Assembly (NCBI RefSeq): GCF_017654505.1
Contig: NC_054553.1
Span: 6,635,618-6,699,617 of the forward strand
DNA from: Polyodon spathula
Lineage: Eukaryota; Chordata; Actinopteri; Acipenseriformes; Polyodontidae
Direction: 5' to 3'
Length of the DNA stretch: 64,000 nucleotides
Part shown: piece after piece, positions 1 through 64,000 of the stretch
Position numbering within the stretch: the first letter of the stretch is position 1
Layout: each line of letters opens with the position of its first letter
Notes under the pieces: generated by a model
The model's database searches: none
What the model was told of the DNA's origin: nothing
The model's input: the letters and a program-made list of their open reading frames with translations, nothing else
Position numbers and translations under genes: made by a program

Positions 1-2758
1 GTTTTGGCAAGAAGTCTTTTCAGTGTTTTCAAATGTGTTTCTAGTATTGTTAGAAAAACAAAATAAGATCACTACATGGTGATGGCTCTTTTATACAGAC
101 GCTTCAGCTGATCTTAATTACATGTGTCTGCGTCAGGCAGCTGGAACTGAAGAATAGCACCTGAACTCAGGTGAAAGTATGTTAATGCAGACTTTATAAA
201 AAAAAAAAAAAAAAAAAAAAAGAAACAACAATATTTCACTAATTTCACTGGCAGACATCATCTCATAGTCCTTGTCTGACATCATCTCATAGTCCTTGTC
301 TGTTATATACATTAACTGTCTGGTATATACAGGCTTGCACAGTTACAACATGTGTTATGTTATTGGCTAGAAAAGGAATAGAAACATTTCAAAAGGCAGG
401 ATGATAACAATGTTGCATGATACTCCCAGTACAAAAGGAGCTGTTCAATACCCTGGCCTGTAGTTTCTGTAATGTGTCAAGCAGGCTTTAGAAGAGACCG
501 GGGGGGATGGGTTAAGGATTGAAAGGAGCAACGGCGAGCTCTAGCTGACATGAGCCATAAATCTCTGCTGGCTCATCGCTGGAGCAGTGGCAGGAGGAAG
601 CCGTCTCCTGGCCTGCTGCCTGCAGCGGTCATGAGCTCCGGAGCTGTTTGAGTGGGTGGAAAGAAAACAGATCATAGGGGGAGAAGGGGAGGCTTCAGAA
701 ACTCTTGTCAGAAAGCATTCGTACTGATCAAATTATAAAGGAAAAGCAAAACAACATCAGGACTGAGAATCCCCTGGAAATGATTCACCTTTCGAATCCC
801 AGACATGTTCAGAGACCCACCACAAATATTCATCCAAATTGCAATACCCCATGTGAATGTATAGCCGATTATATCTCCAATGTGTTTCCGGTTTTAATAA
901 TTGGATTAAAGGTACAGGCACCAGAGTTGATTCCCTACAAGAGTCATTAAAGAGCCACTTGGTAAGGTATGAAACTATACTTCTAGACAGTTTGTCTTCA
1001 TTTGACTAGTCTTTAATGGCAAAGGAGTGTGGCATTACAATGACAACGCAATGGTTTCATACAATGGGTACCAACAATGCTGTGAGCCATAGCATTCTGT
1101 TGTAGCGTCATGATGTCATATGCTGTGGTCTGCTAAGATTTCTCCAGTTATCTGCTTTTGTAATAACTATACTAAAGTGCCATCACAGCAGTGGAATGAG
1201 CATCTTTATAAACACTGTCAGAAAGGGTACAGTTATTATTATTATTATTATTGTCGCAACATAAAATATTATTTCATGAATTGTCATTCACTTCTGAATG
1301 GATTCCACAGAGTACCTGTCAGACAGACATGTGAATATGTAAATGTCTGTCGGTAGCAGAGCATTCAAATGAGACCCTTAAACAGTAAGAAGTTAATAGC
1401 AGCGAGAACTAAAAATAAGTATTTTTAGATGTAGTTCCATATTTTCTACTTTGCCTACCTAAAATACATTTGCCAGACATTATTGAGCGTCAGGTTTTTA
1501 AAAAATATTTAGAAACTGAGTTTAAGGACTACTAAATATGCAATAATAACACACCGCCACAAGAGGGCACTCTTGAGGGGTGGGGAGTTTCAACGCTACA
1601 GATCTGTCACCATTGTATACAAAAATAGGTTTATATAACTGAGTAAAAGGCTTTGAAAATCAAACTCAATATATTGTGATTCTCCAAGATTCAAAAGGTC
1701 CAGCCCATTATATTAGCAAAAAAACATCATAATGGCTCTGACTGAAGATTAATAAGAAATAACGTGCACCCAACTCAAATGTAGTATAAGGACGTCATTT
1801 TATTGAGGAGTTCAGGTGACATGAAAACCACAACAGTGAAAAGTGGTTGCCAGAGCCTATGGATGTGAATACCAATATTATGTATTTGTACTAATGTAAA
1901 CAAAATCTAGTATTCCCTGCATTCTGAAGCTTTAGAAACTGTATAAACTGCTCCTATCACTACTATTTTGTCTGTTTCCAGTTGGTTGGGTAGTGTAATT
2001 TATCTGTAAGCAATTTTCCTTTTTAATGTGCTCTGATATGTTTCAGAAAGGGATAAGTACACTGGTAGCCTGCAGAGGAGAAAACAATCTCGTGAAAGAT
2101 TTAGCTACGAGGGTCAGTTTAATCATCAGCATAGCTGTTCATTGAAGTAAGTGCTAATCCTATAACACACCTGCCATAGCTGTTGCACTAGGTGCAGTAT
2201 TGTTTCCTTTTTGTATTTCTCTGCTGCCTTTATTTCCAGCTTAACATCGAGGTGAAAGAAAACAGCATTTGATGAAAAGCCACGGAGCATAATACTTCAG
2301 CAAGGGGCTATATCTTCTGATGTCTCCCTTTTATCCAGTGCCAATCATGTTTTCCAGCACTCTCTGTGATTCTTAGCCAGAGGTGTCTGATCTGTACAAA
2401 GAAATTTGAACAGGGTATTACAAAAACTAATGAGACAATAGCAGCTGGCTGGAAGATTACTGATTGGATGATGATGGAGCACTATTGTTTGAAAATGGCA
2501 TGGCTTTATTCATAGTCATGTATTTCAGGTGTTCCATGCTAGGTGGAACCTGACCTTTCGAACCTGTAATTGCAAGCAAGTTCGTTCTATTTCTCTTATA
2601 CATTTGTGGAGCTCTAAGGATAATCTTGCCCTGGTAATTCCTGGCCAGTTGGTCACCTGTGATGATTGAATGGCATTTGTTGTCCACTTTTTTTCTTGCT
2701 AAATAGTCATTGAAAGTTTTGTAAAATGAACAGTTATTCCTAATAGAAAAAAAAATTC
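1..2758. other. Intergenic DNA, no gene seen
   Basis: Contains the A run at 198-221, the 24-bp duplication at 254-301 and a TTA run at 1233-1252. Open frames are under 85 codons and match no family I recognise. Confidence 0.6.
254..301 (+). repeat. Tandem duplication of a 24-bp unit
   Basis: GACATCATCTCATAGTCC plus TTGTCT occurs twice, back to back and identical (254-277 and 278-301). It lies 30 bp after a 24-base A run (198-221). Confidence 0.9.
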
Positions 2759-2942
2759 TGCCAGGCAGTTGGGGGTGCTATAGCATGGCAAGATGACCCA
2801 GTGACTTCAGAGTCAATGCAACGCTGCCTGTGGAATCCTCAGTGGAGATATGCAGCTTTGCCAGAACGTGCTTTGCCTGTGCTCCCCTGACTGCATGACT
2901 CATTACACGGTCATGCCTTTACCGGTTAAGCCAAACTATTGT
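2759..2942 (-). mobile_element. tRNA-derived SINE, second family, copy 1
   Basis: The minus strand begins TGGCTTAACCGGTAAAGG (A-box-like head), followed by a decayed B-box region and a body with CTGAGGATTCCACAGGCAG. The same order is found on the plus strand at about 59.99-60.18 kb. The two copies support each other as members of one dispersed family. Confidence 0.5.
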
Positions 2943-5900
2943 TCTCACTGTGGTACCAGTCTACCAAGGGCAGTGTGCATTGAAGGGTGGGATTGTAATA
3001 TCTACAGCATGTTCTTATAACTGGATGGTTTTTCTGTATAATAAAGTATAATCTGCTGCCTTTAATATACAACCGGTACTGGTAGTTATTAGTTTATTGT
3101 ACGTACTCTGTTATAGATATTGTTTTATAAATACTGGTGATTCATGGTGGTGTCACTGTATTAATAGGACACAGTGTATTTGCTCTGGAAATTGTTTCTT
3201 GTCATGTGAACCATTCATGACAAAATCATGGCTGGCTATGACAGAACCAATCACCCCTTGAGGATTTACAAGCATTTATACCTTCCTTGACGCCCTCATG
3301 CCTAATGTGTTCATCCTCTTCTGTAGAGCCCTTCTCATATAAACAGGGAACAGCAATCTCTATATTGTGTGTCATCACATTATATTGTTCCTGTAATGCT
3401 TTCACCCAGTGCCCTCTGACATTGATTACAGGCAGGCAGGTATTATGCATCACATTGCCGTTTTGCCTTAAAATTAAGCTTACCCCCCACCCGACCCCCA
3501 GTCTCATCTCATCAAGCACAGGATTTCAATAGAATTAAATAAAAGCATCTGCTGTGGAACCAGCTCAAAAAAGAAATCTTATTATTTAAAATGCCTTACG
3601 TTAAAGAATTCCCCTACTGTTAAACTAATTCCCCATTGCATTGTTATTTTATTTATTTCTATAATACTATAAACTGTTGTTTGACTACTGTCTGTCACAC
3701 ATGCCTGTCACATGGTATCTTGCAATTCTCCCTCCTTTTTAAAATAAATAAATCCATACATTAGAATTCACTATCATTACACGTTAACTGCACTAGCTTT
3801 GGACTGTCATCCCGAGAGACAGGACTCTGAGGATTGTTGTTATGGTGAACCTGAAAGGTCGATGCTGTTATTCTATTATCATAGTCTCTCTCTAATTTGC
3901 AAAAGCTCAGAATTAAACAGACAACCAAAACACCCTCACTCATACAAACAAGGAATTAAAAACCCAGAATTCGTCACTCATACTGCAGTTAAGTGGTCTT
4001 GTTAATTAGCTTTTGCTTGTGGCAGTTGGCTTTCTCATTCCCTATGTAACAAGCTTTTAACCTGTAACACTGATTACCACTTACTATCTCCCCGCAGATT
4101 ATTGAGTCTTGATACCAGAGTTATAAACCCTCTCGGAGTTGTAGGTGTGGGGATGAGCCCCTCCTTCTGAACCCCTGCTCCCCATAGACACTCCCTGAGA
4201 CCACCACCGACACACAGTTTGATCAGCATTACAACTTCCAGATAAGGGAGTTTTAATGGAAGCTCCTGAGACAGAAGCTAAAACACAACACAATTTTTTT
4301 TAAAAGATGCACTTACAAATGTATATATTTTTTACTAATAATTCTCCAATTAGCACTAACCTTGGACTACCTTATGTTCAAAATAGCCAAAGTGACAAAT
4401 ACACCCTGATTCACTCATTTACTTTTAGTTAATTATGTGTCCTTCCTTTATTTGTTAATGCATGAAAACTTGTTTGTGATTTCTCCAAGACATATATCAA
4501 TTCTATTTAATTATTTACTTTAGTGAGGATAATTTGGTGGAGCAAGTATCGTGACTATATACAGGGCCAAACTTAGTGGGTATTGCCACAACTACAGTGT
4601 TTTGAACATTTGAATGCCAAAGTGCTTCAAACTCCAAGGGACCCCAACCCACAGAAGCACATTCCATTTTCGCTGTGAAAATACTGTAAGAGGCAGGCAG
4701 AAATCTCAGAATGGTGACATGAATGCCTAAAACGTAATGTAGGTTACCATGGAAAAAATGTGAGTTGTATTCGTGGTACTGCCAACTGACAGTCTGTAGA
4801 GGGGGCTATTAGGGAGCCCTGGTAGGAACTTGGACTAACATTATTCTTCATATCAGTGTATGTAATTTTTGGTGCATGCAAACAATATAGCAGACATGTA
4901 AGACCAGTATATCTTGATCTATTGTAATTTATTTGGAAGTATATCTGTGTAGGAACTGTATAATAAAATCACAAATATGCCACAGCAATATGGTAAGCCA
5001 CAGTAAAAGCATAAGAAAAGCATTGTAATTCATATCATAACTTTAAACAACTATAGTTATGCTGCATACAAATATACAAATGTAGACTCTGATGAAGGCA
5101 TACATCAGTTGTGTTTTATACTACCTAAGTTGTTAATTTTGAAATTCTGTAACATTAGTTGCTTTTTCCTTTGATAAAATAATGCTGCAATGTGTTAAAA
5201 GAGAATATGGTTGAAACAGCACAAGGATATAAAAATAATGAGGGAAAATGAACTTGATATTGACACAAATGTGAATAAAATTAGCCTTTGTCGACTTGAC
5301 TTTCTAATTTCTCAATAAATTACTGTACAATTTTACCAGATTTTATTCAGGAAATCCCTCTTTGTCTTTTAGCTAGGGTTTCGGCAGGTAAAGACAAGCC
5401 ACACAGCCTTTATATAAACAGTAAACAGCAAGCATGTAAGCTTTGTTAAGTTTTAATATGTGACATTAAGCTGACGTGTAGAAATATGCCGGTGCAGTTT
5501 AAATGTTTTTTTTCTAAAAAGTCTGCATAAATATCATCACATTCCCACACACAAGCATAAAAAGGAGGATCTTCTTGTAACTCGGCATGCATTATGCATG
5601 GTTGTCTCCACAGGCTTATTTGCACTGAAGTGTCACGGACAAATTAACTATGATAAACGGCACAGATTAATAAGCTTTGGCTCCTGTGCAATTCTAGTAT
5701 TAAGTGTGATTTTATATTAAGTCACCTATGAGTTCCTGTTGGATTTATGATCAAATCATTTATTTTGAGTGTCATTAATAGTATTTGATCCTTTAGTGTC
5801 CCCAGTTTGAGTAAGTGTGGAATGTTTTTGAAATTGATCTTTATTTATACAAAAATCAGTAGTAAATATGTTAATATCTAATTACATTTGAATTAATATT

Positions 5901-6939
5901 ATCTATTTAAAGTGCGTCACCTTTGCATAAAAAAAAACAGAATATATTAATCCTTTCATGTCCTCATACGAGGATGTAAAAAAAGTGAAAATTAAACAGC
6001 TATGTGCATATGAAAGGGTTAATACCCTTTCTGTCAACAGAAACAGCCATCAGCTTCATGTCATGCACTTTTCTGAGAGAGCAGGCATTACCGACAGGAA
6101 ACGGAAAGCTTTGTCAAGTAGTGTATATACACAATTGCCACCTGCTGGGTTTTTTTTTAAAATTGGAAAAGGATTCTCAATATTAAAAACAGCATTCAAT
6201 AAATACAATTACATTTTTTTAACCCTACACCTAACTCCTGCAAACACTTTCTGATGTGTTCAAGCAACTTTGTATGACAGCAGAAAATACAAGGCGAGGA
6301 TGGGAAGGTACGTGGTTGTAGCTGCCATCAAACATTGTTTCAATGATTGCCTTGCTCTGTGTCAAAAGCCTTGGCTTTTCATCATTTGCGAACATGTAGC
6401 TGCTCATTTTAAAGTGTGATGTCTGAAATGAAAAAAGGATTGATTCCTCTTTGGAGGCTGTGCCAGGCTTTTTGAATTGTCTCTGGCTTGCCTGTGATGG
6501 GGGGTGACAGCCCTCCGTGACCTGAACGTTTTTTCAGGACTCTCAGAAGATCATTTCCGGAGAGCAGCTTGGTGCAGGCGAGAAATCATCAGGAGGATGG
6601 GAGTCAGTGAGTCATCTGTGGGAGCTGGACTGGAGAGATAGCGCTTCGCTGAGATAAATGACAGCTCCACTTCACTCTGCTCAAATAGAAATGCAGGGGG
6701 ATCTAAAGGCTACTGTAGTGTGGATACTATTAGAACCTACCACCCCAGTGTCTAACATTCCCTTGCAAAAGTTTCCCATTGTAAATGCATAGCAAAGTAT
6801 AATACAGCACAGCATTAAAAAGTCAAGCATTGTAAAGTCAAGTATATTAAAAATGATTGGAAACCATGGTGAACTATAATAAATGCTAAATATAACCTTC
6901 AGAATGACTACGCACATTTACAGTGAGAAACTTTTATTA

Positions 6940-6996
6940 AGGTTGATTTGAACCCAGGATCTTCAAGTTCTTAGTCCTTCATATACTTAAGATGTT
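6940..6996 (-). repeat. Possible SINE head relic
   Basis: The minus strand contains CCTGGGTTCAAATC, a good B box, preceded by GGACTAAGAACTTGAAG like a tRNA anticodon arm. The A box is weak. Confidence 0.3.
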
Positions 6997-7289
6997 TAAA
7001 ATATACTAGTTTATATTTTTGTTTAAAAAAAAAAAAAATTGAAACAGGCTTCAAATTGCATTTCCTTTCGTTGTTTCCTTTTTCTGTTACCTTACCATTT
7101 TATGTTTTTTGCAATCATTCTGAGTGGTTATTGCAATTGCCAAGAGGGAAGGAAAGGTCTGCATTTTCACAAGTCAATAGATATGCAGACTGACTAATGC
7201 CACAGCTACATTACAGCAACAGAGATAGGCACATAGTGATGTAGACCAGCCTCACGCAGTTTCTGTTTCCCTTTTATTCAACTTGACAT

Positions 7290-7352
7290 AATTCACTACA
7301 ATGGCTCCCCTTGCACTCAGAACGATAGTGCTCTTACCACTGCATGGTCTTA
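7290..7352 (-). repeat. Possible SINE head relic
   Basis: The minus strand contains CATGCAGTGGTAAGAGCAC, matching a tRNA A-box region. A B box is not convincing. Confidence 0.3.
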
Positions 7353-7525
7353 CTTCTAATAGAGATCAAAGAGAGGTGTGTGGAAAAAATAAATACTAAA
7401 TGTATGTTTATGAATCTTTCTCAGTTTGCCTGGTTTTCTGGGATGGCCATGTTAAATATGCCTGTAATTCATTACAAATAAGATGTGCATATCAATGATT
7501 ATTTCCCGGTTAACTCTCTCTCTCC

Positions 7526-7565
<40 letters not shown>

Positions 7566-7915
7566 CAGCTGTACTCAGAATTAATCTCTACTGTTGTGTG
7601 AAACATGATTTTGCAAGTGTTAAATGTACCTGCTATTGTATGTAAGTAATAACACTACCCAAAGAACATGAACATTGAAGATCTGCATCAAACAGAGTAT
7701 TCTTTACAATGCAAGGCTTATTTGCAAATGTTATTTGTAAACTGAAGGGTGCAGCAGTACAAATATACAGCCAGTTGTATCAATCAGATATGCAAATTAA
7801 ACAGTCCATAAATATTTAATCAACAGCTGACACCATTCATAAAGTATACCAAGTTCCAGGAAATGTTTAGTGAGGATCAGCAACTAATAGAGCGGAGCAA
7901 ATTAGAACAGATGTG

Positions 7916-8533
7916 CAGATTCTAGAAAGCACTGTCGCCCAATTCCTTTTGTTATTCTTGCAAATTTTAATGTCAGAAACGGCAAAGGTCTTAGAGAATA
8001 AATACAGATCAGATCCAAGACATTGGAGGCTTTCCAGGGTCTTTAATATAATGTGATTGTGTTCTGTTTGTACAGCACATCCTCACTGCTGCCCCAGGTA
8101 TTGGTTTAAGCCTTTCCAATATCCACACTTCCTATGCACCTGCCTGTTTGCAGCGCATGTTTTTTTTAAAGATGCTCAGAATGGCACATCACCTTTCTTT
8201 AAGGCTGCTGACCTATAACACCATGAAATAGAACTGCTGAAGGGAGCTTGAGGTGAGGAAAAATTCACTGTCAGCACAACTTTCACACTTTGTCTGGTGC
8301 ACTTGCCAGCAGCTTGTGTGTGGGGTACGCAAAAGCAGGCAATCTTATAAATGTGTTCACAACAAAGCATTGCAGAAAAAAAACCTGCTGAAAAGTAAAT
8401 ACTGTATGTTTGTCTCTTGCATGCACAAAGTTAACCTCTTTTTTTTTTACAGTGTCTGCTATAAGCACTATGACTGATGTACAGCTCCTAGAAAGGCTTG
8501 CCGTTCAATTCCTTTTGTAATTCTTGCAAAGTT
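7916..8533 (+). repeat. Pair of about 52-bp direct repeats 566 bp apart
   Basis: 7916-7967 and 8482-8533 align without gaps, sharing CAATTCCTTTTGT and ATTCTTGCAAA with a few differences. They could be two copies of a short element or the ends of a larger one. Confidence 0.55.
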
Positions 8534-9637
8534 GTCGCTACATTGATATAAGCAGCCATGTCCCTACAACACTGCTTCTGTACCATATCAGCATAACAAT
8601 GGTGATTCATTGCAGTCCCAAGATACCCTAATTGTCTGAACGGCGGTCCCTAATGTCAGGAAGAGACAGGACAGGAACATATTGTCAGCAAGTGGTGGCG
8701 GAATCAAGAAGGAAACAGAAGGCAGACAGACAGAAAGATGGCACAATGTATTGGCTAGGGTGTTCAAATAATCCTGCGTCTGGTTCTACCTTATTCATTT
8801 CTTGTTACCTATTTTTCATACACTGTACATTGGACCTGTAGAAGTCTTGACTATAGAGCGTTGTTGGCCGCCTGGAATTGATAGTTTCTGTTCTGCAGAG
8901 AAACTGAACTGCAGCAGTCAGAGTTGAAGTAGTGGTACAGTATAATGATTCCCAGTAGCTCCTTTTATACAGAAATATGGTCATTCAGATCCCAGAATAT
9001 ATGTTATATATGGACTGAAGAATAAAAAGTAAACGCGCTCTGTGGAAAAAAAAAAACAATGTTCTCTTTTAGCCTGAATGAAAGCAGAACATTGATAATT
9101 AGCTTTGTCTAGCTTATTGCCACATGCCATAGATAGATGGTGCCATTTTGTTTTGTTTTTCATCATTTAGCCGTATTGATTCTAGGGTTGTGAACGGAAG
9201 TGGATCGTATTTGGGAAGTAGGTTCCCTTTTATGTAACCAACAAAACAAATTACACAAAAGACTCCTTCTCAATGTTATTCCTGTGAGTTGCTGTGAAAG
9301 CTATTGCATAACATTGTTATTGTCCAATGCAATACATCCAACCTTGTCAGTTATATATGCTGTGTTCAACTGAACTTGTTCTTAGCCTGCTGGTTGGAAG
9401 ACCACTCCGGCTTTAAAGGGACACTCCCCCTTTTCTTTCTTTAGTGTTATAAACACATTTTCTTTTGTCTATTATGTTACATAGTTCACAGTACACAACA
9501 CAATCACACTGTAAATAAACTACTTGTTTTATTTTCAAACTCATCCTTGGACTGTGTGTTTGCTTTGTACTTCAACAACAAAACCTACAGAGCCTCCCAC
9601 AGTAACAGTAAATTTGTGAATAGATTTTTAAGAGACT

Positions 9638-10480
9638 GTGGCAATGTGGTTTGTAGTGCACAGGTGCAGTGGTGATGCGGGGCTCAGGAATGATAGACAC
9701 AAGACAGTTCACGGTGAAAAAGCAGCTCTTTATTTGCTGACAAATAATAATACCTGGCTCTACACAATGATATGTATCACTCAGGCAAACCACAGGGTTC
9801 ATAATACACTAAACAAGACACACACAAACACAACACGGTCACAAGTACAGCGTGAGTGCTCTTAGTGATTTACAGATTTATTTGTGTACAATGGTGAAGT
9901 CTAGTCCGGGTTTAATTGCTGGTGGTTGAGCTACAGCTCCCAGAAGTTAACCTTCTATTGACAAGCACAGACAGTTAGAAACAAACAAAACACTTAACAC
10001 TCATGATACACTTATCACAGTCCGTTTCCTTTCTCGGTCATTCTCATAACCTTATCAAAGGAACAGATTACATACCTAATTATACCCTTAGTCACGCCCC
10101 CTCGATAGCTACTTCAGTCACGTTTACACATAGTGTATCACTTTAGGACAATGACTTTGGGCATTGTGACTCCACCCCATTTCTGGCTGGCTGGCTTCCG
10201 ACTGACCCTGGAACGAACTGCCAGACCAACCAGTACGAGGCACTCTGTTCCTGTTAAACTGCACCCTCACAGATCGGGAGGGAGATGGCTGATTCAGATT
10301 AATTCGCTCTCTGTCAGAGAGACACATTCTGTTTTATCTGTGAAGTATGCTCCATATGTCAGGAGTCTGAGGAGCACTGAGGCGCTGGGAAGTCCACTTC
10401 AGACTGCTGTCTCCAGCTACTCAAGAAATGAACAGCAAAGACAGTAAACCAGCACATGCACTCACACAGACAGGGTAAGG
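9638..10480 (-). mobile_element. Possible LTR-like repeat
   Basis: A less AT-rich, repeat-like block. The minus strand has AATAAAGAGCTGC around 9725-9735 near the 3' side, as an LTR poly(A) signal would lie. There is no open reading frame of known family. No second copy is visible in the window, so this is a weak call. Confidence 0.25.
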
Positions 10481-12239
10481 CATTTTTGCGTGTTCATAAT
10501 CGTAAAGGGTTTGTCGGTAACAAAATTATTCCATAAATCTTACTGATTATACACTTTTATTTGCTACATAAGTCTCACATGTATAATTTTCAAAGAAACC
10601 GATAGCAAACATGCTTTTTTTTAATTTTAAAGCATGATAGCTGGCACTGCAGTACACTAGGTTAAAGAAATTTTTAATTTTCCATGCCTTACTCTGAGGA
10701 AGTATGTGACTGTCAAAACATGTTACTGACTGCAAAGCAAACACAGGATAGAGGGAGTTAAAAGGGTTGATATCAATTTCACACTCCCGATGAAATAAAC
10801 CAGTAAGTGTAACACTAACTAAGTATGGCTGACAAACAGAAATGTTTTTAACCAAGTGTAGTACCAGAGAATCATGGTTTAAAATGAAATACATGTTTTA
10901 TATAGCTTGTGCTTCTTTCAAAACAACGCAGCTGAGAACTCATGGCCCAGAATGTCAAAACTTTTCCGACCGCCAAGGAGGGATTTTGTGGCAGGGTTTT
11001 AACTTTCCGACTGTTTTTCGTGTTCCGAGCAAAAATCTAAATGGCCTGGAAGGCTGAGAACAGTCGCAAAACCTCAGTTCCAACAGTATTGGGAATGTTA
11101 TGCAAATGAAGTGGGTACCTAATTAACATACTCCTGTGCACAAATCAAAAACGCTGATGTGGTCGGAATGAATATTTTCTGTTAAAAATGGTTCCGCCTG
11201 TTTCAAAGAGTTCTAATGGAGAGGGGAACCTATTTCAAACAGGCTCCGTCTAAAAGAAACTAACTGTTTGGACCTTTCAGAAGAGCAAGTGCTCTGAAGA
11301 AATCGAATGCAGAAGCTACGATATTGTATTTATGTGATGAAGTTAAAGAGGATTTAGAGTCAAGCACCCTGAGGGGTATAAATAAATACATCTCTATATA
11401 TTTCTTTATTTATTTCAACATTTATTTATTAATTAATTACATTTTTTCTGGCATAAAATATCCTCTATAACCAGGTACATGAAACAATAATTTAATAGAG
11501 TACATATATTAAAATAAAAATAGGGTACATTAAAATGATCTCTCTAGCTTTACTTTTTTCTTTGTCCTAATGTACTTGATTTATTGTTATTATCTTACAT
11601 TAAATGTAACTTCTCTTCTTTCTCCATATTGCCTGAGACACATTTGTTTTGTTTTTCTCTGCCTTTACTACCTTTCAATCCCACCTGTTCATTGACTGAA
11701 ATCCTGAAATGATGTAAAAACTTATGCCATTGAAATATATCTTTCTCATTTAAATACTGAATAGTTATTCCACCACTTCTATGTAAATTTCAGCCACTCT
11801 GCCTGTCGGAAAACATTTTTTGATGGAAACAACGTTCAGGATAAGAGTCGGGCTGAAACAGACTGTAGGAAGACGCTTTTGATATTCAGAGCCAATGTGT
11901 TTAACTCAAAAGTTCATCTCAAATCTTACTAAAAATTATAAAAATAATATTCAATTAATAAATCAGAACCTTTATTTACCATTATTTATACATTATCATT
12001 ATGTTTTGATTCGGTAGCAGGGAAGGAGAGAGAGAGAGAGAGAGCACGTGTCATCTACCACTATAACCATATGAATAGAAATACTAGAAACAGTATTTAA
12101 AAAACAAAACATATTTTAAATGTCACAAATGTACCTCAGAACCACTTAGCCTTTTTTCTCTGAAAACAAAATCCCTGCAGCTCTTAAATCAAAGTATATG
12201 TTTAACAAGTGCTCTGTGCTGCTTTCCAATTATGCATGC

Positions 12240-12307
<68 letters not shown>

Positions 12308-15300
12308 TCAGTCCCATTCTCCCACATGACAGCATACCCAGGTGTCAAGTGTGAGCGACTGAATCAATGCACCATCTGTTTGGATCAAAAGTAGAAAACA
12401 ATCCTTGCTTCTATTGCTGTCCCCATCTCCACTCACATGGAGTGCACACGCTACCTCAAACTAGTAAACAACTTTATTTTTAGCAAAAAGTAAATTACTG
12501 CATAGATGTTGGCACCATCTGCGTCCTTTATTAGTCATGCTCTTCATACACACATATCATGACATGCAGGACCATAGATGTTGTGGACTCCATTAACAGT
12601 CTGGAGCATTTAAAGGGAAGGGGTCATAAGTAATTAGGCAGAAGGACGCCTGGTTTATAGTTGACCTAAACCCAGAGCTTTTTATATTATTTGGCTATAG
12701 TCCAATAGTGTTGGGTAATGACAGATTACAAGTAACTCATTATTGTAATTTTTTTGTTGTTACTGTTTGGGATTACTCAAAACAGCATGAACTCTAATGT
12801 ACTGTACTCACAGAATCCATATGAAGTGAAATATTGTTTCATTACTACTCATGAGAAAGACTAATAACCTGTTCTCTTTTCTGTTTTCTTCCAATTGGAA
12901 GTGTTGAATCGTTGTTGATGTTTAATGAAGATATGGGCAGGAATATCGCAGTGCAGCATATCTAGGAGTTTCCTTTTTGACACACAAGAAGTAATCCAAA
13001 AGTAATCATAGTAATCTATTACTTTAACTGATTACTTAACAAGTTAAAAAATAATGCAACCTGTAATCTTGGGGGTAAATAACAACAGGAATAATAGGGA
13101 TCCATACCACACATGTTTTATGGAGGGCCACAGTAGTATCTAAAATAATCATTAAGCACCAAAGAACCATAAAGTACTGTCAATAAATGTACTCCCCAAA
13201 CACTGGCTCAGATAGGTCAAAAATGCTTCCCATTAGATTTCTAGGCTGGTTTGAAGTGTCTTCTGCTGCTCTGGCAAACTGATTATTAAAAGATCTACTG
13301 CAGTGTAACTTTCCCCAACATATAAGGATGGATCAATTTAACTGTTCTAACATTGTAAGATAAAATATTTGTTCATTATTATATTATTTCCATCACCTTT
13401 TTCAGAATCTAGAATAAGGCCATTGGTGGAGATAAGTCTCATTTCTCCCAAATGCATTCTCTTATTTATGCAGCTTATATTTCAGAGCTAACTATCCTCT
13501 CAGACCCTTGATATTGCGAGGCTATATAATTACTGACACACTGGTGACGTAAAGATAACATCTATGCTAATTATCAAATGGCAAGAGTCATTTAAATAAC
13601 TCACAGAATGTATACACAGCATCCATTGCACTCCACATCCACATGCTAATGAGAGGTTCATGTTTGCTGCTGTTATCTCTTCCGACAGAGCTGAAACATA
13701 TCTGAGCTGCTCACCTATTCACATCAAAACTAGCCTTCTCTAGGGCCTTACTTATAGTGCTAGATTGCAAAGTATCTGAGAGAAGGCTGCTAGGGATGAC
13801 ATCACAATTGGACTGCGGGAGGTTGACTGTTCATCATTCGAACCAAAGGCTGCATGAGTCAAGCTAATTACAGCCCCAGGAGCCAGCCTCTCTGATAATG
13901 TTAATAACAATAATACTAAAATGAATTCATAGTTATTTAATCAGAGGCTATAACCCCCTGCACCCAAAAAACATTTCAAAGCACCCACTGGCAGAAACAA
14001 AAGTCGGCACCCAGCAAGCAGGGGTTTGGTTCAAATGTGCAGCATAGATAGTTCAGTGTCAGGGGAGTCACTTTTATAAGCTGTGCAATTCAGTGTACAA
14101 GATGTATAGTGGGGTATTAAATAAATGAAAGCGCTTCTCCTTCCAGGCTTTTCATCTCCACTTGCTACCAGTTTTCCTTACCTTTTAATCAATATATTAT
14201 GAGCTTCCTCAAATAGGTACAGCTGTGGTTCTGTCATGAAAGCCAGGGCACAAACTGACTGATTGACTGGGTGTCTGAGATTTGAAAGAGCAGAAATGAC
14301 ACATGATGCCTGTTGCTGTAGGCTTGTAGTGAAAGAAAATTTAAATAATACTACATTACCATTCATACAGGTGTATGGCTGAATATAATGTACATACTCC
14401 TCTGCAATCCGAGTAGTTTTTATAAGCAGCATTAGTGGGTTGTCCTGGCAACCCTCCTATCACCTAGACTTGCACCCCTATAGTTTGTCAGGAAAACAAA
14501 ATAATGTAGAGTTATTTTTATATTTGCCTGTTTGTTTTTGTGTCTGCAATGTTAGCCAAAGTGGTAAGCAAACTGCTCTGGCAAACATTGTTCAGATAAT
14601 GGAATTTGTGCCAATAGTAAGTTCAGATCACTTTTTTGTTTTGCTGGACAAGAACTGAACTGTGGTTTTGGCAGTCAGGCCAGTTTTGTACTCCAATCTA
14701 AATCACTGATTAATCTCATAGGAGGCTGAATTGCTGGAAAGTCTTACAGGATTCAAACGTATTGGCACAGCCATAAAGAATAACAATGACTCATAATAGC
14801 TATAGCTATTACATAATAAGAGATTTAGGGTTACTTTTTTAAGGTCCTGGATGGTGATCAAAATAAAGTGTTAAGTGTGACTACAGCCAAAGTAGTCATT
14901 GCTCAGAAACCCTTTATGACATGCATTGATCCAAACTTTATTGCAAGGTGCTGTCCCAAAGAATATGAATGACACCCATTCCAATTTTCATACAACGTGA
15001 ACCATCTTTCCTATAAATCAACACTAATTGCAGCTTGCAGCTATATACAATGGTAAACACTGTAGTAAAGCATAGTACAAAGTAGTGGAAGTATTGTAAA
15101 TCACATGTGCACAGGGTATGGCAGAGATCTGACCCTGAAGAACAGCTCCTGAACTCTGAACTAACAAGTAATAAACCATTACCATTTATTAGACAGACTA
15201 ACACAGCCAGAGAAGTTGAAGACATTATCCAATACTAATGAAACCATTATTGCTCATATGCAAATGCATATCCACGATGTTGGCTGTGAATTGTAATTGA

Positions 15301-15731
15301 TGACGACCTTCTGCGATTCTAAATGAGTTTTTAACTGCGTGAGCGGCGGGTAGTTCGTGTCTTTCTTTTTTAGCTGATAATTACTTTCCTGCACAGATGT
15401 GTGTCACCTTCTCCACTGCAAGAAGTGTGAATGGAGCATGTGGCACTTTTTCAAAATGAACAGAATGCTTTACACTCAGCTTCTGCAAATCTATTTCACA
15501 GATTCACAGTTTGCTTTTATCAGGGACAAAAAAGGCAAACTAATTAATTAATTTAAAGCTGTTATCTAAATAGAAAAATGAAATATGCTATTTACTGACG
15601 CTGAATACACACTGTAGAAAGCTTCATCCACAGCCATGATCATTTTAAGAGTAAAAAAATTAATTGGTGGCTAAATCTCTAATGCTAATGCAAAATGTGA
15701 TTGCTGAGGATTCTGTCAATGAATATTTCAA

Positions 15732-15800
<69 letters not shown>

Positions 15801-16624
15801 CATATATATATATATATAACTCTAATAGATTAATAATATATATTACGATAGATTATCGCTAGTTTAGATTTTTTTCTTTTGAATAAGAAGAGGATTGTAT
15901 TGACACATACAATGACAAGTTTGATATTAATAATTACAATGCATCATTGAAGCAACATAACTAAAAATAAAAACACGTGGGTAGCATTTTAAATCATCCA
16001 AATAAAACATTTAATTGTTAAAGAGAAGTAGCTGTTTAATTTCCATATGAATGTTCACCCTTTTTTAATTGCAAAGGTATACACAGACTAAAAGCCATAG
16101 TTCCTGGAGGCTGCAGTCTAGGAGGGGCTTCAGTAAGAATCCAGCATCAGAACCCCAAAAGCTCCCTCTCAGTCAGGAACTTACTCAGTGACTAACTCCT
16201 GAGAGAGCTGGAGCTAGGCCATGAACAATTCTGGGGGTTGAAGCCAATCAAATAAAGCACAGGAAGGCAAGCTGAGTCAGGAAACAAAAGGGAAAAGAAA
16301 AACTATGCAGTCAGATTAGTTAAAGAGACAATTTGGTTAAAATCAGTTACGATCCAACTATGATCCAACAACCAGATTCCTGTGGTTCTACAGCTGTAAT
16401 GTGACTGAGGCAAAATGAGGTCAAATTCACATAGCCAGTCATGACAATCCAAATACAGGAGAATACAATTCTGGCCAGGCTACCGTCTCTCCAGCCCCTC
16501 ATCCTCTCTGTTCCCTGTAAATGAGAACCTTCAAAAAAGCATTTGCTTGATCTAATTCAATACTTTTCACTCTTCACAGCAATACAATAAGATAACAAGA
16601 GAGATGACACACATGTAGGGATAG
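10481..16624. other. Intergenic DNA
   Basis: AT-rich. Holds a GA run (12026-12044), an ATT run (12242-12308) and a long TA tract (15731-15819). Segments at about 13.55-13.75 and 15.25-15.5 kb look less repetitive and could be conserved non-coding DNA, but nothing here proves it. Confidence 0.5.
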
Positions 16625-16712
16625 AATCAATCAATAAATCACCTAATATTTCTATAGCACCCCATATACATTGTACAAAGCCTTGGAGCACTTTATAAAA
16701 TCAGCCAGTATA
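16625..16712 (-). repeat. Degenerate SINE tail related to the 44.5-kb SINE
   Basis: TCTATAGCACC followed by an AAAG..GAGCACTTTATAAAA segment parallels TATATAGCACC and AAAGTGCTTTACAAGAT at 44.54-44.61 kb, with AATC repeats at the tail. No tRNA head is recognisable. Confidence 0.4.
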
Positions 16713-16756
16713 AGTATGGCAGAACAGAAGCCCTGCTGCTGTAAATAGTGTGTGTG

Positions 16757-17110
16757 TGGGAATGTAAGGTTGGCATGGATAGGGTTAAATCTATCCCTGC
16801 CAGCAAGCACAGGTGTGGCCATTGCCCAGTTGGGTAATTGATGCTAATTGGGGAGTGGCCACATGTATAAAAAGAGCCAGAAATCCTTTGTTTGTGGTGA
16901 GTGTTTGTGGTATGATTTTGTGTACTGCTTTGAAAGTTTATAGTGACGGTGAATGCCCAGCCTGTTTTGTTTTGTTTGAATCTTTGTTTCGGCCCTCATG
17001 CCGTGTTTATTTGTCCCTGTGTTTTGCTTGTTTTGTTTAATAAAGTGCGCACCAACGCTTAAACTGCAGCTTTCTGTCTCTGGGTCTATTTCCTGCCGGT
17101 AGCCAGCCTG
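16757..17110 (+). mobile_element. TATA-bearing dispersed repeat, possible solo LTR (copy A)
   Basis: The order is an imperfect palindrome (GGCATGGATAGGG ... CTATCCCTGCC, 16772-16803), then TATAAAAAGAGCC at 16865, then AATAAAG near 17038. The same palindrome-to-TATA layout recurs at 27.1 kb. A Pol II promoter followed by a poly(A) signal within about 200 bp fits an LTR. No internal retroelement genes, paired LTR or target duplication were found, so the class is uncertain. Confidence 0.45.
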
Positions 17111-18419
17111 GGCCGTGATGCTATAAGCCTTATAAAAACAAACGAATGCAGTCTAGACCAGTAATATAATGATTCACTTTTGATACACAAGGAAGACAAA
17201 CATGTTTCCTTGTGTAGTCTGGATGTTTCTGTGCTTCCAGAAACAAGGTAACATGATTCCCAGAGTAGGCCTGGACTGTACTTTGAGAAACTTTTTCAAG
17301 AAACATTTTCCCTTTAGCCAATCAGGAGAGACTGTGAGCATGAGTAATCGATCATGTGACATGCATTGCAGTGTCATTCTGGGTTATTCGTGGACCTACA
17401 AGCCTCAGCAGCTCCTCTAAAATGTCTGGATCCATACAAACAAAACTGTGATAATTTAAGTGTAGCTCATTTCAAAACTTGCGGTCCGCTCCTCTCTCCT
17501 CACGATTCAGGATCCACTCCCTTGTTCCAGTGCTTTCCCCTTCTTTTACAAAGACAAACTGAACACATCTACAGGGCTTCTATATGGAAACTGATCACTC
17601 TTTCTCAGGATGCTCCTGGTATATTTTTCCTTTACTGTAAAATAACATCAAATGTCCAGGATGATTCTATGCCAAACAAAAACCCAAAGCTGAAAGAAAA
17701 TAATGAACAACATGACATATGCAAGTTATGGAAACTTACCAATCAAGTGACAAAAGGGCATTCAGCCTTGTTAAAAAGCCCTTGGTAAAGACATGGCGTA
17801 TATCAGGTAAACACACAGGTGCACTACAGTAGTATAATACATCAGCATAGAATAAACTGAAACATCAAAGAGTATGTTTTCCATTTAAACTTATACAAAG
17901 CTCAACCTAACCATCCAAACAAACAAAAAAAGGTAAAAAAATAGATTTCAATAGGAAAGAAAACCACAGCAGCCCTCTTTTGTTTGTTTTTGACCCGAAA
18001 GGTGCTCATCAGGTTTGCTAGACTCAGTAACAATGCTGTTTTTTAAATGTCAGCCCATCAGTGTAGTGGCTGTTGATGCTAAGCGACATTCTTTGTGCAT
18101 GCCTCATACCCTCTCACACAGCCCTCCTGCATACAGTATCCAAAAATGTTGTTGTTGTTTATTTGAAGGTATTTGTATAGAGCAGCCCTTTGCCTTTCAA
18201 AAAGCTCCAATGTCCCCATGTTGGGGGAAATGAATGTAGCACCTGCATTAAAAAAAAAAAAAAAAAAACATTAGAATGTTTACTTTTACAATAAATGTGC
18301 TCTAACTTGAGCCCACAAAAAATTCCCTATCAAGTATTAATAAGATACTAGCTGCTCGAACAACTAATGCACTTTGATTCAATTTATTTTATTTATTTAT
18401 TAAATTTAGCAAATCGACA
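17111..18419. other. Intergenic DNA
   Basis: A 140-codon frame at 17366-17788 has no recognisable motif, biased composition or splice context. An A run lies at 18250-18268. I see no supported gene. Confidence 0.5.
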
Positions 18420-18863
18420 ATTCTTTTTTTTATTTTTTCCCAATTTGGCATATCCAATTATTATTTTTTTAGGCTCAGCTCACCACTACCACCCCTGCGA
18501 TGACTCAGGAGTGGCGAAGACGAACACACGCTGTCCTCTGAAGCGTTTGCTGTCAGCGGACCGCTTTTTTACCACTGCAGACATCTCAGAGCCTCATCGT
18601 CGGAGGACAATGCAGCTCTGGGCAGCTTACAGGCAAGCCCGCAGCTGCCTCGTCAGACTACAGGGGTCGCTGGTGCACGGTGAAATGAGGATAAGCCCCG
18701 CCTCCCCCCAGGCAGCACTCGACAAATTGTGCACCACCCCCTAGGAGCTCCCATCCACAGTCGGCAATAGAATAGCCTGGACTTGAACCGGCAATGTCCA
18801 GGCTATAGGGCTCATCCTGCACTCCACACAGAATACCTTTACCAAATGCACCTTTCGGGATCC
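18420..18863 (-). mobile_element. tRNA-derived SINE, full-length or nearly so
   Basis: On the minus strand the head (from about 18863) has an A-box-like GTGCATTTGGTAAAGG and a B box GGTTCAAGTCCAGG. A GC-richer body follows and ends in an A/T-rich tail at about 18420-18470. The body resembles a SINE I associate with sturgeon and paddlefish genomes (memory, not a search). The 125-codon plus-strand frame overlapping it is a shadow. Confidence 0.75.
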
Positions 18864-21098
18864 CTATGAGACATAATTAAAGTAAAAATGAAATACCTAA
18901 GACATTGCGTATGGGATGATGGGGTGGCATTATGAAAATCAAATCTAATTACATCTGTACCGTTAAATATTCATTAGTGATACTAAAATGACCTATGATT
19001 TGAACACGATTTAATGAATATTTAATTATCTGCTTTGAGATTTGTCACATGGAAATAATGTGTAAGTGCATGTACCCCTCCTCTCCTGTAACCACCTCCT
19101 TTAATATCTCACAGCCAGATACATCATCAGGATGTACCTTTGTCCCACCAGACGTTTGAGGAGATGGATCAGTTAATTGTTTAGTGCTCGCTGCTATCCT
19201 CAGTGATTAGCAATGCTGACGGATCATTCTCAAAAGAATGAGTGAAATGTAATTTGCTGGCATAAGCAACAAGCTAACAGACTGCTTGAAAGGGTAACGG
19301 TTACTAACAGATCTGTCAGTAACACATAAGAGATTGCAGATATTGCACCCTGCCAATTACAGCATTGACTCATCTGGCATTAGAGCTGGGTTCAAGCATT
19401 TGTTTTTTTTGTTGTTGTTTTGGACAAATAAGACACAGTGGTTTCAGTTGGGGCAGGTGGGGAATAGACTGTTGGGTCACTGCAACCACAAGTCAAGGTA
19501 GCAGTTATAGTTGCCAACTCCAATCTGATACATACCTGAAATCAAAAGCTGAGATCAGCACACATCATAAAGCTCCACTTGGAAAGTCTACCCAACATAG
19601 TGGGTATTATACATAATTGCGGATGATCTATTTCCCTTTTTTGAGCCCTTTGTCCTTGTTCAGTTCACTATGACAACCCTTAATCATACTTAAAACTAAA
19701 CAAAATGTATCTAAAGCTTATCAGAAAAAAAATGTTTTCAATACTGGCAGTGTAAATTGAATACTGGAATGTCACCAGTGAAGGACCGCTACGTAGTGCC
19801 TCCCTACTGGCCTCATCAGTGAGATCCCAGCCTGGGAAAGTCTTTCCTCTATTTATGTCTGAGGTGAGATTTTTTACCGCATTTTTTCACGTGGGGAATG
19901 ACCTTATCACATTCTACATTTTAAAGCATGCTTCAAGGGCTTTCCAACACACAATAATTAATTGACAAAAGTCATTGACATAAGAGGTCAAGTTTGTCCA
20001 CCTGAGCTGGAATTACCCATATACATTATAAAAATAAGACATGATGTAAAAAGGCAACTTCTCATACAAAGAAAACTGTGTGCTGTAAGGTTAAACATGA
20101 CACATGGGGTGTTGGGGAAATATTCATCTTGCCTCAGATTAAAAAAACAACTGAATTTATTAAACTTAATCACCCTTCATCAAACTAATGGACTCTTTGC
20201 ATAAAAGTGCAACTCCAGTAATAATCATAAACACTAAAAACATAAAGCAATCTTTTGCATCAATGTGGCAATCTGTGAAGGACAGCAGAATGATTCACAT
20301 TATGTGATTAATGTCTTTTTATAGCCTGAAAACCATTTTATTGTGCCTCACTACTCACTGTTACGTGCATGCAATAGGTGAAAAATATTCATATTGGTGC
20401 TTTTTTGGAACAGAATCCAACCGCCTGCGAGCATCAGATTCATTTTAATTTATATTTAATAGAAAGCACTGATCAATGGTTGAAGTGTGGAGGAGATTAG
20501 TCATCGGGCTCAACCTAGATAAAGTTGAATCATGTTTGTTTTTTTTCCCCAAGTGCACTGAAATGTATTGGATAGTTTATGTGAAACAACTGAAATAAGG
20601 CTTGGTTTCAATGACTTCGTTCAGCACTAATCGTAGATGGCTTGAGGGCAAAGTTAACATTTGGTAGCTCTAATGGAGGCCTTTAAAACCAGCTGATAAT
20701 GTGTGATTTTCATGGTTTATTTTTTTTTTTTTGCATCAATTACAGCGTGAAACCTTATAGGCTTATACATGGGTACAAAATATAGTGATTCATTAAAAAA
20801 AAAAAATACATTAAATGTTTTGCCCCAAAAATATATAGTGTAATTGAAAGGGAAAAAAAGCTCAGACAGAGAAAATGAAATGTAGTTTCTCCCATTAACT
20901 TGACAGGTCTCAGGACATCCATTGCAAACAGTAAGTGGTAAGTAATCAATTATATGTGCGTGCAAAATGTAGTATTATTAATTATTATAACAGTGGTATA
21001 TTCTAGTATCCTATGGGTATTTTTAACACCTTTCTTCAGTACTGTTGGTTGTAGTTGATTTTCTTGTAGGTCTAACCATTAGCTTATTTGTTTTCAAG

Positions 21099-21165
21099 CT
21101 GGCACAGCAGTTCACTGCACTTAAGCATTGCGAGCTTGGCAACCACTTTCAAGTCCTTTTACACT
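21099..21165 (+). mobile_element. SINE head relic (tRNA-like)
   Basis: CTGGCACAGCAGTTCACTGC looks like a decayed A-box head, and CTTTCAAGTCC about 35 bp on looks like a B box. No clear body or tail is seen. Confidence 0.35.
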
Positions 21166-22570
21166 TCAGGGATTTTCATGGTATGCCTCTGGGCCTTCTG
21201 AATTTGCCAGTAATTTTAATTTAAAGATTGTATTAAAAAGTTGCATTACAGTCGCTGCTATTATCTGAATTAAATACACATCAATGTCTTGATAATTTCA
21301 AGAGAAGAAAAGGATAAAGGGCCCTAATTTGAGGTACTAGTTGGAAAAAAACCCCTAATGATAGCTGTTGCTGCCTAACTACATAGTAATGCAGTAATGT
21401 TACGAGACAAGAACTGAATTAATAGAAACTTTTATTTAAAAAGACAGAAGGAATCAATTTGGTAAAGAATAGTGATTAGCAGTAGTGAAATAGCTTAAAA
21501 GACATCAATGAATATTACTCTGAGTGAATGATTTGAACAGAGTCATACAGTCGTATAAAAGTATTCTAAACCAAAAAGGGGCATGTGGTAAAGTGGCAAA
21601 ATCATCAAGGATGACCAGCCTCTTACCAGCACTAGGTCGATGAAAGAAAAACACAGTTGCTATACTTTTCTTAGTAACAAGATCATGAAAACAAAAAAAC
21701 TGAGAAAACAGAACCTAGCTCACTCGGAGCTATAACCAAACTCAATATTATTTCCCTTAAAACTAATAGGAAACTACTTGGAACAGCAATTAAACTGCTT
21801 CCCCATCCCTGCTTGCTAGTTTTATAAAGAAATCAATTTACTCATTTTACCTGACCACATTCCACATATGTTTTTATTCCCCCGCCAACTCGATCATTTT
21901 CACATGTTTGGTTGGCTTTCCCAATTGGAGGGGTTACACACAGCAAATAGCATTGCAGAGGGGGCTTTTTACCCTGCCAAAACCACACACAATGCATAGT
22001 CCATAAAAGCAATTTCATTTGTAAACGACAGGATGGAAATGAAATGTTTCTATTATGGTAATTATTATTTATTTATTTTTGGTAGGAAGCAATGCATCCA
22101 CAAGCTGCTGGAATTGCTTGCTATTTTGGTTGTCATACAGTATGTGTTCCTATTTGAAGACCGAAACGATGGCAACAGTTTTCCTGTCTCTCGGTTACCA
22201 GAAGAAGCTGTCTCTATCCAAGTTGGAAGTCCTTGACTCAGTTACTAGACTGTGTTTTTTCCCCTTAATGTTTGTTTAGCTTTTAGTATTGCCTGCACTA
22301 ATGGATCTGCAACCAGGGGCTGTGAACACTGTGTGCAACAGATTCACTTTCAGACCTCATTTAAAGCTCTAATTAAAAATGCTAGATGCCTCATTGATAG
22401 ATTACAGATTGTAAACACAGACAATGCATAGCAACATCTGGCACTCACATGAAGATTTACAACATAATGATATAAGGCTCAATACAGTACTTGCAGAAAG
22501 GAAAGTAATGTTGTTTTTTGCATTTGTACATCTTTCTAAGCTATTCTTTCTAAGTGCATTATATGAAATA

Positions 22571-22715
22571 GTGGGTTTGAGTAGCTCAGAGATGGAAGAA
22601 GATAATGGGTTTGTGTAGTTCACTGGTCAGAACCCTGGACTGCAGTGTGGAAATTGATTGGTCTGAGTAGTTCAGTGGCTAGATTTGTGAAAGGCAGTGA
22701 GTTTGAAAATATAGC
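22571..22715 (+). repeat. Three tandem tRNA-head-like segments
   Basis: Three similar stretches follow one another: GAGTAGCTCAGAGATGG, TGTAGTTCACTGGTCAGA and GAGTAGTTCAGTGGCTAGA, each resembling a tRNA A-box half. None is a complete tRNA. This could be a head-multiplied SINE relic. Confidence 0.35.
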
Positions 22716-25700
22716 ACACAATTGAATTAAGGTTGGGTCCTGTATTAAACCATTTTTTTTGCCCATTTTACGTTGCCAGCAAATATATAATAATCAATGA
22801 TCTAGAAATGAATTCCATATTGTCAATAAGGTATAGAACGGTTTTTAATTTTTGCAATTTTATTTAATGCCATTCTTGCAATTAGCTATTGGTACTCTTA
22901 CTGGTCTTAGTAATGGGACAGAAACTCTCGTTATAGGTCAGAATGTCTCTATAACCATGCAGAATAATATAAACTAAGGATTTTTAAATGAATACAATTT
23001 AAATTAATATAAACTGTAATTGTAACTTTCCCCTTTAATTCTATATTAATCCCACTGGTGTTTTCCCCAAGGGACTATTCATTGCATTTAGCTCCATCCC
23101 TGCTTAGAGCATTTAAATAAACCCCAATGTATTTGATAAAGAGCATGCATGCTCAGACATATTGCCCACTGTATATTTTATATCAATAGGTACTGGAGGC
23201 TGGCAGATGGAGCTGTCATGTAGAGCCTGCTGTGGGATCCTGAGGTGGTTCTGATAGCATCCTGGCATTGCAAAGTATGTCAGTGGCAGTGCTTGGGGTA
23301 GCCATGTATGTTATAATAGCCTTTTCAATGAACATCATGTAGTCATGGGATACTATAATGAAACATTTCAAATGGCTGTCATGCTTGGACTATGCTTTAG
23401 TGGACTGACTTTGAAATCGGCTTTCATAGGGAACGCTTTGTTCTGTCGAAATAATGAACTCTGTCACTCATTGGCTGCAAGTTGACCATGACCAGTCATA
23501 TTATTGCAGAAGGGAATCTGGCATTTCAGACTGAGCAGCCAGGTTAAAAATACTGCAGCGAGGGGGCAGTATTTTTACCCTACTAAACCCTTCGTCTTGC
23601 AATTTGCCCATAAGTGAGTAGTGTGCTGCCCTTATTTTGTTCTGAAAAGCCCTGTTCAATACGACTAGAATGAGGTGCTACACAAGATGGTAGGGTCTAA
23701 ATTGCACCCAGGATGATTTTCCTGGTCAAGGTCCCTTTTTCATTTTAGGTTGACATTTGCAAGGACGGGCAACAAAATGTCCCTTTTCTGGTTGAGTTGG
23801 CGTGGAAAGACCCTTAGCGAGAACATGCTGTCTAAAAATAAGAATATCAGGCATTATGAGGAATTTTAAATATTTGCCATGGATATGAGACCAAAGTTCT
23901 ATTTATCCATAGTGCCGGGATAAAAGCCAGCAATGTCAATGCCAGCTTTCATTCATTCCCGATCCGTCATGTCTCAATCTGGAGGGACCACTGTCCCACT
24001 TTGGTTTACTTTAGTATACCATAGTAAAAGAATAGTGAAGAGTGGTAAACCATAGTAAAAGAACAGCAAAAGCATCAAAAGAATAACTAATAGATAAACA
24101 GAACACTTGAGGACTATAGTAGTCATGGTAACGTGAGGGGGCGCCTCTTCAACTGACTTCACTGCTTGAGTTTCGTAGCTTTTTGCATGCTTGCAAGTGA
24201 ATGAATTAGGTTGTCTGCTCTTTTTCCAATAATTATCTGCCTCTTTACAAACAGCAAGGATTAATTTCATTTAATGAAATTATTAATAAGCTATATTTTT
24301 TACTTTAAATTATACAAAATAGAGTATAAGGTGCTGTGCAAAATTGAAGCTGATTTTCACCCACTTAAGGTCAGAGAGGCCAGCTGTGGCAAAGCTCTTA
24401 CTTCTGGTGGAGTGAATATCAACTAGTATCATATCAGCCCACTATGAGATATTCTATATCATGTTCATGTTCCATACATTGATAACACTTCACCTGGGGA
24501 TGCTACATCCTTACACTAGCATAGTCCTATCATAGGATTGCTGGTAATACTATTATTGCCCACTGTTTTTCAACAATGATGTAGTCTATTGATGATAGCC
24601 GTGTACTTATAGGAAGAGCACAGTTGATACAACCATAATGACCTAATCTAATCTAGATGATTTTGACTTTAGTAATTAAATAAATACTAGGGTAGTACAT
24701 TTCCAGATGGCACGTTCTGTAATACAATATATAAAGATAAAATGACCCTGGAATGTAATGTAGTCAAATACATATCTTGAATATACATGATCATTAGTTA
24801 TTACTGTACTTACTATAAGTTTTGAACATTACTGGTATTATATAATGTAAAGATAACTATAACATCCTTTTATACAATTTAAAGCAATTTATAGGGTGAA
24901 TTAAGGAAATCATTACATATTGAAATTATTATTTTGAAGAAACAACACATTATCAAATATGCTAATGTGTTGCTGGTATAGTCCATCCATAACTGCTATT
25001 GTAAGAGCACTGCTACAGCACTTGTTGTGTAATTGATGACATTTACTGGAATCCAGTAATATGATTACCAATTGTAACCATCAAGTGTTTTCCTTTCAGG
25101 CTTGAAAACTGTGGAGGTGGGCAGCTCAGTGAGAAGGACAGCAAACTTTTGTGGCTGCTCTCTAAAGGTCCGGCATTTACACTGACAAACATTTCTTCCT
25201 TCCTAATACACTCAGCCATGGATGCATTCAGATTCATGGCCATCGCTGAAACCCTGTAGGGAAATAAAATGTAAATCCTACGTCCTGGTTATGTACAAGT
25301 AATGCAGAGCAAGATCTCAGCTCCCAGCACACAGACTGCAGAGGAAGGCACCCAAGTACAATATGTACAGCAGTGATTAATAAATAACGATATCAGTGTT
25401 GGTCTTCTGTTTCATCTGTGTCTTTGGCACACTCTGGGGCTTTATTTTCAATGTACAATTTGAAAGAAGCTACTTAGATTTGTATTAATTTGTTCATTAC
25501 TAATTGCTGCGTTAGAACTTCAAAACAGTCAATGCTAGAGGAATTCTGGTGGTTTTACTATGGTTTTCTACAGTAAAGCCATTGACATGCATGGAAAGTG
25601 GGTATGAGTACATTTCATTTTGGCATTGGCAGTAATAGGCTTTTAACAGTGTCACAATCCTCATGACCTTAAAAACAGTACATTTTCAGTTCTCCAGTGC

Positions 25701-27094
25701 TGTCACCGTGTGCTTTAATGAGCACCTCTCAGGCTGTCAAGCCAGGGGATAGGTTATTTTACACAGAAAAGAGTAAAACCGTAGTTGAGAGCTTTGATAC
25801 AGGGAAACTCTAATGACAGACATGTCTTTGGACTGGATGGTTTTGTTCAGAGCTATCTATCATCTCAGCATTCATTTTATTACAAACCTAAAATAGTAGT
25901 GATCTTACCACAAGTGCCTCATCATAATGCAAAATAACAGTGGAAGTGTGAATAAATGACTCATATAATGCATACCAGGAGACTCGAATGAAAAGCCGCT
26001 GTTGTATAACTACAGGAAAAGTGCAATCAATTAGGAAACACCACATACTATCTATGCTATCAGCAAACGTGCTTTAATAGAGGTCTGTTGGGTATTGTAG
26101 CAAAGACCACTCTAAACCAGCCTCAACATAAACTGATCAACGTGATAGGCAAATGGTCTGAGTTAGAGATGTGCCTTTTTCAAAGGAGGGTTCCGTCTTT
26201 GAAAAACACAAGTTAAAAGTGTTTTGGGATTGGTCTGTAATTACCCTTTAGTGAACAAACCAATTGTTTTGATAATGCCATATCAGAATTGATTCTCAGC
26301 ATTTTTGGGCTCACGTATTAAATTGTAATTACACAGTAATTTCTTTGTATCTAGAGTGTAATTAATAGAAGTTGTCAAGTCATTATTTGAGCATTGATTG
26401 GTAACAAAAAACCAAGAGCAGTTTTTCAAAGTACACAACAAAAAAATATCTCACGCATTGGTAATGGTCTCAACAAAACAAACTGAAGCCCATTTCATGG
26501 TCTGCTATCACGGTTTACTGAATTAATAATTGTATCTTCTTTTCCAAAACATGGGGAGGGTGAGGGAGGGGGGTGACTTTCAGTACCTCACACAGTCTTC
26601 ATACATTCATCCAAGTTATTTGAAAGACAAATAAATTCAGGAGAATCATTGGGAGTCACTTGAAGCTGACATAAAGCTGCCTGGCTGAATTCTTAGCTGC
26701 AGACAAGTGTTGCTTTGGAACATAGCAGCTATAACTGCTTTTACAATAGAGTCAAATACAAAGCTAAGAACTATCTGAAGCCCAATGGAGGGAGTTATCA
26801 GTCTAATAGGAGCGTAGGGAATATCTGAGTCACTGTGCAGGAAGTCTGTTTTGTAGGTAGTGTTTTTGTTTTCTTAGTTTTTTAATGTATTTTGTACCTC
26901 AGTTTCCCCACTTGCTTTTCTATCTAATTTGAAATGTTGAATGTTGAAAGATCAACAGGTGACCTCTGTTCTCACTGTCAATTGCCTTTTTTCACTTCGC
27001 AATTTATGCAACTTGCCAAGCTGCCAAACTTAAGATTTTACCAAACCACTGAACCCTGGAGGCAAGGGCGAAGCCTGTGAAATCTGTCTGGGCT

Positions 27095-27460
27095 CCTGGG
27101 GACTGTGATAGGGCACAAATTTGGCAGAGATAGGGTTAATACTATCCCTGCCAAATACATGTGCAGACTGTGGCTGGAGCTTAATTGATTAATTAACAAT
27201 CAATTAAGCCCAGTCACAGGTGTATAAAAGGAGCAGACTCTCCACTTGTGAGTTGGACGAACCCACAGCAGAGCAAAGCAAAGCAAAGCAAAGCAAAGCA
27301 ACGCAACGCAACCAAAAAAAGAAGGATTACAAGTTTCCTTTATAATTTCCCATACTGAAAGCAGGAAACTACCTCCAGAGCACCCAGAGACGATTAGCTT
27401 TAAGATATAATTTTGTAGTTTCTTTGATTAGATGATGTTAAATAAAAGACCTAAATTATG
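27095..27460 (+). mobile_element. TATA-bearing dispersed repeat, possible solo LTR (copy B)
   Basis: The palindrome GGCAGAGATAGGG ... CTATCCCTGCC (27123-27153) is followed by a 12-bp-stem inverted repeat (27179-27209), TATAAAAGGAGC at 27223, a pentanucleotide AGCAA run (27272-27312) and AAATAAAAG near 27440. It shares its layout with copy A at 16.8 kb but diverges after the TATA box. Confidence 0.45.
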
Positions 27461-30400
27461 TTCATATAGTTTTTTTTTTTGAATTGTCTCAATCCTGAAA
27501 TTTGGTCATAGCTGTATATCTGAGACCCCGACAGATCCAATTTTCCCACCCACCCACTTTCGCTTTTGTTTACGCAGTAAATTATTTAATATTAATTTGA
27601 TTGAAGTTTTTTTGCATGCATTTTGATTATTTATAATTAATTCAAATGCATGCAGTTTTGTTTAGTTTGCATTAGTATGAACTTCTCTGCACTTTTTTTT
27701 TAATTTATGATGCTTCTTTCCCCTTCACAGCATTGCTTATTTGTTTTGCACATTTACTGTTGTGTTGTAAGATGTTACGAGGGATGGTAAAAGGTGTGGG
27801 CACTACTCCCTCATGGTAGCTCTGCAGTGCTGCTTTTAATTAGTATAATTGCATCATGATCTAGAGTGTGTTTTTAAATTGAGTTTATTATTAAAACCAT
27901 CCCTTTAATCATTGTTATTTGGTCTTGACAAGATGATTCATTTTTTAAACCGACATTTTCCAACGAAAATATGCAATTACTATTAAAAAACATGACATTG
28001 GTTTCAGGATGTAATTACAGCACTTTGAAAGGTTATGATATCCTGACAGCCAAATGTCAGTAAGCTTGTTGCACAAAGTATTGCTTAAAAACGTTTACAC
28101 AGTATGGATGTACACATGCAAATGGCAAAGCAGGAGCATTTAGCAACACTGGAGCTGTTGTATTTAACCTCAGTCTCTCCCATGCATGCAGAACATCACT
28201 CTGATTTTGTATTTCATTTTTTGTCACTCGCAGCTTGCTGATAACAATGTCAAGGGACACAGATTGACTGAGCCATTACTCATGTAAATTCCTTTGGTGG
28301 ACTCATTTTTGCCATTGTCTGACATCAGAGCTTGCGTCACCAATGGTCTTTCAAGATTCTCCCCAGGGATATTGGATGAAAAAAAGAAGGCAATTACTTA
28401 GACTGTTCCTGGGCTGTGCAGCACTGTGAAAGATCTTTTTTTTTGCCTGTCTCCTGCAATCACGTTGCCATAACAACCCTATATGGACAGTAGCCATCAA
28501 TGCTTGTTTTAAAAAAAAAAAAAAAACCCACAGATGATCAGTCTACACTGCTTCACATTTTATTGTGTATTAAGAAAAAAAAGGTATCTTTGATAGAGAG
28601 GCACAAGGTTGCTTTGAAATAAGTGTTTCGAGTGCATACAAGCGCAAGACCCCTTCGTTCGGGATATTGCTGAGGTATTCAGTCAAACTCTCCAAAAGAA
28701 GTAGATTGAGCTTTTCACTGACCTTCGAAGCTCAGTTTCATATTAGAAAGCCGCTTGGCTAAATAGGACTGTCACTGCCCTGTATATGGCAACTCAAGAC
28801 AACAAATTGCTAATTTAAATTCCAATTGAGCTCTTGTTATTTGGTACAGTCATACCCTGTGACCTAACAAATATGTTTTATGAATGGGTACATTGACCCA
28901 TGGTTAGCATCAGGGTGAGTCAGCAGTCAGTTGTATTCACTGGAGGAAGAAGTTTTATTTTATGTGTCTGGTACCAATTGTCTAGATAATTGCAGTATTT
29001 ATTACATGTGCCTGTATACAACTGTCATACCTAATTTCTGTAGGCCTTGATTACCATCTATATATGGATCATTTTGAACAAAGTTAGGCTCAGTAAGTGC
29101 CACACTTCTTCTCACAGAAACCTCCATGTGGTTTCTTTTCACACAGAATTTTCCTCTCTGCCCTTGGAGAATATGGGCACATCATGCTCTGAACATAGAA
29201 GGAAGCTGAAGTCATAGCACTGTTTGTAACATATAAATAGATAACATTTTGGACAGGTAGATCAATTCATATATAAGTAATCATTTAAGTTAAGTACATT
29301 GAAAGAGACATCAATCTAAGCAGGTCTGTTTATGCTGACTTCCAATTAATGTGATTTTAATTCAACAGGAAAAATTTGACAAATAAAGTGCGTAAGCAGA
29401 TGAACATGATATCTATGATCTACACCACAGACGATTTTGTATTAATATTATAAAATCAATTGTAAAGGAAACCAGCAGCTCATTTATCCAGTCCTGTCCT
29501 TGATGATGGGCATTGTGAGCAGACAGGTCAGCTTTCATTGACGAGACTGCTGCAAGGACTGCTTTGTCTTAAAAACCAAAAGCAAGGAACAGATTGAGTT
29601 GCATGAACATTTTGATCTTCCCTTGTATAGCCTCATCAAGCCAGCTTGCTAACACCATCTCCAAGGCCAATATGACTATTTCCAGCTGTACCCAATCATT
29701 GCTACTTGATATGCACCTATTCTTTATGCATTTATAGTTGATTACTGTGGTATGGTTAGAAACTGGTCCATCTGTTAAATGAGATCTTCGCCAGGGACCG
29801 ATTTAAAAATAAATGTTTTCCTTTATGCTGGTTCTTCCAAACATAAGGACTCCATATGGATCTGTTAAAATTGGTTGTCAATATTAATTCATTGGAATTT
29901 AATTACTGACTAGGTCTGTGAGCTCTAACTTTAATCAGTATTTAATGTATATTTGTGATGGATCTGCGTGAATTATTTACCATAAGTCAATGTATAACTA
30001 ATTACAATCCTTAAAAACAAACATACAAACAAACAAAAAAACAGTCTGAATAGAACTTTGAGAAATCAGAAGCATAAAAATCCCAGGTGATTTTTTTTTA
30101 GCTCCAATCTATCATTTGTTATTATTTGGATTGATTTACAAGTAGAGACAGGAAATTGGTATTCATTCCTGGAAAGAAAGAAAGAAAAAATTATGCATTG
30201 GAAAAACAGTGTTTTAAAATGTGTTTAGTCTTAAAACCGCTTAACTTAAACCATTCAATTGTTATCATAAGGATAAACATCAAATAAACTAGAGAATGCT
30301 TTGATCTCTCTATGCTGGGATGAGTTAAATTTGACAGCACTGTTGTTTCCCTCTGGATTGCATCACCCACCTATCCACGGTTATCCTGGTATAACCCCTA

Positions 30401-33400
30401 GTAATAAGAGGCTGATTCATGGAGGTTCCCTGCTACTGTCAAAGATTCAGATGTGGATTATCCTAGCTGGGTAGAGATCGATCAGATCCAGACTCTAATG
30501 CTAGTGGACAAAGTTCACTGATGATGCCCCCAACGGAAGCATTTGTCTGCTTGACTTACCACTTTAAAGTTTTACTTTTTTTCTGATGTTTCCATTCCAA
30601 AGCAATGTAGACTACAACAGTAATGTGAATTCTGCACACATACATTGCATAAATGTATGATTTACATTAAAAAAGAACAAAAAAAAAACATAAAAGATAT
30701 TTATACAGTATAAAAATAAAGATCTACAACAGTCAACATGGTCTAAACATGTATTAACCTAATTTGTGAGTTATGGAATCATAAAATAAGGATGGTGCTG
30801 TAATTTATTTCAAGAGGACAGGAAATATATTGCGACTTTAAAGCAAATGCAAATGAATGGAATAAAACAATTGTAACAGAATAAAAACATCAAGAAACAA
30901 GCTGTTAAGGAAACGGAGCAGTTCAATTGCCATTTCAAGTTAAAATTACCATATTGTAATCTTCACTGAAAGCGTGCCTTTGCCTTTGCAATTACAATTT
31001 ACAAAGCAAATCTGAATGTACTGTTTGCACCCAATGAACCTAGCTGTCACACAAAATATTACTGACTAATTGTTTCAGGCTTTCTATTGAAGCACTGCAC
31101 TTTCCACTCATGCAATTGACCCCAGCATTCCTGCCCCACAGAGACCTAACTGCAGGAGATTAGGGTTAGCTTTCTTAACTGAAGTCTTTGAACAAGGATA
31201 TCCTTTTATCAGATCCTGTGCATGACCCTAAGGGTCCCGTATCATCTTTTCCCTGTGCTCCAGCCCTAACCAACAGCAATTATGTTACTGCATGCTAATG
31301 TATTCAGTTAAAATCCCAGAACAAAACATCAATGTTTCATAATTTTGTTCATGTCAAGAGGTTCCGATATTTTGTGAAAACCTGAGGTTTTTTTTTTTGT
31401 GTTTAGGGTTTGAAATACAACAAAACAGACAACATTTAATACCAAAAAGACAACAACTGTAAAACAAGCCATACCCAGACTGGCACTTCACAGTTTTGTA
31501 TTGGCTAAAAAACAATAACAAAAACTGTTATTCTTCTTTAAAGCTACTAAAAGGTTAGTTGTGCCTCTATTAAACGCTAATGACTGACACAGAGGTCTTT
31601 TACTGACAAGTAGCACCTGCAGGGGTGGTTGAGTTAGTGACTCCACAGTACAAAAACCCGAGTATTGTTTTTTTTTTTTCAGAATTAGCATTCATTTCTG
31701 TGAATATGCTTAGCATTGAATATAGAATGTGTGATATTCTAGAAGTTGAATTTAATGTCATTGTTGTCTGTCTTTGAACTGTTGGCTTTAAATTTGACTC
31801 TTTGAAAACAAAAACCACACGGTTTCCAGACATGTCCCTTCTACCTGTGGAACTCAGTAGAATTCTCAACCTATGCCACTTGGTCATTAAGCTTATCTGG
31901 GTTTCCTGTCACAGTATCAGGGAGGACAGTAACATTAGCAGCTTTTGACACTTGTCTTACTGTTTTCAACAGAATGACTAAGCTACCAGAAAACACAACT
32001 GACAGCGTCAAATATAACTGTCAGGAGAGTGCAGGGCAATGGAGGGCATTCATCAAGAGAAGGGTAGGGGGTTGCACGATAGCACCAGTACTGCACATTG
32101 CACGGATGGATGTGTGAAATATGGGAAAACTACCAAATCTACAAAGTAAGTACTTCAATTCAGGGTCCAAGCTTTGCAAATCATTTCATACATTTGGTTT
32201 CAGGACAAGGATAATTTTATCGGACGCAGTATAATAACAAGTATTTGAAATAACAATTATAAGACAGGCATTTGGGCTGAATTAAAAATCCTATCAATTA
32301 AACCCAACTTATAAAATGTAATCACCATTGATACTTTGTACTAGGCAATAAAATACAAATTTAAAATTGAAATAAATAGGTTTTTGCCACATATGAAATG
32401 ATCACTGCTGGTAAATTACTACTGTATTCAGAGATAATGTGAATACAAATCAGTATATGCATGTGGTATGTATATAATTAAACATGCTCTCTGCACTTAT
32501 TTTAAACTGCAATTCCAAACTGATTTTTAAAAAGCATTCAATTCCTTGCCTTTCTGTTCCAATGTTCTGGACAATGGTTTTCGGTAATATGGTACATTTC
32601 TGCTGGTAGCTAGTAAAGTCTTATTTATGTTTTCACATTTTGCCGTGCCATCCTGCACTGACAGTACCTGCCACGCATAGCAAACAGCGTGCCAGGGATG
32701 GACGTCATGGGTCATTAGCCAGTCAGCTTCAATCAAACAGGGCTTTACTAGTCTTTTTTCATGCAGCAAGGAAGCAAACATTTCTAGAGCAGTTGCATCA
32801 TTCATGAATAGAAATACAAAGACAAATAAGTGTTGCATTGCCAGCACCTGTTCTTTTAGGTGACTGTTTTCAACTCGTGGTGTGCAAATGTGAAGTGGAG
32901 GTGCTGCTGGCACACAAAAACACTGTCAAGTCTGTCGTTGATCTTTTTGTTTTTCAGTTATATGTTTTTTGGCAAAAGTGCTCTCTGGAGGACAGGTGAT
33001 GGTGGAGATTTGTGACTGGTGTATTGCATGTTTTATGACTGTCTGTATAAAATGTCTGGGCTTCCAATGCTTATCTAGGCTTTACCTTCACTATGCTTTG
33101 TTACATTTTGCTAAGCTTTTACAGAGGTAAACTTAAAAAGGGTGGGGGAAATGCATAGTGTGAAAATAACATCTGGAAAGCAAAAAATGAGCGATAAGAA
33201 AATGTTTTTTTTTAGAAGCCATGGTTGAATATAATCAACAAGAAGCTTTATTTATTTGCCAAAAGCAACAAAACCTTACTGACGTATTGCATATCAGGTA
33301 CAGAAACCCTTAATTGTGGATTCTGTTGTGTGAGTGAAAAATATTAAAAGGCAAAACAAAAAAACGAACTTGTAGGCAATCTAAATCATTAACTCTGCTT

Positions 33401-35967
33401 CCAGGGACCGACAGAGACAGATGCTCTTTGAATTTCATCCCACATGGAGAAGCTAGCTGGTCCCAGGGAGTTTCCAGATAGATCTGCATTTGGCTTGTGT
33501 GTAGGAGAACAGTGGAGGGGGATGGGGGAACAACTTGCGCTTGCAAATGTTATGTAAACTGAATCAGAAATCAAAAAGGTTTTACCTGTCAGATCTACAG
33601 CAGGACTAGCCTCTGGGTTCACCTCTCTGTCTATACCCTGCAGACAGCTCGTCAAGACAGCATCAGAGGGGCAGGGATGAGTCACCACTGCAGGCTGAAC
33701 GAAGCTGATGGACAGTTCCATTGCCTGACCAACACCTTGTTTAATAAAAGGGCTTTCAGATCAATTAAACAGCAAATAGACTTCTCCTGCACCACCAACT
33801 CATCCAACAACATCACTTTGAAAGGGCAAAGAATATTGTAGCTGCTAAACACTAATGTGGACTCAGAGTGTTTCATTCAATCATTTTATAGCCATTCAAA
33901 GACATTTTGCTTTACTGACACAAATTCAACAAAAAAAAAAGATTAACTGTAGTTGGAATTCAGTTGGAGACAACTTTGCAATGCCTTTTGATTATAAATG
34001 CAGCAAAAAAATAAGAATATTACCAATGGGCAAATACATTTTCCATACACTGTTCACCCATTAATAAGATGCCTTTTGAAAGGGTAAATTAATTAACTTC
34101 CTAATTGAGTGTTCAAAATAAGTGACAGCACAGCCACCACTCAACGGAAATGTAGGTCAGGCTGCTTTAACCAATACGATACTAAAGTACTATCAAAAAA
34201 ATATTACAATCATTTACTACCATTGTATAGATCATTATTTGTTTATTTTTTTAATCCCAGTGGGGTTTTTTTGCTGCATCCTTTAAACTACTAGATTACA
34301 TATAGGAAGGTATTGTAATGTTGAAGCTAATGTAGCCTTTAAAACTAGTCCCACCAATTCCACATCATTTCACGAAATAAACACAAATTACCCAGGCTGC
34401 TATGGGATTTGGCTTAGCTTTTTTGCTTTATTTTCATATGAAATGGAACACTTTATTTGTTTCTGGTATTGGTGAACATCAAGGTGCAATAAGGACTGTA
34501 GCCAAACATAGTGCTGACATCAGTTAAGTTAAATGTTTATGAGTAACTCGATATGCATATTAAATATTATCCTAACTAATATACTCCTCTTACATTAGAT
34601 TCAGTTTGTATATAATTTTCTGTTTAAGTCATCACATCCTGGTGACTTTTTTTTAATGTGCTGTTAACAGAGCTCTGAGAAATATCTATAAGTACTTTTG
34701 GTACACTGAAGTGTAACCATTAACTTGTCCCCACTGCAACACCCTGCCCCCAGTGGAAGTACGAAATATCCTATTTGTTCCATGTGGTACCTCTAACTGA
34801 TGTTTTTCTTAATTTCACTAGGGGTGGGGTGTTGACAATATGACTCTACCATTGAGTTCAGAGGTTCTCTCAAACAAAAAACTGACAATAGAGACACTTG
34901 ATGTGGTGAATGAGTGATTTGCAATAATGTCCACTGTGGGCTAAGCTGAGACTACCAAACTATTTTCACTTATTGCTGCTAGGCCACATTTCTGCTTGAT
35001 AAGCACTTTATAAAGCAGAAGGATGAACCAATAAAATTTAAGAAAGGTAACCTCGAGGTCAGCTGTATAAAGTGAAATTAAAACCTGCAGCTAGAATATT
35101 CAAATGGTTATTGAAGGAATTCTCCCCAGGAGCGATGACAATGTCTTCAGATTGCAGCCTATAGTGATTTGGAAATAACACGTTAGCACTCAATAGCTCT
35201 AGTAATTCTAAGGTTTGCAATGACAGCTGTAGTAAGACAGGTGTGTTCACCCTTTGTCTTGCACAATACAGTTTGCAAGTAATTGCTTTGGGGTCCTAGG
35301 CTAAAACTGCACATAATAAAGAAATATTGATCCTGGCAGGGTTTTCTGGAAGTTCCATTGGTTTCTGTTTAGTTTAATACATGACCAAGTGGACCACAGC
35401 TAGTTACGTGGTCTTCACAATGATAGGATAAGAACTGTCTGTACTACAGTTCTATACACTGTAGACTAGTGTTGGATTCAAACAAAAACACAGCGTTGCT
35501 CTATGAAAATTATGACTGCTTCCCATGACCCCATGAAAAGTATGACTGCTTATTATTATATAAAACATTTAAAAACAGTGGCTAGATTTATTACTGCTTC
35601 TTTTCTTAAATCTATACTGCTGCAGTCCCTGGCTGTTCATTCTAGAACATAACTTCAAGCAGGGGAATAGACTGGATGAATCAAACTGCATAAATACTCC
35701 CTCAGGTGCCCATCGGACCTGCAGATCTGTGCAGAGTGAGTAAAGTTTGCTCCTCTATTATTCAATAATGGAACTTCTGATGATCCATGAGGTTTATAAT
35801 GATTCATATGTCCTACTAATTTTATATTAAGTATATGAAATCTAAAGGCTATTTTTTATTTTGTCTGCCATCTGTGATTACAATCTTGAGCAGCAGTTTT
35901 TGGTTATCAAAGCTAATGTCTGAGAACTATTTATAGCCTTACAACTACAGTCTGAGAGAGCTACTGC

Positions 35968-36017
<50 letters not shown>

Positions 36018-37754
36018 CATTGCATAAAGCATGTTTTTCCCTCTCCAGAACATTTTATGACCATTATTTTTCAGTTTCCAGGGAGACAAAGTAGACAGAA
36101 CCCCCCCCCCCCCCCCCCCCCAAAGGTTTTTATACAAATCAAAAAAATACCACGCAAAGGAAACCAATGCATATCTGAAATAAAGTGTATTTGCAGGAAT
36201 GTATTTCACCAAACGTACTGTGACAAGCTCTCTCTAATGGTGCCATTGAACCACCCTCCAACCTCCACATGCATGACATTTAACATAAATGTGAGCACAA
36301 TGGTGGGTCCTCAAATAGCAAATAGCAAATAGCCCCTGGTCTTCTCACTGAGCTACGACCTGAGCTGCAGAGAGACAAGTCCCCAGCCAACCCTCTGGGA
36401 ATTCGTGTATGTAGCGCATGTATATATGTACATGTTGATTTACCATAAGCAATCTCCTTATTGTAGCCCCCACAAGAAGCAAAACTCAGTCAGTTTTTCT
36501 AATTCTAGTGTGTGGCAATAATAGATTACTTTTCAATAACTGCAGTGTTATGTATAACTATTTTAGAGATTATGCCAAGGTTAAAGAGTAATTGTTTCTA
36601 AACAACAGTGTATTTAAAATGTAATTATAGTGCGATCATCAGGTACTTCCTTTAACATTACTGTACTCTACTACAATTATAATGTATAATGATTATATAT
36701 TAAGAAGCACACTTTTTTTTAATATCTTCTTATAGCTATTATTGCAATGTTATGATTCTCATCCTTAAAAACACCCATTGGCAAGAAACAAAGATAATTC
36801 AATAATAATATGTTTATACATAGACATGTTATAAGACATTACTTTGAGATCTCATTAGGAAGGTTTCAAATTGTTTCAGCACATCCTATAAGAACCATAG
36901 GAAGTGGTACAGTAAATATACAAATATACAGAAATTTGAGATAACAAAAAATCGGAACAAAATAATGGAAGGGGCAGATGGATGGTTGAAAGGGTAATGC
37001 CACAGCAATCAAAGCACATGATCTCAGCTCCCAGCCTCAGTGAGCGCTGAACTCCAAGAGATGGTTCTCTTTAGGACTCCTGCTGGGCAGGAGAATGCAG
37101 TGGCACTTTAATTATGACTGTTTCTCTGGCTGGGACAAAGCACACTTCTATTAGACACCTTGCAGGGGATCCAGTGCTGCCTCCTACTGAAAGCCATGTG
37201 GCTTTTGAACAGCTCCCTGACCTTCCCACGCTTCAGCTGAAGATCCATGAACAGAGGATGTGAAACGGAAGATGAACCGCCCCGGCTCTCCCTGAGGAAT
37301 AGAAATAGCAAACTTCTTGCTTGCTGCAATGCTAACCCTGCAGCGTGTAAATCTTCCCTATTTTAAATTGCCGGTCTAAAGCAGGTCAGTAAAAAAAGGC
37401 AGCTTCCAAGCTCAGTGGTACAAAGCCAAGATTTAAAACGTTTTCTGTTTCATCCACTGCAGGAGATAATAGGGCTATGAACTCAAAACAAAACAATGAA
37501 TGAAATCTACTTCCTTGAGAGAATGTATAAAAGGCATTTAGGGTGAAGGCAATAAGTGCTTTTCCCCCAAAACACAACAGGTACCCCATAAACAAACCTT
37601 GGCAACTTATCAACAACAATATCTGCAGTATTTAACTCCTGTTAGTCCCAGCAGTACTCCAACCTCCTGATCCAAGACTTACTGTGATAGCTTTAGAGGA
37701 AGTCAGTAGTACTGAAGCCATTAAAACCTTTCAGATTTATAAATAAAACATCAC

Positions 37755-37828
<74 letters not shown>

Positions 37829-39869
37829 CTTTGTTTGAAGGAGCGTAATTATAATAAGTGATTAAAGCCAATAGGTCAGGAGTTATCGTCATAGTTAATT
37901 AGACAACACACTAGGTGCATTTGGGGCGATAGTCTCATCAGTAACATAAGCACCAGCACTCATTGTTAGAGATACAGTTTTGAATCATAGGCCATTCTGC
38001 TGAAAACCTCTTGATCAGTATGGGTAAAACAGTCACTTATAAAAGTGATGGCCTCACGCTTCTCATCTGACTGGACAAAACCATAAAAGGCCAGAAGGTG
38101 AACTTGATTCAGTTTAATGCAGTGGGAATGGAACCAGGATTCCAAACCAGACCTAATCAGATCAGCTATGAAGTCTCTTATTGACTACCCCTCTGCTACC
38201 TCTTTGAAGATGAATTGACAGCAGAGCAGGAATCCCTACAGAAAAAGAAGCATCACCACAATAGGTCTGCCCCAAGAATGATATACACTATGAAAACCTT
38301 CAAATGTATGAAAAATATACTTTGGCCAAACATTTGTTTACAGGTCAAAGAATTGCCTTTAGCTTTATTCTCATATAAAAATGAACTGGAGAGTCGCACT
38401 TTGACTATTTAGCACCGGCCTTTAAACAGTTCCTGAATAACAAGCAGATTTAATTCTCAGACAAAACAGTCTTTAAATAAGAGTTAAGTATTTGTAAATA
38501 AGGCACCAAACATTTTACAGAATGACTCAATATCTTTCCTTATGGGAAACTGGTAAGCAAGATCTTCTAAAGATGATGCTCAGCTAAGTCACATGTGGCA
38601 TTTTGAATTGTTCCTTTTATGACAATGATTAGAAGCATCAATGTGAATTCCTTGTGTAAGCTGTGCTGACATACTCTGGTTTGTTTTCGTTCTAAAAACA
38701 TTTTTTATTTGGCTTGTTTGTTCATTAGCTGGTGGTAAAATGGTCAATACTGTTATTTCAAAGAACATATTCCCAGTAAAAACTTGAGTAAGTATGCCAT
38801 TTATTCAGTTATCCTCCCTATACAAGATGATTAGGACTTCTCATTATCTCAGCTTGAGAAAAGTTACAAGACTAACAAGCTCATGGGGCCTACGAATTCA
38901 ATTGTGCTAACTGTCTGCCAGGGGCAAATTGATTGAATTGTTACAACCTGAATTCTAGTGTTTTGGTTTAGGATGATTGGAATCAGTAAGAATTTTGAAT
39001 CTGATACACTGGCTGTAAGGCTAGTGTAGAAGCAGCCTGTGGAGTTTGAGGTCCCTGTGCCTGTGTGTTGATTGCTTGATATTTCAAGCAGCTCATTTAT
39101 TCAACCTGTGCAAACCAGATGAAGGGCTCTATTCGAAGTTGGCTGATGTAAAATAATTGCAGTGTGTGAAAAGCACGATGAAAGGGTAGTGAAAGCTTGT
39201 AAAGCATGTGTAGTAGATCACAAATAAGTGTGATGAAGCTCTGTACCAACTGTGGCTCATTGAAGAGGAAACTGTATAATTACAAAGTACACGTTTACCA
39301 TGGTGAACTTTTATAAGGCATCTGTTTTTTGTTATATTGTTTTTAAAGGAGATCCATTTTAATATTCCAAATCAAGTCAGTCAAGTCACAGTCCCCTTCC
39401 TGATACAGTCAGCTCTCACCTGGCTTTGTTTTTTTGTGAGGGGTCATGTTTAGATGTATCATTCAGGAGCACCTTCCTGAACAGCAGAGTAAAGCATGTT
39501 ACTCAGTGTGCAGGTCTTGCTTGTTCCAGTGTGCTGCAGACAGCCACCCCATTGGTAAATTGCATGTTTGCTCCATAGGCCCTCAAAAGGCAGGATCAAT
39601 AGTACTTATTCCTTCATATATATAATCCATGTGTTCAGCACGGAAGGTGTTCGATATGATAGAATGTGCTTTACACACAGGGGTGGAGGGTTCTGTTACC
39701 GTAGCTGTGAGGTTTGGCATGGACTTCCTCTCTCTTTTTAAAGAGTGGAAGCACATTGCCCTGCAGGCCAGCAGCGGAAGAACTATCCTTTCAGTTCGGT
39801 CTCTGTTCTCCCTGGGGCCTCTTTTTGTGACTAAAAGCAAAAATGTCCAATTACATGATTGTTTTGTTA
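27461..39869. other. Intergenic DNA
   Basis: Contains an imperfect 30-bp duplication (35503-35551), an AAT run (35968-36017), a 21-base C run (36101-36121) and a TA tract (37759-37824). No open frame shows a known domain. Confidence 0.5.
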
Positions 39870-39945
39870 TGCTAGATTGCATACTAGGACACAAGACGTG
39901 AAAGGGCAGTGTACTAACCCATTGTGCCACCTAGCCACCCACTGC
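39870..39945 (-). mobile_element. SINE head relic (tRNA-like)
   Basis: The minus strand reads GTGGCACAATGGGTTAGTAC, a typical tRNA A-box region of a SINE. About 30 bp on is a weak B box (GTATGCAATCTA). The body boundary toward lower coordinates is not clear. Confidence 0.45.
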
Positions 39946-42900
39946 CATCTTTTGAATGAATTAGTCTGCAGCTTCTTCCATACACGACATAACAAAAAGA
40001 AAAAGAAAACATACCAGGCTATTTAATAATATAAAAAGAGCTGTTTATTATATATGACAGAATAATTAAAATACACAAAAACTCTGTGAACAAATAGCTG
40101 ACAAGAGTAAGCGAAAATATTTTTACCACACAAAACACCGACACACACTTTAAACCCTCCACCACCTCGTCGCCCTATATCCTTCCATTTATTTTTTAAT
40201 ATTGACACCTAGTTAAAACCCTGACGTTATTATGTGTTGCTCTCTTGAAGACTCTTACAGTACACCTACACTTCATTGTAATTGAAACGAACCCTAGGGA
40301 AAAGCTATTTTGTCGTTGGCGGCCCTAATGAGGCATCTATTGTTGAACCGCAGTGGGTAGGCTGTATTAACCATATATATGCACCACCCACTCTTCAATA
40401 TAATATTCACAAATCATAATAAAGTCATTTCAGCAATCTTAAAAAAACAGGGTCACATTTTCATGGTACTGGTAATGATCCATCTGTTTGTCAGAACACC
40501 ATGTGTATAATCAATCAAACCTTTATCGACAGACATTAAAAAACAGGACTGCACAGGAAAAGAAAACATTTTTATAAAATATATATTATATTTGCTTTAG
40601 CTTTACAACATACTGCATTCAGTCTTTTTTTTATGCATTTTTTAAATCAAATAAAACAGCAGTGTCCCTGACTGTGACCTGTGATGATGACACAGTTGTA
40701 TTCCAATGACATGTAATAAAGACATAGTAAAGAAACACAATTGGAATTTAGCAATAGAACACTTAAACAGAACATTCGTTTGGCTGTTGTGGTGGGATAC
40801 TATCTTTTTTTTTTCAAAGAAAACATACATAAGGACATTGATGAGGACTTGTTGAAACGATTGTCCAAAAATATTAGAAACTTTCATTTTAGTTATGAAT
40901 ATGCTGTGGTTTTATGACATGATGTGCAGGAAAGTTGGGAATTGGGTGTATTTTATGCTTACAAAGCAGGGGAAATGGTTCTAGTTTTCATTGTTAACTA
41001 AGATTAATTTCAGGAGTCTTTTCAGGGTTAGAGATATTGTATTATCTAACATCACACCTACGTTACAGTTGTATGAAATCTGGAGCCTCACAGCAGGTGG
41101 CAAGAAGTTTCTTAATTATTTTAGTGTTAATCTAAAAATAGGAGGGAGTTTGGAATGCATTCTTTGTAATAAGCTTTAAAAACCCTCTATAGGCGTGACA
41201 GCCTTGATCTAAATGATGTCAAACTGCTGCTATGAAGCCCATCTGTAAAACAAACAAGTGATTCCGGTCAGTCTGGGAGCTCTCGTTATCCATTGCAAGC
41301 CTTAACATTAAACTAGGCGTGCGGTGATTGACTGCAAATCCAACAAGAAGAGCTTTTAGCGAAAGCGCCTTGAGTTGTTAATTTGATCAGGAAACTCCTG
41401 AGACGAACGACTTGGCAATGAAAAGCACTAAATCGGCATGCCACGGCAGCACGATGCTGCTCTCCTCATTCCTTCATTAATTTCTGTTTCCCATGGGTCT
41501 AGCCAGGGCCATAGCGATCACTCTAATGATGGGATCAGTGCTTTGTAATTGACAAGATAACAGATTGATGGAGGAAGTCATTTGTTAATCCCCTTACCCT
41601 TTACAAAGACTTTATCTAGAGTGCAACCCTGGGCTCTGAAAGCGATCTGAGGACTGGAAACTGAGGGGCATCGATTGGAGAAGACATTAAAAAAGAAACC
41701 TACAGCAAAAACAAGGTATAACAAAAGGTATGAGCGGCAGTAGTTTGACTTCAATCACAAAGCTTGCTTCTGTATTTATGTTTTCTATACATGACCCCAA
41801 AGTTGAGCCAATATTTGATACAGTACTATATGCATAAATACTTTGTATTCACAGAGGACATGTGACGAAATACCGTATAAAAATAACCTTTCGGAACCTG
41901 CAAACTTTTAGAATTGAAACATGCCCTGAAGTTCACATTGAAAGGGTAGTAAATGGTTTCCAATTTGACATTTCTTAAGTGGCTGTATTTTATGAAAAAG
42001 CTTTACTGCTGCAAGAATGGGTGTCAAAAATAATACACACCTTTCTAGTCTTTGAACCTCAACGATGCATCTCGTTAGCGCTCCCTCTGCTGGTGGATAT
42101 CGGTATCTACTGTCCACACACTCACACACTCAATGGCTGGGTTACAGTGGGGTGCGTGCTTATTTAAAAATTGTTAAGAGCATTTAGTATCCTTATGAAG
42201 TACATGCTATTAGCATGACAGAAACAGTGGAAATGTTTGAAAATTGGGAGTGAACAAAATGAAAGTGGAAAGTGCTGGGTTAACGAGGGAACCAAAATAA
42301 AAAGGTTCCTAATTGACTGGAAATGTTTTAGTTTTTCCTCTAATTTAAAAATAAGTGAAGGCTATACCTTCAAACATAAAACGTTCTGAGGTTCATATGG
42401 AACTTTCCTCATTATTTTGCAAAAGTAGTCTTGTAAAACAATGTTAGCACAATGGTTTACTTGTTTCCTCAAATTACGTTTTCTTCAATATAACTAGTCT
42501 ACCTTCTCATAGACATGACAAACGAACAATTCATAGTACAACTGAGGGATTTTAATGCAGCGGTGTGTACATTTTTCCAAATGTGATCCCAATTATTTTA
42601 GTATTTATAAATCTTGTACTACATAAATTACTATTTAAATCCTCCATTGTGTTATACAGCGCTGCGACTGTATTCTTTTAGAATGTAATGTGTACAAGCA
42701 TTTAATTCTCATCCCAGATCTATTAAAATTGATTAGGACAAACCAAACTAATCAGTCACTCTGAGACCCAAGGCCCTCAGAATCTCAATGCTGGAAACTA
42801 AATAGACAGGCTAGTATTGGCTTCCGATGAGTCTCTCTCACCCAGATGGACAGAGTGAGAGAGTTCCACTCTTGTCAATGAGTGTCATTTTGGTACAACA

Positions 42901-43665
42901 CTTGATTACGAAACATCTGCAGTGCCTTGATAGCTATTGCTTCTGCATGACCCTCCACGCACAATGGACATGCATACCCATTCATTTGGATACCTCTGTT
43001 AAACACTCTTATGGAAACTCCAGTAATGACTACAAGGAGACCCCAATAGGCTCAATAAGGTTTTGAATGGGTTTCTACTCAACAGAACAGGCACCCACAA
43101 TACAAAAACTTTACAAATGAGGCTCGTTTGTATTTCACAGCTCAATATTTACATCAGATATTGCTAAAAATATAGCTGTCATCAGGTTCTCTTCTCTTTA
43201 TTAGCTTTCTGACCGTCTTCCATGCTCCTCTTGTTATTGTGCAGATAATTTGTTTCCTAACTTTAGAAATATATCATGTGCAATGTATATGAATAGCAGC
43301 CCAAACTACTGCCCCCAAGCTTTCTTCTGTGGTCTGGGAAAGACTCATTTGAATTGATCTCTTATTAACTTCTCTATCAACTTAATTGTAATCTGCAAAT
43401 CTGCTAGTGTGTGTCAACTCAATATTAAAATAAAAAAGCCAAACAATTGAATCAATACAAGACCCTTTGTTAAAACGGCATTAGAGTCTCCTTTGTCTTT
43501 TAGAAAATACCAGAGTCCATATTTCTAATAAACTGTGGCACTTAGATCCACTGCTATTTACATCAATGGAATCAACCCCTTTCTTCTAGCACAAAGTACA
43601 TAGGGGGATTATAACACTTGCAAAGAAACTTTCAGGGAAAAGGGCTGTAGAGATGTTTAGATATC

Positions 43666-43696
<31 letters not shown>

Positions 43697-44128
43697 GTGA
43701 CTGAGCGTCAATAGTGACTGTAATTTGATTAATAGAAAACACCCTTTTGTCAGGTTCCCCAAATAGCTATGCATTTCCCTGTAAAGTTACTAATGGAGAA
43801 TGCCTATCGGTTAATTGAAGTAAATTGCTATCTGCGCTGCATTGACCAGCAAGTAATACATGATTAACAAGGTGCCAATTAAATGTAATTAAAATGTTTA
43901 ATTTGAAGTGGAACCATTTTGAAAGCAGCATGTCTCCTCTTGTGAGGTTAAAATATCCAAATTCAAGGGGACTCTAAAGCGAAACACTTTACTGGAAATT
44001 TCATAAGGGTGCTTATTTAACAACACAGACTTTTGACACATTACCTGAGACAAAAATGCATATTGTTCACAAAATATATTTAATAAAAGGTGTTTAAAAA
44101 TACTCTTTAGGCTTTCATGGTGTGTAAT

Positions 44129-44179
<51 letters not shown>

Positions 44180-44539
44180 TAGGGTTCATAGGAACTTTTT
44201 CCGGAGATAATCAGTTGTGTGGTGTATTCATAAAACCATCTTTGGTTATTGTTTACTGGTTAAATCCTGATAAGAAAATACCATGGAGGGTTTGTTTTCG
44301 TGTCCTGTAAGGTGCACAGATGTATACTGTAGTTGATCATCTAAAGTTAAAAGGTGCTGATCTGCAGTGTGACTTCCAGCTGAAAATGAACTCGCCTCCA
44401 TCCATATAAAGTAAGGTTGAACTTCAGCTTGTCATTTCCTGCCAGTGCTTTCCTGCAGCAGCTCATCCGTCACATACCAACATAGGATTAGTTTAATTTA
44501 AGATTATTTAGTGTTCTGAATTGTTCCTTCTTGTCCAAA
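39946..44539. other. Intergenic DNA
   Basis: Holds a TA run (43665-43693) and an AAT run (44131-44180). The block at about 41.29-41.66 kb is unusually complex, non-repetitive sequence. No gene is supported. Confidence 0.5.
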
Positions 44540-44793
44540 TAATAATAATCTTTATTTTTATATAGCACCTTTCATAGCGGACCACCATCACAAAGTGCTT
44601 TACAAGATACGAGACTAGGGTGTGTGGTGAGTGCAGAGTCACTTACAACAACATCTCACCCGAAAGACAGAGCACAAGGAGGTTCAGTGATTTGCTCAGG
44701 GTCACACAATGAGTGAATGGCTGAGTTAGGATTTGAACTGGAAACCTCCTGATTGCAAGCCTGGGTCTTTAACCACTGGACCACACAGCCTCC
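44540..44793 (-). mobile_element. tRNA-derived SINE with ATT-rich tail
   Basis: The minus strand starts near 44793 with a tRNA-like head: A box GTGGTCCAGTGGTTAAAG and B box CAGTTCAAATCC. It runs about 250 bp through a body (GCACTTTGTGATGGTGG) into a TTATTATT tail at 44540. Clean head, body and tail order supports a retroposed SINE on this strand. Confidence 0.75.
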
Positions 44794-46209
44794 TATATCC
44801 ATTGTTTAACTGCTATTGATTTCTGGGGTTTTATATTGAACTCAATCATTCATGACATTGTATAGACCACGTTGTTCAGTATATACTGTAAGAATGTTTT
44901 TTAAGATTTTTTTTCTATAGAGCCTAAAAACAAAGATTCAAAGGAAATACATTGATATAGAATACTGTCAGCTTCAAGTGTTCAAGAAAATCCACTGACA
45001 AAATGCCCAAGCTTTATCAATGGGATCCACACAAACTATCCTTTTTCAATGAATAGTTCGGCTTAATGCTTTACTTCTATGGTCTTGTACAGGCAAGCGA
45101 CTGTAGCATTATAGCCTGTGTAATAGGTAGATGAGGGAATTAGTAATGGTAAAAATCTTACATTTATTAAGGGTGAATTATTCGACAAAACCTGGCATAA
45201 TATTAACACTGCTTTCAAATGATCTCCTACTAAATGACAACATTTAGAAAATAAATATTTTCATCTCAGTAAAAATAGAAATCCAATATGGCACATCAGA
45301 GTTGTATGTAATTATGGGAAACATAATCTAATACTTAATACGTTCTGTACTGTATTACCAATATTACTGTTTCAGAACTAGAGCGACAGATGCTATATTA
45401 ATGTTGCTATCTTGCCAATGGCTGTGTGCAATACACTGTCAACATTATTGTTTTTACCTACAATCTACAAAACCATATGAAACAAAAATGAAAGCCTTTT
45501 TAAATTCACTTTCTCTAAATGAAGAACTTTAAATTAGTCGCTCTGGTTCTAAGCCATATGAATATTGGTATTTAAAAAAAAAAGGAATTATGTAAGAACG
45601 TATCAACTGTTTCTTGTTTAAATAGATTTAAACATGGACAGTTTGTTAAAAAATGTTACCAAAATTTATATTCCTTTGCAGTTCTTCAGAAATGTGGAAT
45701 TATCTTCCATCACAACAGTTACTTCTATATCAGGTGGCTAACATGGAGTTAGCAGGAGCTACCTGACCTTATACCTGTAATTTTGGCAAAGGAATAGAGC
45801 AATACAGATGTGGCACACTTTACCGTTCATTAAAAAAGTAGGGTATGAGTTAGTCATACAACCCTGCCTACTTATTTCTTACATCAGTTTCAAATTGGAC
45901 CTGCATTGACCCAGTATAATTAGATTCATATTTTCAACTAGATCAGCCAGGTAACCTCGCCTTCTAGATGATCCACTGCACTGATTTCTGTGATGCCTAG
46001 CCTTACCAGAGAACTTTCCGCAGGTCACTGGGCTCTATGCCTGCAGTGAGAGCCAGCAAGAGTTATCTGGAGCTTTTTGAGATAAGGGACTCTGCACGTA
46101 GGCGGTGCATCATTGACCAATTGTTAAGATTTCAACCTGAAATATTTTCATTCACACCCTTTATTTGAATTTGATTTCCCTCTATCTTTATTACTACTCC
46201 CACCTTTTG
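44794..46209. other. Sequence downstream of TENT5D
   Basis: The TENT5D 3'UTR probably ends within the first 100 bp below 46210, though a longer UTR cannot be excluded. Nothing else is recognised. Confidence 0.5.
46160..46192 (-). terminator. Two AATAAA polyadenylation signals after TENT5D
   Basis: Minus-strand AATAAA hexamers occur at 46192-46187 and 46165-46160, about 18 and 45 nt beyond the stop codon. Either would give an unusually short 3'UTR; more distal sites may also be used. AATAAA is a common hexamer in AT-rich DNA, so use is inferred. Confidence 0.4.
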
Positions 46210-48489
46210 CTACACCAGACCAGTCTGCATGTGGATGTGCAGTGGGTAGGGGTGGTAGATGATTGGCGGCTGCCCATGAGCAATGTAGTAGTTGCTGAAG
46301 TTGTGGTCACTCATGTAGGGCGCTGGTTGGTAATAGCAGGTCACATTGGTTGTGTTGGGGATGATGTTCTGCTCGCCAAGGACCTTTAGAGCCAGGATAG
46401 TGATCATGTTGAGAGTCTGGCGCCGCTCATGGCCCATTAGACAGACAGTGCTCTCATCGATCACCCTACGCAGGGTCATCAGGTAGTCATACTTGCTCTT
46501 CTCCTCGCCAATGAAATGGTTGCGCAGGTAAGACTCGATCTTACGCTGCTGCTCGTTGACATCCGAAAAGTCGATGAAGAAGCGTGAACACATGTAGCGC
46601 TCTAGGGTTTTGAGCTCTGTCTCACAGGCTGGCTTGAACTCCCTGACCAGCAAGTTGCTGTACTTAAGGAGCCCACCACCACGAATCTCCTCTGGGTTCC
46701 TGGTTGCAATCAGCCGGTAGCGCAGGTGGTCCATGGCCTGCTCAAAATCTCCATACATGCTCTCGGCCACCACAGTCAGGGATGGCAATTCCTTGTTCTG
46801 GGCAAGGGATTCAGTGGCCTGGGCTGCTGAATCCTTGTCCTGGGCTGGCAGTGTCTTGCCCCGGGCTGGTAATACTTTGGCCCTGACTTGTAAATCTTTG
46901 GCCTGAGTTGATGAATCCTTGAGCTGATCTGATGAGTCCTTGACCTTGAGTGGCAATGCTTTAGTCTGGGCCACCAATTCCTTTTCCTGGACTGGCAAGG
47001 CTTCAACATGGCCTGGTAAAGCTTTGGCATGAGTCCTTACCTCTGTGGACTGGGCTGGTAATGCCTTACCCTGGTTCATGGACTTCTTGTCCATGGTAAT
47101 GCATTTCTTGGTCTGAGAAGATAAGTCTTTGGCCAAGGCTGGTGATTCCTTGTTCTTGGCCAGTGACTCCTTGGACTCTGCCAGTAAGTCTTTGACCTGG
47201 GCTGGCAATGCCATGATTTTGGTCAAAGATTCCTTATCCTGGGCTGGTGCTATCTTGTCCATGGTTTCTGACTCTGCGGCCACTGTCATTGATTCCTTGA
47301 CCAGGATCATGGACTTCTTGGCTGGGGTCTGGGACTCCTTTATTGGCATCAGTGATTCTTTGTTCTTTGTTGATGATTCTTTCCTCTGGACTGGTGACTC
47401 AATGTCTTGGGGTGGGGTTTCTTTTCCCTGGACTGGTGACTCTATGTCCTGGGTTAGTGTTTCCTTGCCCATGGCTGGCGACTCCTTGTCCTGGATTAGT
47501 GTTTCCTTGCCCATGGCTGGTGACTCCTTGTCCTGGGCTGGTGATTTCATGTCCATGGCTGGTGTTTCTTTGCACTGGGCTGGTGACTTGTTGTCCCGGG
47601 TTGGTGTTTCCTTGCTCATCGGTGGTGTTTCCTTGCACATGACTGGTGTTTCTTTGCCCTGGTCTTGTGATTCATTGCCATGGGATGTTGTTTTCTTGTC
47701 CAGGGCTGGTACCTCATTTTCCTGGACTGTCAACTGGTTGTCCTGGGCTAGTGATGCCTTGGCCTCAATCAACAATTCTTCTGCCTGATCCACTGACCTT
47801 TGGGTCTGGGCTTGCAATGTCTTGTCTTGGGCTTGCATTTCCTTAGCCTGAGTTTCTTTGGTCTGTTCAAGGAGGTTCTTGGCCTTGGCTATCACTGCCA
47901 TTTCTTTTTCAGAGTCCTGGTAAGACTCCAGTATATGGTCCAGGATAATCTGAAAGGAGTCCACGCTGAACTCAAACTGGCGCCGCATTGAGTTGACGAA
48001 CTTGAGTTCCACATTTTTCCCACTGTTGTTGGAGAGCGAGATGAGGCTCCAGCGGTCATGCTCGGTGGAGACCTTAACCATCTTCTGAACATATGCATCC
48101 TTCATGGTGAGTGCAGTGATTTTGTCCTTGTTGACGCACTTGGGCAAGAAGTCTAGCAAGCAATCAAGGACTACCTCCTTCACAATCTGGAAGTCCTCTT
48201 GCTTGGGGAGCTCCACTCCAAAAATAATGTCCAGATCCTTATAGCTGGTTCCATTCTCATTGACCAGGATGTGACTTGCAGTCGAGCCATTGAGACGGAT
48301 GTCACGAACAGTTATCTCCTTTTCAACCAGTCGCTCTTTTACCACATGGATGATGTCCTTGGGTTTCACCTGCAGTGTTGGGAAGTTGCCTCTCCCGTGA
48401 ATGGGTATCACCTCCGTTAGGACCTGGTCTAAAGTAAGAACTTGTTCAATTGTCAGGTTATGAAACCTACGTCCTGGTCTCTCAGTCAT
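46210..48489 (-). CDS. TENT5D: TENT5D-like (FAM46 family) non-canonical poly(A) polymerase with a 51-unit heptapeptide insertion
   Basis: This 759-residue frame starts with ATG in good context (A at -3) and ends in TAG. TENT5 proteins are nucleotidyltransferases that extend poly(A) tails of selected mRNAs; mammalian TENT5D is testis-enriched (family knowledge). Residues about 10-195 form the catalytic half: HGRGNFPT near 31-38, GS at 68-69, Y-K-D-L-D with D85 and D87, and VELKF with E161 as the third carboxylate. Residues 573-759 are the C-terminal half, with AESMYGDF, NPEEIRGGGLLKY (598-610), RYMCSRFFIDF, CLMGHERRQTLN and the YYQPAPY tail. The wording KPKDIIHVVK and VVAESMYGDF favours TENT5D over TENT5C, although the last 50 residues also resemble TENT5C. 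Human TENT5D is about 389 residues, so about 370 are extra here, almost all between residues 190 and 572. The reading frame is uninterrupted and the motifs are intact, so the enzyme is probably active. The single coding exon fits TENT5C/D. Ortholog assignment is about 80% sure; family assignment is near certain. Confidence 0.95.
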   Translation of the reverse strand: MTERPGRRFHNLTIEQVLTLDQVLTEVIPIHGRGNFPTLQVKPKDIIHVVKERLVEKEITVRDIRLNGSTASHILVNENGTSYKDLDIIFGVELPKQEDFQIVKEVVLDCLLDFLPKCVNKDKITALTMKDAYVQKMVKVSTEHDRWSLISLSNNSGKNVELKFVNSMRRQFEFSVDSFQIILDHILESYQDSEKEMAVIAKAKNLLEQTKETQAKEMQAQDKTLQAQTQRSVDQAEELLIEAKASLAQDNQLTVQENEVPALDKKTTSHGNESQDQGKETPVMCKETPPMSKETPTRDNKSPAQCKETPAMDMKSPAQDKESPAMGKETLIQDKESPAMGKETLTQDIESPVQGKETPPQDIESPVQRKESSTKNKESLMPIKESQTPAKKSMILVKESMTVAAESETMDKIAPAQDKESLTKIMALPAQVKDLLAESKESLAKNKESPALAKDLSSQTKKCITMDKKSMNQGKALPAQSTEVRTHAKALPGHVEALPVQEKELVAQTKALPLKVKDSSDQLKDSSTQAKDLQVRAKVLPARGKTLPAQDKDSAAQATESLAQNKELPSLTVVAESMYGDFEQAMDHLRYRLIATRNPEEIRGGGLLKYSNLLVREFKPACETELKTLERYMCSRFFIDFSDVNEQQRKIESYLRNHFIGEEKSKYDYLMTLRRVIDESTVCLMGHERRQTLNMITILALKVLGEQNIIPNTTNVTCYYQPAPYMSDHNFSNYYIAHGQPPIIYHPYPLHIHMQTGLV
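46774..47844 (-). repeat. 21-bp coding minisatellite: 51 in-phase heptapeptide units inside TENT5D
   Basis: Residues 216-572 divide exactly into 51 units of seven residues with no phase shift. 37 units begin with K, E or D is the commonest second residue, position 3 is S, T or L, position 4 is P in about 22 units, and A-Q-D is common at 5-7 (examples KESPAMG, KETPPQD, KALPAQS, KTLPAQD). One or two further units (KNLLEQT, then KETQA with two residues missing) lie just N-terminal. Units 10-25 are rich in S/T-P, and units 29-51 shift toward leucine at position 3. The proline content argues against a continuous coiled coil and for an extended, disordered, highly charged tether. No family function is known to me for such an insert. 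Confidence 0.93.
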
Positions 48490-48498
48490 GTTGGCAAG

Positions 48499-48515
48499 CT
48501 AGAAACAAATACAAA
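48499..48515 (-). promoter_or_regulatory. Splice acceptor just upstream of the TENT5D start codon
   Basis: On the minus strand a T-rich tract ends in TTTGTTTCTAG, followed by the exon beginning CTTGCCAAC and then the ATG. The tract plus AG fits a 3' splice site, which would leave only 9 nt of 5'UTR in the coding exon. This implies at least one upstream 5' non-coding exon. Confidence 0.7.
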
Positions 48516-51500
48516 GGAAAATATTAATGTTAGATCCTGCTTTATCAACATCAAATGTTGACTATATTTTAAAAATGTCTTCTTCCACAAAACTTCCTTA
48601 TGTCAATTAATTTTCTTCTCTACCTCAGTGCAAGTACAGACCCTTTGTTGCTCTGTAAAAAGCATGTATCTTTAAAGGAGCTGTCTGTAGCAATACAATA
48701 CCTTCGAATGAAATCAAAGTAAATGAATCTATAAGTATTCCAAATAGTTTAGTTTTTTCTAAAATATTTGTATCTGCCCATGATCCCCAGGTACTGTATA
48801 TAGGTTTGCAAACATTCTCTTTATCTGTTCCAAGGTGTTTTATAAATATCTGAGCTGTATTCTTCATTAATTTCACTTAAGCTCTTTTGTCACTTGTCTG
48901 TATTTATTAATCATTCATTCTTCCCAGATGCACATGAAAAAAAAAATCCAGCAAATGTAATTAATGAAGGGTGTTAAATATATACTTTATTATTATTATT
49001 TATTATAAATAAGGGACATAAAGTGGTGTTTACATACTTTTATAAACATATTATACAAATGTTCACTGTTTGTTGATCATGCCTCATCTTGACATAGTTT
49101 AATTAAAGAATAAAAAGTAGCGCCATGCAATGCATATATTCTGTATCCTACAAAAATATATGCTCATTATATGCTCTTCCAATATGTGTTTGAAAATTGC
49201 TGAGTGTTTAATAGTTATGGATGAATTTTGCATTTGCTGCTTCAGATTTTATTGACTCTGAAATGGATAGGGTTAACCAGATGACTCACCCCCTCCTTTC
49301 CCAAAGCATTAATCATCCTGGTGTCATTGATAAAAAAAAGAAGAAATAGAAAAAGCTCTATCATCCAGATGAAGCACCATACAGCACAGCACTAAGCTCT
49401 TTCCCCATTTCATCCAAACACTACACACTAATATTCTGCTTTAGATAACAAATAAAATGTTGAACCGACAAAGCAGTAACCATGATAATAATATCAAAAA
49501 GAGTTTTTCCGAATTTGGATTGCAATGAATGGATGAGTGGATGAGAACAACTGCACATAGAATGACTCACAGTTAAGGCTTTGTTATGACACAAGCATTG
49601 CTCCCCTGCTGGAAAGACATTATGTTATGAATGTCATTTTCTTAAAGTAAAAGGTCCCCTTTTTTACTGAAAGACTTATACATTAAACCGCATGGGTATT
49701 ATCGTCCAATGGAAACACAGATCTGTTAAAGAAGAGAAACAATGGCACGGAACTGGTATAAGATGAAGTAAACCCAACTTTTTCTTGCTGGTCACTGAAT
49801 ATAATATCTTCTTTTCCCCTTCCATCACTAAAAGCAACAGATCTGTCTAATGCATTTAAAGTCCAGCTAAAGTACAGCAGAGTTACAGCTCACAGTTAGA
49901 GTATCTGGCTCAGTGGCAATGTGCACTGTTGAGCGCATTTCAATGTTGATACAACAAAAGCACAAGATAGTGGTGGTCCCATGTTGATTAATTGACTGTT
50001 CTTTAATCAAATGTGAAAAGCAAAAACAGTTTGAAATCAGTAGAGTAATTCAATTTGGTGTTAGGTCTAATCTATTTAAATTTGCTCTGTGAGAAGCACT
50101 ACCTTTTCTGAGATGCCAACATTGCATTCTCTGTAGACAAAAACAATATTGTGGCTTAAATGGTTTCCCTTTAAGGTTCAATTCTTTACCTTTAATTAAT
50201 GTGTTTATTGCACCACCTGAGGGTTGTATGCTGTAATGGATCTATTATTTCAAGGGGATACAGTGATGCTTCTCATAAAGTGAAACTGACATCCAAATTC
50301 TGTAATTGTATGAGGGGTTCTTGGGACACTATAACCCCAAGAGATATACATACAATCTGATATACATACAATTTAATTTGATCTTATTTTATTAACAAAG
50401 GCCATGAAAAGATTAGTTTAACCTTTAGTTAGCAGTTCATGTAGAAATGTAATGTAGCAATGGTTAAACAGGTAAGGCTGGAGTCGGTGAAGACAGCTCT
50501 GTATTTATTAACTGCAGGTATTAAGACTGCTTTTATATGTGTGGAACCAGACGTTTTATCTGCAGTAAATATTATTAATGAGTATTCTTGTTAAAAACAA
50601 TGCCTGAGATAGCTGACCTTACCACCAACACCTGTATTATTTGCAGTTTTGGTCTCTGTGACCGAACAGATGACAGGGTACTGTGACCGTAACTTTAGAG
50701 ACACAGCACAATATGATCCAATTTATTTCCTGGCCTATATTAAAAACACAGAAAGGTAAAATAACCAGCTTTACATTATGATGAGTTTATTTTTTTCCTC
50801 CCTGATGAAAAGGCTTTCTTTCCCCAGAGTCACAGCTTATTGACAGATCATGTTGTCATCAATATTCAGGACCAGATGCGTTATCCTACATCCATTGAAA
50901 ACCAAAGCCATCTGTATTCATGGGTCAGGCTGGCTCTGTGCAAGTCCCACTGCTTTTCTTCTGCTGGGATCCAGGTCATACTGTATGAATCACGGAGCCA
51001 TTCCAATTGAGCCCCTATGTGCTGTTCACACATAGCAAACTAGTGAACAAATGGGATAACTGAAACAAGCAACGTGTCAGTGCCATCAGCTGGGAAAATG
51101 CTTTATTTCTGGTACATTTATGGAGCTTACTGTGAGTAAGACTTGGAACTTGAAATACTGATACAAAAAAAATTTGTATGAATTAATTAACATTAACTAT
51201 GAAGTCAATGTGTAAAGTCTTCACGAAGATGTAAAATAAGATGGTAGTACCTCAAATTTCACTTCCTACATTACCTTCATAGCTCATATTGACACATTTC
51301 CACTAGTACCTGAAAACTTTTGTAAAAGTATCGAAACCCATTGAAGATTCTTCTTCTTCTTATTATACTTCTTATTATTCTTATTCTTATTCTTATTTAC
51401 AAATCATTCACTATTAAAACAAAGCTTTAAATTATAAACGTTGTTTCCAATACAAAGCTTATTTACACACATGCTGGGATTATTCATGCTTCCCTAATAA

Positions 51501-54389
51501 AAGTTTTAATTGGTATAGCAAGTAAAATAATAGTGAAGAAAATGGTAGTACACATGCCAAAGCACACTAATGAAGAGAGATTAATAGACACATTGATATG
51601 ATTGATTATGTTTCTCCTATCTTAAAGAACATGCATAGTTAGTAATTCAATAAGCCTTGTAAAGCATCGTAAATAGTAGTAAAAGTCTAGTAAAACTTGA
51701 ACGGATCCCAATCATTGATATACACATCAGAATAAAGAGCTTAAAACTAAACATTCAACTGCCTTAAAAATACACTTCAAGTACGTAAACATATCCCTGA
51801 TCTTTTTATAAAAACTACAGCCCAGAATATCTCTGTTAATCACTTTCCTTATGATTTCAAAACCAGCTTTCTGCAATAACATGATATAGTACACTTTGGA
51901 AAAACAAGCATCACAAAGGGTCCATTGGATCCATTAGAGAAAACAGCCTGACGCTGAATCAAATTCTAATTTCTAAAGATCAAAACACTTGTTGTATAAT
52001 ACCTCTCAGTAGGGTGTATAATGTGTATTTGAAGACAAGTGTCTCTCTTGTTTGTATACAAACCATGACTTCAGATTGAATCAGATTGGAAGACTTTTAT
52101 ATCCTTGCACACTTTATGCACCCTGTAGTTATATTGCCAATTAAATCCTATTTGCAAACTAAAAAGACAATTGTTTTGTTATTTAATACATCTGTGCAGA
52201 TGTTTAGCAATAAATGCACATACTGTAAGACTGGAGGCTAACTGCATTAGAGACTTTCACTTTAAACTCTCAGACAGCCAACAGGTGGCTGCTGTTGAAC
52301 TGTTGCCCAAATCATCAGGGTTCCATGGTGAAGTGCTTTTAGTTTAGCAACTAAAAGACGGAGAGGATTATTTGGATATCTACTGTTTGTCAACCTCATG
52401 GAATAGACAATTTTGCTTTTTTTTTTTTTTTTGCAGTAGGATTAACTGAGTAGGATATGCCATGTGGCTCTACCTAATCTTTTTTTTTTTTTTTAAACTC
52501 CTGCTGGATTGCCTGAGCTGACGCATCACTTGCAGTTTTGCAGTTATCAGCTGCTGTTAGTCTGATCTAGTATTGACATAGAGTCAGAAGACCACTTTGA
52601 AATGCTGCTGTGGGGAAAGCATTTACGACAGGACAACGGAGGTAGATGGAGGAAAATTATTGGTTCCAGGACTACCATCAACAGCCTTATTTGCAATAGC
52701 TGACACCTACAAGTGTAATTGAGCAAGCTTTTAAATTTTGGTTTAATTTGTCTAGATTAAAGTAGTACAAGATAAACAGCAGAATACCATATTTTCACAT
52801 AGACACACATGTTGGCAGATTCCTTCATATTGGTTTGAAATGTGTGTGTGTTCAGACTTTACCTCCTGCAATACCGTGTATACCGTATACAGCGCACATA
52901 AAAGTATGACACTGAAATTTTTGTCAGATTAAAGTTCACTGACTGCGAAATTGAGTTTTTGGGCTGTTCTCTTTTATAAACAATAAGCTTGTCCTGCAGC
53001 AGTGGTTTACAGGTGCAGTATCCCACCATCATGATCAATTTATGAGTTTAAATAATTTGGTGTCTGTTTCCTACCTTCTTCCAAAATTGAATTATGACAC
53101 TTTACTAATTGTGTGTGTCCTAATTACATAGAAAGATTGGTATGTTTTATACTGCAGCTATGCAAACAATGCAATGCACTCAGTGTCTTCATTTTCTTGA
53201 CACAACTCAGCTTGCAAAATTCCTGTTTCACATATTCTCTTACTGCAAAGATTCTGTGCTGTTTGAAATATATACAAGTCCACTGGGGAATATTACACAT
53301 TGTAACCCTAGTGTAGGGCTCCGCACAACACTGTTTGCAAAACTCTTGCTGCACATATACAACACGTTGATGTACCGGTATTTTATCACTACAGCGTGAC
53401 TCAGGGCATTGAAACTGTCCTTTTCTTTTTTTTTTTTTTAACGCACAGCGGGTTTGCACATACACGTTTACACGTGGCGGTGGTGATACATACTATGTGG
53501 TGATAATTCATTCATTGCAAACATACGCCATTGTTAGTAATATATAACCCAGAAAGAATCTATGTTGGTCGGCATGAATGTAAACCAGGCAATGTTGCAG
53601 CCTCTCCCCATTTCATTTTTTTTATGCAAATAAGCCCGTGACTCATCTCAACCTGCATTCCAGACGCGCCTCGTGTCTGCACCTGATCTGTTTTATATAA
53701 TCCCAGGCAGCGCAGATACATAAAATCATTCCGCAAAATCTGCAGGCAAAATAGCCTATTAAAAAACAAAAAACAAAAAAAAAAACAAGTTCTGCTTGTG
53801 CTATGCAGCCGCTATCGATCTACTTATTAACTCAACGCCTTATGCAGAGTGTCATGCAGAGCGCTCTAACCACCCGCAATGCCGAACAGAAAGGCAGAAT
53901 GAAAATCTGCCTAATAAAATGAAGCACTGATATGCGAAGTTTCATAATATACCTGTAATAATGCTCAATATTGTAACAACGTTTAAAATATGCCTGGCTA
54001 TCTGCAGAGTCCAACATGTAATTTGTCGGTTTTAAAATCACTATACCTTAAATAATGCCAAGCATTGTGAAGGTTCTGTATAACTGGGAACTATTGAAGA
54101 ATAAAATACATACATACATAAATAAATAAATAAATAAAATGATTCTATAGCTGAAAAAAAAAGTGATTCATATTGTTGTCACTGGCCATGTGACATTCAT
54201 TCATTCAGAGAAAAACGCTCTCCAAGCATCTCACCACCCATAAGAGAGTTGGCTCAATTCCTTGTACAGTACGGAGCCAGCCGCTGCCTGACCTGTTGTT
54301 AAACACGCTGGCTGTCTGTAACACTCCCAAACAAGCTCGCTAATGATTACCTTTTCGACAGCACAGCAGAGAATTTTTGACAAAAAAAG

Positions 54390-54390
<1 letters not shown>

Positions 54391-54485
<95 letters not shown>

Positions 54486-54546
54486 TAAGCTATGACGTTT
54501 TGGTATTATGAACCATATATATAACCATATATATATATATATATGA

Positions 54547-54633
<87 letters not shown>

Positions 54634-54710
54634 CTATATTCATATATATTATAGATACACATATATAAGTATATATCTATATATCTATATATCACACACA
54701 CCACACAACG
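54391..54710. repeat. Compound TA/CA microsatellite block
   Basis: A long TA tract (about 80 bp) passes into a CA run at about 54471-54485. After about 30 bp of unique sequence further TA tracts follow to about 54629, with short imperfect TA/TC/CA remnants to 54710. The 157-codon minus-strand frame is only this repeat translated. Confidence 0.95.
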
Positions 54711-54793
54711 ATGATAATATTCGATACTTCAAGTTGTGATAAAATGATTGTATTTTTACATAAGATTATTAATAATTAATCGTAGCATGTTAC

Positions 54794-54830
54794 ACCCCCC
54801 CCCCCCTCCCCACCCCCCACCACCACCCCA
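54794..54830. repeat. C-rich tract (G-rich on the minus strand)
   Basis: Runs of C are separated by single T or A bases. The minus strand has at least four G runs of three or more, sufficient for a G-quadruplex in principle. It lies in the inferred TENT5D intron about 260 bp from the candidate donor. Confidence 0.8.
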
Positions 54831-55085
54831 AATACATTCATTAAAACAAATCACTCTAGCACTCTGATCGGAGTAGTACATTGTGTATTATTATTAGAAG
54901 TAGTATTACTATCAGTATTATCTTTAAAAGGGAAACGCATTGAAGTAGGGTTCCTAAACTTAAGGGCAGCCAATAACAGTTTACCTTTTTTTCTCGTTCT
55001 GGCATTATCAAAATGCAGTCACATGATGCAACAAAAAAAGAAAAAGTGACTACATATATATAGTCTTAAAATCTTAAAAACTTAC

Positions 55086-55325
55086 CGAAATACTTCTCGG
55101 TCTCACTTCAAAAGTAGAACCCTATAAATGTTCTTGTTTTTCCACACGATGTGAATCAGTGTTCTGTTCCAACAGGTGTCGGTTTGAAGACAGTGGAAGC
55201 GATTACAATCTATTTTCTCAGGTATAGGCGCGAGCTCTGTCAAGTCAGGGAGTTCACAGCGTTGGTTGCTGTCCAGGCGGAGCGTGGTGCTGAAATCAAA
55301 CTGCTGAATATCTTGCACTGTTTTC
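55086..55325 (-). other. Candidate 5' non-coding exon of the TENT5D-like gene
   Basis: On the minus strand this segment ends in TTTCG followed by GTAAGT (55085-55080), a consensus 5' splice donor. It is less AT-rich than its surroundings and lies directly downstream of an X-box and CRE-like pair. The nearest downstream acceptor of quality found on this strand is at the TENT5D coding exon, giving an intron of about 6.6 kb. The 71-codon open frame across it starts with GTG, so I treat the exon as untranslated. The start (TSS) is approximate, and linkage to TENT5D is inferred from position and strand. Confidence 0.45.
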
Positions 55326-55351
55326 TACCTCAGTCCTTGTAGCGTAAACCA

Positions 55352-55374
55352 GTTTCCATGACAACCTGGCGTCA
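55352..55374 (-). promoter_or_regulatory. X-box (RFX) and CRE-like promoter sites
   Basis: The minus strand reads GTTGTCATGGAAAC at 55365-55352, a near-perfect imperfect palindrome of the RFX X-box type. TGACGCCA, one base from the CRE palindrome, lies at 55374-55367. RFX2 and CREM sites are known together in spermatid and ciliary gene promoters, and mammalian TENT5D is testis-enriched. Spacing just upstream of the candidate exon fits a core-proximal promoter. No TATA box is seen. The sites are visible; their function is inferred. Confidence 0.45.
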
Positions 55375-55439
55375 CAATTTTAAGGTGGCCCACAATGTTA
55401 AAACAACAACATTGCAAAAAGCATTAAATAGGTAGATGG

Positions 55440-55505
<66 letters not shown>
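55440..55505. repeat. ATT microsatellite
   Basis: About 21 uninterrupted TTA/ATT units, just upstream (minus strand) of the X-box promoter region. Confidence 0.95.
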
Positions 55506-55507
<2 letters not shown>

Positions 55508-55930
55508 CAGAATAAACTGTCTGTTAACTCTACCCTTTATTAAGGAATGTATTTCATATCGCTCTTGGTTATTTATTAATGTACGAATGGTGTGTATCTG
55601 CATGTATGTGTTGTTGTTGTTGCTGCTGTTTGTGTGTTTGTTTAAAATAGATAAATAAAAAGCATGCCTGGAAAAGCATGCCAGAGACTTGAATAATTAC
55701 TTCCAATAGGCCTATAATACTTTTATTAAAACAATGTGCAATGTTCTTTTCATATTTGCTTTAATTCAAGAATCAAGTAATGTAATGTGCACTTAGCATA
55801 GGATAAAATAATAAATAAATAAATAACGAATACATCAATAAATAGATAGATCAAGAAATAAAGACGAAAATAACACATAAATCAATGAAAAGATAGATAC
55901 ATAAATACATAAATGTAATAATAAATTATA
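55506..55930. other. Intergenic DNA between the ATT and TA/CA microsatellites
   Basis: AT-rich, with a TGT/TGC-rich stretch around 55610-55640 and AAAT/GATA runs at 55810-55910. No gene is seen. Confidence 0.5.
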
Positions 55931-55980
55931 ATATTTAATATATATATATATATTATATATATATATATATATCTATATAT

Positions 55981-56057
<77 letters not shown>
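55931..56057. repeat. TA then CA microsatellite abutting the Tc1-like element
   Basis: TA tracts from 55931 pass into a CA run at 56025-56060 that is continuous with the transposon tip. Confidence 0.95.
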
Positions 56058-56062
<5 letters not shown>

Positions 56063-57630
56063 CCGGTCAAAAGTTTTAGAAGAAGTTTTATTGAAATTTG
56101 CGCAGTTTAATGTCTCAATGTACTCTGAAATTAAAGCATAGAACAAATAAACAATTGGAGATAAAAAAAAAGAAATCATGGAATTGTTTTGTTTAACAAA
56201 ATTTAATCTATATTTTTGACTCATCAAAGTAGCCAACTTTTGCAGATATAACAGCCGAACACACTCGTGGCATTCTTTCTACAATGGAAATCAAATATTG
56301 TTTGGAAAGTTCTTCCCAACACTGTTGCAGAAGTTCCCACAAATGTGTTGCACTTGTAGGTTGCTTTGCTTTCATCCTTCTGTCAAGTTCATCCCAAACC
56401 AACTTGATGGGGTTTAAGTCTGGAGACAGTGCTGGCCATTCCATGATTTGAAGCCTACCATCTTGTTCTTTTCTTCTAAAGTAGTTCTGACATAGCCTGG
56501 ATGTATGTTTTGGGTCATTATCTTGCTGTAGGATGAACCCCTGACCAACCAGAGGGTATTGCATGGCACTGAAAAATGCTGTGGTAGCCGTTTTGGTTCA
56601 GGGTGACACTCACTCTGTGCAAGTCGCCGACTCTGGATTCAGCAAAAGAGCCCCAGACCATCACGCTTCCTCCTCCATGTTTGACAGTTGGTGTCACACA
56701 CCGAGGAACCATCCTTTCGCCTACTCGATGGCATACAAAAACCCTGCGTGATGAACCGAACATTTCAAATTTTGATTCATTGGTCCATATGACCTTCTTC
56801 CAGTCTTCAGTAGTCCAGTGGAGGTGCTTCATGGCCCAGGCAAGCCTCTTTTTCTTATTTTGCCATCTTAGCAATGTCTTTCTTATGTCTTCTCTTCACA
56901 GATGAAACTGAGACTTGCTTACTTTGACCAGTGTTAAGCTGTGCTTGAAGCTGTTGTCCTGTGAGCTACCTATCACGCAAGCTGTTGACTCTCAGAAACT
57001 TATCTTCTGATTCTGTTGTGGCTTTGGGTCTGCCAGACCTCTTCCTGTCAGAGTTTCCTCCAGTTTCCAAGTGCCTTTTGATGGTGTAGGAAACTGTACT
57101 CACTGACACCTTGGCTTTCTTTACAATTTCTCTAAAGGAAAGCCCTACACTTTTAAGGATTATAATGGTCTGTCTGTCTTCCTTTGTTAATTGCCTTTTT
57201 CTCGCCATTATAGTAGCAATATACTACTTCCTGCAGTACAATACTGTCCAAATAATGCTTAAGAGGGTCTAGTAACACAGTCTGCTCCAACACTGCTTTT
57301 ATACAGACAGAGGGTTTGTAAGTAATCAACAAAAGTTGGGACACCTGTAGGAATTGTTAGCATCAACTTTCAAGGCTTAATTTACTTCCATTGCTGCAGA
57401 ACAGCTGTAAGTTGCTAATCCACAACTTGTTCCCTGAAAAAGGCCTTTTTGTATAACTCTGAAATGTACATTATTTTTCAGTTTTTGGTAACCTAAACTT
57501 TTTTTTTTAACCTCTGGCAGTTTACCGCTTGCCTTTGTACCATTTCAGGTTATTCACTGGACTTGAACTGCTTAAATTTCAATAAAAACTGGAAAAAAGG
57601 GGGTGTTCTAAAACTTTTGACCGGTAGTGT
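56057..57630 (-). mobile_element. Tc1-like DNA transposon, decayed, about 1.57 kb
   Basis: Terminal inverted repeats match over about 26 bp: CACTACCGGTCAAAAG reads inward from 56058 on the plus strand and from 57629 on the minus strand. Weaker inverted similarity continues inward (TTTTATTGAAATTT on both sides), with a short deletion in the left arm. The length is typical of Tc1/mariner, and a broken transposase fills the interior. The expected TA target duplication cannot be resolved because both flanks are TA/CA microsatellite. Confidence 0.92.
56208..57208 (-). pseudogene. Tc1-like transposase pseudogene
   Basis: Three frames together cover a complete Tc1-type transposase. The first (57208-56966) has the N-terminal helix-turn-helix, with LSFREIVKKAKVSVSTVS and a GRPK hook, and ends at an in-frame TAG in the sequence following LRDR. 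The second (to 56518) holds the first part of the DDE domain, with VKHGGGSVMVWG. The third (56564-56208) has QQDNDPKHTS and ALSPDLNP. At least one stop and two frameshifts separate them. The first catalytic Asp is Asn (WTNESKFEMF, where the family has S/T-D-E), and the third acidic residue is Lys (NPIKLVW for NPIE). It is therefore catalytically dead. Confidence 0.92.
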
Positions 57631-57664
57631 GTGTGTGTGTATTTTGTATATATATATACAAAAT
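57627..57664. repeat. GT run and perfect palindrome at the right edge of the Tc1-like element
   Basis: Seven GT units extend outward from the tip. A perfect 24-bp palindrome (57641-57664, ATTTTGTATATA and its complement) follows directly. Confidence 0.9.
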
Positions 57665-59987
57665 AATCCAGGTGTGATTGTATCGCTAAAACACTTTGCA
57701 CTTTTGAAGTTACAAAAATAGGGTCACATTTAATGGCTAGTCTATAATAACTGTAATTTCAAACTTGAAGAAGTACAAAGGCAAATGGTCAGATAGAGGA
57801 ACAACATATATTTAGGTGGCATGAACAATAAATGCGATACTTTACTCCAATTATATCTACGTTGCTACGTGCTAGATGTCTGGTGTGTGTAAGGGTTTTT
57901 TTTTGTTTTATATACGCATGTGCTGTTTTTACAGCGTTACCATACAAAGACAATATACCAAAAACGAGTATTTAGAACAAAATATAATAAATATGAAAGC
58001 AACAAATGTGTCTTGTTCAAAATGCGTAACAGCTGCGAGTTGCTTATTGCTGAATACAAAGCACTTTAATACCCCACGCTGAATGGTATTCCTAAAGCTA
58101 TCTGTTTTGTAGGTGTCATGAAGGCTATTTACTAAACCTTTCCAGAAAAAAAAAAAACAATGATAACCAGCCCAGCGTGGGAAGTGATCAGTGGCCCTGA
58201 CTCCTCATACTCCAATGACGCGGGAGTATTCCATTGTCTGTCAATAACACCTGCAAAGCTTCACATTACTTACACGGTGAAGAGAATAATACCATAAGTG
58301 ATAATGAGTCCCCAGGCACTCTTTGGAATTATAGATACGGGCTATTGGTTTTTCCTTTTGTGAATAGCATATCTATCAATCATGTGCTTTTGTATGTATC
58401 GGTGCATAGCGGAAAGATACGAAGTTGCAAATAAGCTGTCGTTTTATGATGAATACTCACAGATTTCAAAAACATGTCACTTATTTTAAACCCCCAGAAG
58501 AGAAGAACAATATTGCCCTGTTTGGATTTGATAACAAAGGCCTACAGTCAGAGAAGTGTGAAACTCCAGATACATTGGAGCGCTTTGCATGTAAATACAG
58601 CAAAATCACAAATCAGGGCATTTTAAAATGATTTGTAAATGCCAGTTATGTGTAAAAGTATTAATATGAGAGGCTCGGAGAAGCAGATATAGAAAATATA
58701 TTTGGGTTGCAACAATAAATGGTGTATATTTACTTAGAATTAATTAACACACTATCCATGATATAATCAAATCAAATGCATATTGCGCCATAATTGCTTA
58801 GAAGAACTTGTACTTTTACAAAGCTACTGCTGAAGATGTACGTTCAGTTTTATACTGTAATGCTAAATGTTTTTTTTTTTTGTTTTTTTTAAAGATTATG
58901 GAAAAGGTGTATCTTCTAGTTTATGTTTAAGTGAAGAAAAAGCCATGCGCTTGGTTGACGAAATGTGATGAAGGCTGATCACGAGGGTGGTTTACAATGG
59001 GGTCCAGAATGTCTAAAGCTGAATCATCTTATGAAACCTGGTTGATACATAGAAATGATGCTTCAAAGTTTATGCTTAATTTCATATGCACATTATGTGC
59101 TATGTAAATGGAAGTTTTGTAACAATAATAAGCCTACTAAAATTAATCAGGATTACCGGTAGTGCTTTCAATACATTTTGTGTTATGGCAAATAAGGCAT
59201 CCTAATGGACATTAGTTACAATACAATTACATAGCACCTAGCACTGCAGTCTATGTACTTGAATAGTACCTAATGTTTAAATACTTCTTCATACAATGAA
59301 GCATCACTAAAATGGGATTCATACGATTATGATCATTCCCTTTGTGTACCACTTGGGACAGGGACAGCAGACTTTGAGGTTTCCCCAGTATTAGGCCCTG
59401 ACAGACAGTACATAAAGCTACAGAATCTATTCAGTGACTCATACCGACATTGCAATGGTATTGGCTATACTTGTGTCACACACAGCTAGAGTTAATCAGA
59501 AATCTACTGTACTTGTGGGTTTATTTTGCATGAAAAGTTGCTTGGCAGAAGAGACATTGCCTAGGGTAACAGCAATATGAATGAACATGAAGGCAGACAA
59601 CTACTGCCAAGTTACTGGTTATTTAAGAGGTCATCACAAATGACCTCTCACAATTCAATATTTCTGTCAAACTCTGTTTGCACCTATTTCTGTTTCTATC
59701 TAATGGCTTAGTGGGATCTGTAGTGTATACGCAATGTAATAATCTAGAACTAAACTTACAGGCAGTAGTTTATTGTTCTGAATGTAGGAATTAAGAAAGT
59801 CATCAATTGGGCCTTCCAGAAGCTGCTGTGTGGCTGCTCAGTAATTCTCATGTAATATGTTAAATGTGTCATACATATTCAAGCAGTACATAAAATGTTT
59901 TATCTTAATAAAAATCTGATTTTATTTATATGGTATAATAATCTAGATAGGAGATTCATTCTTCTCACTCATATCAAGCAAAAGTAT
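57665..59987. other. Intergenic DNA
   Basis: No gene supported. The segment at about 58.16-58.40 kb is non-repetitive and contains homeodomain and T-box-like words (TGTCAATAACACCTG), possibly regulatory. Open frames near 58.2-58.6 kb are short and unrecognised. Confidence 0.45.
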
Positions 59988-60178
59988 CCATGGCTTAACC
60001 AGTTCAGGCATGAAGTAAAGTTACGATCAGGGGATTGCTGGTCGAATCCTGGTCATGTTTTTTTGCTGAGGGCCAACAGGGAGCGCTGCTTTAAAGGACA
60101 ATCAGTTGTGGATAGTTTATCCAGAGTGGACCTTGCCTCCAGGGTTCAGAGGTTTGGTAAATTCAGTGCCTTCCCATA
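59988..60178 (+). mobile_element. tRNA-derived SINE, second family, copy 2
   Basis: The plus strand has TGGCTTAACCAGTTCAGG, then CAGGGGATTGCTGGTCGAATCC (split here as CAGGGGATTGC plus B box GGTCGAATCC), then CTGAGGGCCAACAGGGAG. It parallels the 2.8-kb copy. The 94-codon open frame across it is incidental. Confidence 0.5.
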
Positions 60179-62261
60179 GAGTCAGCAATTAGCATGACAA
60201 CAAATACTAAGAGACCAGCAACGTGTCAGTAAAGTCTGCTGCACATTATTACATGCACTACAGATCCCATTACTCCATTAATTGGAAACTGAAATGGGTG
60301 TAAATGGAGAAAAGCACAGGGTAACATGGTTTAACATCGGTAACATGGTTTAACCAGCTCAGTAGTACTCTCATGGCCTATTTGTCTCATAATCACTTGT
60401 TGTTGTTTTTTTACATTGGCCCTCGAGTCCTGTGGTTAATTTTGTGTTCAGAATTCTTGTCAGGGAGGTAAAAGTCTCTTCAGTGAATCTCACTTTAAGT
60501 GCTTCAAAGGGATGTGAACTAAAGAGTCCCCCTTCCTGGAATCAAATAAAGATACAAGGGAGATGGACTAATTCCTAGCTCCTTGACAATGACACTGAGT
60601 AAGCAGAATTAAAGTAGATTAAACTGGTAGCTTTGAAGTGCACATCTTTTTTATTGCATTGTCAATATGTAGAGTTCAGATCTTATAGGATACGATACTT
60701 TTGTAATGACTTTCGAGTGGGAGCTGGTTTTCACAGTCTCAGTTTCCATGTTCAGCATAGTTGCAGCAGCTGGTTGGAAATTCAATGTCATGGGGTGATT
60801 TACCTATCTTGTTTGAATCTAATGCGCATTGGTGATGCAGTTGAATGGCAGTGAAGCCTACGTAGGTGTCTGAAAGGTCTAAAAGAGCCATCCTCATGTT
60901 GCTTCCACATACAAAGCTGTTTTATTTGTAATTACACTTTGTTTGTGCATTTCCACTGACAGCTTAATTCTTACTGCAATTATTCAAATATTGTTTAGTC
61001 TTTTTCTTTGTTTTTCTTGATAGTTAAAGAGCTGCTCTTCATTTCTAGTTTGTGTAATGTAGGCTAGATCAGACAAAGTGTCTATAGCTTTGCATTGTCA
61101 GAATGATAGCAGAATTCAGATTAACAGATTCTTCTATAAAGAAACTTTGCATGCCAATGGCAGCTAGAACTGAAGAGCACCATAACAGAGACCGAGCAAC
61201 AAATACAAAATAAAACACAACATTTCAGAAAATGCAAGAAACACTAGAATAATGGTAAATGTCATAAAAAGCTCAGGGGGCTGTGAAACAAAGTAAGATA
61301 ATGGAATTTGAAGCTACTTAATAAATGACACTGGCTAAACTGAGAAGGAACTGCTTGCCACATGTTAGAGTAGCGCAATGCTCAAGAAGGATGACTCATA
61401 CAGTTGCCAGGCAGGCCCCACGGTCTTTGACTTAGCAGAACAGCAGAAATGTTAATTATATTGAATAGCAAATAGCATGTGACTCAGGTGCTGTAATGAC
61501 GCTTGCAATTAAATGATTCCTTCATTTACAAAAATGCTTCACATTACAATTCCTATTTTACATACTCTAGTCCTTTCCCCTGCCGTTTGTCTGGCAGTGT
61601 TGTTAAACTGCTTTGATTAATCAAGGATGTGAGGTTGTGCTGTACAATCGGCACCACTAGCACTGCAATCTGACTGAATATTAAAGCAGGCTATGGTGAC
61701 TCATCCCTCAGTACTTGTGGTGTAGAAACACAAACCTAATCATCAATCAGCTAGTGCTCCCCAGTCAATCTGCTCCATCAGCAGGATTCCATTATGTTCA
61801 TGGCAGAAATTCTCATGTAGTGTAGGCTTTGGGAACAGATCCACGGAAATTAGCAGAGTGTTTAGGGTTAGGATAATTAAGAGGTGCTTCCCTTCATTGA
61901 CCTGGGAAATGTGTGTTCCCATTTAGAGTTAGATCATGATTTGATGGTTGCAAGTAACTACAGCCTTCTGGGCTCTATACTTGCTGACAGGGCTGTCCAG
62001 CGGATAGCTCTTGAGTCATATATGGCTTACTGACCTTCACAACATGGCTCTTTTGATTTAGAGGTGAAGAATCTCTTTGAAGGCTGTTAAATCGGCTAAA
62101 AGGGTTGAAAAGAAGAGAATTGGTATAGTCTTAGAACTGATATGGTAGAAGTATCAACAGTCAAAGTAAAACAAAAATTGTTTAATGAGCACAAAAATAA
62201 TGAAGCTGTGTCAGGTCTAAACCACTTCTATCTTGATCACTCTCTTTGCTGCTGTTTAGTC
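60179..62261. other. Intergenic DNA
   Basis: A short tandem duplication GGTAACATGGTTTAAC lies at about 60320-60354. Nothing else is seen; open frames are short and unrecognised. Confidence 0.5.
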
Positions 62262-63388
62262 AGATTTTATATTAAAATGCATTAAAATAGTTTTTTTTTC
62301 ATTTATCTACACATGCTAGCTAGCTACCCCACAACTTCCAAGTGAAAAAAAATATTCTAGAAATTTGTAGAAAACGTATTAAAAATAAAAACTGAAATAG
62401 CTTGATTGGATAAGTGCCCACCCCCTTTGTAACAGCAATCCTAAATTAGCTCAGGAGTAACCAATCTCCTTCAAAATCACACACCAAGTTAAGTGGCCCC
62501 CACCTGTGTTAAATTGTAGTGATTCACATGATTTCAGGATAAATTCAGCAGTTCCTGTAGGTTCCCTCTGATGGGTTGTGCATTTCAAAGCAAGATTCTG
62601 TAGCCATGTGGCAAAAAGTTTTGTGGTCTGACGAAACTAAAATTGAACTTTTTGGCCTAAATGCAAAGCGTTATGTTTGGCACAAACCCAACACAGCGCA
62701 TCACCCAAAGAACACCATCCCTACTGCGAAGGATCGTGGTAGCAGATTCATGTTATGGGGATGTTTCTCATTGGCAGGGACTGGGGCACTTGTCAGGATA
62801 GAAGGGAAAATGAATGAGGCAAAGTACAGAGAAGTCCTTGAGGAAAACCTGCTGCCTTGTGCAAGAAAGCTGAAACTGGGACGGAAGTTCACCTTTCAGC
62901 ATGACAACGACCCAGCCAAAGCTACACTGGAATGGCTAAGGAACAAAAAGGTAAATGTCCTTGAGTGGCCCAGTCAGAGCCCTGACCTAAATCAAAAATT
63001 TGTGGCATGACTTGAAGATTGCTGTCCATCAACGCACCCCAAGGAACTTGACAGAGCTTGGCCAGTTTTGTAAAGAAGAATGGTCAAATATTGCCAAACT
63101 AAGTGTGCAAACTTGGTAGAGACCTATCCAAACAGACTCACAGCTGTAACTGCTGCCAAAGGTGCTTCCACCAAGTATTAACTCAGGGGGGTGGAGACTC
63201 CAATTATGTTCTTTCAGTTTTGTATTTTTAATACATAATTTTTTTCTCAATAAAAACTTTATTCCCCTTAACAGTGTGGAGTATAATGTGTAGATAAGTG
63301 GAAAAAAAATCCTCATTTAAATGCATGAAACTCTGAGGCACTGACACAAAACAATGTAAAAAAAGTTCAAGGGGGTGTATAGGCACTG
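62262..63388 (+). mobile_element. Second Tc1-like transposon, internally deleted
   Basis: The right end carries a long terminal repeat arm ending at the tip CAGTGCCTATACACC (minus strand, from 63388). Its inner part, around 63290-63330, is inverted-complementary to the left arm at about 62270-62325 (ATGCATT and ATCTACACAT shared). The outer left tip is missing or unrecognisable. The interior holds the distal two-thirds of a transposase, and the N-terminal DNA-binding region is deleted. The length is about 1.1 kb against about 1.6 kb for a full element. It belongs to a different subfamily from the element at 56-57.6 kb. Confidence 0.85.
62576..63180 (+). pseudogene. Tc1-like transposase fragment (catalytic domain)
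   Basis: The frame 62576-63010 gives a DDE domain with VLWSDETKIELFG (first Asp present), RFMLWGCFS, FQHDNDPAKAT (second Asp present) and WPSQSPDLN. A deletion of a few bases right after DLN shifts the frame and removes the third acidic residue. The family C-terminus continues in another frame (NLWHDLKIAVHQRTP, then ELGQFCKEEW) to about 63180, with further stops. The N-terminal helix-turn-helix half is absent because of an upstream deletion. It is non-functional and would depend on transposase supplied elsewhere. Confidence 0.9.
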
Positions 63389-64000
63389 TGTATATATTTC
63401 AACAATTCTTGAAAAATAACACGACTACACTGTGTGTGCCTTGAAATAAATGCCCTTTTAATCATTTACACCTTTTGTAAACACTCAAAACTTATTTTTT
63501 TCATTTTTGTACATTGCAGTTTTACCTCCTTTCAAACACATATATAAGTCTCTAGCTTGCTTAGCCACGAAGACAGTGCTGCTTTAAATGTGGTGTCAGG
63601 TATTGGCAGACAACTGTGAACCAGTTACTATCTGCAACAGTAGAAGGTTACGAATGGCATATAAACACTTTTGTCTAAGATCAATAAACAGCCAATAGCA
63701 TGCAGACATAAAAATAATCTAGCAAAATGATTTGGCAAATGTTTTTACCAGTTCAATAAATAGATTATTGCATCATGTTGCATTTTGAGTGTCCTCAAAT
63801 GTGACAACAGCCCTAAAACTGCAGGAAAGTCACAACAGTGCCCACCAGTCTGTTTCCACTCCAGCTCCCTGGATTATCCAGTATTGTTTTCTTTTCTACA
63901 CCACAAGCCAATAGCTGGTATCCACAGTTTGGCTATGAGCTGCCTGGCACTAATAGTACGCAAAGCGCTACCTGCTTGTGATGCCCGCTGCTACAAATAA
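63389..64000. other. Intergenic DNA at the window edge
   Basis: No gene signal. An open frame running off the window end (from 63785) has no recognisable domain. Confidence 0.45.

Follow-up and report, generated by a model that had tools for sequence, protein, structure and literature searches.

The seven-residue repeats of paddlefish TENT5D look like a sturgeon-and-paddlefish version of an insert of ray-finned fishes

TENT5 enzymes extend poly(A) tails on mRNAs that encode secreted proteins, and male mice that have lost Tent5d are sterile (PMC11193744). The enzymes are built of two lobes, the active site being located in the cleft, and the C-terminal lobe can rotate away (PMC10075960). Truncations of human TENT5D set the boundary between the catalytic and helical regions at residues 209/210, and the C-terminal region of the protein binds FNDC3 at the ER (both from PMC13291444). 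A low-complexity insertion within a catalytic fold is also described for TENT1/TUT1, in which the palm has a proline-rich insertion, although TENT1/TUT1 belongs to another TENT family and its insertion lies inside the palm (PMC6232586). A general survey (PMC12457776) deals with tandem-repeat indels in long exons that code for disordered regions, the same general process as the one considered below. In the openly accessible literature on TENT5/FAM46 in fishes, on its evolution and on pseudoenzymes we found no description of the insert reported here.

We analyzed a stretch of 64,000 nucleotides from the genome of the paddlefish Polyodon spathula (Acipenseriformes), referred to as the window, which contains the following features:

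46210..48489, minus strand: TENT5D open reading frame, 759 aa from ATG to stop, according to the ORF listing and a translation without internal stop
47905..48489, minus strand: N-terminal catalytic lobe, codons 1-195, with G68, S69, D85, D87 and E161
46780..47904, minus strand: insert, codons 196-570, 375 residues
46213..46779, minus strand: C-terminal helical lobe, codons 571-759

By its domain and its catalytic residues, the encoded protein is a member of the TENT5/FAM46 family of poly(A) polymerases. PF07984 matches it in two stretches that cover both lobes (E 1.2e-153), and the PDB structures align on either side of the insert, TENT5B to residues 7-198 and 572-743, and TENT5C to residues 12-194 and 571-721. 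All five catalytic positions (G, S, D, D, E) are intact, with G68/S69/D85/D87/E161 corresponding to G122/S123/D139/D141/E215 of FAM46A at a constant offset of 54. Instead of the short interlobe loop of a typical TENT5D of ~390 aa in total, 390 residues separate the anchors. The first-pass annotation, which had described two intact TENT5 halves in one frame with an array between them, and a TENT5D enzyme with its array at the lobe boundary, is thereby borne out, including the coordinates and size of the gene. In a tree of 165 C-lobe columns, the window protein falls among 17 TENT5D rows, together with tetrapod TENT5D and apart from the five other TENT5 loci of the paddlefish (97/96); in the same tree, which has 10 of its 19 inner branches open, the 11 ray-finned TENT5D rows cluster together (96/95). 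The paddlefish genome was found to contain two TENT5D loci, that of the window (contig C20) and another one on contig C7, both with the array, while the five other TENT5 loci all have a short loop.

A single heptad register spans residues 197-567, comprising ~53 imperfect units encoded by 21-bp tandem repeats, and the identity at a lag of seven over 390 aa is 0.29, compared to 0.08 in shuffled sequences (z = 16.3). Position 6 of the heptad is Lys in 38 of the 53 units, position 4 is Gln or Met in 33, and position 2 is Pro in 21. Only one unit recurs exactly, occurring twice, and the tandem arrays in the underlying DNA are 62-81% matched, so the "exact seven-residue repeats" reported earlier are confirmed for the period but not for the sequence. 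The 375 residues of the insert include no F, W or Y and, by charge and hydropathy, plot as disordered. The AlphaFold models of the window protein and of zebrafish tent5d (26 and 27 rows, respectively) are poor throughout, in the lobes as well (mean pLDDT 40.5 and 38.4), and carry no weight for or against disorder or looping. A heptad coiled coil is ruled out by the composition, namely the Gln/Met at position 4 and the Pro at position 2. An open reading frame on the opposite strand (47129-47788, plus strand) was taken as a by-product of the stop-free 21-bp repeat. We also considered an origin of the array as a copy of a repeat from another gene and rejected it: the three weakly matching places in the genome that were checked, with C3, C27 and C16 left out, translate into tandem repeats of other sequence.

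Tandem repeats are prone to errors, and an artefact of assembly or reading, the danger named in the first-pass annotation, is a conceivable origin of the array. Such an error is hardly credible here, since the sister gene on C7 carries the array in a 745-codon frame, the two loci on different contigs have distinct arrays within colinear flanks, and a protein of 747 aa from Acipenser sinensis (its record is flagged UNVERIFIED) also has the array, its insert being 86% identical to that of the window.

The survey of inserts covered 216 proteins, i.e. the window's and the best 120 listed by each of two protein searches; it yielded 94 inserts of at least 350 residues, 22 of 60-349, 95 of fewer than 60, and five that could not be placed. 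Among the matches listed, TENT5D inserts of ~370-740 residues are found at the same place in bichirs (517-528 residues), sturgeon, gar (417), bowfin (427) and many teleosts, including Albula (368), eels, herrings, carps, characins, catfishes, salmonids and perch-like fishes. None of the members examined from tetrapods (turtle and frog among them), lungfish, coelacanth and sharks was found to have a long insert. For instance, TENT5D of turtle (P0156), Xenopus (P0195) and lungfish (P0184) belong to the same clade and share the lobes, the catalytic residues and the insertion point with the paddlefish protein, but have a short loop and a total of 391-396 aa. As ray-finned TENT5D are long and the tetrapod, lungfish, coelacanth and shark members short, the insert probably arose in ray-finned fishes, near their root. 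The view of the paddlefish protein as a one-off TENT5, taken in the first-pass annotation, has to be abandoned, long inserts at this place being common in ray-finned TENT5D.

The identity of these inserts reaches 0.75 and 0.82 in two pairs of perch-like fishes and drops in more distant pairs, to 0.40 between pike and bass, 0.39 between zebrafish and a characin, and 0.29 between gar and bowfin. Paddlefish and sturgeon inserts were the only ones with a strong period of seven residues (z = 17.2 in A. sinensis), while elsewhere the periodicity is weaker, different or absent: a weaker period of 7 or 14 is found in Albula (z = 5.6), Anguilla (4.6) and Paramormyrops (3.3), the Alosa insert has z = 3.1, bichir inserts exhibit a period of 20, and some characins a weak one of 20. 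The proteins of gar (P0005, "futsch"), Denticeps (P0058, "titin"), Pangasianodon (P0036, "mucin-17") and zebrafish (tent5d, P0056) have a long insert at the same place with the tetrapeptide PAKK, as does the paddlefish protein, but the long teleost TENT5D lack a strong period of 7 and add SPKPPRKMS(K/R)K. Lineages seem to grow their own repeats within the TENT5D loop, and, judged from sequence, the heptad repeat looks like the sturgeon-and-paddlefish version of a ray-finned insert.

An alternative reading takes the array for an intron or an exitron, with most or all mRNAs spliced to encode a normal TENT5D of ~393 aa, whether or not a long isoform persists as a minor product. The public models of both paddlefish copies (P0124, P0125 and P0126, 387-395 aa) indeed omit the array, in the window gene as follows (slashes mark the cuts):

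46798..47895, minus strand: 1098 nt cut as an intron by public model P0125, donor GCA/GTGATA, acceptor TTGCCCAG/AAC

P0124, which is the C7 gene minus its insert, is cut at the matching place, and removal of the segment keeps the frame in both genes (1056 nt in P0124 and 1098 nt in P0125), as would be the case for an exitron; moreover, the array evolves at a neutral rate, as an intron would. However, usable and conserved splice sites were not found in the two genes scored with a rough table (the window's and C7): the donor and acceptor of P0125 score -3.3 and 1.9 on this rough scale, and the weak GT donor of the window gene (GT...AG) is replaced with GC in P0124 (GC...AG). The other model of the C7 gene, P0126, is cut elsewhere, and no single cut reproduces it. 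Ray-finned models shortened by removal of the insert number at least 44 among the matches listed, but the linkers of 44 such models, chosen by name, come in 39 versions, a variety to be expected if genes are forced onto short relatives, with divergence between species adding to it. In four of the five species compared (gar, Erpetoichthys, Pangasianodon and Astyanax) there is a long and a short model whose final 170 residues are identical, which, at the level of the protein sequences, is one gene drawn two ways; in the fifth, Electrophorus, the final 170 residues of the pair did not match. The array also contains no frameshift or stop (see below), and the high identity of the inserts in the two pairs of perch-like fishes likewise speaks against an intron. 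We therefore regard splicing of the array from most or all mRNAs as quite improbable and judge the insert-less models to be mostly artefacts of aligning short relatives, a real spliced form being possible.

Comparison of the two paddlefish copies allows the lobes and the array to be contrasted within one gene: dN/dS is 0.08 in each lobe (the N-lobe taken as codons 1-190) vs 0.94 (0.59-1.83) in the array. With CpG excluded, the substitution rate of the array is 0.0667 vs 0.0673 in the pooled flanks, whose four pieces are uneven (0.04-0.10), and codon positions 1, 2 and 3 of the array differ at 0.061, 0.072 and 0.084. Ordinary purifying selection on the residues of the array is rejected for this pair by the dN/dS value and the flank-like rate. 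No frameshifting indel was found in 1035 aligned array sites, compared to 8.05 expected from the flanks (P 0.0003), or 5.62 from a stricter flank set with the indels beside simple repeats dropped (P 0.0036), both expectations being computed from colinear matches at a flank rate that may not suit a repeat. Stops are likewise absent, compared to 3.2 expected from 75 substitutions (P 0.037, by simulation). The arrays differ by four indels, none of them frameshifting, and indels of 2 and 16 residues (the latter being one of three of 42-48 nt) shift the heptad register in C7. The indels of 42-48 nt weigh little because repeat slippage predicts them, and slippage by 21 bp yields in-frame indels without selection, which counts against the argument from frame conservation. 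Given the neutral-like substitution together with the lack of stops and frameshifts, we conclude from these alignments that the reading frame of the array has been conserved, but its residues have not.

Some further properties of the locus were recorded. At synonymous sites the array has diverged less (0.079) than the lobes have (0.14-0.18); it is nearly CpG-free (observed/expected 0.07 vs about 0.5), and this scarcity may explain the low value. The 3' flank (44856-46209) differs from that of the sister gene at 0.046 per site, below the other flank pieces (0.06-0.10), and is perhaps a conserved 3' UTR. Farther away, the window contains open frames that by eye resemble fragments of Tc1-type transposases (56211-56895 and 56969-57223, minus strand, and 62561-63007, plus strand), and long simple repeats of AT type (54392-54692 and 55806-56060), similar to repeats that flank the sister gene.

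The pattern of substitutions bears on the possibility that the heptads themselves are at work, with units of the form K-E-S/T-P-x-x-x binding a partner or serving as substrates of proline-directed kinases, in which case the valency would depend on how many units there are. A period of 7 or S/T-P sites within a disordered region is known from the C-terminal heptads of RNA polymerase II and the KSP repeats of neurofilaments; this is a resemblance only, the paddlefish array being devoid of aromatics. Working heptads would agree with the arrangement of the 13 S/T-P sites, 12 of which are in one heptad phase, with the divergence within the heptad, which is highest at positions 3 and 5 and lowest at position 1 (pooled values 0.22, 0.22 and 0.05), and with the weaker periods of Albula, Anguilla and Paramormyrops. 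However, the effect of heptad position has p = 0.023 in the comparison with the sister gene and 0.24 in that with A. sinensis; S/T-P sites are absent at 4/13 places in C7 (9 kept; two lost by substitution and two in units that C7 lacks) and at 3/13 in A. sinensis (10 kept); the period is lacking in most other inserts; and both the dN/dS of the array and its codon-position differences, given above, argue against such a role. A docking or phosphorylation array, as envisaged in the first-pass annotation, is thus possible, but residue-level constraint does not support it, and we consider it unlikely.

A candidate docking site is the tetrapeptide shared with other fishes:

47314..47325, minus strand: PAKK, codons 389-392, out of phase with the heptad Pro

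Among the matches listed, PAKK is present in 87 of the 94 long inserts, including those of gar, bowfin and most teleosts. Across 19 representative inserts, of which three (Albula, one eel copy and Scleropages) lack it, it appears in 0.5-5% of shuffled single inserts; the figure is 5% for shuffles of the paddlefish insert, where PAKK could be a chance occurrence. In the alignment, the paddlefish PAKK occupies the same column as that of gar, bowfin and teleosts, while the bichir PAKK lies elsewhere and for this reason may be independent. In teleosts, the tetrapeptide belongs to a stretch of ~35 residues ending with SPK[PL][PQ]RKMx[KR], which is found in 80 of the 94 long inserts, often letter for letter. 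For example, P0056, P0067 and P0079 contain ~35 nearly invariant residues (PPPAKK...SQMVVLKHSSPKPPRKMS[KR]K) amid fast-changing sequence. The second half of this motif (SPKPPRKMS) is lacking in the inserts of paddlefish, sturgeon, gar, bowfin and bichir. We presume the teleost motif to resemble an SH3 ligand and a CDK site.

The reading we prefer, to which we assign a probability of about 0.6, is that of a translated, disordered insert that loops out and is kept for its length or bulk around an older docking motif. Paddlefish TENT5D would be a non-canonical poly(A) polymerase with a translated, disordered insert of ~375 residues at the junction of the N-lobe and the C-lobe, and its polymerase core would work as in other TENT5 proteins. 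In short-loop relatives ~22-26 residues suffice to join the same conserved blocks, from which we infer that the insert loops out of the enzyme surface, at the contact of the catalytic and the helical lobe, instead of spacing the lobes apart; the "tether between core and rest of fold" of the first-pass annotation is unlikely on the same grounds. The boundary at 209/210 of human TENT5D lies, by our count, no more than a few residues from the insert site, and, taken together with the bi-lobal structure and the short linker, it suggests that the loop would emerge beside the hinge. The repeats would have grown by tandem duplication inside a pre-existing disordered insert, with the residues of the array free to change while the frame stays open. 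Selection would keep a long, charged, aromatic-poor loop and the older PAKK-centred motif, which most likely would be the docking site for a partner, while the array would set the reach and bulk around it.

The catalytic glutamate (E161, equivalent to E215 of FAM46A) is kept in the window protein and, among the 216 listed proteins, in the members outside P0088-P0121 (P0077 read from the printed sequence). In the 120 listed sequences from pike and salmon to perch-like fishes (P0088-P0121 and P0217-P0302), a sample partly taken from the best 120 listed by a pike-query search aimed at this clade, the position is occupied by Gly in 114, Ala in three and Glu in three (Mugil P0244, Oryzias melastigma P0271, P0281), i.e. 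117 lack the catalytic Glu while keeping the insert. Among the 120, those with a species name comprise salmonids, pike relatives, hake and spiny-rayed fishes, among others. Ten of the 120 keep the serine at position 69, in the GS motif, and 110 lack it; both catalytic aspartates are kept in all of them. It looks like TENT5D of this teleost clade has lost its catalytic activity and retained the insert, and the retention of the insert upon loss of the glutamate hints that the insert may have a job of its own. We tentatively propose, as a possibility rather than an expectation, that ray-finned TENT5D, near the root of these fishes, gained a disordered docking loop and with it a second, non-catalytic job, which outlived the enzyme in the pike, salmon and perch-like clade, where both lobes and the insert are retained, while in paddlefish and sturgeon the enzyme remained intact and the loop was overrun by heptads.

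A large part of ray-finned TENT5D is thus missing from many gene models, and because these models cut the insert out, studies of tent5d in fishes may be working with the wrong protein. A partner could be sought by way of the motif conserved in teleosts, and a large teleost clade without the catalytic glutamate would provide a natural test of roles of TENT5 other than poly(A) synthesis.
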